Of a DNA stretch of 64,000 bases, positions 1 through 64,000 are shown piece after piece. Position 1 is the stretch's first letter. Each line of letters starts with the position of its first letter. The stretch comes from Kutzneria chonburiensis (GTDB taxonomy: Bacteria > Actinomycetota > Actinomycetes > Mycobacteriales > Pseudonocardiaceae). The stretch is taken from positions 4,030,001 through 4,094,000 of the forward strand of contig NZ_CP097263.1 in the NCBI RefSeq assembly GCF_028622115.1. The letters run 5' to 3'. The notes beneath the pieces are model-generated. The model was not told where the DNA came from, made no database searches, and saw only the letters and a list, made by a program, of their open reading frames with translations. Position numbers and translations under genes: made by a program.

Positions 1-233
1 AAAGTGCTGTGGCCTGCGACACGGGTAGTGCGGATAACCCCGTGTTCACATTATCGTCACAAGACCCCCGACCACCCCGGGGACAACTTCGACCTGCCTC
101 AAGAGGGCCGTCGGTCAACGCACAGCGTCGTGCGTACCACTGTAACCGCCCGTTCCCGGGCCATTTCGAGCACCCCCGCGTCAGACGCACGCCCCCGCGA
201 CAGGGCGTCCCACCACGGGAGGGCCGTACAGCC
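1..233 (+). other. 5' leader upstream of gltB
   Basis: Non-coding stretch before the preferred gltB start. The reading frame stays open from position 9, but the protein it would add is Arg/Pro-rich and lies upstream of the glutaminase propeptide, so it is unlikely to be translated. The only clear signal is the ribosome binding site GGGAGGG at 217-223, ten bases before the GTG. I recognise no riboswitch or firm promoter; the promoter may lie before the window. Confidence 0.4.
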
Positions 234-3200
234 GTGATCCACCACCACCCCCACATCGGGGGCCTGTACGACGAGCAGTTCGAGCACGACGCGTGCGGCG
301 TGGCCTTCGTGGCCGATCTCGCCGGCCGCCGCAGCCATGACATCGTGCGCAAGGCCTTGACCGCGCTGCGCAACCTGGAGCACCGGGGTGCGCGCGGCGC
401 CGAGCCGGAGACCGGCGACGGCGCCGGGGTCCTCATCCAGGTGCCGGACGGGTTCTTCCGTGCGGCGACCGACCTGCCGCTGCCGGCGGCCGGCGGTTAC
501 CTGGTCGGCACGGCTTTCCTGCCGGTCGACACCGCCGAACGCGCGACCGCGGTCGCCGCCGTGGAGCGGATCGCCGCGGAGGAGGGCTGCAGAGTGCTCG
601 GCTGGCGGGACGTGCCCGTCGACACCGAGCACGTGGGCCCGACCGCGGCCGGCACGATGCCCCATTTCGCCCAGCTGTTCCTCGCACCGGTGGACGACGC
701 GGTCCACGGCCTCGCGCTGGAGCGGATCGCGTTCTGCGTCCGCAAGCGCGCCGAGCACGACGCCGACGTGTACTTCCCGAGCCTGTCCGGCCGCACCATC
801 GTGTACAAGGGCATGCTGACCGAGCCGCAGCTGGCCCGGTTCTTCCCGGACCTGACCGACGAGCGGGTGGACAGCGCGATCGGCCTGGTGCACAGCCGGT
901 TCTCCACCAACACCTTCCCGTCGTGGCCGCTGGCCCACCCGTACCGGTACATCGCGCACAACGGTGAGATCAACACCTTGCGCGGCAACCGGAACTGGAT
1001 GGACGCGCGGGAGGCGCTGCTGGAGTCGGACCTGATCCAGGGTGATCTGGCCCGGCTGTTCCCGGTGATCACCCGGGGCGCCAGCGACTCGGCCTCCTTC
1101 GACGAGGTGCTGGAACTGCTGCACCTCGGCGGCCGCTCGCTGCCGCACGCGGTGCTGATGATGATCCCGGAGGCGTGGGAGAACCACACCGAGATGGATC
1201 CGGCCCGCCGCGCCTTCTACGAGTTCCACTCGGCCCTGATGGAGCCGTGGGACGGCCCGGCGCTGGTGTCGTTCACCGACGGCAGCGTGATCGGCGCGGT
1301 GCTGGACCGCAACGGCCTTCGGCCGGCCCGCTACTGGGTCACCGACGACGGCCTCGTGGTGCTGGGCTCCGAGGCCGGCGTGCTGGAGATCGACCCGGCG
1401 AAGGTGGTCCGCAAGGGCCGGCTCGAGCCGGGCCGGATGTTCCTGGTGGACACCGAGGCCGGCCGGATCGTGGACGACGAGGAGATCAAGTCCGCGCTGG
1501 CCGCCGAGCACCCGTACCAGGACTGGGTGGACGCCGGCATGGTCCGGCTGGCCGGGCTGCCGGCCCGCGAGCGCGAGATGCCCAAGCACGCCGCGCTGGT
1601 CACCCGGCAGCAGGTTTTCGGCTACTCCGAGGAAGAGCTGCAACTGCTGCTGCGGCCGATGGCGCTGACCGGCGCGGAGCCGATCGGCTCGATGGGCAAC
1701 GACGCCCCGTTCGCCGTGCTCTCGGACCGCTCGCGCAGCCTGTTCGACTACTTCACGCAGCTGTTCGCGCAGGTCACGAATCCGCCGCTGGACGCGATCC
1801 GGGAAGAGCTGGTCACCTCGCTCACCGCGACGGTCGGCCCGGAGACCAACCTGCTGGCCGCCACGCCCGCGTCCTGCCGGCGGATCTCGCTCGAGTTCCC
1901 GGTGCTGGACAACGACGAGCTGGCCAAGCTGGTGCACGTCAACGACGACGGCGACATGCCCGGCTACCAGGCGGTCACCGTGCTCGGCCGGTACCGCGTC
2001 GACGGCGGCGGCGACGCGCTGCGGGCCCGGCTGGACGAGATCCGCACCGAGGTGTCCGAGGCGATCGACGACGGCGCCCGGCTGATCGTGCTGTCCGACC
2101 GGGGCGCGGACGCCCGCTACGCCCCGATCCCGTCGCTGCTGCTGACCGGCGCGGTGCACCACCATCTCGTACGGGAGAAGACGCGGACCAAGGTCGGCCT
2201 CATCGTCGAGGCCGGCGACGCCCGCGAGGTGCACCACATCGCGCTGCTCATCGGCTACGGCGCGGCCGCGGTCAACCCGTACCTGGCCATGGCCACGGTC
2301 GAGGAGCTGCCCGATCTCGACCCGCACAAGGCGACCAGCAACCTGATCAAGGCGCTGGGCAAGGGCGTGCGCAAGACCATGTCGAAGATGGGCGTGTCCA
2401 CGGTGGCCTCGTACACCGGCGCGCAGATCTTCGAGGCGATCGGTGTCGGCGCCGAGGTCGTGGACGAGTGCTTCACCGGCACCACGTCCCGGCTGGGCGG
2501 TGTCGGCTTCGACGAGATCGCCGAGGAGGTGGCCCGCCGGCACCGCAAGGCGTTCCCGGCCGACGGCGTGCACGCCAGCCACCGCGAGCTGGAGGTGGGC
2601 GGCGAGTACCAGTGGCGCCGCGAGGGCGAGGCGCACCTGTTCAACCCCACCACCGTGTTCAAGCTCCAGCACTCCACGCGCACCCGGCAGTACGAGGTGT
2701 TCAAGGAGTACACGCAGGCCGTCGACGACCAGGCCGAGCGGCTGCAGACCCTGCGCGGGCTGTTCCGGTTCCGGGTCGGCATGCGGCCGCCGGTGCCGGT
2801 CGAGGAGGTCGAGCCGATCTCCGAGATCGTCAAGCGGTTCGCAACCGGCGCGATCTCGTACGGCTCGATCTCCAAGGAGATGCACGAGGTTCTCGCGATC
2901 GCGATGAACCGGCTCGGCGCCAAGTCCAACACCGGCGAGGGCGGCGAGGACGCCGACCGGCTGGACGATCCGCAGCGCTGCTCGGCGATCAAGCAGGTGG
3001 CGTCCGGCCGGTTCGGCGTGACCAGCGAGTACCTGGTCAGCGCCCAGGACATCCAGATCAAGATGGCCCAGGGCGCCAAGCCCGGCGAGGGCGGTCAGCT
3101 GCCCGGCAACAAGGTGTACCCGTGGATCGCCAAGACCCGGCACTCCACGCCGGGCGTCGGGCTCATCTCCCCGCCGCCGCACCACGACATCTACTCGATC

Positions 3201-4733
3201 GAGGATCTGGCCCAGCTGATCCACGACCTGAAGAACGCCAACCCGGCCGCCCGCATCCACGTGAAGCTGGTGTCCGAGGTCGGCGTCGGCACGGTCGCGG
3301 CCGGCGTGTCCAAGGCCCACGCCGACGTGGTGCTGATCTCCGGCCACGACGGCGGCACCGGCGCGTCGCCGCTGTCGTCGATCAAGCACGCCGGCGCGCC
3401 GTGGGAGCTCGGCCTGGCCGAGACCCAGCAGACGCTGCTGGCCAACCGGTTGCGGGACCGGATCGTGGTGCAGACCGACGGCCAGCTCAAGACCGGTCGG
3501 GACGTGGTGATCGCCGCGCTGCTCGGCGCGGAGGAGTTCGGCTTCGCCACCGCGCCGCTGGTGGTGTCGGGCTGCGTCATGATGCGGGTGTGCCACCTGG
3601 ACACCTGCCCGGTCGGCGTGGCCACGCAGAACCCGGTGCTGCGGGAGAAGTTCAGCGGCAAGGCCGAGTACGTGGTGAACTTCTTCGAGTTCGTCGCCCA
3701 GGAGGTCCGGGAGCTGTTGGCGCAGCTGGGTTTCCGGTCCCTCGAGGAGGCGGTCGGGCACGCCGAGCTGCTGGACACCGCGGGCGCGGTCGAGCACTGG
3801 AAGGCGGCCGGTCTGGACCTGACGCCGATCTTCCACGTGCCCGAGCTGCCGCCGCGCGCGGCCCGGCACCAGACCACCACGCAGGACCACGGTCTGGAGA
3901 AGGCGCTGGACAACACGTTGATCCAGCTGGCCGAGGGCGCGCTGGGCTCGGGCGACCGGGTGCGGCTGGAACTGCCCGTGCGCAACGTGAACCGGACCGT
4001 GGGCACCATGCTCGGCTCGGAGCTGACCAAGCGCTGGGGCGGCGAGGGCCTGCCGGACGACACCATCGACGTGACGTTCACCGGCACCGCCGGCCAGTCG
4101 TTCGGCGCGTTCCTGCCCAGCGGGATCACGCTGCGGCTGATCGGTGATGCCAACGACTACCTCGGCAAGGGCCTGTCCGGCGGGCGCGTGACGCTGCGGC
4201 CGGACCCGTCGGCGCCGCTGGTGGCCGAGCAGAACATCATCGCCGGCAACGTGATCGCGTACGGCGCGACCGGCGGCGAGCTGTTCCTGCGGGGCAAGGT
4301 CGGCGAGCGGTTCTGCGTGCGCAACTCGGGCGCGCTGGCCGTCGTCGAGGGTGTCGGCGACCACGGCTGCGAGTACATGACCGGCGGCCGGGCGGTCGTG
4401 CTCGGCGAGACCGGCCGCAACTTCGCGGCCGGCATGTCCGGCGGCGTCGCCTACGTGCTCGACCTCAATCCGGTGCGGGTCAACCAGGAGATGGTCGACC
4501 TGGACGAGCTGGCCGAGGAGGACCAGGCGTTCCTGCACGGGGTCGTCGACCGGCACCGCCGGGAGACCGACTCGGCCGTGGCCGATCTGCTGCTGGCCGA
4601 CTGGGAGCTGGCCGTCGGCCGGTTCACCAAGGTGATGCCCAAGGACTACAAGCGGGTGCTGGCCGCGCGGGCCAGCGCCGAGGCCGACGGCCGGGACGTG
4701 GACACCGCGATCATGGAGGCGTCGCATGGCTGA
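234..4733 (+). CDS. gltB: glutamate synthase (NADPH) large subunit
   Basis: Alpha subunit of glutamate synthase: releases ammonia from glutamine and transfers it to 2-oxoglutarate, giving glutamate for the GS-GOGAT cycle in the cytoplasm. The GTG at 234 gives 1499 residues, the usual length, with a 20-residue propeptide before Cys21 in HDACGVAF, the class II amidotransferase nucleophile. The FMN-binding synthase domain carries SNTGEGGED and [13 protein letters not shown]. The 3Fe-4S cysteines are in [15 protein letters not shown] near residues 1114-1127. The C-terminal GXGXG beta-helix ([20 protein letters not shown]) is intact. The ribosome binding site GGGAGGG and family length favour this start over the ORF start at 9. 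It overlaps gltD by 8 bases, so the two are co-translated. Family identity is clear. Confidence 0.97.
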
Positions 4734-6165
4734 CCCCAAGGGCTTTCTCACCACGCCGCGGGAGAACGCCAGCCACCGCCCGGTGGATCTGCGGCTGACC
4801 GACTGGCGCGAGGTGTACGAGGAGTTCGGGCACCAGCGGCTGGAGAAGCAGGCCGGCCGGTGCATGGACTGCGGGATCCCGTTCTGCCACCAGGGTTGTC
4901 CGCTGGGGAATCTCATTCCCGAGTGGAACACGTTGGTGTGGCGGCAGGACTGGCGTGACGCGATCGAGAGGCTGCACGCCACCAACAACTTCCCGGAGTT
5001 CACCGGGACGTTGTGCCCGGCGCCGTGCGAGGCGGCGTGCGTACTCGGCATCAACTCCGATCCGGTGTCCATCAAGCGGGTCGAGGTCGAGATCATCGAC
5101 CGGGCCTGGGACGAGGGCTGGGTGACGCCGCAGCCGCCGACCACGTTGACCGGCAAGAAGGTCGCGGTGGTCGGCTCCGGCCCGGCCGGCCTCGCCGCCG
5201 CGCAGCAGCTCACCCGGGTCGGGCACAGCGTCGTCGTGTACGAGCGGGCCGACGCCATCGGCGGGCTGCTGCGGTACGGGATCCCCGAGTTCAAGATGGA
5301 GAAGCGGCGGCTGGACCGCCGGCTCGACCAGATGCGGGCCGAGGGCACCGAGTTCCGGACCGGCGTGAACGTCGGCGTGGACATCACGGTGGACGAGTTG
5401 CGTGATTCTCACGACGCGGTCGTTCTCGCCGGCGGCGCGACCGCGTGGCGGGACCTGCCCGTGCCCGGGCGTGAGTTCACCGGTGTGTACCAGGCGATGG
5501 AGTACCTGCCGCCGGCCAACAAGGCGTACGCGCAGTCGCCGATCAACGCCGCCGGCAAGCATGTCGTGGTGATCGGCGGCGGCGACACCGGCGCCGACTG
5601 CCTCGGCACCGCGCACCGGCAGGGCGCTGCTTCCGTGACACAGCTGGAGATCATGCCCCAGCCGCCGGTCACTCGGGCCGCTCAGCACCCGTGGCCGACC
5701 TATCCCATGCTGTACCGGGTGACGTCGGCGCACGAGGAGGGCGGCGAGCGGCTGTACTCCGTGTCCACCGCCGAGTTCCTCGGTGACGCCGACGGCAACC
5801 TTCGGGGCCTCAAGCTCGTCGAGGTGCGCATGGACAACGGCCGGTTCGCGCCGGTCGAGGGCACCGAGCGGGAGCTCGAGTGCCAGCTCGTGCTGCTGGC
5901 CATGGGTTTCGTCGGGCCGCAGCAGGAAGGCCTCGTCACCGAGCTCGGCGTCGACCTCGACCCCCGCGGCAACGTCGCCCGGGACCGGTCGTTCGCCACC
6001 AGCGTCGACGGCGTCTTCGTGGCCGGCGACATGGGCCGCGGGCAGTCGCTCATCGTGTGGGCCATCGCCGAGGGCCGCTCCGCCGCGGCGGCGGTCGACA
6101 CGTACCTCACCGGCCGCGACGTCCTCCCGGCCCCCATCCGCCCGACCGACCGGGCGATAGCCTGA
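4726..6165 (+). CDS. gltD: glutamate synthase small subunit
   Basis: Beta subunit (479 aa) of NADPH-glutamate synthase; it takes electrons from NADPH through FAD and iron-sulfur clusters to the GltB FMN. N-terminal cluster ligands are visible as C46, C49, C54 and C58 ([13 protein letters not shown]), with a second set in CPAPCEAAC. The FAD fold [13 protein letters not shown], the NADPH fold GGGDTGADC and the C-terminal [14 protein letters not shown] motif follow in the expected order. The ATG lies inside the end of gltB (ATGGCTGA overlap), typical of translational coupling with 1:1 stoichiometry. A hairpin repeat starts three bases after the stop and probably ends the transcript. Confidence 0.97.
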
Positions 6166-6168
6166 CGA

Positions 6169-6254
6169 CCCCCGCGAGTCCCGCCCACAGTCACACCGAA
6201 CTGTATGAATCCGTTTCACGCATTCGGTGTGACGCTAACCGGGACTCGCGGGGG
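6169..6254. repeat. palindromic repeat family A, copy 1 (double-stem hairpin)
   Basis: An 86-base palindrome just after gltD. The outer stem is 15 perfect base pairs (6169-6183 with 6240-6254), then 6-base unpaired spacers, then an inner stem of 11 perfect pairs (6190-6200 with 6223-6233) that continues imperfectly to the centre. A second copy lies at 40091-40175 in inverted orientation, judged from the asymmetric central loop (TCCGT here, ACGGA there). It can act as a terminator for gltBD. Its translation gives Met-Asn-Pro-Phe-His-type short ORFs that are spurious. Confidence 0.85.
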
Positions 6255-6336
6255 AAGTTGGTCCGTTTGGCTCGTTCCTTCCCTGTCGGCCCTGGGTAAC
6301 CGAAGGTTCCTGGGGCCGACAAGGAGGAGCTCAGTC

Positions 6337-6531
6337 ATGGTTGCCGTGATCGCGGCGGTACTTTTTGCCCTGGCATTGGTGATCGACCTCGCCGGCATCT
6401 CGCTCGGGTCCGTGCTGACTCCGACGAATCTGCTCACGGCCGGCCTGCTGTGTGTCGCGCTGCACCTGGCCGGCATCGGCACGAACCGGCCCAACTGGCG
6501 TCGCTCGTCCTGGCGGGCCCGCCGCCGTTGA
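6337..6531 (+). CDS. small hydrophobic membrane protein
   Basis: A 64-residue protein with two predicted membrane segments, one at the very N-terminus (VAVIAAVLFALALVIDLAG) and one around residues 30-48 (LLTAGLLCVALHLAGIG), followed by an Arg-rich tail that should face the cytoplasm. Start choice: the strong site AAGGAGGAG ends seven bases before this ATG, whereas the longer open frame from 6205 only reads through repeat family A. Similar short proteins are common in Pseudonocardiales, but I know no function. It stands alone between gltBD and the PPOX gene, 12 bases before the latter. Confidence 0.7.
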   Translation: MVAVIAAVLFALALVIDLAGISLGSVLTPTNLLTAGLLCVALHLAGIGTNRPNWRRSSWRARRR

Positions 6532-6543
6532 TACCCTCATGGG

Positions 6544-6939
6544 GTGTCTGACCTGAGCACGACCGGTGCCGCTTTCGCCGAGTTCTGGCGGGAGCGGCAC
6601 CTGTGCACCCTCACCACCGTCCGCCCCGACGGCACGCCGCACGTCGTGCCGGTGGGCGTCACCCTGGACATCGAGGCCGGCATCGCCCGCGTGATCACCG
6701 ACGGCAACTCGGCCAAGGCCCGTCAACTCCGCGCCGCCGGCAAGCTGAACGTGGCGGCGTGCCAGGTGGACGGTCGGCGATGGTCCACTGTGGAGGGTGT
6801 GGCCACGCTCAACGAGGACCCGCAAGCGATTGCCGACGCCGTGCGCCGCTACGCCGAGCGCTACCGGCAGCCGAGGGTGAACCCGAACCGGGTCCTGATC
6901 GAGATCACCGTGACGAGGGTCCTGGGCAACGTCGGCTAG
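6544..6939 (+). CDS. PPOX-class (F420/FMN-dependent) split beta-barrel oxidoreductase
   Basis: A 131-residue protein of the pyridoxamine 5'-phosphate oxidase-like split-barrel fold. The pattern LCTLTTVRPDGTPHVVPVG near the N-terminus and a mid-protein NSAKARQLRAAGKLNVAACQ segment are typical of the actinobacterial branch that often uses F420 or FMN as cofactor and reduces small organic substrates. The substrate cannot be told from sequence. It starts with GTG. The stop codon overlaps that of the convergent gene at 6936 by four bases within CTAG, so the two mRNAs must overlap. Confidence 0.8.
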   Translation: MSDLSTTGAAFAEFWRERHLCTLTTVRPDGTPHVVPVGVTLDIEAGIARVITDGNSAKARQLRAAGKLNVAACQVDGRRWSTVEGVATLNEDPQAIADAVRRYAERYRQPRVNPNRVLIEITVTRVLGNVG

Positions 6940-7880
6940 CGCATCAGCGCGACTTCCAACCAGCCCGGGTCGAACTCGACCCGCAGGTGGCAGGACGGAC
7001 GCCCGGCCACCCAGCGCCGGATGATCTCGGCCGGCCCGTCGTCGGTGGAGTCGCAGTAGAAGTGCAGCGTCCGCCGCTCCGGGAAGGTCTCGTACCCGAC
7101 GAGCAGCGACTCCTCGTCGGCCAACGCGGCCTCGAGCTCGGCCTCCGACTCCTCCAGCACCATCCGCGTCACGTCGTCGAGCTCGCCGGAGAAGCCGAGG
7201 TCCACGGCCAGATGCCGGTCGAACGACGGGTGGTCGATCCACCGCAGCGGCCAGATGGCCACGCCGGTCCGCCGCACGCCGGCCGGCGTGGTGCCCTCGA
7301 TCCGCGCGAACGTCGGCTTCGCGTGCCGCACCGCCATCGACGCCACGACCTCCGCCAGCGCAGCCAGCGGCAGCGCGTCGTCGGGCCGCTCCACGAGCGC
7401 GATGCCGCCGTCGACCCAGCGCACCACGTCGTCCTCGCCCAACGCCCAGGCGATCACGTTGCGCGGGATGTTCTCCCGCACCGATTCCGGCACGACGGCG
7501 AACATCGGATGGTGCATGTAGATCATCACCGCCGCCCGTTCCTCCTCGAGCCGCAGGGACACCACGGTTTGCGCCAGATCGAACTGCCACGGGCCGGACG
7601 TCGCCCGCGTCCTGAGCAGCTCGGGATCGGCACGCCGCGCGGGGACGAACTCCCAGCGGTCGTCGACGGCCGGCGCGGCCCGCACCCACCGCTCGGTGAT
7701 GGCGCGCAGATGCGGGTAGAACTCCCCGGTCAGGCACAGCACGTGCTCGGCGACGAGTCCCGGCCCGATCTCCCACTTGAGGTCCGGATGGATGGCCGCG
7801 ACCTGCTCCGGCAGCGCCGCTCGCAACTCGTCGAGCGGATCGGCCGCGTGGTCCGCCCACCACGTCCAGAACTGGGTCAA
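6936..7880 (-). CDS. DUF695-like protein translationally coupled to a nitrilase
   Basis: A 314-residue soluble protein. The start is taken as TTG at 7880, because TTGA overlaps the nitrilase stop and the frame upstream is low-complexity Arg/Pro translation. The C-terminal third (residues about 255-314, VGYETFPERRTLHFYCDSTD then RRWVAGRPSCHLRVEFDPGW) resembles DUF695, whose function is unknown. The central part has an acidic region before the conserved-looking GVAIWPLRWIDHPSF. It reads from the same mRNA as the nitrilase, so a linked role is likely but undefined. The ORF could open further upstream, but that would overlap the nitrilase by about 260 bases. Confidence 0.6.
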   Translation of the reverse strand: MTQFWTWWADHAADPLDELRAALPEQVAAIHPDLKWEIGPGLVAEHVLCLTGEFYPHLRAITERWVRAAPAVDDRWEFVPARRADPELLRTRATSGPWQFDLAQTVVSLRLEEERAAVMIYMHHPMFAVVPESVRENIPRNVIAWALGEDDVVRWVDGGIALVERPDDALPLAALAEVVASMAVRHAKPTFARIEGTTPAGVRRTGVAIWPLRWIDHPSFDRHLAVDLGFSGELDDVTRMVLEESEAELEAALADEESLLVGYETFPERRTLHFYCDSTDDGPAEIIRRWVAGRPSCHLRVEFDPGWLEVALMR

Positions 7881-8674
7881 CTGAAGTCCCGGGCGTTGGC
7901 CAGCACGGGGACCTTGGCCCGCGCATCGTCCACTTCGGACGGATCGATGTCCACGACGAGCAGCTCCGGCCGGTCGGTGGCCTGGGCACGGATCTCGCCC
8001 AGCGGCGACACGACGGCGCTGTAGCCGATGCCGGTGGGGACGCCGGGCTTGGTGGTGACGTCGACGGTCAAAGGGTCGGCCTGGCCGCAGGCGGCGAGCC
8101 AGCTGGTGGAATCGAGGGCACGGGCCCGAACCAGCAGCTCCCACTGCTCACGCTTGCCCGGCCCGGAACCCCACGACGCCGGCACGAGGATCACCGACGC
8201 GCCGGAACGGGCTAGCTTCTGGAACAGCTGGGGGAAGCGGAGGTCGTAGCAGGTCGCCACGCCGATGCCGACGCCGTCGACGGTGGCGGTGACGCTGCGG
8301 GAACCGGGGGCGACGGTGTCGGACTCGGCGAAGCCGAAGGCGTCGAAGAGGTGGATCTTGTCGTAGTGCTCGTCGACACCGAGGCCGGTGACGAGCAAGG
8401 TGTTGCGCACGCGGCCGTCCGACGAGGGCGTGAACATGCCGGCGACGATGAGCACGTCGTGCTGCTTGGCGATGTCCCGCACGGCCGACGGCCACGGGCC
8501 GTCCAACGGCTCGGCGAGGCCGCCGAGCGGGATGCCGAAGCGGGCCATGGCGGCCTCGGGGAACACCACGACGCGGGCGCCGCGGCGGGCGGCCTCGGCG
8601 GTCTGCTCGCCGATCGTCGCGAGGTTCACCGACGGGTCGGTGTCGGACACGAACTGGCTCAGCGCGATTCGCAC
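7877..8674 (-). CDS. carbon-nitrogen hydrolase (nitrilase superfamily)
   Basis: A 265-residue amidase of the nitrilase superfamily, which hydrolyses non-peptide C-N bonds. The catalytic triad is visible: Glu40 in VVVFPEAAM, Lys106 in EHYDKIHLF and Cys142 in GVATCYDLRFP. The arrangement DKIHLFDAFGF...CYDLRFPQLF fits the Nit/omega-amidase-type branches acting on small amides; the substrate is not determined. It starts with GTG at 8674. It is divergent from the GntR gene across a 34-base gap holding a GTATAC inverted repeat, so it is probably controlled by that regulator. It is followed by the coupled DUF695-like gene. Confidence 0.88.
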   Translation of the reverse strand: MRIALSQFVSDTDPSVNLATIGEQTAEAARRGARVVVFPEAAMARFGIPLGGLAEPLDGPWPSAVRDIAKQHDVLIVAGMFTPSSDGRVRNTLLVTGLGVDEHYDKIHLFDAFGFAESDTVAPGSRSVTATVDGVGIGVATCYDLRFPQLFQKLARSGASVILVPASWGSGPGKREQWELLVRARALDSTSWLAACGQADPLTVDVTTKPGVPTGIGYSAVVSPLGEIRAQATDRPELLVVDIDPSEVDDARAKVPVLANARDFS

Positions 8675-8684
8675 GCCATTCAGT

Positions 8685-8701
8685 GTATACCGTCCGTATA
8701 C
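8685..8701. promoter_or_regulatory. candidate GntR (FadR/FCD-type) operator
   Basis: Two GTATAC hexamers (8685-8690 and 8696-8701) separated by five bases sit in the 34-base gap between the divergent nitrilase and GntR genes. GTATAC cores are typical of FCD-type GntR operators, and each hexamer could also serve as part of a -10 element. Binding here would control both genes. This is inferred from position and motif type only. Confidence 0.5.
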
Positions 8702-8708
8702 TCCGAGG

Positions 8709-9329
8709 ATGGCTGTTTCCGGGCGGGACCGCGCCTACGACTACCTGCGCAACACCGTGCTGGCCGATCCGGCGGCGCAGGGCACCTTCCTCAACGAGCA
8801 GGACATCGCCGACCGTATCGGGGTGTCGCGCACGCCGATCCGCGAGGCCCTGCTGATGCTGTCGGCCGAGGAGCTGGTGCGCCTCGTGCCCAAGCGCGGC
8901 GCCTACATCCCGGAGCTGACGGCCGGCGAGCTGCGTGAGCTGATCGAGCTGCGGGGCGTGCTCGAACGCTTCGCGGCGGAACGGGTGCTGGCCGCCGGCA
9001 CGGCCCCGATCGACGAGCTGCGCGAGGCGCTGGCCGACCAAAGAGGCAAGGATGACCGCACGTTCATCGAAGCCGACACCCGGTTCCACACGATCCTGGT
9101 GCGCGCGGCCGGGAACGAGACCCTCGCCCGCACCTACGAGACGCTGCGGGCCCGACAGGTCGTCTCCGGGATGGTGGCGCTGCAAGGCGCCTCGGGGCGC
9201 CGCGAATCCGTGCTGACCGAACACGAGGCGATCGTGGCGGCGCTGGCCGCCGGCGACCCCGGCCCGGCCCGCGAGGCGATCACCGTCCATCTCGACGCGA
9301 CTCTGCGAGCACAGCTCGCGATCCGCTGA
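8709..9329 (+). CDS. GntR-family transcriptional regulator (FCD domain)
   Basis: A 206-residue regulator. The N-terminal winged helix contains NEQDIADRIGVSRTPIREAL, the GntR recognition helix signature. The all-helical FCD ligand domain follows, with the acidic/histidine positions EADTRFHTILVRAAGN and, later, TEHEAIVAALAAGD and REAITVHLD that usually bind a metal and a carboxylate ligand. The ATG at 8709 is preferred to upstream starts because the upstream frame runs antisense through the nitrilase. It probably senses the substrate or product of the neighbouring amidase and represses both divergent genes. Confidence 0.88.
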   Translation: MAVSGRDRAYDYLRNTVLADPAAQGTFLNEQDIADRIGVSRTPIREALLMLSAEELVRLVPKRGAYIPELTAGELRELIELRGVLERFAAERVLAAGTAPIDELREALADQRGKDDRTFIEADTRFHTILVRAAGNETLARTYETLRARQVVSGMVALQGASGRRESVLTEHEAIVAALAAGDPGPAREAITVHLDATLRAQLAIR

Positions 9330-9722
9330 CAGAACAGGACAACGCACCGGGAAAACGTCCGCCGGGCACTGTCGCAAGTGCACCGCCACAGGCACTGGGC
9401 GTGCGCCCGGCGGGAGGGTCCGGGGTGGACTTCGACCGGTTCGGCCCAAGGGCCCGCATGCTGATCGGCGCAGCCACGGGACAACTCACCGAATTGATCG
9501 TCACATTCGTCAACGATGATCGACATGACGGCTCACGGGAAACCGCTGGGTAGCAGGGTTGCGGCCGCCAGAAGGTGGGTGTTTTGGGCGTTCTGACCGG
9601 TGCACCGATGGGGTAACCCCTCGGCGTAGCCTCGCCGTCGGTGCGTGACGGACGGCCCGCGCCTGTAAACTGTGATGAATACCTAGGTACGACGGCTTCA
9701 TCCGTGCTGAGGGAGGTGGACG
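9330..9722 (+). other. 393-base intergenic region upstream of the XRE operon
   Basis: No full-length gene is visible here. It holds one weak small-ORF candidate (9425-9553) and the ribosome binding site GGGAGG just before the GTG at 9723. A short palindrome GGGGTAACCCC occurs near 9614. I cannot assign a promoter with confidence. Confidence 0.5.
9425..9553 (+). CDS. candidate 42-residue small protein
   Basis: A short open frame beginning GTG GAC TTC GAC, preceded by GGGAGGG with a 6-base spacing. It encodes about 42 residues with a hydrophobic core (RMLIGAATGQLTELIVTFVN). Support is limited to the well-placed ribosome binding site and a reasonable codon pattern in the first half. I recognise no family. 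It could equally be part of an untranslated leader. Confidence 0.22.
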   Translation: MDFDRFGPRARMLIGAATGQLTELIVTFVNDDRHDGSRETAG

Positions 9723-10154
9723 GTGCCGGCGCCCCAGACCGAGCCGACGTCACTCGCCGCGAAGATCGACAAGCTGTTCCAGGTGGTCCGCAAGCCCAGC
9801 CGCGAGCAGTACAGCCACGACGAGGTGGCCAAGGCCTGCCGCGAGGCCACCGGGGAGAGTTTCTCGACCACCTACCTGTGGCAGCTGCGCACCGGCCGCC
9901 GGGACAACCCGACCAAGCGCCACCTGGAGGCGCTGGCCCAGTTCTTCGAGGTCTCCCCCGCGTACTTCTTCGACAACGAGCAGAGCGCCAAGATCGCCGA
10001 GGAGTTGGAGCTGCTCGGGGCCCTGCGGGACGCCGGAGTACGAAATGTTGCGCTGAGAGCGGTAACGCTGTCCCCCGCCGGGCTCGACACCATCAGTGAC
10101 ATGATCGACGCGATCGCCCGCAGGGAGGCGATCCGCGACGGGGACTCCCGCTGA
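9723..10154 (+). CDS. XRE-family DNA-binding protein, EspR-like
   Basis: A 143-residue helix-turn-helix protein. The N-terminal half (residues 10-80) has the pattern EQYSHDEVAKACREATGESF then TTYLWQLRTGRRDNPTKRHL, closely resembling mycobacterial EspR, which binds DNA as a dimer and works both as nucleoid-associated protein and secretion regulator. The C-terminal half is an alpha-helical dimerisation region. It starts with GTG after GGGAGG. It is first in a three-gene operon with an ImmA/IrrE-type protease (gap about 12 bases) and a MAB_1171c-type membrane protein. Here it is more likely the DNA-binding part of that module than an ESX regulator. Confidence 0.85.
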   Translation: MPAPQTEPTSLAAKIDKLFQVVRKPSREQYSHDEVAKACREATGESFSTTYLWQLRTGRRDNPTKRHLEALAQFFEVSPAYFFDNEQSAKIAEELELLGALRDAGVRNVALRAVTLSPAGLDTISDMIDAIARREAIRDGDSR

Positions 10155-10166
10155 TCAGGAGTGATG

Positions 10167-10685
10167 GTGCGGCAGGACAAGCAGCTGTGGCGACGCTGCC
10201 GGGAGCTGGCCGACTCGGTGCCGATGCCCGCCCCGTTCCGCCCGGACACGTTCGTCCGGGCCGTGGCCGAGCACCGCGGCCGGCGAATCGAGCTGATGCC
10301 GGTGCCGGCCACCGAGGGCGCGCCGTGCGGGCTGCTGATGACGACCGATCGCGCGGACTACATCCTGTATCCCGTCAACACCACTGAGCTGCACCAACAG
10401 CACATCCTGATGCACGAGGTCGCGCACCTGCTGTGCGGGCACACCGGCACCGCCGAGATCGACGCCGCCGCGACCAGGGCGCTGATGCCCAACCTGTCGC
10501 CGGAGCTGGTCCGCCGCGTGCTCGGCCGCACCGTCTACACCGAGACCGAGGAGCACGAGGCCGAGCTGCTGGCCTCGCTGATCGCCCGGCGGGCGGCCCG
10601 GCTGCCGCGGCCGCCGTCGGCCGAGGCGCCGGACGAGGTCGTGCAGCTGGAGCGGCTGTTCGGCGTGCGGCGACGCGATGGTTGA
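10167..10685 (+). CDS. ImmA/IrrE-type zinc metallopeptidase-like protein
   Basis: A protein of about 172 residues with the HExxH motif in LMHEVAHLLCGH, characteristic of ImmA/IrrE (DUF955/M78) peptidases that cleave or relieve XRE-type repressors. A downstream Glu-rich segment (TETEEHEAELLASLIARRA) supplies the probable third zinc ligand. Starts at 10161, 10164 and 10167 are all possible. AGGAG at 10157-10161 gives a sensible 5-base spacing only for the GTG at 10167. It sits directly after an XRE regulator and overlaps the next membrane protein gene by 8 bases, so a regulator-protease-sensor unit is likely. Target cleavage is inferred, not shown. Confidence 0.8.
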   Translation: MRQDKQLWRRCRELADSVPMPAPFRPDTFVRAVAEHRGRRIELMPVPATEGAPCGLLMTTDRADYILYPVNTTELHQQHILMHEVAHLLCGHTGTAEIDAAATRALMPNLSPELVRRVLGRTVYTETEEHEAELLASLIARRAARLPRPPSAEAPDEVVQLERLFGVRRRDG

Positions 10686-11862
10686 GGTCCTGGCCTACCT
10701 CGGCTGCCTGATCGCCATCGTGGTTGTCTGCTACAAGGTGCGGCTGGCCAGCTCGGACCGGCGCACGCGGGGCCTGCGGCACATCGCCGGCTTCGCGGTG
10801 TGCATCGCCGGCGCGCTCGGCCTTGACGCCTGGATGACGGTGAAGATCGACGGCCCGATGCCGGCCATCGCCGGCCTGGTCAGCGACGAGCTGAAGCTGG
10901 GGGCGCTGGGCTTCCTGGTGCTGTTCGCCGATTCCGTGCGCAGCGCGGCGGTGCACGGCCGGTGGTATCGCCTGGTCACGGCGGTGACGATGGCCGCGGC
11001 GGCGGCGCTGTTCTTCGTCGCCGGGGCGCACGAGTCGGCGACCGACGTGGTGACGTTCACGCCGGACGGCGTCGGCTGGTTCGTGGCCTACAACGTGGTG
11101 CTGATCGGCTACGAGCTTTGGGGCCTGCTGACCTTCGCCACGCTGATCGCCCGGTTCGCGCGGCTGGTCGAGCCGGGTCTGCTGCGCACCGGGCTGCGGC
11201 TGATCATCGTCGGCGCGCTGATCGGCGTGCCGTGGGCGGGCTGGCAGTTCGACGACATCTGGATCGCCGTGGTACGGCACCAGAACACGACCAGCGAGGA
11301 CGAGGTGTCGGCGGTGCTGGCCGCGCTGTGCGTGCTCGTCTCGGCCTCCGGGGCGACGCTGACCGCGTGGGGGCCGTACCTGAGTGGTCCGGCGCACTGG
11401 CTCGGCGCGCAGTGGCGGTACGTGCAGCTACGGCCGTTGTGGTCGGCGATGCACGCGGCGATGCCGGCGATCGCGTTGAGCACCGTGGCCCGGCAACAGG
11501 GCGGTGTGGAGTTCGCCCTGTACCGGCACGTGATCGAGATCCGTGACGCGCAGTTGGCGCTGCGCGGGCACATCCACCCGTCGGTGGCGGTCTGGGCGGC
11601 GGAGGCCGCTGACGGCACCCATCCGTCCCGGCGCGCGGCAACCATCGAGGCGGCGACGATCGCCGCCGCGGTGCTGGCTCACGACGCCGGGATCGCCTAC
11701 CCGGCCGGGGACCTGTCCCCACACCGGGTGGATCCCAGCCTGGCGGCGGAAACCCGGTGGCTGGCCCAGGTGTCGCGGGCGTTCGCGCATTCCCGGGCCG
11801 TGGCGTCGGTGCGCACGCGGATGGCCGCGGAGCTCAGCGGAGCGACGGCCACGAGCTCGTGA
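10678..11862 (+). CDS. MAB_1171c-type (DUF6545) polytopic membrane protein
   Basis: A 394-residue integral membrane protein. About seven hydrophobic segments fill residues 1-225 (for example VLAYLGCLIAIVVVCYKVRL and LVTAVTMAAAAALFFVAGA). A soluble C-terminal region of about 165 residues follows, ending in the family-typical AVWAAEAADGTHPSRRAATI and the Ala-rich helix after it. Proteins of this kind are annotated as MAB_1171c-family putative transporters, but no substrate is known. The ATG overlaps the protease gene by 8 bases. Its 3' end overlaps the convergent acyl-CoA dehydrogenase gene by 29 bases. The gene order suggests a membrane sensor or effector for the XRE/protease pair. Confidence 0.78.
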   Translation: MVEVLAYLGCLIAIVVVCYKVRLASSDRRTRGLRHIAGFAVCIAGALGLDAWMTVKIDGPMPAIAGLVSDELKLGALGFLVLFADSVRSAAVHGRWYRLVTAVTMAAAAALFFVAGAHESATDVVTFTPDGVGWFVAYNVVLIGYELWGLLTFATLIARFARLVEPGLLRTGLRLIIVGALIGVPWAGWQFDDIWIAVVRHQNTTSEDEVSAVLAALCVLVSASGATLTAWGPYLSGPAHWLGAQWRYVQLRPLWSAMHAAMPAIALSTVARQQGGVEFALYRHVIEIRDAQLALRGHIHPSVAVWAAEAADGTHPSRRAATIEAATIAAAVLAHDAGIAYPAGDLSPHRVDPSLAAETRWLAQVSRAFAHSRAVASVRTRMAAELSGATATSS

Positions 11863-13449
11863 TGATCGCGCGACTGTCCACACCGGACGGAAGCGTGCCC
11901 AGTGCGATGCCCCAGTCCTCGCCCAGCCGTGAGGCGCAGAACGCATCGGCCACGGCCGGGTGGCCGTACCGCACCAACAGCGATCCCTGGAGCACCAAGG
12001 CCATGGTCTCGACCAGACGGCGGGCCCGGAACTCGATGTCGTTCAGGTCGGACAGATCCTTGCGCAGCAACTCGACCGACCGGTCCAACCGCGCGTCCGC
12101 CCCGGCGGCCAGCTCCAGCTCGCCGAAGAACGCCTCGACCGAATCGGGCTGACGGGCCATGGCGCGCAACGCATCCATCGCGGCGACGTTGCCGGAGCCC
12201 TCCCAGATCGAGGGCAGCGGCGCTTCCCGGTAGAGTAGCGGCATGCCCGATTCCTCGACGTAACCGTTGCCGCCCAAGCATTCCAGCGCCTCGGCGGCGT
12301 GCATCGGGGCCCGCTTGCACACCCAGTACTTGGTCACCGCCAGCGCCAGGCGGCGGAATGCCGTCTCGTCCCGGTCGGTCGCGCCGGCGAGGCGGAACAT
12401 GGTGACCAGCGCCGCTTCGGCCTCGACCGTGAGATCGGCCAGCACGTTGCTCATCAGCGGCTGGTCGACCAGCAGCTTGCCGAAGGCGCTGCGGTGACTG
12501 GCGTGATGGACGGCCTGCGCGACGCCCGCGCGCATGCCGGCGGCGCTGCCGATCACGCAGTCCAGGCGGGTGTTGTTGACCATCTCGATGATGGTCGGCA
12601 CGCCACGACCTTCTTCGCCGACGAGCCATCCGATGGCGTCGTCGTACTCGATCTCGGAGGAGGCGTTGGACTTGTTGCCCAGCTTGTCCTTCAGCCGCTG
12701 GAGGTGGATCCGGTTGCGGGTGCCGTCGGGCAGGATCCGCGGCAGCAGGAAGCAGGACAGGCCGCCCGGCGCCTGGGCCAGCGTGAGGAACATGTCCGAC
12801 ATCGGGGCGGAGGTGAACCACTTGTGGCCGCGAACAACGTAGTCACCGTTACTCGTCGGCATGGCGGTGGTCGTGTTGGCCCGGACGTCCGAGCCGCCCT
12901 GCTTCTCGGTCATCGACATTCCGGCGATCAGGCCGCTCTTGGTGCTCGGCTCGCGCAGGCCGTAGTCGTAGATCTTGGCCGCCAGCAACGGTTCGTACCG
13001 CTCGGCCAGCTCCTTGTTGTGCCGCAGGGCGGGAATCGCCGCGTAGGTCATGGCCAGTGGGCAGGTGTGGCCGGCCTCGACCTGGCTCCACACGAAGAAC
13101 TTCGCCGCCCGCGCCACGTGCGCGCCGGACCGCTCGTCCCGCCAGGCCGCGCCCTGGAGGCCGTGCTCGACGCCGACGGTCATCAGCTCGTGCCAGTACG
13201 GGTGGAAGTCGACCTCGTCGATCCGGTTGCCGTAGCGGTCATGCGTGCGCAGCACCGGGGGTTGGCATTGGCGCCACGGCCCCATTCCTGCGCCCGCGCG
13301 CTGCCGGCGAGGCGGCCCAGCTCGTGCAGCTCCGGCTCGGCCCAGGCCGCGCCTTCGCGGCGCAGGCCGTCGATCAGCGACGGGTGCGCCGCCACGTCGT
13401 GGCCCACCAGCGGCGGAACCTGGTTGGTGACCTCATGGGTGGGCGGCAT
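11834..13449 (-). pseudogene. acyl-CoA dehydrogenase, AidB-type, with one frameshift
   Basis: Flavin-dependent acyl-CoA dehydrogenase of the AidB/isovaleryl-like branch. Residues through ...SARAQEWGRGANANP are in one frame and THDRYGNRIDEVDFHPYWHE onward are in another. Restoring one C in the run complementary to 13257-13261 joins them into a normal protein of about 538 aa. FAD/acyl-CoA dehydrogenase motifs are present: MSMTEKQGGSDVRAN, GHKWFTSAPMSD and the C-terminal ECLGGNGYVEESGMPLLYRE. The start at 13449 (MPPTHEVTNQVPPLVG) overlaps the end of the upstream TetR gene by 17 bases, so the two form an operon. A sequencing error is more likely than true decay, since the rest is well conserved. 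In E. coli AidB is part of the alkylation response; here the substrate is unknown. Confidence 0.85.
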
Positions 13450-14044
13450 CGTCGGCTCCCAGCGCGCGAAGGGTGAAACGAACGAGGTTGGGCACTGTGT
13501 CGGCGCTCGCGACGCCCGCCGACAGCGGGCCGACCAGCACCTCCGCCACCGCCCCGACCAGCGCGGCGGCCGTGATCTTGGCGTCCTGCGGCGGTAACAC
13601 GCCCGCCTTGACCGCCTCCGTGACGTGCCGGGCGAAGGCCTGCTGGAACACCTGCCGGAACACCAGGCGCTCGGCTTCAACCGGCGCGTCCACCGGCTCC
13701 GCCAGCAGCGCGTAGGCCAGCCGCGGCGACTTGAGGGCGCGGTTGGCGAACGTCTCCACGATCGCCACCACCCGCTCGATCAGGTCGCCCGGGCCTTCGG
13801 CCGCGTCCTTGACCGCCTGCACCTCACGCGTGACCAGGCCGCGGAACACCTCCACCACCAGCTCCGCCTTGCCCGGGAAGTACCGGTAGACGCTGCCCGT
13901 GGACACTCCGGCCCTGGCCGCGACCGCCGCGACCGAGCAGCCCGGATAGCCCTGCTCCGACAGCAGCGCCACCGCCGCCGCCAGCAGCGCCTCGCGCTGC
14001 GCGTCCAGCCGGGCCTGCATCTGGGGTGTGCGTCGGTACGGCAC
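13433..14044 (-). CDS. TetR-family transcriptional regulator
   Basis: A 203-residue regulator. The N-terminal helix-turn-helix reads AVAARAGVSTGSVYRYFPGK, the classic TetR signature, followed by a helical ligand-binding domain. I prefer the GTG at 14044 (protein beginning MPYRRTPQMQARL) over the GTG at 14068, because an inverted repeat fitting an autoregulatory operator covers 14053-14068. No ribosome binding site is evident, so the mRNA may be leaderless. It overlaps the acyl-CoA dehydrogenase gene by 17 bases and probably controls it in response to an acyl-CoA or fatty acid. Confidence 0.85.
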   Translation of the reverse strand: MPYRRTPQMQARLDAQREALLAAAVALLSEQGYPGCSVAAVAARAGVSTGSVYRYFPGKAELVVEVFRGLVTREVQAVKDAAEGPGDLIERVVAIVETFANRALKSPRLAYALLAEPVDAPVEAERLVFRQVFQQAFARHVTEAVKAGVLPPQDAKITAAALVGAVAEVLVGPLSAGVASADTVPNLVRFTLRALGADDAAHP

Positions 14045-14052
14045 GTCAAGCA

Positions 14053-14068
14053 GTGAACCACGGTTCAC
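14053..14068. promoter_or_regulatory. candidate TetR operator
   Basis: Inverted repeat GTGAACC-AC-GGTTCAC (7-base perfect arms, 2-base spacer) eight bases upstream of the preferred TetR start. The size and position fit autorepression of the TetR/acyl-CoA dehydrogenase operon. This is inferred; no footprint data. Confidence 0.5.
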
Positions 14069-14087
14069 AGCTTCGTGCCAGTGGGCT

Positions 14088-14729
14088 TCAGGACAGCGGC
14101 AGGGCGTCGGAATCCAAGATGCCGGTGCGATAGGCGATCGACACGGCTTCGGCGCGGCCGTTGGCCTCGAGCTTGCGGATGATGTTCTTCGCGTGCGAAC
14201 GGACCGTTTCCACGGAGACCACGAGTCGTTCCGCGATCGAACGGCTGCTCATGCCTTCCGCGATGAGCGCGAGGATTTCCGTTTCACGCTGGGAGAGCGC
14301 ATGGGATCGTTTCTGGTCGGGCGAGGTTGTCTCGCCCTTCGACTGTATCGGCACACCGAGGTAAACACCGGCGAGCACCTGGTGCAGATAGCTGGCCGAG
14401 GCCGTGGCCAGGGCCACCGCCCGCGCGCCCTGGCCGAAGGCGAAGCGGGCGTCCTCGTCGCTGTGGCCGGACGGCGTCAGCAGCACGACAACGGGACAGG
14501 CGGTATAGCCGCTGCTCAGTGCCCGTACAAGGGTGAAGCCGGGATCGGCCGCCTGGTCGACGACGGCCATGCCCGTGGTGTTGCGCCCGACGAACCGCAC
14601 CGCCGCCGATGCCGACGCCGCCGCGCTCACCGCCCCCACCTCGGGCAGACGGGACAACACTCGCGCCAAACCGATTCGGGTGAGCGGGGAAAACCCCACG
14701 ATCAACACTGGGCGGCGACGGTGGTACAT
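14088..14729 (-). CDS. LuxR/NarL-type regulator with atypical receiver domain
   Basis: A 213-residue protein if translation starts at ATG 14729 (MYHRRRPVLIVGFSPLTRIG). The N-terminal half has the shape of a response-regulator receiver, but the acidic pair normally seen after the first strand is replaced by Gly-Phe, so phosphorylation in the usual way is doubtful. The C-terminal LuxR helix-turn-helix is complete: LSQRETEILALIAEGMSSRS then VSVETVRSHAKNIIRKLEA. No sensor kinase gene is adjacent. A longer start at 14828 exists but would run into the region upstream of the P450. Target genes are unknown; the divergent P450 is the closest candidate. Confidence 0.8.
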   Translation of the reverse strand: MYHRRRPVLIVGFSPLTRIGLARVLSRLPEVGAVSAAASASAAVRFVGRNTTGMAVVDQAADPGFTLVRALSSGYTACPVVVLLTPSGHSDEDARFAFGQGARAVALATASASYLHQVLAGVYLGVPIQSKGETTSPDQKRSHALSQRETEILALIAEGMSSRSIAERLVVSVETVRSHAKNIIRKLEANGRAEAVSIAYRTGILDSDALPLS

Positions 14730-14997
14730 GCGCCGGATACTCTCACGCGTTGCGCCAATTGCGATACCTGGCGTGACCCACGAGTCAGTACGATCACGCG
14801 CGGTAATCCCGGAATTGGCACTCATCACCGGATCAGATCATCGGCGGCTTTGTTTTCTACTCTATGTAGTAACGATGGCGGTCGGTGACCGGTGGAACCG
14901 GTCAGTCCGCGGTCAGATCGCCGTCATGGTCGGCCCAACGCCGCGGGCTGGCTACCCCTTCGCGCACAGCGGCGGCCACGAACCGGACAGTGGCCAT

Positions 14998-16260
14998 ATG
15001 GTCGGCCAGGTGACCAACGCAGTGGAGGCGGCTGGCCTGATGCTGGCCGAGCCCGGGACGTACACCGACAACGACCGGCTGCACGAGGGATTGTCGTTGC
15101 TACGACGGGAATCCCCGGTGCACCGGGTGGAGGCGGCGGACTATCGGCCGTTCTGGGCGGTGACCCGGCACGCGGACATCATGGAGATCGAGCGCGACCA
15201 CGAGCGGTTCCGCAACGCGCCGCGCCCGGTGCTCAGCCCACGGGCGTTGGACGAGCGGCTCGAGCAGATGGTGGCCGAGGGCCGGGCGCTGCGCACGCTG
15301 GTGCACATCGACGGCCGGGAGCACCGGCTGCTGCGCGCCATCGGGGCGGACTGGTTCCGGCCCAGTGTCATGCGCCGCATGGAGTCTCGGGTGCGCGAGC
15401 TGACAAGGCGCTCCGTCGACCAGATGGCCGCGCTGGGCGGCGAGTGCGATTTCGCCGCGCAGATCAGCATGGACTTCCCGCTGTACGTGATCTTGTCGCT
15501 GCTGGGGATGCCCGAGGACGACTTCGGCCTCATGCGCGCGCTGACGCAGGAGCTGTTCGGCAACTCCGATCCCGACAAGGCCCGTGACCTGGATCCCGCC
15601 TCGGCCACCCTCGTGATCGACGATCTGTTCGCCTACTTCGGCAAACTGGCCGCCAGCCGCCGGGCGACACCGACCGAGGACATCGCGTCCACGATCGCCA
15701 ACGCCCAGGTCGACGGCGAGTATCTCAGCGACCAGGACGTCCTCTCGTACTTCATCATCGTCGCCACCGCCGGGCACGACACCACCAGCGGCGCGCTGGC
15801 CGGCGGCATCCAGGCCCTGGCCGAGCATCCCGAGCAGCTGCGCCGGCTCAAGGCCGATCCGAGCCTCATTCCCACCGCCGTGGACGAGATCATCCGCTGG
15901 ACCACGCCCGTGACGTCGTTCATGCGCAACGCCGCCGAGGACTGCACCCTGCGCGGCGTCCAGATCCGTGCGGGCGATGCCCTGCTGCTGTCCTATCCCT
16001 CCGGCAACCGCGACGAGGACGTCTTCGCCGACCCGTTCACGTTCGACGTCGGCCGGACGCCCAACAAGCACCTGTCCTTCGGCTTCGGCGTGCACTACTG
16101 CCTCGGCGCCGCCCTGGCCAAGATGGAGATCGCCGCCTTCCTCCAGGAGCTGCTGCCCCGCCTCGACAGCCTCGAGCTCGCCGGCGAGCCCGCCCTCGCC
16201 GCGACCAACTTCGTCGGCGGGTTGAAGCGACTGCCCATCCGCTACTCCGTCACGAGCTGA
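14998..16260 (+). CDS. cytochrome P450
   Basis: Soluble bacterial P450 of about 420 residues. The I-helix AGHDTTSGALAGG, the K-helix ExxR in VDEIIRWTTPV and the heme loop FGFGVHYCLGAALAKME (Cys368 as the axial thiolate) are intact. The PVTSFMRNAAEDCTLRG stretch resembles P450s acting on steroids, terpenes or fatty acids, but the substrate cannot be assigned. Start: ATG 14998 gives a normal length. GTG 15010 is an alternative, and upstream ATGs at 14875 and 14926 would add an unusual N-terminus. No ferredoxin gene is adjacent, so electrons must come from elsewhere. A LuxR gene is divergent and a SARP gene follows after a hairpin-rich gap. Confidence 0.9.
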   Translation: MVGQVTNAVEAAGLMLAEPGTYTDNDRLHEGLSLLRRESPVHRVEAADYRPFWAVTRHADIMEIERDHERFRNAPRPVLSPRALDERLEQMVAEGRALRTLVHIDGREHRLLRAIGADWFRPSVMRRMESRVRELTRRSVDQMAALGGECDFAAQISMDFPLYVILSLLGMPEDDFGLMRALTQELFGNSDPDKARDLDPASATLVIDDLFAYFGKLAASRRATPTEDIASTIANAQVDGEYLSDQDVLSYFIIVATAGHDTTSGALAGGIQALAEHPEQLRRLKADPSLIPTAVDEIIRWTTPVTSFMRNAAEDCTLRGVQIRAGDALLLSYPSGNRDEDVFADPFTFDVGRTPNKHLSFGFGVHYCLGAALAKMEIAAFLQELLPRLDSLELAGEPALAATNFVGGLKRLPIRYSVTS

Positions 16261-16291
16261 TTTCCGCCAACCCCCAGATCGCTCGGCCCCG

Positions 16292-16394
16292 CCCCTGCTT
16301 CGCCCGGTTGCTGGATTTTCGAGGGCCGCGACCTACGCGCCCCACCACCGAGCCGGATGCGGCCCTTGAAAATCCAGCAAGGGCGAGGCAGGGG
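16292..16394. repeat. long inverted repeat between P450 and SARP genes
   Basis: Arms 16308-16329 and 16359-16380 pair over 22 bases with one mismatch around a 29-base loop. After a 2-base bulge the stem extends for 14 more pairs with one G-U-type mismatch (16292-16305 with 16381-16394). The stem therefore totals about 36 base pairs. It lies 31 bases after the P450 stop and could end that transcript. It has no T-tract, so a mobile or REP-like origin is possible. Confidence 0.75.
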
Positions 16395-16403
16395 TCACGA
16401 GGG

Positions 16404-16480
16404 GCCGAGCCGCCCTGCCGGAGGCAGGGCCATTCAACACAGTGCCGAGCCGCGACGCCGGAGGCGGCGCAATTCAGCGC
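16404..16480. repeat. imperfect 40-base tandem repeat, two units
   Basis: Two units begin with GCCGAGCCGC at 16404 and 16444. Each has a GCCGGAGGC core and then an AATTCA/CATTCA-type end, giving a 40-base period. The first unit forms a 7-base-pair hairpin with loop GGA (16413-16419 with 16423-16429); the second folds less well. Together with the preceding inverted repeat, the 316-base gap (16261-16576) is almost wholly structured, non-coding DNA upstream of the SARP gene. Confidence 0.6.
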
Positions 16481-16576
16481 TGCCTCTTTGGGTGGTATCA
16501 GCCGTTCGCCGCAGTGACTCCTGTGGTCGTGAGTGACCATGACGGCGTAGAACGGCTGACCTTTCGGGGGTACACC

Positions 16577-17269
16577 ATGTCCGACACCGCGCGTCTGACC
16601 CTGCTTGACGGCTTCGCGCTGACGGTGGGCGGGCGGGAGCTGGTGGTGCCGAAGGCGCAGCAGCGGCTGCTGGCGTTGGTGGCGCTGCGCCGGGACACCA
16701 ACCGGAACACGGCGGTGGGCCTGCTGTGGCCGGAAGGCAGCGAGGGGCGGGCGCTGGCCAGCCTGCGGACGGCGTTGTGGCGGCTCCAGCAGCTGTCGGT
16801 GCCGACGGTGCGGGTCAGCGGCGACGCCATCAGCCTGGACCCGGCGCTGCGCCTGGACGTGAGCGAGCTCGTGCAGATGTCACGGCAGGGCGGCGCGGAT
16901 CTGCCGACGAGCCTGCTGCTGGGGCCGCACGAGCTGCTGCCCGGCTGGTACGACGAGTGGGTGCTCGTCGAGCGGGAACGCCTGCGCCAGCTGTACCTGC
17001 ACACCGTCGAGGGTTTCGCCGCCGCCGGCCTGCGCGCCGGCCGGCACGGCGACGCCCTCGAAGCGGCGCTGGCCGCGCTGCGGGCCGATCCGCTGCGGGA
17101 AAGCCCGTACCGGCTGGCCATCGAGGTCCACCTGGCCGAAGGCAACGTCGCCGAAGCCCTGTCCACGTACCAGCACTACCGCGCCCTGCTGGCCCGCGAG
17201 CTCGGCGTCGCCCCCTCCCCCATGATCCGCCGCCTGATCCACGAAACCCTGGCCACCGCCGCCGTCTGA
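16577..17269 (+). CDS. SARP-type regulator (winged helix plus BTAD)
   Basis: A 230-residue protein. Residues 1-85 form an OmpR-like winged helix (LTLLDGFALTVGGRELVVPK... LLWPEGSEGRALASLRTALW). Residues about 90-230 form a bacterial transcriptional activator domain ending SPYRLAIEVHLAEGNVAEAL. This is the minimal SARP layout without an NTPase extension. SARPs activate pathway genes, usually for secondary metabolites, by binding direct repeats. No biosynthetic cluster is visible here apart from the P450 upstream. The ATG follows CGGGGG by 7 bases. Confidence in the family is high; the regulon is unknown. Confidence 0.85.
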   Translation: MSDTARLTLLDGFALTVGGRELVVPKAQQRLLALVALRRDTNRNTAVGLLWPEGSEGRALASLRTALWRLQQLSVPTVRVSGDAISLDPALRLDVSELVQMSRQGGADLPTSLLLGPHELLPGWYDEWVLVERERLRQLYLHTVEGFAAAGLRAGRHGDALEAALAALRADPLRESPYRLAIEVHLAEGNVAEALSTYQHYRALLARELGVAPSPMIRRLIHETLATAAV

Positions 17270-17339
17270 GTCACCCAAACGGGAGGTAACTCTCAGCGCC
17301 CGGCCGACGACGTTCCAGACAGCACATCGAGGGGGTGCC

Positions 17340-17672
17340 ATGGGCGACGCGGTGGTGGGGCTGGCCGAGGCGATCGAGGCGTTGCGCGCGGAGCTGACGG
17401 CGGCCGTGGCCGAGGGGCAGGACTCAGCCATGCAGTTCACGCTGGAGCCGGTCGAGCTGACGGTGCAGGCGGTGGTCGAGAAGAACGCGAACGGCAAGAT
17501 CGGCTGGAAGATCCTGGAAGCGGGCGGCTCCTACAAGTCGGCGACGACGCAGACGTTGAAGCTGACGCTGACGCCGATGTGGCGGCGCGAGGACGGCACG
17601 CTCGTCCGGGACTTCACGATCTCGGCCGTGCAGTCGGCGGGCGAGCGCGACCATGTCGGGCCGAAGCCGTAG
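17340..17672 (+). CDS. trypsin-co-occurring (Trypco2-type) domain protein
   Basis: A 110-residue single-domain protein: an N-terminal helix (VGLAEAIEALRAELTAAVAE) then beta strands with QFTLEPVELTVQAVVEKNAN and a lysine-glycine stretch, ending in TISAVQS. This matches the small actinobacterial domains named for co-occurring with trypsin-like proteases in NTP-dependent conflict systems. It is the upstream partner of the protease-NTPase gene with a 6-base gap, so the two should be made together. It may be a peptide-like substrate, adaptor or inhibitor of that protease. No enzyme motif is visible in it. Confidence 0.75.
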   Translation: MGDAVVGLAEAIEALRAELTAAVAEGQDSAMQFTLEPVELTVQAVVEKNANGKIGWKILEAGGSYKSATTQTLKLTLTPMWRREDGTLVRDFTISAVQSAGERDHVGPKP

Positions 17673-17678
17673 CCGATC

Positions 17679-20600
17679 ATGGTTGACGTGCCGTGGGCCG
17701 GGGTGCCGGCGGACCGCGTGGTGGCGGTCCTCGCCGAGCTGCGACACGGGCGGGTGCAGTGGGGATCCGGCTTTCTCATCGGACGTCAGCAGGTGCTTAC
17801 GGCCTGGCACTGCACGATCGACAAGGAGTCCGGCGCCGAACCGCTTGCGGTGTCGGTGATTCGACGGACCGACGGCGCACAGGTCGCCGTCGCCGACGTC
17901 GTCAGCTCGCAGCGGCTGGACGTGGCGGTGTTGCGGCTCGCCGAGCCGCCGTGGCCGGATAACTGGGACAGCCCGGGCTTCGGCCGGGTCGACCGTCGCT
18001 TCAGCGGCCGGTTGACCGACTGCCAGGCCGTCGGATATCCACTGTTCCAACGGGATCCGGCGGACCGCCAGCGCAATGCGGCGGAATTGCACGGCACGAT
18101 CCGGCTCACCGAGGACGTGGAGTCCGGTTTCCTGGTGCTGCGGGACGCCGACCTGCGGGACGTACACGTGCCCGAATCGGCGATCGACAAGGCCGGGTCG
18201 CCGTGGGGTGGCCTGTCCGGCGCGCTGGTGTTCCACCGTGGACTCGCGCTGGGCGTCGTCGTCGAACACCATCCGCGCCAGGGGTCGTCGGCGATCCGCA
18301 TCGTGCCGATGGATCGCATCGCCGGCTCGTTGGACGCCGACGGTCGCCGCGTCGCCGACGCCCTGTCCCTACCGGCCGACCTGCGCATCGCGACGGATGA
18401 TCAGGTGCCGCCGCTGGCCGGGCTGGTCGACCGGCTCGACGACGGCGACCTGCCGCTGGTGGCCGACCTGAATCCGTACCAACTCGGGGCGTCGGTCACC
18501 GTGTTCGGCGACCGCGACAGCTACGGCGAGCACGATCCCTACGTGCCGCGCACCCGGCACGACGTCGACACGCGGCTCCGCACCGCCCTGACACGCGGGC
18601 AGATGGCGCTGGTGGTCGGCCCGTCGAAGGCCGGTAAGACGCGGACGGCGTTCGAGGCAGTCCGCGACTGTTGGCCCGACGCACGCCTGGTCGCACCGGA
18701 GCCGTCCTTGCTGCACCGCCTGGTCGCGCATCCCCGGATCGCGTCGTCCGCGGACCGCCTCGTCATCTGGCTGGACGACCTCCAGCGGTTTCTCACCCCG
18801 ACCAACCCGGTGACACCGGCGTTGCTGAGCCAGCTGATCGCACGCCCAGGGCCGACGATCGTCCTCGCCACCCTCCGACAGGAGGAACGAGCGCGGTTGC
18901 TCCGAGAGGGCGCGCTCACGCGAAACGCCCGTCAGATCCTCGAGGACGTCCTACGCACAACGATCGACCTCGCGTCCACTATGGACGATCCTGATGAGCA
19001 GGCCGCCGCCGCGGCCGCCTATCCGAGCCAGGACCTGTCCACCGCCGGCCTCGCGGAACGGCTCGCCGGCGCCCCCACGTTGCTCCAGCAGTACCGCGAC
19101 GCCCGCGCCGCCGACCCGATGCTGCATGCCGTGCTGCAGACCGCCATCGACTGGGCCCGGGTCGGCATGGTGCGTCCCATCGGCTCCACCGAGCTGACCC
19201 GACTTGCCGTCGACCTGCTGGCCGTCGAACGACCCGAGCTCGACCCCGCGGACGCCGAGCTCGACGCCGCCATCCGGACCGCCCGCACGCCGCCAGAGGG
19301 AGCCGGCCGGGTCGCCGCCCTCCGCACCTTCCCACTGCCTCAGCGCATGCGCGGCTATCGGCCCTTCGACTACCTGATCGCCGCCGACGACGGCCAGGTC
19401 GGCGACGAGCGGCCCGTTCCCGACGACTTCTGGGACCAGGTCCTCGCGCTGGCCACCACCGAGGAAGCGCTGCACATCACCCAGGCCGCCGAAGAGCGTG
19501 AGCTGATCACGGTCGCGCTCAAGGCCTGTCTGCCCGGCGCCGAGGCCGGTGACGTCCACTCCATGCTCGCGTTGGCCGAGTTGCAGATCGAAGAGGCGGA
19601 GCCACCGCTTCTGGACGAGGCCAGGGCGTGGCTGGAGCGTGCCGTGGCGGCCGGCGAACCCGACGCCATGGCCCGGCTCGGGGAGTTGTTGGCGGACGAG
19701 ATCGAGCCGGCCGAGCCGGCGGCCGCGCGCGCCTTGTTCGAACGCGCGGCCGAAGCGGGCAACACGGCGGCCATGTGCGGACTTGCCTCGCTCGCCGGCG
19801 ACCAGGAGCCGCCAGATCGGGCCGGCGCGATCGCGTGGTACCGGCGAGCCGCGGAACTGGGCGACCCCAACGGCATGCTGAACCTCGCCAACCAGCTCGG
19901 TGTCCTGAGCGATCCACCCGATCTCGAGCAGGCGTGGCGCTGGCTGCGGCAGGCCGACGTGGAAGGCATGTCGCACTTCGCCGTCGCCATGTTGGCCGCC
20001 GAGAATCCCCAACTGGTCCCCGAGAGCGAACGGGAGGCCTGGCACGCACGCGTCCTGGAGGCCGGCGACGCCGACCGCTTTTTCGAAATAGGCCGAATGT
20101 GTGCCCAGTCGCCGGGTGAGGGCCTGGCCAGTCCAGGTCATTGGTACGAACACGCGGCCACGGTCGGACACGTCCCGGCGATGATCGCGCTCGGCGTCGC
20201 GCTGATGGAGGAGTCGGACCCGCCACAACCCGACGTGGCCCGATCGTGGTTCACCCGGGCGGCCGAGGCGGGCGACCCTGTCGCCATGTACAACCTCGGC
20301 ATCCTGTGTCAGGAGGTGCTCGACCCGCCCGATCTCGACACGGCGGCGTTCTGGTACGTGCGGGCCGCCGAGAACGACATGCTCGATGCCATGGTCAAGC
20401 TGATGCACATCCTGCCCGGCCTTGACCGGTACGACGAGCTGCTGCCGTGGCTGGAGCGCTATGTCGAGGCGACCGGCGACACCGGCACGATGCTCGCGAT
20501 CGCGTTGATCCTGCTGTACAGCATCGAGCCTCGCCGGGTGGCCGACGCCGTTGCCTGGCTGCGACGGGCCGCCGAAGCCGGCGATGTCCGGGCCATGGAG

Positions 20601-20693
20601 CACCTGGCTTTCGCGCTCACCGACATCGTGGAGCCGGCCGACCCCGAAGAGGCGCAGCTGTGGCTGGAGCGGGCCGCCGAGGCAGCGGGCTAG
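17679..20693 (+). CDS. trypsin-like protease / P-loop NTPase / Sel1-repeat protein (putative conflict system)
   Basis: A 1004-residue multidomain protein. Residues 1-200 are a trypsin-like serine protease with triad His44 (VLTAWHCTI), Asp81 (RLDVAVLRL) and Ser180 in GGLSGA, where the usual GDSGG is altered but the serine is kept. Residues about 300-480 form a P-loop NTPase with Walker A GPSKAGKT (314-321) and Walker B LVIWLDD (361-367). Residues about 600-1004 are Sel1/TPR-like 36-residue repeats, such as ARALFERAAEAGNTAAMCGL. No signal peptide is seen, so it acts in the cytoplasm. This protease-switch-sensor layout plus the coupled Trypco2 gene fits NTP-gated defence or self-recognition systems. 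That role is inferred. Its stop directly abuts the convergent aldehyde dehydrogenase. Confidence 0.85.
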   Translation: MVDVPWAGVPADRVVAVLAELRHGRVQWGSGFLIGRQQVLTAWHCTIDKESGAEPLAVSVIRRTDGAQVAVADVVSSQRLDVAVLRLAEPPWPDNWDSPGFGRVDRRFSGRLTDCQAVGYPLFQRDPADRQRNAAELHGTIRLTEDVESGFLVLRDADLRDVHVPESAIDKAGSPWGGLSGALVFHRGLALGVVVEHHPRQGSSAIRIVPMDRIAGSLDADGRRVADALSLPADLRIATDDQVPPLAGLVDRLDDGDLPLVADLNPYQLGASVTVFGDRDSYGEHDPYVPRTRHDVDTRLRTALTRGQMALVVGPSKAGKTRTAFEAVRDCWPDARLVAPEPSLLHRLVAHPRIASSADRLVIWLDDLQRFLTPTNPVTPALLSQLIARPGPTIVLATLRQEERARLLREGALTRNARQILEDVLRTTIDLASTMDDPDEQAAAAAAYPSQDLSTAGLAERLAGAPTLLQQYRDARAADPMLHAVLQTAIDWARVGMVRPIGSTELTRLAVDLLAVERPELDPADAELDAAIRTARTPPEGAGRVAALRTFPLPQRMRGYRPFDYLIAADDGQVGDERPVPDDFWDQVLALATTEEALHITQAAEERELITVALKACLPGAEAGDVHSMLALAELQIEEAEPPLLDEARAWLERAVAAGEPDAMARLGELLADEIEPAEPAAARALFERAAEAGNTAAMCGLASLAGDQEPPDRAGAIAWYRRAAELGDPNGMLNLANQLGVLSDPPDLEQAWRWLRQADVEGMSHFAVAMLAAENPQLVPESEREAWHARVLEAGDADRFFEIGRMCAQSPGEGLASPGHWYEHAATVGHVPAMIALGVALMEESDPPQPDVARSWFTRAAEAGDPVAMYNLGILCQEVLDPPDLDTAAFWYVRAAENDMLDAMVKLMHILPGLDRYDELLPWLERYVEATGDTGTMLAIALILLYSIEPRRVADAVAWLRRAAEAGDVRAMEHLAFALTDIVEPADPEEAQLWLERAAEAAG

Positions 20694-22120
20694 TCACTCG
20701 AAAGCCGACATGACGTGCTTGATGCGGGTGTAGTCCTCGAGGCTGTACAGGGACAGGTCCTTGCCGTGGCCGGAGTGCTTGAAGCCGCCGTGGGGCATCT
20801 CGGACACGATGGGGATGTGGGTGTTGAGCCACACGCAGCCGAAGTCGAGGCGCTTGGCCATGCGCAGGGCGCGGCCGTGGTCACGGGTCCAGGCGCTGGA
20901 GGCGAGGCCGTACTTGACGCCGTTGGCCATGGCCACGGCGGAGTCCTCGTCGGCGAAGGTCTGCACGGTGATGACCGGCCCGAAGACCTCGTTCTGGATG
21001 ATCTCGTCGTCCTGGCGGAGGCCGGAAACCACGGTGGGGGCGTAGAAGTAGCCCCGGTCGCCGACGGTGGAACCGCCGGTGAGCACGGAGGCGTGGGAAG
21101 GCAGCCGGTCGATGAAGCCGGCGACCCGGGCCAGCTGCGAGGCGTTGTTCAACGGCCCGTACCAGACGTCCTCGGACGGCGCGCCGGTACGGAGCTTGCC
21201 GGCCTCGGCGGCGAGCAGGGCCGCGAACTCCTCGTGCACGGATTCCTCGACGATGACGCGGGTGGCGGCGGTGCAGTCCTGGCCACCGTTGAACGTGCCG
21301 GCGGCGGCGATGCCGGCCGCGGCGGCCGCGAGGTCGGCGTCGGCGAACACGACGACGGGGGCTTTGCCGCCGAGCTCGAGGTGCGTCCGCTTCAGGTCGA
21401 CGGCCGCGGCGGAGGCGACCTCCATGCCGGCCCGGACGGACCCGGTGATCGACACCATGTCCGGACGGTCGTGCGACACCAGCGCCCGCCCGGTGTCCCG
21501 GTCGCCGCAGACCACGTTGAACACGCCGGCCGGCAGGAACTCGGCGCACACCTCGGCCAGCAGCGTGGTCGAGGCCGGCGTGGTGTCGGACGGCTTGAGC
21601 ACGATGGTGTTGCCGGCGGCCAGCGCCGGGGCGATCTTCCAGATGGCCATCATCAGCGGGTAGTTCCACGGCGTGACCTGCGCGCACACGCCGACCGGCT
21701 CGCGCCGCACGTACGAGGTGTGCCCGGCCAGGTACTCCCCGCCGACCGGCCCTCCAGCATCCGGGCCGCGCCGGCGAAGAAACGCAACTGGTCCACGCAG
21801 GGCGGGATCTCGTCGGTGGTGGTGAGGGCCAGCGGCTTGCCGGTGTCGGCCGACTCGACCTGCACGAACTCGTCGGCCCGGGCCTCGATCGCGTCGGCGA
21901 TCTTCAGCAGCGCCAGCTGCCGCTGTGCCGGCGTGGTGTCGCGCCAGGTCTCGAAGGCCGTGCCGGCCGCGGCGACGGCGGCGTCCACGTCGGCCGGCCC
22001 GGACAGCGGCGACGTCGCGTACACCTCGCCGGTCGTGGGATCGACGACGTCGAGGGTGCGGCCGTCGGCCGCGCCGGTCCGTTCGCCGTTGACGAGGTTG
22101 GTGAAGACAGTCTTGGCCAC
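20694..22120 (-). pseudogene. aminobutyraldehyde-type aldehyde dehydrogenase, with one frameshift
   Basis: NAD(P)-dependent aldehyde dehydrogenase. The N-terminal part (VFTNLVNGERTGAADGRTLD ... FFAGAARMLEGRSAG) and the rest (RREPVGVCAQVTPWNYPLMM onward) are in different frames. Adding one G to the run complementary to 21737-21740 restores a protein of about 475 aa with the expected EYLAGHTSYV junction. Catalytic motifs are present: LELGGKAP (general base Glu) and GGQDCTAATR (Cys). Sequence style fits gamma-aminobutyraldehyde dehydrogenases that follow putrescine transamination. The GTG at 22120 is preferred, with GGAAGGA eight bases before it. The nearby aminotransferase, Lrp regulator and permeases support an omega-amine pathway. 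A homopolymer sequencing error is the simplest reading. Confidence 0.85.
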
Positions 22121-22306
22121 CGAACGGATCCTTCCAGGCACGGATTTAGTCGTAAACCATGGTCTCGCTTGACGGTATCGATTGCAACCACTCGATTAAG
22201 TTGCTGTTTCCGCAGCCACAGCCATTGACTTCCCAGCGTCGAGCGCCTTCACTACACCGCACGGGTGTGGCCCCCGTCACCCGCCGACCCCCGCTGGAGG
22301 CGCCGT

Positions 22307-23737
22307 ATGTCCGAGGAGCGTGCGTTACGAGCCAATGTGCTCGGCGCGGCCGACACCGCCATGATGGCCGTCGCGGGCAGCGCGCCGGCGTACTCGATCG
22401 GCGCCAGCACCGCGGCCCTGGTCGCGGTGGCCGGTCTCGGCAGCCCGGCGGCGCTCCTCTGGTGCGGCATCCCGATGCTCGGCATCGCCTGGGCCTTCAG
22501 CCACCTCGGCCGTACGGAGGTCAACGCCGGCGCCAGCTACGCCTGGGTCGGCCGCGCCCTGCATCCCGTGCTCGGCTACCTGTCCGGCTGGGCGCTGATC
22601 GTCTCGGCCACGTTGTTCATGGTCGCCGGCGCGATCCCGGCCGGCTCGCTGACGCTGTCCCTGTTCGACCCGGAGCTGGCGTCCAACACCGCCCTGGTCA
22701 CGGTGGTCGGCGCGGTGTGGTTCGCCGCCATGGCACTGGTCGTCTATCTCGGCGCACACGTCACGGCCCGGGCGCAGTGGATCATGTCCGGCATCGAGGT
22801 GGCCATCCTGGCCGTCTTCCTGGTCGTCGGCTTCCTGCGCGCGCCGAGCATCGCCGTCACCCACTTCGACTGGTCCTGGCTGGGCTTCTCCCACTTCGAC
22901 GGCATGGGCGGCTTCGCGGGCGCGGCACTGGTCGCCGCGTTCTACTACTGGGGCTGGGACGTGTCGGCCAACCTCAACGAGGAGACCCGCTCGGCCCGCC
23001 GCGCCGCCGGCCTCGGCGGCATCGTCGGCGTGGTGATCGTGTTCGGCCTGTTCCTGTGCTTCACCGTGCTGGTCAACCTGCTGCTGTCGGCCGACACCGT
23101 GGGCGGCGCCAGCGGCAACCTGCTCGACCTGCTCGGCCAGGCGATCTGGCCCGGCCCCGGCGGCAAGATCCTGTCCATCGCGGTCGTGCTGTCCACCATC
23201 GCGACCCTGGAGACGACGCTGATCCAGGTCACCAGGACCATGTTCGCGATGGGCCGTGACGGCACGCTGCCGCGGGCGTTCGGCGTGACCCACCGGCGCT
23301 GGCGGACGCCCACCCTGGCCACGATCGTCGTGGCCGTGGTCTCGGTGCTGCTGTTCGTGGCGGCCAACTTCCTCGGCTCGGTCGGCGAGATCCTGGCCGA
23401 CGCGATCAGCGCCATCGGCCTCCAGATCGCCTTCTACTACGGCCTCGCCGGCGTGGCCGTGGTCGTCTCGCACCGGGCCGAGCTGTTCAAGAGCGTGCGG
23501 AACTTCCTGCTCATCGGCCTGTGGCCGGGCCTGGGCGCGGTGTTCCTGCTGTGGATGTTCGTCGAGGCCATCGGGGCCAACTCGGCCGTGGTCAACGGGA
23601 TCGGACTGGGCCTGCTCGCGGTCGGCATCGTGCCGATGGCCCTGGCCTGGCGGAACGGCTCGGCCTACTTCACGCGGGCGGTTGTCTTGGCGGACACGGT
23701 CGACGCTGCCGTGCCGGCCGGCGGGGAGCTGCGATGA
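22307..23737 (+). CDS. APC-family amino acid/polyamine permease
   Basis: A 476-residue secondary transporter with about twelve hydrophobic segments. The first-helix motif AVAGSAPAYSIGASTAALVA and the EETRSARRAAGLGG loop are typical of the APC superfamily. The ATG at 22307 has GGAGG six bases upstream, better than the ORF start at 22265. It is divergent from the aldehyde dehydrogenase across about 190 bases and is followed seven bases later by an Lrp-type regulator. It probably imports an amine or amino acid used by the aminotransferase/dehydrogenase pair. Substrate not determined. Confidence 0.85.
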   Translation: MSEERALRANVLGAADTAMMAVAGSAPAYSIGASTAALVAVAGLGSPAALLWCGIPMLGIAWAFSHLGRTEVNAGASYAWVGRALHPVLGYLSGWALIVSATLFMVAGAIPAGSLTLSLFDPELASNTALVTVVGAVWFAAMALVVYLGAHVTARAQWIMSGIEVAILAVFLVVGFLRAPSIAVTHFDWSWLGFSHFDGMGGFAGAALVAAFYYWGWDVSANLNEETRSARRAAGLGGIVGVVIVFGLFLCFTVLVNLLLSADTVGGASGNLLDLLGQAIWPGPGGKILSIAVVLSTIATLETTLIQVTRTMFAMGRDGTLPRAFGVTHRRWRTPTLATIVVAVVSVLLFVAANFLGSVGEILADAISAIGLQIAFYYGLAGVAVVVSHRAELFKSVRNFLLIGLWPGLGAVFLLWMFVEAIGANSAVVNGIGLGLLAVGIVPMALAWRNGSAYFTRAVVLADTVDAAVPAGGELR

Positions 23738-23744
23738 TGCGCCG

Positions 23745-24206
23745 GTGCGCAGGAACACCGAGCCTCTCGACGAGGCGTCGAAACTGATCATCGAGCAGCT
23801 CCAGGAGGACGGCAGGCGGCCGTACGCGGCCATCGGCAAGGCCGTCGGCCTGTCCGAGGCCGCGGTGCGGCAGCGGGTGGCCAAGCTGGTGCAGTCGGGC
23901 GTGATGCAGATCGTCGCGGTCACCGACCCCATGCAGGTCGGGCTGTTCCGGCAGGCCATGATCGGGCTGAAGGTGAGCGGCCCGATCGAGCCGGTGGCGG
24001 ACGCGCTGGCGGCCATGCCCGAGATCGACTACGTGGTGGTGTGCGCCGGCCGCTTCGACATCCTGTGCGAGGCGGTCTGCGAGGACGATGCCGACCTGCT
24101 GGACCTGATGTCCAACCGGATCCGCACCGTCGAGGGCGTCCGCGACGTGGAAACCATGCCCTACCTGCGGCTGCACAAGCAGTCCTACCAGTGGGGCACC
24201 CGGTAA
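23745..24206 (+). CDS. Lrp/AsnC-family transcriptional regulator
   Basis: A 153-residue regulator. The N-terminal helix-turn-helix reads DGRRPYAAIGKAVGLSEAAV (AsnC type). A RAM ligand domain follows, with VAVTDPMQVG and DYVVVCAGRFDILCEAVCED. The start is GTG 23745; nearby ATGs at 23734 and 23737 are out of frame. It is positioned between a permease and an aminotransferase, all in one direction. In Streptomyces a similar Lrp-aminotransferase-aldehyde dehydrogenase set serves polyamine catabolism, so it likely responds to an amine or amino acid and controls its neighbours. Confidence 0.88.
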   Translation: MRRNTEPLDEASKLIIEQLQEDGRRPYAAIGKAVGLSEAAVRQRVAKLVQSGVMQIVAVTDPMQVGLFRQAMIGLKVSGPIEPVADALAAMPEIDYVVVCAGRFDILCEAVCEDDADLLDLMSNRIRTVEGVRDVETMPYLRLHKQSYQWGTR

Positions 24207-24294
24207 ACCGCTACGGAATCCCTTGTCTTGGCCTCACCGATGTGCGATAAACGTAGTCGAGACGCAGTTGGACGACGAAATCGGTGAGGACGCC

Positions 24295-25671
24295 ATGACT
24301 GTCAACCCCGGGAGCGCCGACCTCCCCGCCTCGGCCCGCGACCACCTGTGGCTGCACTTCGCCCGCCACTCCGCGTACACCGAGACCGACATCCCGGTCA
24401 TCGAGCGCGGCGAGGGCGTCTACATCTACGACACCAACGGCAAGCGCTACCTCGACGGTCTGGCCGGCCTGTTCGCCGTGCAGGTCGGCCACGGCCGCGA
24501 GGAGCTGGCCCAGGCCGCCGCCGAGCAGACCCGCAAGCTGGCCTACTTCCCGCTCTGGTCGGCCGCCCACCCGGCCGCGGTCCGGCTGGGCGAGCGGCTG
24601 GCCGCGCAGGCCCCCGGCGATCTCAACCGCGTGTTCTTCACGGTCAGCGGCGGCGAGTCGGTCGAGACCGCGTGGAAGCTGGCCAAGCAGTACTTCAAGC
24701 TGACCGGCAAGCCGACCAAGCACAAGGTGATCAGCCGCTCGATGGCCTACCACGGCACGTCGCAGGGGGCGCTGTCGATCACCGGCATCCCCGGCGCCAA
24801 GGCCGACTTCGAGCCGCTGGTGCCCAGCGCGATCAAGGTGCCCAACACCAACTTCTACCGTGCGCCCGAACACGGCGACGACCTGGTCGCGTTCGGACGG
24901 TGGGCCGCCGACCAGATCGAGCAGGCCATCCTGATGGAGGGCGCGGACACCGTGGCCGCGGTGTTCCTCGAGCCGTTGCAGAACACCGGCGGCTGCTTCC
25001 CGCCGCCGCCCGGCTACTGGCAGCGGGTGCGGGAGATCTGTGACACCTATGACGTCTTACTCGTGTCGGACGAGGTCATCTGCGCCTTCGGCCGGCTGGG
25101 CCACGACTTCGGGGCCAACCGCTACGGCTACCAGCCCGACATGATCACCGTCGCAAAGGGACTGACGTCCGGCTACGCGCCGCTGGGCGCGGTGTTGGCC
25201 AGCGATCGGCTGATGGAGCCGTTCCTCCAGGGGCACAACATCTTCATGCACGGCTCGACCTACGGTGGACACCCGGTGTCCTGCGCCGTGGCGATGGCCA
25301 ACCTCGACATCATCGAGGGCGAGGGCATCTACGACCACGTGCAGGCCAACGAGGCCGCCTTCCGGTCCACTTTGGACAAGCTGCGGGACCTGCCGATCGT
25401 CGGCGACGTCCGCGGCGCCGGTTTCTTCTACGGCATCGAGCTGGTCAAGGACAAGGAGACCAAGCTGACCTTCACCGCCGAGGAGTCGGAGCGGGTGCTG
25501 CGCGGCTACCTGTCCAGTGCCCTGTTCGACAACGGCCTGTACTGCCGGGCCGACGACCGTGCCGAGCCCGTCGTGCAGCTGTCGCCGCCGCTGATCTGCG
25601 ACCAGTCGCATTTCGACGAGATGGAACAGATTCTGCGGGTCTCCCTCGAGAAGGCGTGGCAGCTGCTCTGA
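24295..25671 (+). CDS. class III PLP aminotransferase (omega-amine type)
   Basis: A 458-residue pyridoxal-phosphate enzyme. Lys288 in ITVAKGLTSGYAPLG is the Schiff-base lysine; LLVSDEVICAFGRLG holds the Asp that binds the pyridine nitrogen; GSTYGGHPVSCAVAMAN is family-typical. The closest functional class is omega-amino acid or putrescine:pyruvate transaminases, which yield aldehydes for the neighbouring dehydrogenase. The ATG at 24295 has GGTGAGGA upstream. The stop overlaps the next permease start by one base. It contains a TTA leucine codon at 25057-25059, rare in such high-GC genomes and a possible bldA-type control point. Confidence 0.88.
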   Translation: MTVNPGSADLPASARDHLWLHFARHSAYTETDIPVIERGEGVYIYDTNGKRYLDGLAGLFAVQVGHGREELAQAAAEQTRKLAYFPLWSAAHPAAVRLGERLAAQAPGDLNRVFFTVSGGESVETAWKLAKQYFKLTGKPTKHKVISRSMAYHGTSQGALSITGIPGAKADFEPLVPSAIKVPNTNFYRAPEHGDDLVAFGRWAADQIEQAILMEGADTVAAVFLEPLQNTGGCFPPPPGYWQRVREICDTYDVLLVSDEVICAFGRLGHDFGANRYGYQPDMITVAKGLTSGYAPLGAVLASDRLMEPFLQGHNIFMHGSTYGGHPVSCAVAMANLDIIEGEGIYDHVQANEAAFRSTLDKLRDLPIVGDVRGAGFFYGIELVKDKETKLTFTAEESERVLRGYLSSALFDNGLYCRADDRAEPVVQLSPPLICDQSHFDEMEQILRVSLEKAWQLL

Positions 25672-27137
25672 TGGATCGCTTGCGGGCCAACTCAGTGGGT
25701 GTGGTCGGGGTGGTGTTCATGGCGATCGCCACGGCCGCCCCGATCACCGCGATGACCGGCAACGTGCCGGTGGCCGTCGGTTTCGGCAACGGAATCGGCG
25801 CGCCCGCCGGCTACCTGTTCGCCACCGTCGTGCTGACGGTGTTCTCCGTCGGCTATGTGGCGATGACCAAGCACATCACCGCGACCGGGGCCTTCTACGG
25901 CTTCGTGTCGCAGGGCCTCGGCCGGGTCGTCGGCCTGGCCAGCGGCTTGCTCGCGGTGATGGCGTACATCGTGTTCGAGGCGTCGATCGTCGGCATCTTC
26001 GCCTACTTCGCGCAGACCACCGTGCTGGCCCAGTTCGGCGTGCACGTGCCGTGGCAGGTGTTCGCCGCGATCATGCTGCTGGCCACGGCCGTACTGTCCT
26101 TTTTCGACATTCACCTGACGTCGCGACTGCTCGGCGTGATGCTGGTCGGCGAGATCAGCATGCTGTTCCTGATGGCCGTCGCCGTCCTCGTACGTGGCGG
26201 CGGACCTGACGGGATTCCCCTGTCTCCCGTCAATCCCCTCAACGCCTTCGGCGGTCCGGCCGCCGGACTGGGGCTGTTCTTCGCCTTCTGGTCATGGGTC
26301 GGCTTCGAGTCCACCGCCATGTACGGGGAGGAGTCGCGGGAGCCGAAGAAGACCATTCCGCGCGCCACCCTGATCTCCGTGATCGGCGTCGGCGTCTTCT
26401 ACATCTTCGTGTCGTGGATGGCCATCGCCGGCAACGGCTTGGCCAAGTCCGTCGCTGTCGCGGCTTCGGACCCGTTGGGCTTCTTCTTCGGCCCCACCGA
26501 GACCTTCGTCGGCCACTGGGCCGTCCTGCTGTTCCAGTGGCTCCTGATCACCGGTTCTTTCGCCTGTGGCATGGCTTTCCACCAGTGCGCCTCTCGGTAC
26601 ATGTACGCCATCGGCCGTGAGGGCCTGATCTGGCGTCGTCTCGGGCGGACGCACGTCAAGCACGGTTCGCCGTACGTCGCCTCCTTCACCCAGACCGTGA
26701 TCGCCGTCGTCATCGTCGCCGCGTTCAGCCTGGCCGGGCAGGATCCGTACCTCAGTCTGTACACCTTGATGGCGATTCTCGGCACCATGGCGATTCTCAT
26801 CGTGCAGACCCTGTGCTCGTTCGCCGTGATCGGCTACTTCTGGCGTAACCACAAGGAATCCCGCCACTGGTTCAAGACCTTCTTGGCACCCCTGCTCGGC
26901 GGCATCGGCATGATCGCCGTCGTCTGGCTCCTCGTCGACAACCTCGACGCCGCCGCCGGCGCGGCCGCTTCAACCCCGTTCTTCCGTGCCATCCCGTGGA
27001 TCGTCGGCGCCCTGTTCGTCATCGGCATCGTCGGGGCGTTGGCGCTCAAGCGGTTCCGGCCGCAGACCTACGCCATCCTCGGCCGCATCGTCCTCGACGA
27101 CGCCCAGGAACGCACCGAGGAGCCGGCGGCGGTCTGA
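25671..27137 (+). CDS. APC-family amino acid/polyamine permease
   Basis: A 488-residue permease with about twelve hydrophobic segments. The N-terminal motif VVFMAIATAAPITAMTGNVP and the loop ESTAMYGEESREPKKTIPRA are hallmark APC features. The ATG at 25671 shares its first base with the aminotransferase stop, so the two are translationally coupled, implying it imports that enzyme's amine substrate. The C-terminal coding segment at 27081-27113 is duplicated at 28713-28745 (see the mosaic scar). The substrate is not known; putrescine or another amine is the best guess. Confidence 0.87.
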   Translation: MDRLRANSVGVVGVVFMAIATAAPITAMTGNVPVAVGFGNGIGAPAGYLFATVVLTVFSVGYVAMTKHITATGAFYGFVSQGLGRVVGLASGLLAVMAYIVFEASIVGIFAYFAQTTVLAQFGVHVPWQVFAAIMLLATAVLSFFDIHLTSRLLGVMLVGEISMLFLMAVAVLVRGGGPDGIPLSPVNPLNAFGGPAAGLGLFFAFWSWVGFESTAMYGEESREPKKTIPRATLISVIGVGVFYIFVSWMAIAGNGLAKSVAVAASDPLGFFFGPTETFVGHWAVLLFQWLLITGSFACGMAFHQCASRYMYAIGREGLIWRRLGRTHVKHGSPYVASFTQTVIAVVIVAAFSLAGQDPYLSLYTLMAILGTMAILIVQTLCSFAVIGYFWRNHKESRHWFKTFLAPLLGGIGMIAVVWLLVDNLDAAAGAAASTPFFRAIPWIVGALFVIGIVGALALKRFRPQTYAILGRIVLDDAQERTEEPAAV

Positions 27138-27143
27138 ACCCGG

Positions 27144-27539
27144 TCACGGTCCGGCGTCGCCGGCGAGATAGTCCTCGTACCGCGCGATCTTGTACCTGAC
27201 CACGTCCAGGCACCGGTTGAGCTCGTCGATCTGCTCGACCACCCGCTGCTCGTGCTGGCGCAGCAGAGTGAGCCGCTCTTCCTCGTTGCCGTCGCCCAGC
27301 CGCACGAGTTCGGTGTATCGGCGGATCGCCGGCAGCGGCATGCCCGAGGCCCGCAGCAGGACGCAGAGTCGCAGCCACTCCACATCGTCCTCGCTGTAGA
27401 CCCGCCGCCCGCCGGCCATGCGTCGCACGGGATTGGCGAGCACCCCTTCGCGCTCGTAGAAGCGCAGCGCGTGCACGCTCAGGCCGGTGCGCTCGGCGAC
27501 CTGTCCGATGCTCAGCTCCAGCGTGTCTTCGTCGGACAT
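27144..27539 (-). CDS. MerR-family transcriptional regulator
   Basis: A 131-residue regulator. Residues 7-75 form the MerR winged helix (SIGQVAERTGLSVHALRFYE), followed by a long coiled-coil dimer helix (LLRQHEQRVVEQIDELNRCL). There are no clustered cysteines typical of metal sensors, so it probably senses an organic or redox signal. The ATG at 27539 is preferred; ATG 27551 is possible. It is divergent from an aldo/keto reductase. A perfect palindrome inside a 19-base promoter spacer lies between them, the standard MerR activation arrangement. Confidence 0.85.
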   Translation of the reverse strand: MSDEDTLELSIGQVAERTGLSVHALRFYEREGVLANPVRRMAGGRRVYSEDDVEWLRLCVLLRASGMPLPAIRRYTELVRLGDGNEEERLTLLRQHEQRVVEQIDELNRCLDVVRYKIARYEDYLAGDAGP

Positions 27540-27557
27540 GGCCGCCAGCATACGGTC

Positions 27558-27588
27558 TTGACCTAGAGTCGACTCTAGAATCTACGGT
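27558..27588 (+). promoter_or_regulatory. MerR-type promoter/operator of the aldo/keto reductase gene
   Basis: A -35 box TTGACC (27558-27563), a 19-base spacer and a -10-like TACGGT (27583-27588). The spacer overlaps the perfect 16-base palindrome CTAGAGTCGACTCTAG (27563-27578). Long 19-base spacers with a central dyad are the hallmark of MerR-activated promoters. The expected transcript start falls at or just before the reductase ATG at 27596, so that mRNA is probably leaderless. Confidence 0.6.
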
Positions 27589-27595
27589 TCCCGGC

Positions 27596-28654
27596 ATGAC
27601 CATGCGTTACCGCGTACTCGGCGGCACCGGCATCGAGGTGAGCGTGCACTGCCTCGGCGCCATGATGTTCGGCGCCGTCGGCAACCCCGATCACGACGAC
27701 TGCGTCCGTATCATCCACGCCGCGCTCGACCAGGGCATCAACTTCGTCGACACCGCCGACATGTACTCAAGCGGCGAGTCAGAGGAGATCGTCGGCAAGG
27801 CCCTGCACGGCCGGCGGGACGACGTCGTGCTCGCCACCAAGGTGCACTTCCCGATGGGCGACGGCCCCAACCGGGGCGGCAATTCCCGGCGGTGGATCGT
27901 CAAGGAGGTCGAAGCGAGCCTCCGGCGGCTGCGAACCGACTGGATCGACCTCTACCAGATCCACCGGTACGACCCCGCGACCGACATCGAGGAGACCCTC
28001 GCGACCCTGACCGACCTGGTGCGGCAGGGGAAGATCCGCACGTTCGGCTGCTCGATGTTCCCGGTCGAGCAGCTCGCCGAGGCGCACCACGTGGCCGAGC
28101 GCCGCGGTCTTCAGCGGTTGCGCACCGAGCAGCCGCCGTACTCCCTGCTGACCCGCTGGATCGAGACCTCGATGCTGCCGTTCTGCCAGCGTCACGGCAT
28201 GGGCGTGTTGACCTTCGGCCCGCTCGCCTCGGGCTTTCTGTCCGGCCGGTACCGCAAGGACCAGCCGATCGACCTGACCACCGGCCGCGCCGCGCTCACG
28301 CCGTCCCGTTTCGACCCGGCTGTCGCGGACACCGTGACCAAGCTCGACGCCGTCGAACGGCTCGTCGAGCTCGCGGCGGACATCGGCTGCTCGCTGCCCG
28401 AGCTGGCGGCGGCCTTCCCGGTGGCCCACCCCGCCGTCACCTCGGTGATCATCGGTCCGCGAACCATGGCACAGCTGGAAACCCTGCTGAAGGGGGCATC
28501 GCTCGTCCTGGATGACGCGACCCTAGACCGGATTGACGAGATCGTGCCGCCCGGCACGAACCTGTACAAGGAACACGGCCCCTGGACCCCGCCGGCGCTC
28601 GCCGACCCGTCGACGCGCCGCCGCCCACTCGCCGACCGCGCCGCCGTCGGCTGA
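27596..28654 (+). CDS. aldo/keto reductase
   Basis: A 352-residue NADPH-dependent reductase of the AKR TIM-barrel family, which reduces aldehydes and ketones. Active-site residues are seen in FVDTADMYSSGESEEIVGKA (Asp and Tyr), VVLATKVHF (Lys) and LYQIHRYDPATD (His). The C-terminal cofactor loop appears as SVIIGPRTMAQLE. Two close ATGs (27596, 27602) are possible; the upstream one coincides with the predicted leaderless transcript start. It is divergent from a MerR regulator that likely activates it. The natural substrate is unknown. Confidence 0.9.
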   Translation: MTMRYRVLGGTGIEVSVHCLGAMMFGAVGNPDHDDCVRIIHAALDQGINFVDTADMYSSGESEEIVGKALHGRRDDVVLATKVHFPMGDGPNRGGNSRRWIVKEVEASLRRLRTDWIDLYQIHRYDPATDIEETLATLTDLVRQGKIRTFGCSMFPVEQLAEAHHVAERRGLQRLRTEQPPYSLLTRWIETSMLPFCQRHGMGVLTFGPLASGFLSGRYRKDQPIDLTTGRAALTPSRFDPAVADTVTKLDAVERLVELAADIGCSLPELAAAFPVAHPAVTSVIIGPRTMAQLETLLKGASLVLDDATLDRIDEIVPPGTNLYKEHGPWTPPALADPSTRRRPLADRAAVG

Positions 28655-28667
28655 CGAGATCACCGCT

Positions 28668-28745
28668 GGCACGAGCACGCCGCCCTTGGCGTAGGCGCGG
28701 GAGTCCATCGCCGGCCGCATCGTCCTCGACGACGCCCAGGAACGC
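28668..28745 (+). repeat. mosaic duplication junction
   Basis: Two copied fragments are fused. Bases 28668-28715 match 29606-29653 (3' part of the Rieske oxygenase gene) at 46 of 48 positions. Bases 28713-28745 are identical to 27081-27113 (3' part of the APC permease gene) over 33 positions. They meet over a 4-base microhomology, CGGC (28712-28715). Both are direct repeats of their source. The order (right-hand source first, left-hand source second) is that of a tandem duplication joint. It is non-functional as coding sequence here. Confidence 0.8.
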
Positions 28746-28770
28746 GCCGAAAACTGTGGCATGATTCGGT

Positions 28771-29478
28771 GTGAACCACTACGACGCGCTGGCGGAGGCG
28801 TACACCGCCGAGAACGAGTCCAACCTGATCAACGCCCACTACGAGCGGCCGGCGATGCTGACGCTCGCCGGGGACGTCGCCGGGCGGCGGATTCTCGATG
28901 CCGGGTGCGGTGCGGGTCCCCTGTTCGCCGCGTTGCGGGACGGCGGCGCCGTCGTGAGCGGCATCGACGCCAGCGCCGGCATGCTGGCGCAGGCCCGCAA
29001 GCGTCTTGGCGACGACGCCGATCTACGGGTCGCCGACCTCGCCGAACCGCTCCCGTTTCCCGACAACACCTTTGACGACGTCACCGCCTCACTGGTGCTG
29101 CACTACCTGGAGGACTGGGGACCGACACTGGCCGAGCTGCGGCGGGTTCTGCGGCCCGGCGGCCGGCTGCTGGTTTCCGTCGAGCATCCTTTCGCCATCT
29201 TCCTGTGGCAGCGCGAGGCCGGCGCCAAGCCCGACTACTTCGCCACCCGCGAACGGATCGAGGAGTGGACCATGGGCGGTCACACCGTGCCGCTGCGGTT
29301 CTGGGACCGTCCCCTGCACGCCATGACCGACGCCTTCACCTCGGCCGGCTTCCACATCCGCCGCGTCGTCGAGCCCGACCCCGTGCCCGAGGCCCGGGAC
29401 CGATTCCCCGACGAGTTCCGCAACATCGCCGGCCGGAGCTTTCTCGCCTTCCTGTTCTTCGTGCTCCAGATCGACTAG
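28771..29478 (+). CDS. class I SAM-dependent methyltransferase
   Basis: A 235-residue methyltransferase. Motif I is RRILDAGCGAGPLFAALRDG, motif II the GIDASAGMLAQARKR segment, motif III LPFPDNTFDDVTASLVLHYL and motif IV LRRVLRPGGRLLVSVEHPF. This is the Methyltransf_11 (UbiE-like) layout. The substrate is not evident; the long C-terminal half may bind it. It starts with GTG at 28771. It lies between 48-base direct repeats (28668-28715 and 29606-29653), and its upstream region is the mosaic scar, so its promoter context is recent. It is convergent with the Rieske oxygenase gene. Confidence 0.85.
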   Translation: MNHYDALAEAYTAENESNLINAHYERPAMLTLAGDVAGRRILDAGCGAGPLFAALRDGGAVVSGIDASAGMLAQARKRLGDDADLRVADLAEPLPFPDNTFDDVTASLVLHYLEDWGPTLAELRRVLRPGGRLLVSVEHPFAIFLWQREAGAKPDYFATRERIEEWTMGGHTVPLRFWDRPLHAMTDAFTSAGFHIRRVVEPDPVPEARDRFPDEFRNIAGRSFLAFLFFVLQID

Positions 29479-29550
29479 CTCGAGGGATCAGGCGGCGGCC
29501 ACTGGCCGGCGGATAGCCTGGAGCTTCGTGGTGGCCGACAGCAAGGCGGG

Positions 29551-30660
29551 CTACGCCAACCGCTCCAACAGCCACTCATGGAAGATGCCGATGTGGTGTT
29601 CGCTGGGCACGAGGACGCCGCCCTTGGCGTACGCGCGGGAGTCCATCGCCGGCTGACAGCGTTCGCACGCCTCGAAGTCCTGCTCGTTGACGCGGTGGAA
29701 CAGCTCGACCGAACGCGAGACGTCCTTGCCGGACTCGACGACGGAAGGCAGGTAGAGCCAGTCGCACTCGACGACCGTGCGGTCCGCGGCCAGGGGGAAC
29801 ATGCGGTGCAGGATCACGTGGTCGGGCACGAGGTTGATGAAAACCTGGGGCTTGACGGTGATGGCGTAGTAGCGCCGGTCCTGATCGTCGCTGACGGTGG
29901 GGATGCGGTCGAGACCGGCGCTGCCGTCGACGGTGAAGCCCTCGATCTCAGTGCCGAACTCGGCCCCATGACCGACGTAGTACTGGGCGGCGAGGCCCTC
30001 GGTGAACTCGGGCAACACCTCGGTGAGCTCGGGGTGGATGGTGGCGCAGTGGTAGCACTCCATGAAGTTCTCGACGATGAGCTTCCAGTTGGCCTTGACG
30101 TCGTAGACGATGCGCCGGCCGACGGAAAGGTTGGCCACGTCGTAGTGCTCGATGGCCGAAGCGTCGCCGAGGCGCTCGGTGCAGGCCCCGATGACGTCGT
30201 CCTCAAAGGACGGGGGCTTGTCGGCGAGGCACACCCACACGTAGCCGAGCCACTCCCGCACCTGCACGGTGACGAGACCGTACTCGACGCGGTCGATGTC
30301 GGGCATCTTGGTCAGGTTGGGCGCGGCGACGAGCTTGCCGTCCAGGCCATAAGTCCAAGCGTGGTAAGGGCATTGGAAGGCGCGCTTGACCTCGCCCTCG
30401 GAGTCCAGACAGAGCCTGGCTCCGCGATGCCGGCAGATGTTGAGGAAGGCCTTGACCGAGTTGTCGCGGGCCCGCGAGATGAGCACCGACTCCCGTCCGA
30501 TTTGGACGGTGCGGAACTTGCCGGGAGTGGGAATGTCCGCGGACCGGATGGCGCAGAACCACATCGTCTCGAAGATGCGTTCCTGCTCCTGCCGAAAGAT
30601 CTCCGGATCTGTGTAGTACGCGCCCGGCAGGGTCGGGATCAGGCTGGCGGTCACGGACAT
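29551..30660 (-). CDS. gbcA: Rieske non-heme iron oxygenase, glycine betaine demethylase-type
   Basis: A 369-residue oxygenase alpha subunit. Rieske cluster ligands are Cys76, His78, Cys97 and His100 (CRHRGARLC ... CPYHAW). Mononuclear iron ligands fall in the FMECYHCATIHPELTEV region. Within a choline/betaine cluster this fits the GbcA-type enzyme that removes a methyl group from glycine betaine, giving dimethylglycine and formaldehyde. It is the last gene of the leftward bet operon, 8 bases after the dimethylglycine dehydrogenase-like gene. Electrons probably come from the ferredoxin/reductase pair at 37.7-39.2 kb. The ATG at 30660 follows AGAAGGGGA. Stachydrine or carnitine demethylation is a less likely alternative. 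Confidence 0.85.
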   Translation of the reverse strand: MSVTASLIPTLPGAYYTDPEIFRQEQERIFETMWFCAIRSADIPTPGKFRTVQIGRESVLISRARDNSVKAFLNICRHRGARLCLDSEGEVKRAFQCPYHAWTYGLDGKLVAAPNLTKMPDIDRVEYGLVTVQVREWLGYVWVCLADKPPSFEDDVIGACTERLGDASAIEHYDVANLSVGRRIVYDVKANWKLIVENFMECYHCATIHPELTEVLPEFTEGLAAQYYVGHGAEFGTEIEGFTVDGSAGLDRIPTVSDDQDRRYYAITVKPQVFINLVPDHVILHRMFPLAADRTVVECDWLYLPSVVESGKDVSRSVELFHRVNEQDFEACERCQPAMDSRAYAKGGVLVPSEHHIGIFHEWLLERLA

Positions 30661-30668
30661 TCCCCTTC

Positions 30669-34547
<3,879 letters not shown>

Positions 34548-34551
<4 letters not shown>

Positions 34552-36185
34552 GACTGCTCCCGGTGGCGGTAGAACTCCACCTCGGTCGGCGGCAGGGGCG
34601 GCCGGCCGAGGATCAGGTCCGCGGACTTCTCCGCGATCATCATGGTCGGCGCGTAGATGTTGCCGTTGGTGACGTACCGCATCACCGACGCGTCGACGAC
34701 CCGCAGCCCGTCAACTCCGTGCACCCGAAGCGATTCCGGGTCAACGACGGACTGCTCGTCCACCCCCATCCGACACGTGCACGAGGGGTGCAGCGCCGTC
34801 TCGCCGTCCTTGGCCACCCAGGCCAGGATCTCCTCATCGGTCTCGACCGACGGTCCCGGCGAGATCTCGCCGCCGCTGTACTCGTCAAAAGCATGCTGCG
34901 TAAGGATGTTCCGCGCCACCCGGACCGCCTCGACCCACTCGCGGCGATCCTGCTCGGTGGACAGGTAGTTGAAGCGCAGCGCCGGCTTGACCCGCGGGTC
35001 GGTCGACGTGATCTTCACCGAGCCGCGGGCGTCGGAGTACATCGGGCCGACGTGCACCTGGTAGCCGTGGTCGCCGGCCGGCAGCGAACCGTCGTAGCGC
35101 ACGGCGATCGGCAGGAAGTGGAACATCAGGTTGGGGTAGGCCACCTCGTCGTTGCTGCGGACGAAGCCGCCACCCTCGAAGTGGTTGGTGGCGCCAGGAC
35201 CCGTGCGGAACAACCACTTCAGGCCCACGAGAGGCTTGTTGTACCACTTCATGTAGGGCGCCACCGACACCGGTTTGGTGCAGGCGTACTGGATGTACAC
35301 CTCGAGATGGTCCTGGAGGTTCTCCCCCACGCCCGGCAGGTCGTGCACCACGTCGATGCCCAACGCCGCAAGCTCTTTGGCGTTGCCCACGCCGGACAGC
35401 TGGAGCAGCTGCGGGGAGTTGATCGCGCCGCCGGACAGAATCACCTCGCCGGCCCTCACCTGCTTCGTCCGTCCACCTTGGACGTACTCGACGCCGACAG
35501 CCCTGGTGCCCTCGAACAGGATTCGCGTCGTGTAGGCGCGGGTCTTGACTGTCAGATTAGGACGCTTGCGTACCGGGTGTATGTAGGCGCGGGCGGCGCT
35601 GAGCCGACGGCCGCGGTGCAGGTTGCGGTCGAACGGGGCGAAGCCCTCCTGCTGATATCCGTTGACATCTTTGGTCAGCGGATACCCGGCCTCCTGCACC
35701 GCCTTGAAGAACGCCTGGAACAACGGGCTGTCGGCCGGCCCGCGCTCCAGCACCAGCGGGCCGTCGCCGCCGCGATACTCGTCCGCCCCGGCCAGGCAGT
35801 TCTCCATCTTCTTGAAGTACGGCAGGCAGTGGGCGTAGTCCCAGGACTTCATGCCCTCGTCGGCGCCCCACCGCTCGTAGTCCAGCGGGTTGCCGCGCTG
35901 GAAGATCATGCCGTTGATGCTGGACGAGCCGCCGAGCACCTTGCCGCGGGCGTGGTAGATGCGCCGGCCGTTCATCGCCGGCTCCGGCTCGGACTCGTAC
36001 TTCCAGTCGTAGAAACGGTTGCCGATCGGCATGGTCAGGGCCGCCGGCATGTGCACCAGCGGATCCCAGATGTAGTCGGGCCTGCCGGCCTCAAGGACGA
36101 GAACTGAGGTGGCGGGGTCGGCGGACAGGCGGTTGGCCAGGCAGCTGCCGGCGGAGCCCCCGCCGACCACGACGAAGTCGAACAT
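34548..36185 (-). CDS. betA: choline dehydrogenase (GMC oxidoreductase)
   Basis: A 545-residue FAD enzyme of the GMC family that oxidises choline to betaine aldehyde (and often on to betaine). The FAD fold is [23 protein letters not shown] signature 1 is [20 protein letters not shown]; signature 2 is [15 protein letters not shown]. The C-terminal catalytic part reads HPSCTCRMG ... [15 protein letters not shown]. Length and motifs fit BetA well. It follows betB by 6 bases and overlaps the permease start by 4 bases. Other alcohol oxidations by GMC enzymes exist, but the neighbours make choline the clear choice. Confidence 0.93.
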
Positions 36186-36191
36186 CCTCTA

Positions 36192-37655
36192 TCACCCCGG
36201 GAACAGGCCGAGTGGTTTCGGATCGGTGTTGGTGTAGATGTGTTTCGCCTCGCGGTACTCGTCGAGACCGGTGGGTCCGAGCTCGCGGCCGATGCCGGAA
36301 CGCTTGAAGCCGCCCCATTCCGCCTGCGGCAGGTAGGGGTGGTAGTCGTTGATCCAGACCGTGCCGTGCCGCAGGGCGCCGGCCACGCGCGCGGCTCGGC
36401 CGGCGTCCCGCGTCCACACCGCGCCGGCCAGGCCGTAGTCGGTGTCGTTGCCGAGCTCGATGGCTTCTTCCTCGGTGCTGAAACGCTCGGCCGTCAGGAT
36501 GGGGCCGAACGTCTCCTCCCGCACCACGGTCATGTCACGGCGGCAGTCCGCGAACACCGTCGGGCGGTAGAAGAACCCTTGCTGTAGCTCGGGTTCCTCG
36601 GGCCGACGGCCGCCGGCCAGCAGCTTCGCGCCCTCCGCGACGGCGGACGCCACGTAGCGTTCGATCTTGTCACGGTGCTCGGCCGACACCAGCGGGCCGC
36701 TCTGACTGCTGTCGTCGAGGCCGCTGCCGATCCGGATCCGGTCGGCCCTGGCGGCGATCTCGGCCACGAACTCGTCGTAGATGCTGTCCTGCACCAGCAA
36801 TCGGGCCCCGGCCGAGCAGACCTGGCCGGCGTGCAGGAAAACGGCGTTCAAGGCCTGGTCCTTGGCCGTGGTCAGGTCGGCGTCGGCGAACACGATGTTG
36901 GGGTTCTTGCCACCGAGCTCCAGCGCGATCTTCTTGACGTTGCCGGCGGCGGCGCGCATGATCCGCTGCCCGGTGGCCAGGCCGCCGGTGAACGAGATCA
37001 GGTCGACATCGTCGCTTTCGGACAGTGCCGCGCCGACCGTCGCGCCCGCGCCCAGCACCAGGTTGACCACGCCGGCCGGGATGCCGGCCTCCTCGATCAG
37101 CCGGACCAGGGCGATCGTGGTCAGCGGCGTCACCTCGCTCGGTTTGACCACGATGGTGTTGCCGGCGGCCAGCGCCGGCGCGATCTTCCACGACGCCTGG
37201 AGCAGCGGGTAGTTCCACGGCGTGATCAGCGCGCACACGCCGACCGGCTCGTAGACGATGCGGCTCTGCGCGCTCGGGATGCCGGTGTCGACCACCCGGC
37301 CCGGATGCTTGTCGGCCAGGTCGGCGTAGTAGCGGAAGACGCGCACCACGTCGTCCACATCGGCGATGCTCTCGCCGAGCGTCTTGCCGGTGTCCAGGGT
37401 CTCCGTTCTGGCGATCTCGTCCCGGTCCCGCATCAGCAGATCGGCGACGGCGTTGAGCAGCGCGCCGCGCTCGGCCGCCGGCGTCCGGGGCCACGGGCCC
37501 GCATCGAAAGCGGATCTCGCGGCGCTGACCGCCATCAACGCGTCATTCGCGTCAGCCTCGGCGACCGTGGTGAGCACGCTGCCGTCGAACGGGTTGATCA
37601 CCGGTCGGGTGTCGCTCGCACCCGTCCAGCGCCCGCCGATGAACAGTTCCGCCAC
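36192..37655 (-). CDS. betB: betaine aldehyde dehydrogenase
   Basis: An aldehyde dehydrogenase of 487 residues, taking the GTG at 37655 ([12 protein letters not shown]), which has GGGGG six bases upstream. The longer frame to 37697 would start inside the candidate operator. Catalytic Glu is in [18 protein letters not shown] and Cys in [17 protein letters not shown]-binding [20 protein letters not shown] is conserved. It oxidises betaine aldehyde to glycine betaine. It is first in the leftward operon and is preceded by operator site 1 (37676-37711). The gene is intact, unlike the aldehyde dehydrogenase at 21 kb. Confidence 0.93.
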
Positions 37656-37675
37656 GCCGAACCCCCGATCGGGTT

Positions 37676-37711
37676 GTTGCTGATTACGCAACTCCACGCT
37701 GAATTCGCAAC
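37676..37711. promoter_or_regulatory. candidate IclR operator, site 1 (betB operon)
   Basis: GTTGC (37676-37680), 7 bases, GCAAC (37688-37692), 14 bases, GCAAC (37707-37711). The first two elements form an exact inverted repeat. The same spacing recurs at 39223-39258 and 40177-40212, all three in the same orientation although the genes face both ways. It lies 20 bases upstream of the preferred betB start. Confidence 0.7.
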
Positions 37712-37736
37712 AGCATTGACGGTGCCCGGCGGCTCG

Positions 37737-38894
37737 TCAAGGGGCCAGCACCGGCCGCGCCAGCTGCCGCCGCCACCGGGTGAACAGCTTCGGCTGGTTC
37801 ATGCCGAGCACCCCGACCAGCACATCACCACGTTCGTAGACCGCGAGGAAGCTGCGCCGGTCGGTGTCGCCCTCGATCACTCGTACGGTGTCGCCCTCGC
37901 GTCGGTGGCCGGCGAACTGGATCCGCACCCCGTACTGATCCGACCAGAAATAGGGCGCGGCGAGGTGGGGTCGCGGCGACCCCAGCAGCGTCGCCGCCGC
38001 GGTCGTCGGCTGCTCCAGCGCGTTCGTCCAGTGCTCGGCGCGGTGGCGTTCGTGCAGGTGGACGCTGTAGGACGCGGCCACGTCGCCGACCGCGACCACC
38101 TCGGGCAGGTGCGTGGCGCAGGCCGCGTCGGTGACGACCCCGTTGGCCAGCTCCAGCCCCGAGCCGGCCAGCCACTCGATGTTCGGCGCCGCCCCGATGC
38201 CGACCACCACCACCTCGGCCGGGATCTGCCGGCCGTCGGCCAGTTCGACGCTGCGCACCCGGTTGGCGCCGAGGATGCGCTTGACCTGGGCCCCGGTGAT
38301 CAGGCGGACGCCATGGTCGGCGTGCAGGCCGGCGCAGACCGTGCCGATCTCCTTGCCCAGCTGCCGCAGCAGTGGCAGGGGCTCGGCCTCGATGACCGTC
38401 ACATTCGCGCCGAGATAACGGGCAGTCGAGGCCACTTCGGCACCGATGAACCCGGCGCCGACCACCACCAGCTGCACGCCTGGCACCAGCTCGCTGCGCA
38501 GGCGGATGGCGTCGTCCAGCGTGCGCAGGACGTGGACGCCGTTGACGCCCTCGGTCCCCGGCAGCCAGCGGGCGCGGGCGCCGGTCGCGATGACCACGCC
38601 GTCGCAACGCAGCGTCTGGCCGTTCGACAGCTGGAGGGAACGGTCGCGCGGGTGCAGGCTCAGCGCCCTCGTGCCGAGCCGGAAGTCCAGGTCCAGGTCG
38701 TCGTCATCGGGCGTGCGCAGGCCGATGTCCGCGGTCTTGCCGGCCAGGAACTCCTTGGACAGCGGCGGCCGGTCGTACGGCCGGTGCGGCTCGTCGCCCA
38801 CGATGACCAGGCGGCCGTCGAAGCCCTGCTGGCGCAGGGCGCGGGCGGTGGACAGGCCGGCCAGGGAGGCGCCGACCACGGCGGCCGTGCGCAT
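37737..38894 (-). CDS. FAD-dependent ferredoxin reductase
   Basis: A 385-residue NAD(P)H:ferredoxin reductase of the class that serves Rieske oxygenases and P450s. Two dinucleotide folds are visible: AAVVGASLAGLSTARALRQQ near the N-terminus for FAD and VVVGAGFIGAEVASTARYLG for NAD. The FAD-contacting PYDRPPLSKEFLAG and the C-terminal EVVAVGDVAA follow. The ATG at 38894 shares a base with the stop of the Rieske ferredoxin gene, so they are co-translated. Together they probably feed electrons to the betaine demethylase of the adjacent operon; a P450 is another possible client. Confidence 0.88.
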   Translation of the reverse strand: MRTAAVVGASLAGLSTARALRQQGFDGRLVIVGDEPHRPYDRPPLSKEFLAGKTADIGLRTPDDDDLDLDFRLGTRALSLHPRDRSLQLSNGQTLRCDGVVIATGARARWLPGTEGVNGVHVLRTLDDAIRLRSELVPGVQLVVVGAGFIGAEVASTARYLGANVTVIEAEPLPLLRQLGKEIGTVCAGLHADHGVRLITGAQVKRILGANRVRSVELADGRQIPAEVVVVGIGAAPNIEWLAGSGLELANGVVTDAACATHLPEVVAVGDVAASYSVHLHERHRAEHWTNALEQPTTAAATLLGSPRPHLAAPYFWSDQYGVRIQFAGHRREGDTVRVIEGDTDRRSFLAVYERGDVLVGVLGMNQPKLFTRWRRQLARPVLAP

Positions 38895-39211
38895 CAGCAG
38901 GCCACTTCGCTGTAGGCCACCCGGATGACGCCGTCCTCGACCACCACCGGGTAGGTGCGGATCGGCCTCGTCGCCGGCGGGCCGCTGGGTTGGCCGGTGC
39001 GCAGGTCGAAACAGGAGGCGTGCAGCGGGCACTCCACCGTGCAGCCCTCCAGCCAGCCGTCGGCCAGCGAGGCGTCCTGGTGCGTACAGGTGTCGTCGAC
39101 TGCATACAGTTCACCGTCATCCGTATGGAAGACGGCGATGGGCGGATCGACGGTGTCCACTCTGACCGCCTCCCCCGGCGGCAGCTGATCCACTCTGCAC
39201 ACCTCGATCAC
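38894..39211 (-). CDS. Rieske-type [2Fe-2S] ferredoxin
   Basis: A protein of about 105 residues. Cluster ligands are in CTHQDASLADGW (Cys, His) and CPLHASCFDLRTG (Cys, His). This is the small electron carrier of multicomponent Rieske oxygenases. The GTG at 39211 (MIEVCRVDQLPPGEAVRV) gives the usual length. The frame opens to 39253, but that extension covers the candidate operator and a TATACG-like -10. It is first in a two-gene operon with the reductase, and divergent from the IclR regulator. Electron transfer to the betaine demethylase is inferred from the cluster. Confidence 0.88.
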   Translation of the reverse strand: MIEVCRVDQLPPGEAVRVDTVDPPIAVFHTDDGELYAVDDTCTHQDASLADGWLEGCTVECPLHASCFDLRTGQPSGPPATRPIRTYPVVVEDGVIRVAYSEVAC

Positions 39212-39222
39212 TTCGGCCTCCG

Positions 39223-39258
39223 GTTGCGTATAGCACAACTCGTCGTACTGCACGCAAC
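39223..39258. promoter_or_regulatory. candidate IclR operator, site 2 (ferredoxin/iclR divergent region)
   Basis: GTTGC (39223-39227), 7 bases, ACAAC (39235-39239; one mismatch), 14 bases, GCAAC (39254-39258). Same architecture as sites 1 and 3. It lies between the ferredoxin operon and the iclR gene and could control both. Confidence 0.68.
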
Positions 39259-39316
39259 AGAGTGAGCACCGGGCGATGCGCCGTCAAGGCTCCATCCGCT
39301 CGACTACAGTGCGTGC

Positions 39317-40089
39317 ATGGCTTCAAGCGAGGGGTCGGCCGCACTCGTGCAGTCGGTCGACCGCGCGGTGTCCGTCCTGGAATTCCTGGCCCTGCACGGC
39401 GAGATGGGCATTACCGAACTGGCCGCCGAGCTGGGGGTGCACAAGTCCACCGCGTTCCGGCTGGTGTCCGTGCTCGACTCGAGGGGCTGGTCGAGCAGAC
39501 CGGCGACCGCGGCAAGTACCGGCTCGGCTTCGGCATCGTCCGGCTGGCCGGGGCCACCGCCGCGCAGATGGACCTGTCCCGTGAGGCGCGGCCGGTGTGC
39601 GAGCGGCTGGCCGCGCAGGTCGGCGAGACCGTCAACGTCGCCATCCTCGACGGCGGCTACGCCATCAACGTGAGCCAGGTCCGGGGCAGCGCCACCGTCG
39701 CCACCATCAACTGGGTCGGGCAGCGCACTCCCCTGCACGCCACCTCCAGCGGCAAGGTCCTACTGGCCAACCTGCCCGCCACCGAGCAGGAGGAGCTGCT
39801 GGCCCGGCCACTGACCATGTACACGCCGCGCACCATCATCGACGCCGGGCTGCTCCGCGCCGAGCTCGACGCCGCCCTCGCCGCCGGCTGGGCCAGCACC
39901 GCCGACGAGCTCGAGATCGGCCTCAATGCCGTCGCCGTGCCCATCCGCGGCATGGACGGCAACGTCGTCGCCGCCTTGAGCGTCTCCGGGCCTTCTTACC
40001 GGCTCACCACCGACCGCTTCGCCGAGGTCGCCCGCCTGGCCGCCGACGGCGCCAAGGAGATCAGCCACCGCATCGGCCACACCGGCTGA
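39317..40089 (+). pseudogene. IclR-family transcriptional regulator, with one frameshift
   Basis: N-terminal winged helix MGITELAAELGVHKSTAFRL followed, in another frame, by the IclR effector domain (DRGKYRLGFGIVRLAGATAA; WVGQRTPLHATSSGKVLLAN). Adding one G to the run at 39483-39486 converts the junction into the expected SRGLVEQTGDRGKYRLG and gives about 257 aa, normal length. It is likely intact in the organism. The ATG at 39317 lies 7 bases after a TACAGT -10 element (39305-39310), suggesting a leaderless mRNA. It sits at the centre of the choline/sarcosine cluster, and sites with one shared architecture precede all three operons, so it is probably the pathway regulator. Confidence 0.83.
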
Positions 40090-40090
40090 A

Positions 40091-40175
40091 CCCCCGCGAG
40101 TCCCGCTGAGCGTCACACCGAATGCGTGAAACGGATTCACGCATTCGGTGTGACTGTGGACGGGACTCGCCGGGG
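40091..40175. repeat. palindromic repeat family A, copy 2 (double-stem hairpin)
   Basis: An 85-base palindrome beginning one base after the iclR stop. The outer stem is 15 pairs with one mismatch (40091-40105 with 40161-40175). The inner stem is 19 perfect pairs (40112-40130 with 40136-40154) around loop ACGGA. It is the partner of 6169-6254, in opposite orientation. It ends one base before operator site 3, so it separates iclR from the sox promoter and can end iclR transcription. Confidence 0.85.
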
Positions 40176-40176
40176 T

Positions 40177-40212
40177 GTTGTGGAGAGCGCAACAGTGCGC
40201 TTAATCTGCAAC
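40177..40212. promoter_or_regulatory. candidate IclR operator, site 3 (sox operon)
   Basis: GTTGT (40177-40181; one mismatch), 7 bases, GCAAC (40189-40193), 14 bases, GCAAC (40208-40212). Same spacing as sites 1 and 2. It ends 19 bases before the soxB ATG, so binding would overlap the promoter. Confidence 0.7.
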
Positions 40213-40231
40213 AGGCTCAGTGGAGGTGGGC

Positions 40232-41437
40232 ATGTCCGAGCACCCCGACCGGCTGTGGCGGAATCCCGAACCCAGGTCCGGTTACGACGTCGTCATCGTC
40301 GGCGGCGGCGGGCACGGCCTGGCCACGGCGTACTACCTGGCCGCCAACCACGGCATCCGGAACGTGGCGGTGCTGGAAAAAGGGTGGCTGGCCGGCGGGA
40401 ACATGGCCCGGAACACGACGATCATCCGCTCGAACTACCTGTGGGACGAGAGCGCGGCGATCTATGAACACGCCCTCAAGCTGTGGGAAGGGCTGTCGAG
40501 CGAACTGGACTACGACATCCTGTTCAGCCAACGCGGCGTGCTGAACCTGGCCCACACGCTGCAAGACGTGCGGGAAGGCACGCGGCGGGTGAACGCCAAC
40601 CGGCTCAACGGGGTGGACGCGGAATGGCTGGACCCGGACCAGGTCCGCGAGTTCTGCCCGATCGTGAACACAGCGCAGGATGTGCGGTATCCGGTGCTGG
40701 GGGCGACGTTGCAGCCGAGGGCGGGGATCGCCAAGCATGATCACGTGGCCTGGGCGTTCGCGCGCAAGGCGGACGAGCTCGGCGTCGACCTGATCCAGGG
40801 CTGCGAGGTCACGGGATTTCTCAAGGACGGCAACAAGGTCATCGGCGTGGACACGAACCTGGGGCCGATCTACGCGGGGCGGGTCGGACTGGCGGCGGCG
40901 GGGCACAGCAGTGTGCTGGCGAGTCTGGCCGGCTTCCGGCTGCCGGTGCAGAGCCATCCATTGCAGGCCCTGGTGTCGGAGCTGCTGGAACCGGTCCATC
41001 CCTGCGTGGTGATGTCCAACCACGTGCACGTCTACGTCAGCCAGGCGCACAAGGGCGAACTGGTGATGGGCGCGGGCATCGACCCGTACAACTCCTATAC
41101 GCAGCGCGGTTCCGTGCACGTGATCGAGCAGCAGATGGCGGCGGCGCTGGAGCTGTTCCCGCTGTTCGCCCGGGCCCACGTGCTGCGCACCTGGGGCGGC
41201 ATCGTGGATGTCACGCCGGACGCGTCGCCGATCATCGGGCCGACCCCGGTGGACGAGCTTTTCGTCAACTGTGGTTGGGGCACAGGCGGTTTCAAGGCGA
41301 CGCCGGCCTCGGGCTGGACGTACGCGCACACCCTGGCCACCGGCAAGGCGCACGCTCTGAACGAACCGTTCGCCCTCGAACGATTCACCACCGGCGCGCT
41401 GATCGACGAGCACGGCGCGGCGGCCGTCGCACACTAG
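40232..41437 (+). CDS. soxB: sarcosine oxidase beta subunit
   Basis: A 401-residue flavoprotein subunit of heterotetrameric sarcosine oxidase, which converts sarcosine plus tetrahydrofolate to glycine and methylene-tetrahydrofolate with release of hydrogen peroxide. The FAD fold is [20 protein letters not shown]. The histidine in [12 protein letters not shown] corresponds to the covalent FMN site. The C-terminal [20 protein letters not shown] and [15 protein letters not shown] motifs are typical. The ATG at 40232 is preferred, with GGAGGTGGG just before it; GTG 40220 is the alternative. First of four sox genes. Confidence 0.95.
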
Positions 41438-41449
41438 AGGGAGGTACCG

Positions 41450-41692
41450 ATGTTGCTCATCCCGTGCCCCTGGTGCGGCGACCGCGACGAGACGGAGTTC
41501 CACTACGGCGGCCAGGCCGGCGTGTCGTATCCGGCGCGACCGGCCGATCTGTCCGATGAGGACTGGGGCGAATACCTGTTCGTACGGGACAATCCCAAGG
41601 GCCCCTTGGCCGAACGCTGGTCGCACTCGGCCGGGTGCCGCCGCTGGTTCAGCATCACGCGCAACACGGCGACGAACGAGATCGTGCGATGA
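41450..41692 (+). CDS. soxD: sarcosine oxidase delta subunit
   Basis: An 80-residue zinc-binding subunit of heterotetrameric sarcosine oxidase. Cys6, Cys9, His18 and Cys63 (CPWCG ... FHYGG ... AGCRRWF) are the expected zinc ligands. It is needed for assembly, not chemistry. It lies 12 bases after soxB with a GGGAGG site, and its TGA overlaps the soxA ATG (ATGA). Confidence 0.94.
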   Translation: MLLIPCPWCGDRDETEFHYGGQAGVSYPARPADLSDEDWGEYLFVRDNPKGPLAERWSHSAGCRRWFSITRNTATNEIVR

Positions 41693-44397
41693 GACTCCCC
41701 GAGGGTGGTCGCATCGACCGCACGAAACCGCTGCGCTTCACCGTGGACGGCATCGAGTACACGGGCTGCGCCGGCGACACGCTGGCCTCGGCGATGATCG
41801 CCAACGGGCTGCTGGAGGTCGCGCCGAGCGCGTACCTCGGCCGGCCGCGCGGGATCTTCGCCGCCGGCGTGGACGAGCCGAATGCCCTGGTGCAGCTGGA
41901 TGATCCGATGCAGCTGGCGACGACCACGGAGCTGGTGGACGGCCTCGAAGCGACTCTGCTGTCAGGCAAGGGAAAGCTGACCGGCGAGGCCGACGAAGCC
42001 CGCTACGACAAGCGGAACGTGCACTGTGACGTGCTGGTGGTCGGCGGCGGCCCGGCCGGGGTCGCGGCGGCGCTGGCCGCCGGCCGGACCGGTGCCCGCG
42101 TGATCCTCGCCGACGAGCAGCGGGAACTGGGCGGCGGCCTGCTGACGGAGAACCGGCTGCTGGACTGGCTGGCCGACGCCGTCGAGGAACTGGACGCCCT
42201 GCCCGAGACCCGCATTCTCACGGGCACCACGGCGTTCGGCTACTACGACCAGAACTTCGTTGCCCTGGCGGAGAAACACCGCCTCTGGCACGTCCGGGCC
42301 AAGCGGGTGGTGCTGGCCACGGGCGCCCACGAACGGCCACTGGTGTTCGTGGACAACGATCTACCGGGCATCATGCTGTCCTCGGCGGTTCGCCAGTACG
42401 TCAACCGGTACGCGGCCCTGCCGGGCGAGAACATCGTGGTGGCCACGACGAACGACGCCGCCTACGGCACGGCGTTCGACCTGGCGACGCGAATATCGAC
42501 TATTGTAGACAGTCGACCGGAGCCGCCGGCGGGGCTGGTGCAGCAGGCCCGAGAACTGGGCATCGAGGTGCTCGCCGGGGCGCAGGTCCAGCAGGCGCTG
42601 GGCACGCGGCGAATCGGCGGAGTCCGGGTCGGCGACCGGACGATCGCGTGCGATCTGCTGGCGGTGTCGGGCGGCTGGAACCCGGCCGTGCACCTGTTCT
42701 CCCAGTCCCAGGGCCGGACGCGGTACGACGAGCGGGTCGCAGCGTTCGTGCCGGACACATCCGTTCAGGCGCAGCACATCGTGGGTGCCGCGAATGCCGT
42801 CTACGACCTCGCGGGTTGCCTGCGGGAGGGCTTCGACGCCGGTCTGGACGCTGCCCGACTGACCGGCTTCGACGGCGCACAACCCCAAGCTCCCTACACG
42901 GCAACGGAAACCGTCGCACCGCCGGCTCCGGTGTGGTTCGTCGACGGGCCCGAGGACCGACAGTTCGTTGACCTGCAACGGGATGCGACCGTGGCCGACG
43001 TACGACGGGCGACCGGTGCGGGCATGCGATCGGTGGAGCACGTCAAGCGGTACACCACCATCGGCACCGCGCACGACCAGGGCAAGACCTCCGGCTTCGC
43101 GGCAATAGGCGTCATCGCCCAACTACTCGGGGCCGACGGTCCACAAGGGACGACCACGTACCGCCCGCCTTACACCCCGGTGTCGTTCGCACTGCTGGCC
43201 GGCCGGGATCGGGGCGAGCTGCACGATCCCGTGCGCATGACGCCGATGCACGAGTGGCATGTCCGCAACGGCGCCGTGTTCGAGAACGTCGGCCAGTGGA
43301 AGCGGCCCTGGTACTACCCGCTGCCGGGCGAGGACATGAAGACGGCCGTGCTGCGCGAGTGCCGGGCCGCCCGCACCAGCGTGGCGGTGATGGACGCGTC
43401 CACCCTCGGCAAGATCGACATCCAGGGGCCCGACGCCGGCGAGTTCCTCAACCGCATGTACACCAACGCGTTCGCCAAGCTCAAGGTCGGCCACTGCCGC
43501 TACGGCCTGCTGTGCAAGGCCGACGGCATGGTGTTCGACGACGGCGTGGTCATGCGCGTCGCCGAGAACCGTTTCCTCGCAACGACAACGACCGGCAACG
43601 CGGCCGCGGTGCTGGACTGGTTCGAGGAGTGGGCACAGACGGAGTGGCCGGACCTCAAGGTGTGGTTCACCTCCGTCACCGAGCAGTGGGCGACCATCGC
43701 AGTGGTCGGTCCGCAGGCCCGCACGGTGCTCAGCATCGTCGCGCCGGACGTGGACTGCTCGGCCGAGTCGTTCGAGTTCATGACCTTCCGCGACGTCGCG
43801 CTGGCCGACGGCACGCCGGCGCGGATCGCCCGGGTGTCGTTCTCCGGCGAGCTGGCGTTCGAGATCAACGTGGCCGGCCGGCACGGCGCCGAGGTCTGGA
43901 AGGCCGTGATGGCAACAGGTCTGCCGACTCCGTACGGCACCGAGACCATGCACGTGCTGCGGGCCGAGAAGGGCTACGTGATCGTCGGCCAGGACACCGA
44001 CGGCACCGTGACACCGCAGGACCTCGGCATGGAGTGGATCGTCTCGCCGCGCAAGGACTTCGTCGGCAAACGGTCGTACCAGCGGCCCGACGCCGCCCGA
44101 CCGGACCGCAAGCAGCTCGTCGGCTTGCTGCCGGTCGACCCCGACGACCTGCTGCCCGAGGGCGCGCAGCTGATCACCCCGGACACACCGCTGACGCCGC
44201 CGGTGCCGATGCTCGGGCACGTGACGTCGAGCTACCACAGCGCCGCGCTGGAACGGACCTTCGCGCTGGCGTTGGTGAAGGGTGGCCGGCAGCTGATCGG
44301 GCGGACGGTCCTGGCGCCGCTGCGGGACCGGACGATCGCGGCCACGGTCACCGAGCCGATCTTCTACGACCCGGAAGGGACCCGGCGGGATGGCTGA
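41689..44397 (+). CDS. soxA: sarcosine oxidase alpha subunit
   Basis: A 902-residue subunit. Order of parts: an N-terminal ferredoxin-like fold (FTVDGIEYTGCAGDTLASAM), a Rossmann NAD/FAD domain (DVLVVGGGPAGVAAALAAGR), and a C-terminal GcvT-like folate domain (from about residue 520, MHEWHVRNGAVFENVGQWKR; ending in the LAPLRDRTI region). The folate domain accepts the methyl group as methylene-tetrahydrofolate. The ATG at 41689 overlaps soxD by four bases; the 3' end overlaps soxG by 8 bases. The tight coupling fits equal subunit production. Confidence 0.95.
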   Translation: MRLPEGGRIDRTKPLRFTVDGIEYTGCAGDTLASAMIANGLLEVAPSAYLGRPRGIFAAGVDEPNALVQLDDPMQLATTTELVDGLEATLLSGKGKLTGEADEARYDKRNVHCDVLVVGGGPAGVAAALAAGRTGARVILADEQRELGGGLLTENRLLDWLADAVEELDALPETRILTGTTAFGYYDQNFVALAEKHRLWHVRAKRVVLATGAHERPLVFVDNDLPGIMLSSAVRQYVNRYAALPGENIVVATTNDAAYGTAFDLATRISTIVDSRPEPPAGLVQQARELGIEVLAGAQVQQALGTRRIGGVRVGDRTIACDLLAVSGGWNPAVHLFSQSQGRTRYDERVAAFVPDTSVQAQHIVGAANAVYDLAGCLREGFDAGLDAARLTGFDGAQPQAPYTATETVAPPAPVWFVDGPEDRQFVDLQRDATVADVRRATGAGMRSVEHVKRYTTIGTAHDQGKTSGFAAIGVIAQLLGADGPQGTTTYRPPYTPVSFALLAGRDRGELHDPVRMTPMHEWHVRNGAVFENVGQWKRPWYYPLPGEDMKTAVLRECRAARTSVAVMDASTLGKIDIQGPDAGEFLNRMYTNAFAKLKVGHCRYGLLCKADGMVFDDGVVMRVAENRFLATTTTGNAAAVLDWFEEWAQTEWPDLKVWFTSVTEQWATIAVVGPQARTVLSIVAPDVDCSAESFEFMTFRDVALADGTPARIARVSFSGELAFEINVAGRHGAEVWKAVMATGLPTPYGTETMHVLRAEKGYVIVGQDTDGTVTPQDLGMEWIVSPRKDFVGKRSYQRPDAARPDRKQLVGLLPVDPDDLLPEGAQLITPDTPLTPPVPMLGHVTSSYHSAALERTFALALVKGGRQLIGRTVLAPLRDRTIAATVTEPIFYDPEGTRRDG

Positions 44398-44869
44398 GCT
44401 GCGCGAGATCACCCTGACCCACCAGGTCGACCTGCGGGTCGACCCCGTCGACCCGGCGGCCACCCGCATCGGCGACCTGCTCGGCACGCCGCTGCCGGTC
44501 GTGCCGAACACCGGGTCCGAGGCTGTGCTCTGGCTCGGGCCGGACCAGTGGCTGGTGTTCGGCGCGTCCGAGGCCGAGCTGCGGGCCGCGCTGGGCGACA
44601 CCGCCGGCTCGGTCGTGGACGTCTCGGCCAACCGGACCGTCTACGAGCTGTCCGGGCCCGACGCACGGGAGGTGCTGGAGCAGGGCTGCGCCATCGACCT
44701 GCACCCCCGCGCGTTCGGGCCGGGCCGGTGCGCGCAGACCATGCTGGCCCGCGCCAACGTGGTGCTGCACCAGGTCGACGACACGCCGACGTATCGCCTC
44801 CTGGTGCGGCCCTCGTTCGCCGGCTATCTCACATCGTGGCTTCGGGATGCACTATCGGCTGCGGGCTGA
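44390..44869 (+). CDS. soxG: sarcosine oxidase gamma subunit
   Basis: A 159-residue subunit with the GcvT-related fold: LWLGPDQWLVFGASEAELRA, then GSVVDVSANRTVYELSGPDA and the LHPRAFGPGRCAQTMLARAN stretch. It is last of soxBDAG and overlaps soxA by 8 bases (ATGGCTGA). Its last 41 bases overlap the convergent membrane protein gene, an unusually long tail-to-tail overlap. With this gene the choline-to-glycine route is complete. Confidence 0.92.
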   Translation: MAELREITLTHQVDLRVDPVDPAATRIGDLLGTPLPVVPNTGSEAVLWLGPDQWLVFGASEAELRAALGDTAGSVVDVSANRTVYELSGPDAREVLEQGCAIDLHPRAFGPGRCAQTMLARANVVLHQVDDTPTYRLLVRPSFAGYLTSWLRDALSAAG

Positions 44870-45926
44870 CCGCCAGGTCGTCCGGCAGCTGCGACATCTC
44901 CCAGAGCGGCAGGTGGAAGCTCTCCTTGCGGATCCGCAGGTCGTGGTAGAGCAGCGTGGTCACACCGATGACGAACGGCTGCGTGATCGCCGCCGCGGCC
45001 GCCGACAGGACCACGCTCAGCACGATCACCGTCGGCGAGTAGATCGTCTCCAGCATCGCGCCCGGGTTGGGCTGGATGCCGGCTCGGGCGTTGGCCATCA
45101 TGCTCGGGAACTGCGCGAACTGGGAGAAGCTCACCGGCAGCTGGGCGAGGTAGCTCACGATGCCGCCCATCAGGGCGACCAGCAGCAGGATGCCGAACAC
45201 CCGCCACCAGTTGCCGGCCACCAGCCAGCGGGACCGGCGCATCGCGGTCAGCACCGGCGCCGGCTCCAGGATCAGTGCCGGCGTGGCCATCGCGTACGAG
45301 ATCCACAGGTAGGCGGCGACGACTGCGCCGGCCAGCAGCAGCAGGATGCCGAGCAGCACCAGCCCGGCTTTCCCGGTGGCGATGGCCAGCAGGACCATCA
45401 GGCCGAACGGCAGCAGGAAACAGGTGTACACGATCAGCCCGACCAGCAGCGTGAGCCCGAGCAGCGGCAGCATGCGGGGCGCGGCCTTGCGCAGCGCCTG
45501 GCCGACCGTGGTGGTCCGGCCCAGCACCGCGCGGCTCACCACGACGGTGACGACGCTCTGCGTGACCAGCGTCGCCGCGACCGTCAGCACTATCCCCAGC
45601 AGGTAGGCCAGCAGGAAGCTGCCGAACAGCGCCAGCAGCTTGTCGGGGTTCGGCCGGCCTCCGGAGCTGAGGTCGGCCAGGTTCGAGAACAGGACGAAAA
45701 TCGGCACCATGAACGTGGCCACCGAGATCAGCGAGGCCACGAACGGCACCAGGATGGCCGGCTTCCAGTTGCGGAAGATGGCCCGGAACGAGCCGGTGAT
45801 CATGGCCCCGACGTCGAGCGGGCGCAGCGGGATCACGCCCGGCTGGGGCGCCTGGTAGTAGGGCGGCAGCGGGGGCTGGGCCTGCGGCTGCGGGTAGTGG
45901 ATGTACTGCTCCGGATTGTCCGTCAT
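44829..45926 (-). CDS. polytopic membrane protein with Pro/Gln-rich N-terminus
   Basis: A 365-residue membrane protein. The first 45 residues are rich in Pro, Gln and Tyr (HYPQPQAQPPLPPYYQAPQ). Then DVGAMITGSFRAIFRNWKPA and about six hydrophobic segments follow, including LLGLTLLVGLIVYTCFLLPF. The layout resembles actinobacterial proteins annotated as glycerophosphoryl diester phosphodiesterase membrane-domain or DUF7544-like; no catalytic residues are seen. The ATG at 45926 has GGGGGAG five bases before it, better than the ORF start at 46076. The 3' end overlaps soxG by 41 bases. Function unknown. Confidence 0.78.
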   Translation of the reverse strand: MTDNPEQYIHYPQPQAQPPLPPYYQAPQPGVIPLRPLDVGAMITGSFRAIFRNWKPAILVPFVASLISVATFMVPIFVLFSNLADLSSGGRPNPDKLLALFGSFLLAYLLGIVLTVAATLVTQSVVTVVVSRAVLGRTTTVGQALRKAAPRMLPLLGLTLLVGLIVYTCFLLPFGLMVLLAIATGKAGLVLLGILLLLAGAVVAAYLWISYAMATPALILEPAPVLTAMRRSRWLVAGNWWRVFGILLLVALMGGIVSYLAQLPVSFSQFAQFPSMMANARAGIQPNPGAMLETIYSPTVIVLSVVLSAAAAAITQPFVIGVTTLLYHDLRIRKESFHLPLWEMSQLPDDLAVSPQPIVHPEATM

Positions 45927-46230
45927 GTCTCCCCCTGGGGTACTGCCGCACATGGTGTCACGCCGGTACCACCACGGACGCCGAAACCCCTGTTGATCAG
46001 GCCGTTCGGCCGTGCCGGTTAGCCCGATCGAGGCACATCCCACGGGACTCGTGGCGCCGCACCGTACCGTGATCACCGGCCTTGACCTGCGAAAACTCCC
46101 CTATCGGGCGAGAAACGCGAACTTATCCGCGCCGGAGACTCCGCACCGGGCCTCCGTGGTGGCATGATGTGGCGTGAGACCGGGGCTTTTCGTTGTGATG
46201 GCCTGGCTCGGCTTACAGGGAGTTAGTGGT

Positions 46231-46434
46231 ATGGCGCAGGGCAATGTGAAGTGGTTCAACAGCGAAAAGGGCTTCGGGTTCATCGCGCAGGACGGTGGCG
46301 GTCCCGACGTCTTCGTGCACTACTCGGAGATCCAGGGTAACGGCTTCAAGACCCTGGACGAGGGGCAGCGCGTGGAGTTCGAGATCGGCCAGGGCCAGAA
46401 GGGCCCGCAGGCCCAGAGCGTCCGCGCCATCTGA
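46231..46434 (+). CDS. cold-shock domain protein
   Basis: A 67-residue single cold-shock domain, an RNA/DNA chaperone of the CspA type. RNP1 is KGFGFI and RNP2 is VFVHYS; the N-terminal [13 protein letters not shown] is canonical. The gap upstream (45927-46230) could hold a long 5' untranslated region as in many csp genes, but no defined thermosensor is recognised. A strong terminator follows 11 bases after the stop. Such proteins are often among the most highly expressed genes. Confidence 0.96.
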
Positions 46435-46445
46435 GCAGCCGAACG

Positions 46446-46479
46446 GAAGGGCCCCGCGCCGTCAGGTGCGGGGCCCTTC
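46446..46479. terminator. intrinsic-type terminator of the csp gene
   Basis: A 12-base-pair perfect GC-rich stem (46446-46457 with 46468-46479) and a 10-base loop, right after the cold-shock gene. Only two T residues follow, but the stem is strong. It probably serves the convergent HxlR gene as well. Confidence 0.75.
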
Positions 46480-46491
46480 TGTATGTCCTGG

Positions 46492-46881
46492 CTACTTCTT
46501 GGCGTCGTAGGCCGCCTGGCTGGCCGTCACTTCCAGCATGTTGCCCTCGACGAACTCGATGAGCTCGAACAGCCGCTTCGCGGTCGCCTCGCCCAGCGGC
46601 GTGAGGCTGTAGTCCACCCGCGGCGGGATCGTGGCCTGCGCGTCGCGGTGCACGAAACCGTCCCGCTCCAGGGCTTGCAGGGTCTGGGCGAGCATCTTCT
46701 CGCTGACCCCGTCCACCCGCCGCCGCAAGGCGTTGAACCGCAGGGCGCCGTCGCGCAGCGCGGCCAGCGCCAGGATGCCCCACCGCCCGGTGACGTGCTC
46801 CAGCGTGGCCCGCGAGGTGCAGTTCCGCGCGAACACGTCGAACAGGACGCGGCCGTGCTCCTCGAAGTCGGACTCGCTCAT
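46492..46881 (-). CDS. HxlR-family transcriptional regulator
   Basis: A 129-residue winged-helix regulator: CTSRATLEHVTGRWGILALA, then LRFNALRRRVDGVSEKMLAQ and LERDGFVHRDAQATIPPRVD, the full HxlR signature. One Cys precedes the helix-turn-helix (FARNCTSR), the position used for redox or electrophile sensing in the QorR/HypR branch. It is divergent from a quinone-oxidoreductase-2-like gene with an inverted repeat between them, matching the known QorR-type arrangement. Confidence 0.9.
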   Translation of the reverse strand: MSESDFEEHGRVLFDVFARNCTSRATLEHVTGRWGILALAALRDGALRFNALRRRVDGVSEKMLAQTLQALERDGFVHRDAQATIPPRVDYSLTPLGEATAKRLFELIEFVEGNMLEVTASQAAYDAKK

Positions 46882-46920
46882 ACCACCCAGGGTAGCTCAC
46901 GCACAGCACAACCCTGAAGT

Positions 46921-46945
46921 TTGCACTTTCTAAAAGTTAGTGCAA
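46921..46945. promoter_or_regulatory. candidate HxlR operator
   Basis: Inverted repeat TTGCACT-N11-AGTGCAA with 7-base perfect arms (46921-46927 and 46939-46945), centred between the divergent HxlR and reductase genes. The size and position are as expected for an HxlR dimer site repressing both genes. Inferred. Confidence 0.5.
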
Positions 46946-46985
46946 TCCTCGTGACGGTACAGCCCTGATCGAAGGAGCACGTCAG

Positions 46986-47819
46986 ATGATCGTCGTGACC
47001 GGCGCCACCGGCGCCCTCGGCCGTCTTGTTCTCGCTGGTCTTGACCCCGCCGACACCGTCGGGCTGGTGCGCGACCGGGCCAAGGCCGCCGACCTCGGCG
47101 TGCCCGTCCGGGTCGGCAGCTACGACGACCCGGCCAGCCTGCGTGGCGCGTTCGACGGCGCCGACAAGGTGCTGTTCATCTCCGGCAGCGAGGTCGGCAA
47201 GCGCGTCGACCAGCACCGCGCCGTGGTCGACGCGGCCAAGGCCGCCGGTGTGCCGCACCTCGTCTACACCAGCGTGCTGCACGCCGACAGCAGCCCGCTG
47301 ACCCTGGCCGCCGAGCACAAGGCCACCGAGGAGATCATCCGCGCCGCCGGCATCCCGTTCACCTTCCTGCGCAACAGCTGGTACACGGAGATGTACGCGC
47401 CGACCTTCCAGCAGGCCGCCGCCACCGGGTCGTTCGTCGGCAGCGCCGGCGCCGGCCGCGTGGGCAGCGCCGCCCGTGCCGACTACGCCGCGGCCGCCGT
47501 CGCCGTGCTGCGCGGCACCGGCCACGAGAACAAGGTGTACGAGCTGGCCGGCGACAACCCCTGGAGCTACGCCGACGTGGCTGCCACGGTCGCCGAGGTG
47601 ACCGGCAAGGCCGTGTCGTACCAGGACCTTTCCTCAGCCGAGCACCGTGCCGCGCTGACCGCCGCCGGCCTGAACCCGCACGTGGTCGATCTGCTCGTCG
47701 ACGTCGACGGCAACCTGGCCGGCGGGGCGCTCGTCGACGGTTCCGGCGACCTGGCGCGGCTGATCGGGCACCCGACCACGTCGCTGCGGTCCTCGATCGA
47801 GGCCGTGCTCGGCCGGTAA
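46986..47819 (+). CDS. NAD(P)-binding reductase, quinone oxidoreductase 2-like
   Basis: A 277-residue atypical short-chain dehydrogenase (NmrA/QOR2 type). The NADPH fold is MIVVTGATGALGRLVLAGLD. KVLFISGSEVGKRVDQHRAV and AGVPHLVYTSVLHADSSPLT match QorB-like quinone reductases. The family reduces quinones or diazene compounds using NADPH. The ATG at 46986 has AAGGAG upstream. It is divergent from the HxlR gene, a pairing usual for quinone or aldehyde stress response. Confidence 0.87.
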   Translation: MIVVTGATGALGRLVLAGLDPADTVGLVRDRAKAADLGVPVRVGSYDDPASLRGAFDGADKVLFISGSEVGKRVDQHRAVVDAAKAAGVPHLVYTSVLHADSSPLTLAAEHKATEEIIRAAGIPFTFLRNSWYTEMYAPTFQQAAATGSFVGSAGAGRVGSAARADYAAAAVAVLRGTGHENKVYELAGDNPWSYADVAATVAEVTGKAVSYQDLSSAEHRAALTAAGLNPHVVDLLVDVDGNLAGGALVDGSGDLARLIGHPTTSLRSSIEAVLGR

Positions 47820-47847
47820 CCGAGTGGTTCTCGGGCAGACTGCCGGT

Positions 47848-48696
47848 ATGGAATCACTGACGATCACGCTCGGCGAGCACGTCTTCGACGCGCTCGCCGC
47901 CGGTCCGGCGGACGGCGACCTGGTGCTGCTGCTGCACGGCTACCCGGAGTTCGCCGACTGCTGGACCGAGGAGCTCGCCGCGCTGGGCGCGGCCGGCTAC
48001 CGGGCCGTGGCCGTCGACCAGCGCGGCTACTCCCCCGGCGCGCGGCCAACGTCCATTTCGGACTACGCCGTCGACAACCTGGTGGCCGACGCCCTCGGCT
48101 TCGCCGACGCGTTGCGCGGGGGCCGGTTCCACCTGGTCACCCACGACTGGGGCGGCATCGTCGGCTGGGCGTTGGCCGGCGCGCACTCCGACCGGCTCCG
48201 ATCGTTCACCGTGCTCGCCACGCCGCACCCGCAGGCCCTGCACGCCGCCATCGCGTCCGACGAGGACCAGTCCAACCGGGTCAACTACGTCCGGTTCTTC
48301 CGGGCCCAGGTCGGCGGGGCCGAGCAGGGCCTGCTGGCCGACGACGCCGCCCGGCTGCGCGCCGCGTACGGCGGCCGGATCTCGGCCGAGCTGGTGGAGA
48401 GCAACGTCAAGCGCTTCTCCGAGCCCGGCACGTTGACCGCCGCCCTCAGCTGGTACCGGGCCGTGCCGACCGACGACCTCGACATCCCGTGCGGCCGCGT
48501 CTCCGCCCCCACGCTCTACATCTGGGGCAGCGAGGACGTCGCCCTCGGCCGCCTCGCCGCCGAGTCCACCAAGGACTGGGTCGACGGTCCGTACCAGTTC
48601 GTCGAGCTCCCCGGGGCCAGCCACTGGCTGCCCGAGGAATCGGCCGACAAGGTGATTCCGCTGATCCTGGAACACCTGGCCGCCCATCGAGGTTGA
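47848..48696 (+). CDS. alpha/beta hydrolase, epoxide hydrolase-like
   Basis: A 282-residue hydrolase. The oxyanion motif is LLLHGYPEFADCW; the nucleophile elbow THDWGGIVGW has Asp100, which marks epoxide hydrolases or dehalogenases rather than esterases; the acid is Asp230 (WGSEDVALG) and the base His259 (GASHWLPEE). The ATG at 47848 is preferred over the GTG at 47824, which reads through the end of the previous intergenic region. It lies 28 bases after the reductase gene and may share its transcript. Substrate unknown. Repeat B1 follows downstream. Confidence 0.87.
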   Translation: MESLTITLGEHVFDALAAGPADGDLVLLLHGYPEFADCWTEELAALGAAGYRAVAVDQRGYSPGARPTSISDYAVDNLVADALGFADALRGGRFHLVTHDWGGIVGWALAGAHSDRLRSFTVLATPHPQALHAAIASDEDQSNRVNYVRFFRAQVGGAEQGLLADDAARLRAAYGGRISAELVESNVKRFSEPGTLTAALSWYRAVPTDDLDIPCGRVSAPTLYIWGSEDVALGRLAAESTKDWVDGPYQFVELPGASHWLPEESADKVIPLILEHLAAHRG

Positions 48697-48733
48697 TCAC
48701 GTTGCGGCGGCGGGAATCTGGGCCCGCCGCCGT

Positions 48734-48786
48734 GCCACATGCGCTTCCCATGTGGCATCAGGGCGCACATGGGAAGCTCATGTGGC
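48734..48786. repeat. hairpin repeat family B, copy 1
   Basis: 21-base arms (48734-48754 and 48766-48786) with one mismatch and an 11-base loop. It lies between the convergent hydrolase and STAND genes. Its 3' arm contains the STAND gene's stop codon (48778-48780). Copy 2 at 53424-53476 has the same 21/11/21 geometry and a nearly identical loop. It probably acts as a two-way terminator. Confidence 0.8.
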
Positions 48787-51700
48787 CGCGCCCCAGCGGG
48801 TCAGCTGCTCGTCGGCGATCGTCGCGACGGCCAGCGGGTCGAGTAGCGCCAGTCCCTTCAAGCAATCCCGCCAGGCCGCCGTGGTCAGCGCGGCGGCAAC
48901 GGCACGGCGGGCGCGCGGGATGAGCCGGCCCCGATTGTCGGCCGTGGCCGCGAGTCCGGCCAGCGCGTTCGCGAACCCGGCGGCCAGGCCGTCGTCGACG
49001 GTGACAGTGGACAGCAGCCTTTCGGCCCGCCTCGGATCGTGCGGGCCGAGCGTGTCGACGACCGCCAGCAACGCCAGCGCCCGCGCCGTCGGGTCGTCGA
49101 TCCGGGCCAGGACCGCTTCGCAGCTGTCCGCCAGCCGCACCACTCCGGCGGCGGCCACGACCGCCAGCGCCTTCGCGCGGGTCGGCAGTTCGCTGATCAG
49201 CTCGGCCTGTTGGGCGGCCAGGTCCAACCGCCCGAGGGCCGCGTTGGCCCGGGCCAGATCGATCAGCGCCTGATCGCGTTCCTCGGGGTACGGAATCTGG
49301 TCGATGAACTCCAGCGCGCGGTCGATGAGATCGGTGGGCCGGTTGATCACGCTGACCGCCCGCACCAGCGACGCGTACGCCTCCACCTGGAAGTCCGGGT
49401 GATGGACCTGCTCGATCGAGTGCAGCGTCTCGTCGATGAGGCGGGTCACGCGATCGTGCTGCCCGATGGTGGTCAGCCCCTCGATGAGATTGGCCATCGC
49501 CTCGGCCTGGTAGATCAGGATGTCGTCCTGGCGGGACAGCTCCTCGACGAGATCGGCCAGGCGGAGGCAGCGTTCGGCGTCGCCGGTCAGCGCGATCGCC
49601 TTGACCAGCACAGCCAGCGCGCGCATCAGGGGCCCCGCAAGGGTTTCCCGCCGCAGAAACTGCTCCGCCTCGTCGGCGATCTGACGGGCCGACGCCGGGT
49701 CGCCGACGGCCAGCAGCGTGACCAGATTGGCGAACACGGTGCCGTAGGGCCAGATCAGACTGTCGCCGCGGGCGAGGGCCAACACCTCGCCGACGAGCGC
49801 CCGGACCCGGACGCCGTCACCGGCCGTGGCCGCGATCTGCGCGATGCCGACCAGTGCCCCGGCCCGAGGCAGCGTCCTGGTCAGCATGTTCACGATGCCG
49901 CGGGCCAGCTCGGCAGCCCGGTCGAAGTTCCCGCCGAGCGCGTACACCCGGGCCAGTGCGTCCGACTCGATCGTGATCGAGTGCTGGGCGATCAGTGCTT
50001 CCGCCTGCCCGGCCAGCCGGCCGGCCCGATACCGGTCGCCGCCGGTCGCCGCGGCCAGGGCCAGGGCGCTCAGTGTTCCGGCGCGCCGCGCGGGATCGTC
50101 GATCTGCGCGGCGTAGGACTCGGCGCTGTCGGCGATCCACGCCGTCCAGGCTCCGTCGCCCATCGCGGCGACTTCGTTGACCAGCGTGGCCAATGCGCGG
50201 GCCCGGAGTTGGGGCGTGGTGGACCAGACATCCGGCACCAGCCGGGCCAGCTGGTGAATCGCTGCCTCCACCTCGCGGGCGAGCCGGACGGCGCGCGGCC
50301 GGTCACCCTGCCGCCCGGCCCGACCGACCAGCTTGGTGAGCTGCGCCAGCCGCACCTCACGGTCGGCGATCCGCCGGAGCACGGCCTCGGCGCGATCGAG
50401 ATCCGCGATGACCGAGCCGATCACCGCCAGCGCCTCCTCGCGTTCGGTGGAGAAGCCGATCTGGGCCACGAAGGCCGCGGCGTCGTCCGCCAGCCGCGTC
50501 GCCAGGACGGTGTCGCCAACCGTGACCGCCACGACGGCCAGCCGGGCCACCGTCTCGGCCCGATCGGCGTCGGAGTGCTCGTCCTCGTAGGCCGACTGTT
50601 CGCCGGCCGCGATCAGGCGGAGGGCTTGGTCGCGGTCACCGGCGGACCCGACCGCGACGGCCAGACCGGTCACGATCTCGCGGCGCTCCCTGGTCCCGCC
50701 GCCGGCCATGATCGCTTCGGCTTGGTCGGCCGGTCGGCGGATCCGGTCCCACAGGCCACCGATGCTCGCGGCGGCCAGCATCCCGGTGAGCCAGGACCCG
50801 AGGCCGCTCGTGCCTCGTGGCTTCAGCGTCTCGGCGTAGGCCAGCGCCCGCTCCGCCTGCGGCTGGTGGCCGGTCTCGGCGAGGGCCAGCACCTCCCGAT
50901 AGTGCGGCTCGGCCAGTCCCAGTGCGGCATCGACCTCGTCGGCGAGCCTGGCCGCACGCGCGTGGTCACCGGCGATGGCGGCGACCCGAGCGAGGTCCAC
51001 CAGCGACTGCTGGCGCTCGTCGCGGGACACGATCCGGCCGACGAGCGTTTCGGCTCGGTCCAGGTCGTCGCGCTCCGACCAGATCCGCGCCAGGTTGCCG
51101 AGCAGGCCGTCGGCCGAGAATCCCCCGTTGGACAGGAGCGTCTCCACCTCGCCGGACGTCGAGGCCGCGGCATCGAGGTCGCCGAGGGCAGCCTGCGCAT
51201 CGACCAGTTCGACCAGCGCGGCCACCGGCGACTGGGGAAAGGTGATCCGGGAGATGGCCTGCCGCGCCGTCGCGACGAGCAGTCGCGCCCGTGCCGGGTC
51301 GGTGGCCGCGACCGCGACCGCGGTGCGGGTCAGCACCCGGGCCTGGAAGTCGGTGTCGTCGACCGCCGACGCGATCACCTCGGCATCACCGTGCCCGGCC
51401 ATCGCAGTGACCAGCTCCAGCCGTAGCCAGAAGCCTTCGCGGGCGTCCGCCAGCTGCTTGAGGCGCGCATCGGCCTCACGCGCCAGCCGGGCCGTTCGGT
51501 CGAGGTCGCCGGCGGCGACCGCGACGCGGACGATGCCGACCAGGGCCCCGACGTTCTTGAGGAGGTCACGGACGCGGCCGGCGATCAGTTCGGCCCGGGC
51601 GAAGTCACCGGTGCGGGCAACCGCTTCGGCCACGAGAGCCAGCGTGAAGTCCCGATACTGCTCCTCGACCCGGTCGACCAGGGCCACCAGATCGTCGATC

Positions 51701-53316
51701 AGGTCGGCGGCGGCCGCCCGGCCGACCTCGTTCACGGCCAGGGCCGAAACCAGGCTGACCAGGGCCCCGGCCTTCGGCATGGGGTCGGTCGCCTCGACGT
51801 GGGTGACGAGGTCGGCGGCAAAGCGGATGGCCTCGTTGTCGTTGCCCTGTAGGGCATTCGCTTCGACCAAGGCGAGCAGCGTGTCACGGCGGCTGCCCCA
51901 GTCCTGCATGCCGGCGGCGAAGCCCTCGGCCCGCACGGGCTGGCCGATCAAGGTCCACACGGCCGCCAGTTGCGCGGGGACGTCGGTGGTGCGGCGGAGG
52001 AGGCTGTCGCGTTCGATGGCCAGCAGGCCGAGGCCGATGAGGTCGGGGCTGTGCTGGGCGGACAACGCCTGCTGGGCCACGCGAATCTCGGTCAGCCCCA
52101 ACAGATCGCCGCCGGTGAGGATGCGCATGCGGCGGTGCCGGGCCTGGTCGGTGGCGTACTGGGTGAGACGGTCCAGATCGTCGGCGGCGGCAAGGGCCTG
52201 GGGGTAGGCGCGGAGCAGGTACTGCGGGGTGTCGACGGGCCAGTCCTGGTAGGAGTCGGCCCAAGTGGCCAGCTGGCGGTGGTAGGCGCGGAGACCGCCG
52301 CGGCCGAGTTGCTGGGTGGCCAACTCGCGCAAGGTCTCGTGTGAGAACAGGTGCACCGGCGCGGACGGATAGCCGGCGACGGGCGGTCCGATCCAGGCGG
52401 ACAGGCTCCGGCCGAAGGTGCCCTGGAGCAGGCGGCGGATCTCGTACGCCGGGTGCTCGGTGAGCTCGGCGAGATCGTCGGCGGTCAGGCCGCCGCCGGA
52501 CGCGGCGATCAGCCCGAGCAGGTCGCGTTGCAGCTGCGGTCCGGACAGGACGGTGTCGAGCTCGAGACCGGCGAGCCGGGCGACTTCGCTGGCGTGTGGG
52601 GAAACCGCGAGCTCGCGGATCGGGACTGTCCGAAGTGGATGGTCGTCGGGCACGTCGTCGGGCAGCCGCAGCCCGGGCCGGCTGGTGACGAGCACCCGTA
52701 CGGACGGTGGGGGTCGGCGCGGCAGCAACGCGGCGACGCTGGCCAAGCCGGCCGGCCGAGTGTCCTCGTCGAGACCGTCGATCACCAGGAGCAGGCGACG
52801 ACCCGCGGCCGCGGCGTCTTCGAGCAGCTGGAGCATGTCGCCGACCTTGGCGCCGGCCGTCGCCGTGCCGGTCGGCTGGTGCAGCAGCGCGGCCAGCTGC
52901 TCGGACACCGCGGCGACGAACGCCCCGCTGTCCGACTGGCCGGTGTGCCGGGTGGACACGAAGAACGCCACGACGTCGACCCCGACCGGCGGATGCAACA
53001 CGAACCACGCCGCCAGGGCCGACTTCCCGGCCCACGGCCCGGCCTGCCACCAGGCGTACGGGGCGTCCCCGGTGCAGAACCGGGTCAGCTCGGCCAGCTC
53101 CGCGTCCCGGTCCAGCAGCTGATCCGGCGCGGTGTCCCGGACCTGGGCGCGATAGGCGGCCAAGACCGCCGCGGGCAGCTTCCCGTGCACCTGGGTGATG
53201 TGCACGCCGCCGTAGATCACGCCGGCCTGCACGACGTTGTGCGCGGTCCCGGACATCACGTTGTCCACCCGCAGCCCGTCGAGATCCGCCGGCCGCTCAG
53301 GTTCCGACGTCGCCAC
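48778..53316 (-). CDS. large STAND-like NTPase with alpha-solenoid repeats
   Basis: A protein of 1512 residues. The N-terminus has VDNVMSGTAHNVVQAGVIYG (residues about 17-36), a short element found at the start of many actinobacterial STAND or TPR proteins and likely used in partner assembly. The NTPase has a variant Walker A AGPWAGKS (92-99), Walker B LLLVIDGLDED (about 175-185) and the following strand VRVLVTSRPGLR, all like NACHT/AAA STAND proteins. Residues about 350-1512 are degenerate 40-50-residue helical repeats with GD..RA...A spacing, a likely sensor solenoid. No separate effector domain is visible. The GTG at 53316 has GGGAGG eight bases before it; GTG 53325 is too close. It is a lone gene flanked by repeats B1 and B2. 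A defence or stress-switch role is inferred. Confidence 0.82.
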   Translation of the reverse strand: MATSEPERPADLDGLRVDNVMSGTAHNVVQAGVIYGGVHITQVHGKLPAAVLAAYRAQVRDTAPDQLLDRDAELAELTRFCTGDAPYAWWQAGPWAGKSALAAWFVLHPPVGVDVVAFFVSTRHTGQSDSGAFVAAVSEQLAALLHQPTGTATAGAKVGDMLQLLEDAAAAGRRLLLVIDGLDEDTRPAGLASVAALLPRRPPPSVRVLVTSRPGLRLPDDVPDDHPLRTVPIRELAVSPHASEVARLAGLELDTVLSGPQLQRDLLGLIAASGGGLTADDLAELTEHPAYEIRRLLQGTFGRSLSAWIGPPVAGYPSAPVHLFSHETLRELATQQLGRGGLRAYHRQLATWADSYQDWPVDTPQYLLRAYPQALAAADDLDRLTQYATDQARHRRMRILTGGDLLGLTEIRVAQQALSAQHSPDLIGLGLLAIERDSLLRRTTDVPAQLAAVWTLIGQPVRAEGFAAGMQDWGSRRDTLLALVEANALQGNDNEAIRFAADLVTHVEATDPMPKAGALVSLVSALAVNEVGRAAAADLIDDLVALVDRVEEQYRDFTLALVAEAVARTGDFARAELIAGRVRDLLKNVGALVGIVRVAVAAGDLDRTARLAREADARLKQLADAREGFWLRLELVTAMAGHGDAEVIASAVDDTDFQARVLTRTAVAVAATDPARARLLVATARQAISRITFPQSPVAALVELVDAQAALGDLDAAASTSGEVETLLSNGGFSADGLLGNLARIWSERDDLDRAETLVGRIVSRDERQQSLVDLARVAAIAGDHARAARLADEVDAALGLAEPHYREVLALAETGHQPQAERALAYAETLKPRGTSGLGSWLTGMLAAASIGGLWDRIRRPADQAEAIMAGGGTRERREIVTGLAVAVGSAGDRDQALRLIAAGEQSAYEDEHSDADRAETVARLAVVAVTVGDTVLATRLADDAAAFVAQIGFSTEREEALAVIGSVIADLDRAEAVLRRIADREVRLAQLTKLVGRAGRQGDRPRAVRLAREVEAAIHQLARLVPDVWSTTPQLRARALATLVNEVAAMGDGAWTAWIADSAESYAAQIDDPARRAGTLSALALAAATGGDRYRAGRLAGQAEALIAQHSITIESDALARVYALGGNFDRAAELARGIVNMLTRTLPRAGALVGIAQIAATAGDGVRVRALVGEVLALARGDSLIWPYGTVFANLVTLLAVGDPASARQIADEAEQFLRRETLAGPLMRALAVLVKAIALTGDAERCLRLADLVEELSRQDDILIYQAEAMANLIEGLTTIGQHDRVTRLIDETLHSIEQVHHPDFQVEAYASLVRAVSVINRPTDLIDRALEFIDQIPYPEERDQALIDLARANAALGRLDLAAQQAELISELPTRAKALAVVAAAGVVRLADSCEAVLARIDDPTARALALLAVVDTLGPHDPRRAERLLSTVTVDDGLAAGFANALAGLAATADNRGRLIPRARRAVAAALTTAAWRDCLKGLALLDPLAVATIADEQLTRWGAAT

Positions 53317-53423
53317 CCGGAGCACCTCCCAGGAACGGGTTCGCGACCATGGAATCGAGCGTTTCAGCCGGCACGGCCGGAACGGCCCAAATTCACCCGA
53401 TCAGCCGCCGCGCCCCAAGTGAT

Positions 53424-53476
53424 GTCACATGCGCTTCCGATGTGGCATCAGAGCGCAAGTGGGAAGCGCACGTGGC
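53424..53476. repeat. hairpin repeat family B, copy 2
   Basis: 21-base arms (53424-53444 and 53456-53476) with several mismatches around an 11-base loop; same geometry and core as copy 1. It lies six bases past the stop of the LysR-type gene and upstream of the STAND gene, so it can end the former. Confidence 0.75.
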
Positions 53477-53482
53477 GAGTCG

Positions 53483-54199
53483 TCAGCCGCGGCGGCGGGG
53501 CTTGCCCTTACCGGCACCCGCACCACGGCGCTGGTTGGCGGCGGGCTTTCGGGGCTCGGGCTTCCGCTTGGGGGTGGCCTTGGCGGGCTCGGGCTGGCTG
53601 CCGCGGCTGCTGTTCACGGTCCGCCCTCGCACGATGCCGATGAACTGCTCCATCAGCTCACCGGTCTCACCCTCCAACCAGGACAGCGCGACCTGGGACG
53701 TGGGGGCGTCGGGGAAAGGCCGGTAGGTGAGGCCCTTGCGGTGGTGCAGGCGGGCGAGCGACTGGGGCAGGACGAGCAGGCCGACGCCGGCCTCGACGAG
53801 CTCGATGGCGTCCTCGGTGGTGGCGGGACGGTCGAGGGCGGGCTTGCCGGGCAGCGGCGACGTCCACTGGAGAACGTCGTCGACGGGATGGAAGACGACG
53901 TCGTCGGCCAGGTCGGCGGGGGTCAACGAGTCGGCGGCGGCGAGGAAGTGGTCCTTGGGCACGACGACGACGGTGGTCTCGACGTAGAGCGGGATGGCGT
54001 GCAGGCCGGTGCGGTCGAAGGGCAGCCGCAGGAGCACGGCGTCGGCATCGCCGTCACGTACGGCGGCGGCAGCCGAGGCGGCGGTCACCCGAACGAGGGT
54101 GATGGGCACGTCGGGCAGACGCTCCTGCCAGGTGCGCACCCACTTGGCGGGAGTGACCCCGGGCACGTAGGCGAGCCGGAACGAGGCAGGTGCAGTCAC
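53483..54199 (-). CDS. LysR effector-domain protein lacking a DNA-binding domain
   Basis: A 238-residue protein with only the LysR substrate-binding fold (ASFRLAYVPGVTPAKWVRTW ... LYVETTVVVVPKDHFLAAAD ... VGLLVLPQSLARLHHRKGLT). The usual N-terminal helix-turn-helix is absent. The tail after residue about 205 is strongly basic (KPEPRKPAANQRRGAGAGKG then Lys/Arg), which might bind nucleic acid instead. The GTG at 54199 is divergent from the DUF5997 gene with a 33-base gap. This pairing recurs in actinomycetes, so the two may work together. No ligand is known. Confidence 0.78.
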   Translation of the reverse strand: MTAPASFRLAYVPGVTPAKWVRTWQERLPDVPITLVRVTAASAAAAVRDGDADAVLLRLPFDRTGLHAIPLYVETTVVVVPKDHFLAAADSLTPADLADDVVFHPVDDVLQWTSPLPGKPALDRPATTEDAIELVEAGVGLLVLPQSLARLHHRKGLTYRPFPDAPTSQVALSWLEGETGELMEQFIGIVRGRTVNSSRGSQPEPAKATPKRKPEPRKPAANQRRGAGAGKGKPRRRG

Positions 54200-54232
54200 G
54201 GCCAAGAGGCTACCGGCCACTACCCTGTGCCC

Positions 54233-54661
54233 ATGACGTCGCACAAGACCCCCCAGACGATGAAGCCGGCGACGGCGGCCAAGAAGCTGGGCGTGTACCT
54301 GGAGGCCACGCCCGAGGAGTTCCGGGACGGGGTCGTGTCGCGCGACGAGCTGAACGAGCTCCAGGCCAACCCGCCGCAGTGGCTGAGCGACCTGCGCCGC
54401 AACGGCCCGCACCCGCGTCAGGTGGTGGCCACGAAGCTGGGCGTGTCGATCGGCGGCCTGGCCCGCGGCGGCGTGACGGAGGCGCTGACCACCGAGCAGA
54501 TCGAGGCGCTCAAGACGGAGAACCCGGACTGGCTGACCCACGAGCGCGAGGTGCAGGCCGGCTTCCGTGACGAGCAGCAGCGCCTGAAGGACCGCCCGGC
54601 CAAGGCCGCCCCGAAGCCGGCGGCCAAGGCTCCGGTGAAGAACAACCGGCGCGGCCGCTAA
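54233..54661 (+). CDS. DUF5997 family protein
   Basis: A 142-residue soluble protein: KPATAAKKLGVYLEATPEEF, then DELNELQANPPQWLSDLRRN and VATKLGVSIGGLARGGVTEA, the DUF5997 pattern. The C-terminus is a Lys/Ala/Pro-rich basic tail. Function unknown. The repeated AAKKLGV/ATKLGV pieces suggest a small helical DNA- or protein-binding unit. It is divergent from the LysR effector-domain gene, a conserved arrangement, and its stop overlaps that of the convergent Lrp gene. Confidence 0.82.
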   Translation: MTSHKTPQTMKPATAAKKLGVYLEATPEEFRDGVVSRDELNELQANPPQWLSDLRRNGPHPRQVVATKLGVSIGGLARGGVTEALTTEQIEALKTENPDWLTHEREVQAGFRDEQQRLKDRPAKAAPKPAAKAPVKNNRRGR

Positions 54662-55146
54662 GCGCCCTCGACCACGTCGAACAGCGGATCCACCCGGTAG
54701 GTCACGGGCTGGGTGAGGGACACGGCGGTGGTGCTACGCAGCACGCCCTGGCAGGCCAGCACCGAGGCGACGACCTGGTGCAGGTGCTGGTTGTCCCGCG
54801 CGACCACGCGAACCAGCAGGTCGCCGGCGCCGGCGATGCCGTGCGCCTCCAGCACGTACGGCACGGTCTTGAGGCCGGCGACGGCCTCGTTGAAGCGCCC
54901 CTGCGCGACCTCCAGCGTGACGAAGGCGGTGACCTCGAGGCCCAAGGCCTTGAGGTCGACGCCGCGTCCGCGATCACCGACGACGTCGCGTTCCAGACGC
55001 TGGACGCGGGCGTGGGCGGTGTTGCGGGCGACGCCGAGCAGCGTGGCGAGCTCGGTGATGCCGGCCCGGGGCCGTCGCACCAGCTCACGCAGTATGCGCA
55101 GGTCCAGTGTGTCGAGAGTCACCGTTCTGCTCACTCCCTCGCCCAT
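54658..55146 (-). CDS. Lrp/AsnC-family transcriptional regulator
   Basis: A regulator of about 162 residues from the ATG at 55146 (MGEGVSRTVTLDTLDLRIL). The helix-turn-helix is RAGITELATLLGVARNTAHA, followed by a RAM domain with the family-typical AHGIAGAGDLLVRVVARDNQ. A longer frame to 55221 crosses the likely promoter region. It is divergent from the indolepyruvate:ferredoxin oxidoreductase gene, and regulators of this kind commonly control that gene in response to aromatic or branched amino acids. Its stop overlaps the DUF5997 stop. Confidence 0.88.
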   Translation of the reverse strand: MGEGVSRTVTLDTLDLRILRELVRRPRAGITELATLLGVARNTAHARVQRLERDVVGDRGRGVDLKALGLEVTAFVTLEVAQGRFNEAVAGLKTVPYVLEAHGIAGAGDLLVRVVARDNQHLHQVVASVLACQGVLRSTTAVSLTQPVTYRVDPLFDVVEGA

Positions 55147-55257
55147 TAGGCCGTCCGTGCTGAGCATATCGCTCAATCGGACGACCCTCATGTTGCGCAT
55201 TAGCCCTGGTAGGACGTGCAATCTAGGTCAACCTGCGCAGGCTATAGGAGGGTCGCA

Positions 55258-58200
55258 GTGTCCGATCGGCAGCTGCTCAACGGTGTGCACGCGCTGGCCC
55301 GGCTTCTCGTCGACCAGAGCGAGGCCGATCGCGCCCGCGGCTGGCGCACGGCCGGCCTGGTCTCGGGCTACCGCGGCTCCCCGCTGGCCGGGCTCGACCA
55401 GCTCCTGCAGAAGCAGGAGAAGCTGCTCACCGAGCACGACATCCGGTTCGTGCCGGGCGTGAACGAGGAGCTCGCGGCGACCGTCGTGTACGGCTCGCAG
55501 CTGAGCACGCAGCTGCCGGATCCGAGCTTCGACGGCGTCTTCGGCCTCTGGTACGGCAAGGCCCCGGGCGTCGACCGCTCCTCGGACGCCTTCAAGCACG
55601 CCAACTGGATGGGCACGACCCCGCGCGGCGGCGTGCTGGCCGTGGCCGGCGACGACCCGGCGGCCAAGTCGTCGACGCTGCCGTCGAACTCGGCGATGGC
55701 GCTGGCCGAGTCGATGATGCCGGTGCTGGCCCCGGCCTCCGTGGCCGACGTGCTGCGGCTGGGCCGGCTGGGCATCGAGATGTCCCGCTACGCCGGCACC
55801 TGGGTCGGCCTGACCATCCTGACCAGCATCGCCGACGCCACCGAGGTGGTGGACGTGGCCTCGCCGGTCGACGTCACGATCCCGGAGTTCAGCTGGCGGG
55901 GCCGCCCGTGGCAGCCGACGCACCGGCCGGGCGTCGACATCCCGGCGGCGATCGAGATGGAACCCGAGGTGCTGGACGGCCGGCTCATGGCGGCCACGGC
56001 GTTCGCGCGGGCCAACGGGATCAACACGATCGAAGGCGCGACCGACGGCGCGAAGATCGGCTTCATCGGGGTCGGACGGTCCTATGTGGAGCTTCGGGAA
56101 GCGTTGCACCGACTCGGGATCGACGAGCAGATCCACCGTGTGCGGATGCTGCGCCTCGGCCTGGTGCACCCGCTCGACCAGGAGACGGTCCGCGAGTTCG
56201 CCGAGGACCTTGACGAGATCGTGGTGGTGGAGGACAAGCGCGCCTTCGTGGAGCCGATGGTCCGCGACGCCCTCTACGACCTCCCGACCCGGCCGCGCGT
56301 GCGGGGCAAGGACATCATCCCGGTCAACGGCGAGCTCGACGCCGACCGGATCGCGTTGTCGCTGACCAAGCCGCTGACCGAGCGGTTCGGCGCGGACGCC
56401 GTGCATCCGTTGCCGCGCAAGCGTCCGCTGCTGACGCTGACCGCGGTCAGCCGGACGCCGTTCTTCTGCTCGGGCTGCCCGCACAACCGGTCCACGGTGG
56501 TGCCGGAGGGTTCGCTGGCATCGGCCGGCATCGGCTGCCACGCGATGACCACGTTCATGGACCGCAGCCTGGGCATGACGCAGATGGGCGGCGAAGGTGC
56601 GACCTGGGTCGGCGCGGCCCCGTTCAGCGGCACCGGCCACATGTTCCAGAACCTGGGCGACGGCACGTTCTTCCACTCCGGCAGCCTGGCCGTCCGGCAG
56701 GCGGTGTCGGCCGGCACGGACATCACGTTCAAGCTGCTCTACAACAGCGCGGTGGCGATGACCGGCGGCCAGGACGCCGAGGGCGCCATCGACCCGATCG
56801 GCGTCACACACCTGCTGCACGCCGAAGGCGTGGCGAAAATCGTTGTGGTGACGGACAATCCGCGCAAGTACCGGCGCGGCACGCCTTGGGCGTCCGGCGT
56901 GACCGTCAGGCATCGTGACGATCTCGATGACGTACAACGCGAACTTCGGACGGTCAAGGGCACGACCGTTCTCCTGTACGACCAGGCGTGCGCGGCCGAG
57001 ACGCGCCGCAAGCGCAAGCGCGGCAAGATTTCCGAGCCGCCACAGCGCGTGTTCATCAACGAGGCGGTGTGCGAGGGCTGCGGCGACTGCGGCGCGAAGT
57101 CCAACTGCCTGAGCGTGGAGCCGGTGGACACCGACTTCGGCCGCAAGACCCGGATCGACCAGACCTCGTGCAACAAGGACTTCTCCTGCCTGCTCGGCGA
57201 CTGCCCGTCGTTCATGACGGTGATTCCCGGCAGTGCCAAGGCAAAGGTCGCGATGCCGACGCTGAGCGGCGACCTGGCCGAGCCGGCGCACAAGCCCGGC
57301 CAGGCCAATGTGGTGCTGGTCGGCGTGGGCGGAACCGGTGTGGTGACGGCGAATCAGGTGCTGGCCAACGCGGCGCTGCTCGACGGCATGGATGCCCGTG
57401 CGATGGACCAGACTGGTCTGAGCCAGAAGGCCGGCGCGGTGGTCTCGCACCTGCGGATCGGCCCGGAGCACCGGGAGCGCCCGGGTCTGGTCGGGCTTGG
57501 CGCCGCCGACACGTACCTGGCGTTCGACGCCCTCGCCGCCACGTCAGCGTCCAATTTGGACCGCTGCGCGCCGGATCGCACGGTCGCCGTGGTGTCGACC
57601 AGCCAGACGCCGACCGGCGAGACCGTCACCGACCCGTCGAAGATCCTGCCGGCCAGCAGCACGTTGCTCGGCACCATCGCCGACCGCACGGTCGGCGGCC
57701 GCATGGTCACCGTGGACGCGCTCGGCCTGGCGGCAAAGCTCTTCGGCAGCACCACCGCCGCCAACTTCCTGGTGATCGGCGCGGCCTACCAGTCCGGGCT
57801 GCTGCCGATGAGCGCCGCGTCGATCGAGGCCGCCATCGAGCAGAACGGCGTCGGCGTCGCCACCACGATCCAGGCCTTCCGCGCCGGCCGCCGGCTCGTG
57901 CTCGACCCGACCTGGCCGTCCACCGAGGACACCGCCAAGGACGAGCTGCCCAGGACCGATCTGCCCAGGACCGATCTGCTCCGGGCCGAGCCTTTCCTCG
58001 CCACCGCAAGGGTAATCCTGGCCGAGGCCGGCATCGAGTCGGCCACCGCGCTGACCCGCACCGCCGATCTGATCGGCTACCAGGACACGCGCTACGCCCG
58101 CCGGTACGTCGACGTTCTCACCGGGGTGGAGAGCGAGGCCGTACGGGAGGTCGTGGCGCGCCAGCTCTACAAGTTGATGGCGTACAAGGATGAGTACGAG

Positions 58201-58620
58201 GTGGCCCGTCTGCACCTCGATCCCGCCGTGCGCCAGCAGTTCGGGCCTGACGCCAAGGTGAAGGTCATGCTGCACCCGCCGCTGCTACGGGCCCTCGGCA
58301 TGCGCCGCAAGCTCGCCCTGGGCCGCACCGCCGGTCCTGCCTTCCGTGTGCTGCGCTCCATGCGTCGCCTCCGCGGCCACTGGCTCGACCTGTTCGGCCA
58401 CACCGCCCTGCGCCGGCTGGAGCGGGACCTGATCACCGAGTACGTCGCCGTCGTCTCACAGCTCAACAGCGCCCCGCCGGAGCTCGCCCTGCGCATCGCC
58501 GCCCTGCCCGACCTGGTCCGCGGCTACGAGGAGATCAAGGTCGAATCCGTCCGCAAGTACCGGGCCGAGCTCACCGACCTGGTCGCCGAGCTGGGCAAAC
58601 AGGCCCAGGCGGTGCGCTGA
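55258..58620 (+). CDS. indolepyruvate:ferredoxin oxidoreductase-type fused enzyme
   Basis: An 1120-residue single-chain 2-oxoacid:ferredoxin oxidoreductase, decarboxylating aryl- or branched-pyruvates to acyl-CoA with ferredoxin reduction in amino acid breakdown. The N-terminal pyruvate-binding core has AGLVSGYRGSPLAGLDQLLQ. The TPP domain has FFCSGCPHNRST and MGGEGATWVGAAPF. Cluster cysteines lie in CEGCGDCGAKSNC and CNKDFSCLLGDC. The gamma-like domain has NVVLVGVGGTGVVTANQVLA. The GTG at 55258 has AGGAGGG five bases upstream. A perfect 15-base tandem repeat at 57946-57975 lengthens a linker (LPRTDLPRTDL). The Lrp gene is divergent. Confidence 0.92.
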   Translation: MSDRQLLNGVHALARLLVDQSEADRARGWRTAGLVSGYRGSPLAGLDQLLQKQEKLLTEHDIRFVPGVNEELAATVVYGSQLSTQLPDPSFDGVFGLWYGKAPGVDRSSDAFKHANWMGTTPRGGVLAVAGDDPAAKSSTLPSNSAMALAESMMPVLAPASVADVLRLGRLGIEMSRYAGTWVGLTILTSIADATEVVDVASPVDVTIPEFSWRGRPWQPTHRPGVDIPAAIEMEPEVLDGRLMAATAFARANGINTIEGATDGAKIGFIGVGRSYVELREALHRLGIDEQIHRVRMLRLGLVHPLDQETVREFAEDLDEIVVVEDKRAFVEPMVRDALYDLPTRPRVRGKDIIPVNGELDADRIALSLTKPLTERFGADAVHPLPRKRPLLTLTAVSRTPFFCSGCPHNRSTVVPEGSLASAGIGCHAMTTFMDRSLGMTQMGGEGATWVGAAPFSGTGHMFQNLGDGTFFHSGSLAVRQAVSAGTDITFKLLYNSAVAMTGGQDAEGAIDPIGVTHLLHAEGVAKIVVVTDNPRKYRRGTPWASGVTVRHRDDLDDVQRELRTVKGTTVLLYDQACAAETRRKRKRGKISEPPQRVFINEAVCEGCGDCGAKSNCLSVEPVDTDFGRKTRIDQTSCNKDFSCLLGDCPSFMTVIPGSAKAKVAMPTLSGDLAEPAHKPGQANVVLVGVGGTGVVTANQVLANAALLDGMDARAMDQTGLSQKAGAVVSHLRIGPEHRERPGLVGLGAADTYLAFDALAATSASNLDRCAPDRTVAVVSTSQTPTGETVTDPSKILPASSTLLGTIADRTVGGRMVTVDALGLAAKLFGSTTAANFLVIGAAYQSGLLPMSAASIEAAIEQNGVGVATTIQAFRAGRRLVLDPTWPSTEDTAKDELPRTDLPRTDLLRAEPFLATARVILAEAGIESATALTRTADLIGYQDTRYARRYVDVLTGVESEAVREVVARQLYKLMAYKDEYEVARLHLDPAVRQQFGPDAKVKVMLHPPLLRALGMRRKLALGRTAGPAFRVLRSMRRLRGHWLDLFGHTALRRLERDLITEYVAVVSQLNSAPPELALRIAALPDLVRGYEEIKVESVRKYRAELTDLVAELGKQAQAVR

Positions 58621-58633
58621 GGATTCGATGCTG

Positions 58634-58663
58634 CCCCGGCTCCAGAAGGGTGAGGAGCCGGGG
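58634..58663. terminator. bidirectional terminator hairpin
   Basis: A perfect 10-base-pair stem (58634-58643 with 58654-58663) around a 10-base loop, 13 bases after the oxidoreductase stop and between convergent genes. A second, looser inverted repeat (58681-58689 with 58737-58745) follows in the same gap. Neither has a long T-tract. Confidence 0.65.
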
Positions 58664-58780
58664 ACAGCGGGCGCGTTCCCGTCACGGGGGGTGAGACGGG
58701 GGCGCGACACCGACAACGGTAGGTGCCCGAACGTGACCCCGTGACGTCAAAAACACCGTCGCCGCCCGGGCGAAGGAACG

Positions 58781-60253
58781 CTAGCCGTCGGTCACCACGA
58801 AGCCGAGCGTGCCCTCCTTGGTGACCTTGGCGCTCTCGCAGTTGGCGATCACCGAGTCGAAGTGGCTGTTGCCCGAATTGCACCGGTACAGCGCCGTGGT
58901 CGCGACGCCGGTCGGCTTGTTCTGGTAGACGTAGCCGAGCAGGCCGAGCGAGGTCTGGCCCTCGCAGTTGCCGGTCTGGTCGACCGAGCTGAAGTGGTCG
59001 TCGGTGGTCTTCATCTTGCACGAGTAGAGCTTGATCGTGCCGGGCTCCGCCTTGGCCACCACCGAGCCCAGCGGGCCCTCACGGGTGAAGCCGGCCGGCA
59101 CGGCCGACTTGGGCGTGCCGGTGAAGTGGAAGCCCTTGGGGTTGTTGTAGCGGGTCAGCAGGGCCAGCACGAGCGGCGGCTTCGTCGTGGTGGTCGTGGT
59201 CTTCGACGTCGTCGTGGTCGTGGCGGCGGTCGACGTCGTGGTGGCGGCGGTCGTGGTGGTCGTCGTGGGCAGCGCCGAAGTCGCCGTCGCCGTGGTCGAC
59301 GAGGCGAGGGCCGCGGCCGAGGCGACCCCGTCCTGCTGGCCCGAGTTGGACAGCAGCACCGCGGACGTCGTCGCAACGGCGACCACCGCGGCCGCGGCGC
59401 CACCGATGACCAAAGCCTTGCGACGCCCCGGTTTCGGCTCCTTCTCCCACGGGTCAACCGGGCGGGTGGCCGACAGCCGAACCCCGCCGGACAGCACCTG
59501 CCGCACGTCGGTCGGCGTCCAGCGCTGGTACGGGTCCTGGATCAGCAGGCCCAGGATCACCTCGGCCAGCGGCCCCTGGCACAGCTGGAGCCGCGGCTCC
59601 TCGTACATGATCGCGTGCAGGGTGGCGGCGGTGGTGTCGCGGTGGAACGGCCCGCGGCCCTCGACGGCGTGGAACAGCGTCGCGCCGAGCGCCCACAGGT
59701 CGGAGGCGGGGCCGGGGAAGCCGCCGTTGAACAGCTCGGGCGCCATGTAGCCGGGCGAGCCGAGCACGCCGTTGGACGTGTGGCCGGGGTCGTCCATGGC
59801 GCGGGCGATGCCGAAGTCGGCCAGCTTGACCCGGTCGCCGGGCAGCAGCATCACGTTGCTGGGCTTGACGTCCCGGTGCACGACACCGGCGGCGTGCGCC
59901 ACCTCGAGGGCCGTCAGCAGGGCAAGGCCGATGTTGGCGACGCGGTCGGGGGCCAGCGGGCCCTGGGCGGCCATGATGTCGGCGAGGGTGGGGGCCTCGA
60001 CCAGCTCCATCACGACGAAGGTGGAGCCGCGGTCGGTCAGCACGTCGTAGACGGTGACGACGCCGGGGTCGTTGAGGCGGCCGGCGGTGCGGGCCTCGCG
60101 CAGCACGCGGTCCATGCCGCCGGGCGGCACCTGGATCTCCTTGAGCGCGACCTGCCGGCCGATGACGCGGTCGTCGGCGCGCCACACCACGCCCATGCCG
60201 CCCCGGCCCAGCTCGCCGACGATCACATAGCGGTCGGCCACCACCCGGTTCAC
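58781..60253 (-). CDS. membrane-bound Ser/Thr protein kinase with extracellular Cys-containing domain
   Basis: A kinase of about 490 residues. The N-terminal catalytic domain has GELGRGGMGVVW, VALKE (Lys), VVHRDVKPSNVMLL, LADFGIAR and GYMAPELF. One membrane segment (ALVIGGAAAAVVAVATTSAV) follows residue about 275, then a Thr/Ala linker and an extracellular part of about 130 residues with repeated lysine-cysteine units (LYSCKMKTTDDHF ... LYRCNSGNSHFDS; GLLGYV), resembling DUF5648 rather than PASTA. The GTG at 60253 has GGAGGGG upstream and puts the kinase fold at the N-terminus; GTG 60304 is possible. It is divergent from a two-component system. It probably senses an envelope ligand. Confidence 0.88.
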   Translation of the reverse strand: MNRVVADRYVIVGELGRGGMGVVWRADDRVIGRQVALKEIQVPPGGMDRVLREARTAGRLNDPGVVTVYDVLTDRGSTFVVMELVEAPTLADIMAAQGPLAPDRVANIGLALLTALEVAHAAGVVHRDVKPSNVMLLPGDRVKLADFGIARAMDDPGHTSNGVLGSPGYMAPELFNGGFPGPASDLWALGATLFHAVEGRGPFHRDTTAATLHAIMYEEPRLQLCQGPLAEVILGLLIQDPYQRWTPTDVRQVLSGGVRLSATRPVDPWEKEPKPGRRKALVIGGAAAAVVAVATTSAVLLSNSGQQDGVASAAALASSTTATATSALPTTTTTTAATTTSTAATTTTTSKTTTTTTKPPLVLALLTRYNNPKGFHFTGTPKSAVPAGFTREGPLGSVVAKAEPGTIKLYSCKMKTTDDHFSSVDQTGNCEGQTSLGLLGYVYQNKPTGVATTALYRCNSGNSHFDSVIANCESAKVTKEGTLGFVVTDG

Positions 60254-60327
60254 GCTGTCGAACCCCTCCACGAGACCTTCACATCTTCCGCCATCGCTCT
60301 CCACGGCCCGCGTCTAGGGTCGGTCAC

Positions 60328-61011
60328 ATGGCGGAGCAACAGCGGCGAGTGCTCGTTGTGGACGACGAGCCGACGATCGCGGAGTCGGTCGCGGCGCGGC
60401 TGCGGGCCGAAGGGTTCGAGGTGGAGACGGCGGCCGACGGGCCGTCAGCGGTGGCGGCGGCGTCGGCCCGGCGGCCGGACCTGGTGGTGCTGGACGTGAT
60501 GCTGCCCGGTTTCGACGGCCTCGAGGTGTGCCGGCGCATCCAGGCCGAGCGGCCGGTCCCGGTGCTGATGCTGACCGCCCGCGACGAAGAGACGGATCTG
60601 CTGGTCGGGCTGGCCGTCGGGGCCGACGACTACCTGACGAAGCCGTTCTCGATCCGTGAGCTGGCGGCCCGCGTCCACGCCCTGCTGCGCCGGGCCGGAC
60701 GGGCCGAGCAGCGGGACGGCCACCGCATCGTGCTGGCCGACCTGGAGATCGACGTGGTCGAGCGGCGGGTGCACCGGTCGGGAGAGGAGGTGCACCTGAC
60801 GCCGACGGAGTTCCAGCTGCTGGTGCACCTCGCGGGCCGGCCGCGGGCGGTGCTGCCGCGGGAACGGCTGCTGGCCGAGGTGTGGGGCTGGGGCGAAGCG
60901 GCCAGCACCCGCACTGTGGACAGTCACGTCAAGGCATTGCGACGAAAGCTCGGCGCCGACCTGATCAGGACCGTGCACGGCGTCGGCTACGCGCTGGAGG
61001 TGCCGCGGTGA
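60328..61011 (+). CDS. OmpR/PhoB-family response regulator
   Basis: A 227-residue regulator. The receiver has VLVVDDEP, the phosphoacceptor Asp in LVVLDVMLPG and Lys in YLTKPFSIRE. The winged-helix output domain has VHLTPTEFQLLVHLAGRPRA and STRTVDSHVKALRRKLG. Its TGA overlaps the kinase GTG (GTGA). With the next two genes it makes a sensor-regulator-membrane protein operon. Confidence 0.94.
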   Translation: MAEQQRRVLVVDDEPTIAESVAARLRAEGFEVETAADGPSAVAAASARRPDLVVLDVMLPGFDGLEVCRRIQAERPVPVLMLTARDEETDLLVGLAVGADDYLTKPFSIRELAARVHALLRRAGRAEQRDGHRIVLADLEIDVVERRVHRSGEEVHLTPTEFQLLVHLAGRPRAVLPRERLLAEVWGWGEAASTRTVDSHVKALRRKLGADLIRTVHGVGYALEVPR

Positions 61012-62030
61012 AGCTCCCAGACCGGGTGCTAGCACTGCTAGAACTCTTGCCCAGACCGCTGGACCCGGTCCGTTCCATCAAGCTCAAGCTGGGGATCCTG
61101 CTGGTCGCCTCGGGCGCGACGGCGCTGGCGTTCTTCCGCTGGCAGATCGGCTGGCTGCCGCCGGCGACCTCGATCATGGCCATCGTGCTGGCCCTGTGCA
61201 CGTCGCAGGTGCTGGCCCACGGCATGACCCGGCCGCTGCGGGAGATGACCGCCTCGGCCAAGTCCATCGCCCGCGGCAACTACCTGGTCCGGGTGCGGGC
61301 CACCGCCCGCGACGAGGTCGGCGAGCTGGCCACGGCGTTCAACCAGATGGCCGCCGACCTGGGCGCGGCCGACCAGCAGCGCCGGGACCTGATCGCCAAC
61401 GTGTCGCACGAGCTGCGGACGCCCATCACCGCCCTGCAGGCCGTGCTGGAGAACGTCGTGGACGGCGTGACCCCGGCCGACCCGGCCACCATGAGCACCG
61501 CCCTGGCCCAGACCCAACGCCTCGGCCGGCTGGTCGAGGAGCTGCTCGACCTGTCACGGCTGGACGCCGGCGTGCTGACCCTGGCCCGGGAGCAGCTGGC
61601 GCTGGCCCCGCTGCTGGCCGACATGGTCGCCGAGGCCGAGGTCGCCGACCGCGGCACCCGGTTCGACGTGAAGGTCTCCCCCGCCGACGCCACGGTGTAC
61701 GCCGACCGCGGGCGTCTGCACCAGGTCGTGGCCAACCTGCTGGACAACGCCTCCCGGCACGGTCCCCGTGGCGGTCTGGTGCGGGTGCGGGCGGCCGCGC
61801 ACGCCGACCACACCGTCATCGAGGTGCTGGACGAGGGCCCGGGCATCGCCGCCGCCGACCGGGACCGCGTGTTCGAGCGCTTCACCCGCGGCGAGCGGTC
61901 CGGCGACGGCGGCACCGGCCTCGGACTGGCCATCGCGCGCTGGGTCGTCGACCTGCACGGCGGCACCATCGCCGTGGTCGACCCCGGCCACGCCGGCTGC
62001 CGCATCAAGGTCACCCTGCCCGCCCTGTAA
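61008..62030 (+). CDS. sensor histidine kinase (HAMP type)
   Basis: A 340-residue membrane kinase. Two close hydrophobic segments (about residues 27-43 and 50-68) leave almost no extracellular loop, so it likely senses membrane or intracellular change. HAMP and the H-box DLIANVSHELRTPITALQAV follow. The N-box is VVANLLDNASRHG; nucleotide-binding G-boxes are DEGPGIA and GGTGLGLAIA. It starts with GTG at 61008, coupled to the response regulator. Confidence 0.93.
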   Translation: MKLPDRVLALLELLPRPLDPVRSIKLKLGILLVASGATALAFFRWQIGWLPPATSIMAIVLALCTSQVLAHGMTRPLREMTASAKSIARGNYLVRVRATARDEVGELATAFNQMAADLGAADQQRRDLIANVSHELRTPITALQAVLENVVDGVTPADPATMSTALAQTQRLGRLVEELLDLSRLDAGVLTLAREQLALAPLLADMVAEAEVADRGTRFDVKVSPADATVYADRGRLHQVVANLLDNASRHGPRGGLVRVRAAAHADHTVIEVLDEGPGIAAADRDRVFERFTRGERSGDGGTGLGLAIARWVVDLHGGTIAVVDPGHAGCRIKVTLPAL

Positions 62031-62098
62031 CCCCTCACTTCTCGTACCGTCCGCCCGCTCGGGTGCGACGGCGATACCACCTGCCCTGGAGTTGCTCG

Positions 62099-63472
62099 AT
62101 GAGCTATGCGCCGATGAACGCCGTCCACACGAAGGTCGCCACGGCCCCGACCAACCCCACGCCGAAACCGTGGCCGGTGCTGATGGCCGGCGTGGTCACC
62201 GCCGCACTCGTGCCGCTGGACAGACCGGGCGTTGGCTGGCTGATCGCCGCCCTGCTGCTGGTGGTCGTGGTCTGCACGCAGATCAAGCGCCCCAAGCTGA
62301 TCAGCGTCGGATGGGCGGCGGTGACCGTGCTGCTGGTCGGCGTGGGCACGCTGCGGGCGGCGGAGTGGCTGTTCGTGCTGTGCCTGTTGACGGCCGTGGT
62401 GACGGCGTCGCTGGCGGTCAGCGGCGGCCGCACGACGACGGCCCTGCTGTTCGGCTCGGTGATGGCCTTTCCCTCTCTGGGCAGGGGATTCGGCAAGATC
62501 CGCGGCGGCGGGCGGATGACGGTGTCGGTCGGCGTCGGTGTGGGCATGGTGGCGATCTTCGGTGCGCTGTTCGCCACGGCCGATCGGGACTTCGCCACAT
62601 TGCTCAGCGAAAGTACGCCCACAGTGGACAGTGGATCGGTTGCCCGGACGCTGTTCCTGTTCGTCGTGGGCGGTTTGATCGCGGCCGGGGCGCTGCGGCC
62701 GATCGTGCGGAAGCGGCCGTACCGACCGAGTCAGACGGTGGTTCGCCGGTTGGAGTGGGGCGTGCCGGTCGGCATGCTGGTGGTGCTGTTCGCGACCTTT
62801 GTCGCCGTGCAGATGGTGTCGTGGTTCGGTGGCAGCGCGTACGTGCAGCGGACGGCCGACCTGACGTACTCCCAGTTCGCCCGCACGGCCTTCTGGCAGC
62901 TGACCGCCGTCACGGTGTTGACGTTGGCCGTCATCGGCGTCACGGCACGCATAGCGCCACGGGAGTCGGTCGCGGATCGCTTGTGGCTCAGGGGGATTCT
63001 CGGCGCGCTGTCGGTGCTCACGCTGATCGTCGTCGCTTCGGCGCTCAGCCGGATGTGGGCGTATCAGGAGGCGTACGGCTTCACCGTGTTGCGGCTCATG
63101 GTGGAAGCGTGCGAGATCTGGCTCGGTCTGGTGTACGTGATGATCATCGCGGCTGGGGTGAAGCTGAACGGTCGCTGGCTGCCCAAGGCGATGCTCAGCA
63201 CCGCGGTCGGGTCGCTGCTGGTGCTCGCGGCGGTGGATCCGGAGTATCTCGTTGCCCGGCAGGACGTCCAGCGCTGGCAGCAGACCCAGCAGCTGGACAC
63301 CCTCTACCTGTCCGGGCTGTCGGTTGACATCCTACCGGCGCTGGAAGGCTTGCCGGACAACGTGAAGTCGTGCGCCATGCCGTGGCGGACGCTGCCGCTG
63401 GACGACTTCCGCGAGTGGAACATCTCCCGCGCCGCGGCCCGGGATGCCCTTCGCCCGAACGCCTGCCGGTGA
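62099..63472 (+). CDS. DUF4173/DUF4153-type polytopic membrane protein
   Basis: A 457-residue membrane protein with about ten to twelve hydrophobic segments. GVGWLIAALLLVVVVCTQI, MAFPSLGRGFGKIRGGGRMT and MWAYQEAYGFTVLRLMVEAC are typical of the DUF4173 family. A soluble C-terminus of about 70 residues carries tandem D/Q-rich segments. The ATG at 62099 is preferred, 69 bases after the kinase. This family is often next to two-component genes in actinomycetes, but its function is unknown. It may be the target of the upstream system. Confidence 0.85.
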   Translation: MSYAPMNAVHTKVATAPTNPTPKPWPVLMAGVVTAALVPLDRPGVGWLIAALLLVVVVCTQIKRPKLISVGWAAVTVLLVGVGTLRAAEWLFVLCLLTAVVTASLAVSGGRTTTALLFGSVMAFPSLGRGFGKIRGGGRMTVSVGVGVGMVAIFGALFATADRDFATLLSESTPTVDSGSVARTLFLFVVGGLIAAGALRPIVRKRPYRPSQTVVRRLEWGVPVGMLVVLFATFVAVQMVSWFGGSAYVQRTADLTYSQFARTAFWQLTAVTVLTLAVIGVTARIAPRESVADRLWLRGILGALSVLTLIVVASALSRMWAYQEAYGFTVLRLMVEACEIWLGLVYVMIIAAGVKLNGRWLPKAMLSTAVGSLLVLAAVDPEYLVARQDVQRWQQTQQLDTLYLSGLSVDILPALEGLPDNVKSCAMPWRTLPLDDFREWNISRAAARDALRPNACR

Positions 63473-63473
63473 C

Positions 63474-64000
63474 TCAGTAGGCGAACCGCACGAAGAGAAT
63501 GCCGCCGAGCACGAAGAACACCAGCACGATCAACGTGGACGAGTAGTCGCCGTTGGAGCTCGTCACAGCCTGGTCCACGACGCCGGTGAGCTGCACGCCG
63601 CAGCTGGCGGTGACGGTGTGCCGGCCGGGCTCGATCTTGGTGAACTCCACGGGCGCGGTGAAGGCGCCGGCGCTGTCGGCCGTGGTCGCGCCGACCTGCT
63701 CGCCGCCCGAGGTGAGCACGACGGAATGGCCAGGCTCGCAACCGGTTCCGGACGCGGAGAGCGTGTCGCCGGGCTGGATGCTGGTGTGGTCCAGGGTCAG
63801 GCCGCCGTCGGTCTTCGGCTCGTCGGTCACCGACGGAACCGGTGTCGGAGCGTCGGTTGTCGTGGTGGCAACGGAAGTCGTGGTGGTCGTGTTCGGGGTG
63901 GTGCCGACGGTCGGCGGCGTTGTCGTTGTCACGCGGGGCGTTGTTGTCGTGACAACCGGTGGCGTCGTGGTGGTCGTCGGCACCGGTGTGGTGACTGTGG
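63474..64000 (-). CDS. Thr-rich cell-surface protein, 3' part (runs off the window)
   Basis: The 3' portion of a leftward gene; the 5' end lies beyond 64000. From the N-terminal side it has a long Thr/Pro linker (TTTTPPVVTTTTPRVTTTTP), an Ig-like bacterial domain of about 80 residues (LDHTSIQPGDTLSASGTGCE ... GRHTVTASCG), and a C-terminal membrane helix (LIVLVFFVLGGILFVRF) ending in Ala-Tyr. It is a probable wall-spanning or envelope protein. It is tail-to-tail with the DUF4173 gene, with only one base between stops. Confidence 0.75.
   Translation of the reverse strand, partial: TVTTPVPTTTTTPPVVTTTTPRVTTTTPPTVGTTPNTTTTTSVATTTTDAPTPVPSVTDEPKTDGGLTLDHTSIQPGDTLSASGTGCEPGHSVVLTSGGEQVGATTADSAGAFTAPVEFTKIEPGRHTVTASCGVQLTGVVDQAVTSSNGDYSSTLIVLVFFVLGGILFVRFAY

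Follow-up and report, generated by a model that had tools for sequence, protein, structure and literature searches.

A predicted IclR-family regulon of choline-to-glycine breakdown with tandem-dyad operators in Kutzneria chonburiensis and other actinomycetes

A single IclR-family regulator is predicted from sequence to control the choline-to-glycine pathway of Kutzneria chonburiensis through three tandem-dyad operators close to its own gene, repressing the pathway until a ligand releases the protein; we give this reading a probability of about 0.85. The sites lie in a 64,000-nucleotide stretch of the chromosome, called here the window. Their positions, spacing and conservation, the promoter-like elements beside them and their link to an IclR orthologue were computed directly. 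They mark a real and widely conserved regulon with an operator of a known type, to which binding is predicted. The main text of PMC8222616 has already reported tandem IclR sites with a spacing of 18-22 nt, so the operator is of a known kind, and what is new, as far as the literature searched goes, is the regulon. The operators and the gene of the candidate regulator are listed below, with E-values that refer to R1, a site model described further on.

37676-37711, minus strand: operator 1, tandem dyads 5' of betB (betB-betA-permease-DMGDH-gbcA, minus strand); 0 mismatches; R1 E=0.0146 in the genome
39223-39258, no strand assigned: operator 2, nearly symmetric tandem dyads in the gap between the Rieske ferredoxin gene (minus) and iclR (plus); 1 mismatch; top R1 rank in the genome, with E=0.0013 on the plus strand and 0.042 on the minus strand
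40177-40212, plus strand: operator 3, tandem dyads 5' of soxBDAG; 1 mismatch; R1 E=0.354 in the genome and 0.002 in the window
39317-40089, plus strand: iclR, predicted regulator, frameshifted near 39480 in the HTH/wing; HTH_IclR on piece 1, IclR_C on piece 2

The first-pass annotation had described these sites as GTTGC-N7-GCAAC-N14-GCAAC, with exact spacing and at most one mismatch in the 15 fixed bases, and all three were found as it gave them; the neighbours it named (betB, the Rieske ferredoxin/iclR gap and soxB) also agree with the gene annotation. It had further stressed that all three read in one direction. They do so on the plus strand, but the point is weak: the site at 39223 also fits the minus strand with 2 mismatches, and that at 37676 with 3, and the shared direction is an effect of which inner box decayed in each operator. 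The first-pass annotation had missed these minus-strand fits, as well as a degenerate fourth half-site, promoter-like elements abutting two of the operators and a frameshift in iclR. The dyads at 37676-37692, 39223-39239 and 40177-40193 are each GTT-N11-AAC of 17 bp, as in the GTT-11-AAC class. The three-site cluster was present in five of the six congeners searched and absent from G004. In all five congener regions fetched (L059-L063), the operators keep their places before betB, between ferredoxin and iclR, and before soxB. Absence from the orthologous operons of relatives, which had been named as telling against the proposal, was thus not seen, with the exception of one congener in six.

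The genes around the operators were identified as follows.

29551-30660, minus strand: GbcA-like Rieske oxygenase; GbcA is the best NCBIfam model, but its 222.8 bits fall far short of the cut-off of 670
30669-33037, minus strand: DMGDH-like FAD/folate dehydrogenase (DAO, FAO_M, GCV_T) with a frameshift near 31030, located by tblastn with congener proteins
33037-34551, minus strand: APC-type permease (AA_permease_2)
34548-36185, minus strand: betA, choline dehydrogenase; TIGR01810, 850.5 bits, above the cut-off
36192-37655, minus strand: betB, betaine-aldehyde dehydrogenase (Aldedh); TIGR01804, 635.8 bits, slightly below the cut-off of 668.6
37737-38894, minus strand: ferredoxin reductase (Pyr_redox_2, Reductase_C)
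38895-39211, minus strand: Rieske ferredoxin (PF00355); passes NF007422, a phenylpropionate-dioxygenase ferredoxin model
40232-41437, plus strand: soxB, sarcosine oxidase beta; TIGR01373, 636.8 bits, above the cut-off
41450-44869, plus strand: soxD, soxA and soxG; soxA matches TIGR01372 with 1180 bits, above the cut-off, and congener copies were found

We take betB, betA, the DMGDH-like and GbcA-like genes and the sox genes together to form the choline-to-glycine route; soxD and soxG are presumed assignments, made from gene order. Judging by their close spacing on the minus strand, betB, betA, the permease gene and the DMGDH-like and GbcA-like genes are probably one operon, and gene context suggests that the Rieske ferredoxin partners GbcA. 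Because neither BetB nor GbcA reaches its NCBIfam cut-off, and the model that the ferredoxin passes belongs to another pathway, these roles rest on similarity and context, which was counted against our reading. K. viridogrisea (L062) has a site 5' of the DMGDH gene; a search of the window gave none there, and in K. chonburiensis transcription of this gene probably starts at the betB promoter. Two genes of the region, iclR and DMGDH, are frameshifted.

The regulator gene itself deserves a closer description. Both HTH_IclR and IclR_C score above their cut-offs, on the two pieces split by the frameshift, and in each of the five congener regions fetched iclR reads through without a break. Since the frame is broken in the assembly, the strain may not make the protein, a point also held against our reading. 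Both pieces are still 97% identical to the L061 query protein, so that an assembly error and a very recent loss are both possible. This is the one close IclR match in the K. chonburiensis genome; the other 24 IclR-like places (E<=1e-5) are at most 38% identical.

Counts over the whole genome contribute little on their own. With at most one mismatch, the pattern has 6 matches in the 10.41 Mb single-contig genome, 3 of them here, against 2 for the backwards control, whereas allowing up to two mismatches leaves the pattern no commoner in the genome than its control (18 matches against 27). The evidence therefore lies in clustering and conservation rather than in genome counts; by a hand estimate with a background of about 3 matches per genome, the chance of three further matches within 2.5 kb is about 1e-10. 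A sharper search used R1, a model trained on 47 sites, of which 46 belong to other genera and 1 to a second locus of the congener G006 (L039). Its 40 source regions were chosen by eye among the matches listed, as the stronger-looking or clustered ones; 3 of the 40 loci that had no nearby pathway gene (L047, L056, L078) and 5 congener cluster loci were left out beforehand. In the K. chonburiensis genome, the R1 scan places our sites 1st, 2nd and 4th (the soxB match starting at 40178), so the whole-genome search proposed earlier did not reveal a random scatter. The match that outranks the soxB site, at 2920528 (L079; R1 model positions 4-35, E=0.117), looks chance-like and was counted against our reading; in the ORF list around it, read by eye, no pathway gene is evident.

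As the training sites had been picked by eye and context, the test was moved to loci fetched by IclR protein similarity. The test loci were the best 80 of 510 by similarity to the IclR alignment A2, ranked by protein similarity alone; A2 was aligned from the IclR genes of 19 motif-bearing loci, so the query proteins themselves came from loci with the motif. Among these best 80 of 510 loci, 76 carry a motif scoring at least 18, against 0 with the reversed matrix. The 80 loci contain 221 sites at this score, a few overlapping matches among them (4 pairs offset by 19 bp); the reversed matrix gives 0 at this score and 3 at score 14. None of the 80 contains an exact training site, and without L110, which overlaps a fetched congener region, the count is 75/79. 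The site-bearing loci include those of Streptomyces, Geodermatophilus, Blastococcus, Modestobacter, Lentzea, Amycolatopsis, Actinoplanes, Rhodococcus and Frankia. Counted against our reading were the 4 of the 80 loci without a site (L146, L170, L172, L178) and 6 loci with a site and no recognised pathway gene (L122, L130, L149, L155, L182, L184); of the siteless loci, L146, L170 and L178 have no pathway gene either, and L172 has only a SoxA-like match.

The placement of sites in the same best 80 of 510 loci, with distances to gene starts that are approximate, is concentrated at the regulator and the ferredoxin. A site lies at most 260 nt upstream of iclR in 68/79 loci and of the Rieske ferredoxin gene in 52/57. 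The corresponding figures are 20/39 for DMGDH, 15/38 for BetB, 15/33 for BetA, 10/51 for GbcA, 6/56 for the reductase, 3/11 for SoxB and 0/23 for the permease, lower rates that were counted against our reading but may reflect the position of many of these genes inside operons.

Presence of the motif also follows presence of the regulator. In a scan of 60 family genomes, K. chonburiensis included, with strict filters and 115 candidates scored per genome, the motif was found at E<=0.01 in 29 of the 42 genomes that have an IclR orthologue (a match at E<=1e-50) and in none of the 18 that do not (p=2e-7). Outside the training genomes, the figures are 12/25 and 0/18 (p=3e-4), and at E<=0.1 they become 32/42 and 1/18. 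The 13 orthologue-bearing genomes of 42 that lack a motif at E<=0.01 were counted against our reading. Overall, the comparison bears out the earlier assignment of the sites to the IclR protein and to a choline/sarcosine regulon, as the motif tracks the orthologue and the pathway genes across many actinomycetes.

Two explanations that would detach the sites from this regulator can be weighed on these results. That the sites are chance matches or copies of a dispersed repeat would suit a pattern no commoner at two mismatches than its backwards control, but half of the genome matches at one mismatch fall within 2.5 kb, the sites are conserved across genera, and the reversed matrix yields nothing at the score at which the fetched loci give their 221 sites; we regard this explanation as practically negligible. 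A different regulator, encoded elsewhere, might instead bind them, and the 24 further IclR-like places in the genome offer candidates. These proteins share at most 38% identity with the query protein, and the motif follows the orthologue of the neighbouring IclR and stands upstream of iclR itself in most of the fetched loci, which makes a foreign regulator very improbable. The adjacent IclR protein thus remains the preferred one.

The arrangement of half-sites was examined in the same best 80 of 510 loci. Among dyad pairs at most 80 nt apart, each counted once, 58 of 80 distinct pairs lie at 19 bp, and the next commonest distance has 5; an earlier count of 64/95 had taken some pairs twice. When only exact dyads are taken, which gives 90 anchors over both strands, 9 of the 22 further boxes are found at 19. 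A fourth box with at least 3/5 GTTGC bases occurs at 37/69 sites of the IclR-fetched loci, against 9.4 expected by shuffling, and at 28/47 sites of the R1 training set, against 6.2; the congener locus L110 was excluded from the 69-site count and from the promoter count below. The 19-bp spacing and the enrichment of the fourth box point to an operator of four alternating half-sites, of which the outer two are best kept. The operator thus probably comprises two 17-bp dyads in tandem, whose centre distance of 19 bp lies inside the 18-22 nt range of tandem sites; in the window the second dyad is imperfect. Site position 4 is G in 42/47 and 51/69 sites, in sets that were both selected by a pattern requiring G there. 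A PcaU-type arrangement of three boxes only was tried on these data and is disfavoured by the fourth-box counts in relatives and by the 19-bp spacing.

Promoter-like elements were found touching two of the operators in the window, and a possible promoter inside the third.

37712-37740, minus strand: putative betB promoter; -35 TTGACG at 37735-37740, 17-bp spacer, -10-like AATGCT at 37712-37717 touching operator 1
39259-39287, minus strand: putative ferredoxin-operon promoter; -35 TTGACG at 39282-39287, 17-bp spacer, -10-like CACTCT at 39259-39264 touching operator 2
40178-40207, plus strand: possible soxB promoter inside operator 3; weak -35 TTGTGG at 40178-40183, -10 TAATCT at 40202-40207

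The first two follow a form that recurs in relatives. TTGAC stands 22-27 nt outside the operator at 138/195 sites (score at least 22, L111-L189, that is, the best 80 of 510 loci minus L110), and in 2 of 772 control flanks taken 400 nt away; overall, TTGAC occurs 153 times in 390 operator flanks and 32 times in the 772 control flanks. In 88 distinct flanks, preselected to have TTGAC at a distance of 23 or 24 nt, the hexamer touching the operator is NANNNT, with A in 82 and T in 87. The usual form of the promoter is hence TTGAC, 17-18 bp and NANNNT, usually abutting the operator. TTGAC is missing from its usual position at the soxB site, the lowest-scoring of the three, and this was counted against our reading; the TAATCT in operator 3 is kept in the six Kutzneria sequences shown. 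A separate -10 for iclR is suggested by TACAGT, six bases 5' of the ATG, which would place operator 2 upstream of the likely iclR promoter. This position makes autoregulation less certain and was counted against the best explanation.

Two further explanations accept the regulon and differ on how the operator is built or used. The first-pass annotation had read the asymmetric third half-site as suggesting a regulator that binds as more than a dimer, and a true PcaU/PobR-type operator of three half-sites, a dyad plus a direct repeat bound asymmetrically, with no role for the fourth position, would agree with the poor fourth box (2/5) at two of the three K. chonburiensis sites and with the three-box IclR sites recorded in the main text of PMC8222616. 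Operator 2, however, has GTCGT (3/5) at 39242-39246 and fits both strands almost equally, the L077 site has GTTGT as its fourth box and fits the pattern in both directions, and the fourth box occurs clearly more often than expected by chance in other genera. The asymmetric model, set against the fourth half-site and the tandem dyads 19 bp apart in relatives, is probably wrong, and we consider it unlikely. Activation or dual action of IclR, rather than repression only, is hardly more probable: the family includes activators and dual regulators according to the main text of PMC8222616, and operator 2 has the upstream position just described, but most operators examined sit just downstream of TTGAC and a -10-like element, where a repressor would be expected.

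Repression by the neighbouring IclR at tandem-dyad operators therefore remains the reading on which a mechanism can be proposed. The route controlled would run from choline to glycine betaine, dimethylglycine, sarcosine and glycine. Each 36-bp operator would consist of two head-to-tail 17-bp dyads of the GTTGC-N7-GCAAC type, with one inner half-site decayed in Kutzneria. With two dyads 19 bp apart, two dimers (a tetramer) could bind along the operator. In the putative betB and ferredoxin-operon promoters, the -10-like element is followed directly by the operator, which would cover about -6 to +30, so that bound protein would block the start of transcription, as fits a repressor. A compound of the pathway (betaine, dimethylglycine, sarcosine or choline) would then release the regulator. 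We infer binding, the tetramer, repression, the ligand and the operon structure from these sequence features.

Beyond this genus, we consider it likely, with less assurance than for the window itself, that one IclR conserved in several orders of Actinomycetota governs choline-to-glycine breakdown, in some lineages together with betaine uptake and one-carbon enzymes, through a standard composite element in which a -35 TTGAC and, after 17-18 bp, a -10 lead straight into a tandem-dyad operator, and that promoter and operator evolved as one unit. For many soil actinomycetes this provides a testable map, with regulator, operator and promoter, of how the breakdown of choline, betaine and sarcosine may be controlled. 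Further targets could be predicted with the composite promoter-operator, which might also be used to sense betaine or sarcosine.

Among known systems, the best-scoring named IclR model is BhcR (NF045644), and membership was ruled out at 181 bits, well below the cut-off of 350. TtgV is an efflux regulator that binds as a tetramer to a two-dyad operator. By sequence, TtgV of Pseudomonas putida (2xrn, 2xro) is a distant IclR-family relative, with 91 bits against the A2 profile, and its DNA-bound structure is cited in the main text of PMC8222616. The literature searched contains no description of this regulon, nor of a regulator of choline, betaine or sarcosine breakdown in soil actinomycetes. The earlier description of the operator model as apparently undescribed thus stands for the regulon, as far as that literature goes, but not for the geometry, which the main text of PMC8222616 gives for many IclR groups. 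That main text mentions neither 'sarcosine' nor 'betaine'; the present group could still be among the 181 groups of the paper. In their main text on the IclR family, Suvorova and Gelfand (2021, PMC8222616) describe dyads of the GTT-11-AAC class and report 94 orthologous groups with tandem sites at 18-22 nt and 32 with three-box sites. The operators reported here resemble those of PcaU, PobR and HmgR (PMC8222616, main text) in having a dyad and a further half-site oriented as one arm, but differ from them in the fourth, weaker half-site that completes a second dyad. They are closest to the GTT-11-AAC tandem class of the same main text, sharing its 17-bp GTT...AAC dyad, a centre distance of 19 (18-22 in the class) and sites near gene starts; unlike its consensus GTTYC, position 4 is mostly G here, in site sets selected for G, and unlike that class the gene set is that of choline, betaine and sarcosine.

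Among relatives' loci fetched by IclR protein similarity (the best 80 of 510), the predicted IclR-family operator also adjoins a BCCT transporter gene, genes resembling zinc alcohol dehydrogenases, and one for a pterin-binding protein, at the following locus positions:

L113: 3803
L121: 8944
L169: 1898 and 2043
L162: 12736 and 15927

Because the motif adjoins transporter, dehydrogenase-like and pterin-binding genes, this arrangement suggests that the predicted regulon in relatives extends to uptake and one-carbon disposal. In a Pfam scan of 14 ORFs beside otherwise unassigned sites, six matched a family, one of them DMGDH-like, and eight had no family match. Two close copies of the IclR orthologue occur in 10 of the 60 family genomes (G009, G013, G024, G032, G033, G041, G047, G054, G058 and G101), possibly representing two parallel regulons.

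Within the window, the following features lie in or beside the predicted choline-to-glycine genes:

30669-33037, DMGDH-like gene, with a frameshift near 31030 relative to congeners
39317-40089, iclR, with a frameshift near 39480, within the HTH/wing, in the present assembly
40090-40175, very strong hairpin in the iclR-soxB gap (-66.4 kcal/mol, z -10.9)
40178-40207, putative promoter TTGTGG-N18-TAATCT

The iclR frame is open in all five fetched congener regions. The 19-base hairpin arm occurs at 28 places in the genome at ≤1 mismatch, compared with 0 for the control; three of these places are facing pairs, and the remainder are single at the same threshold. The element is therefore a dispersed repeat. 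The soxB operator may carry its own promoter, and this putative internal element could explain the conserved GTTGT deviation of that operator.
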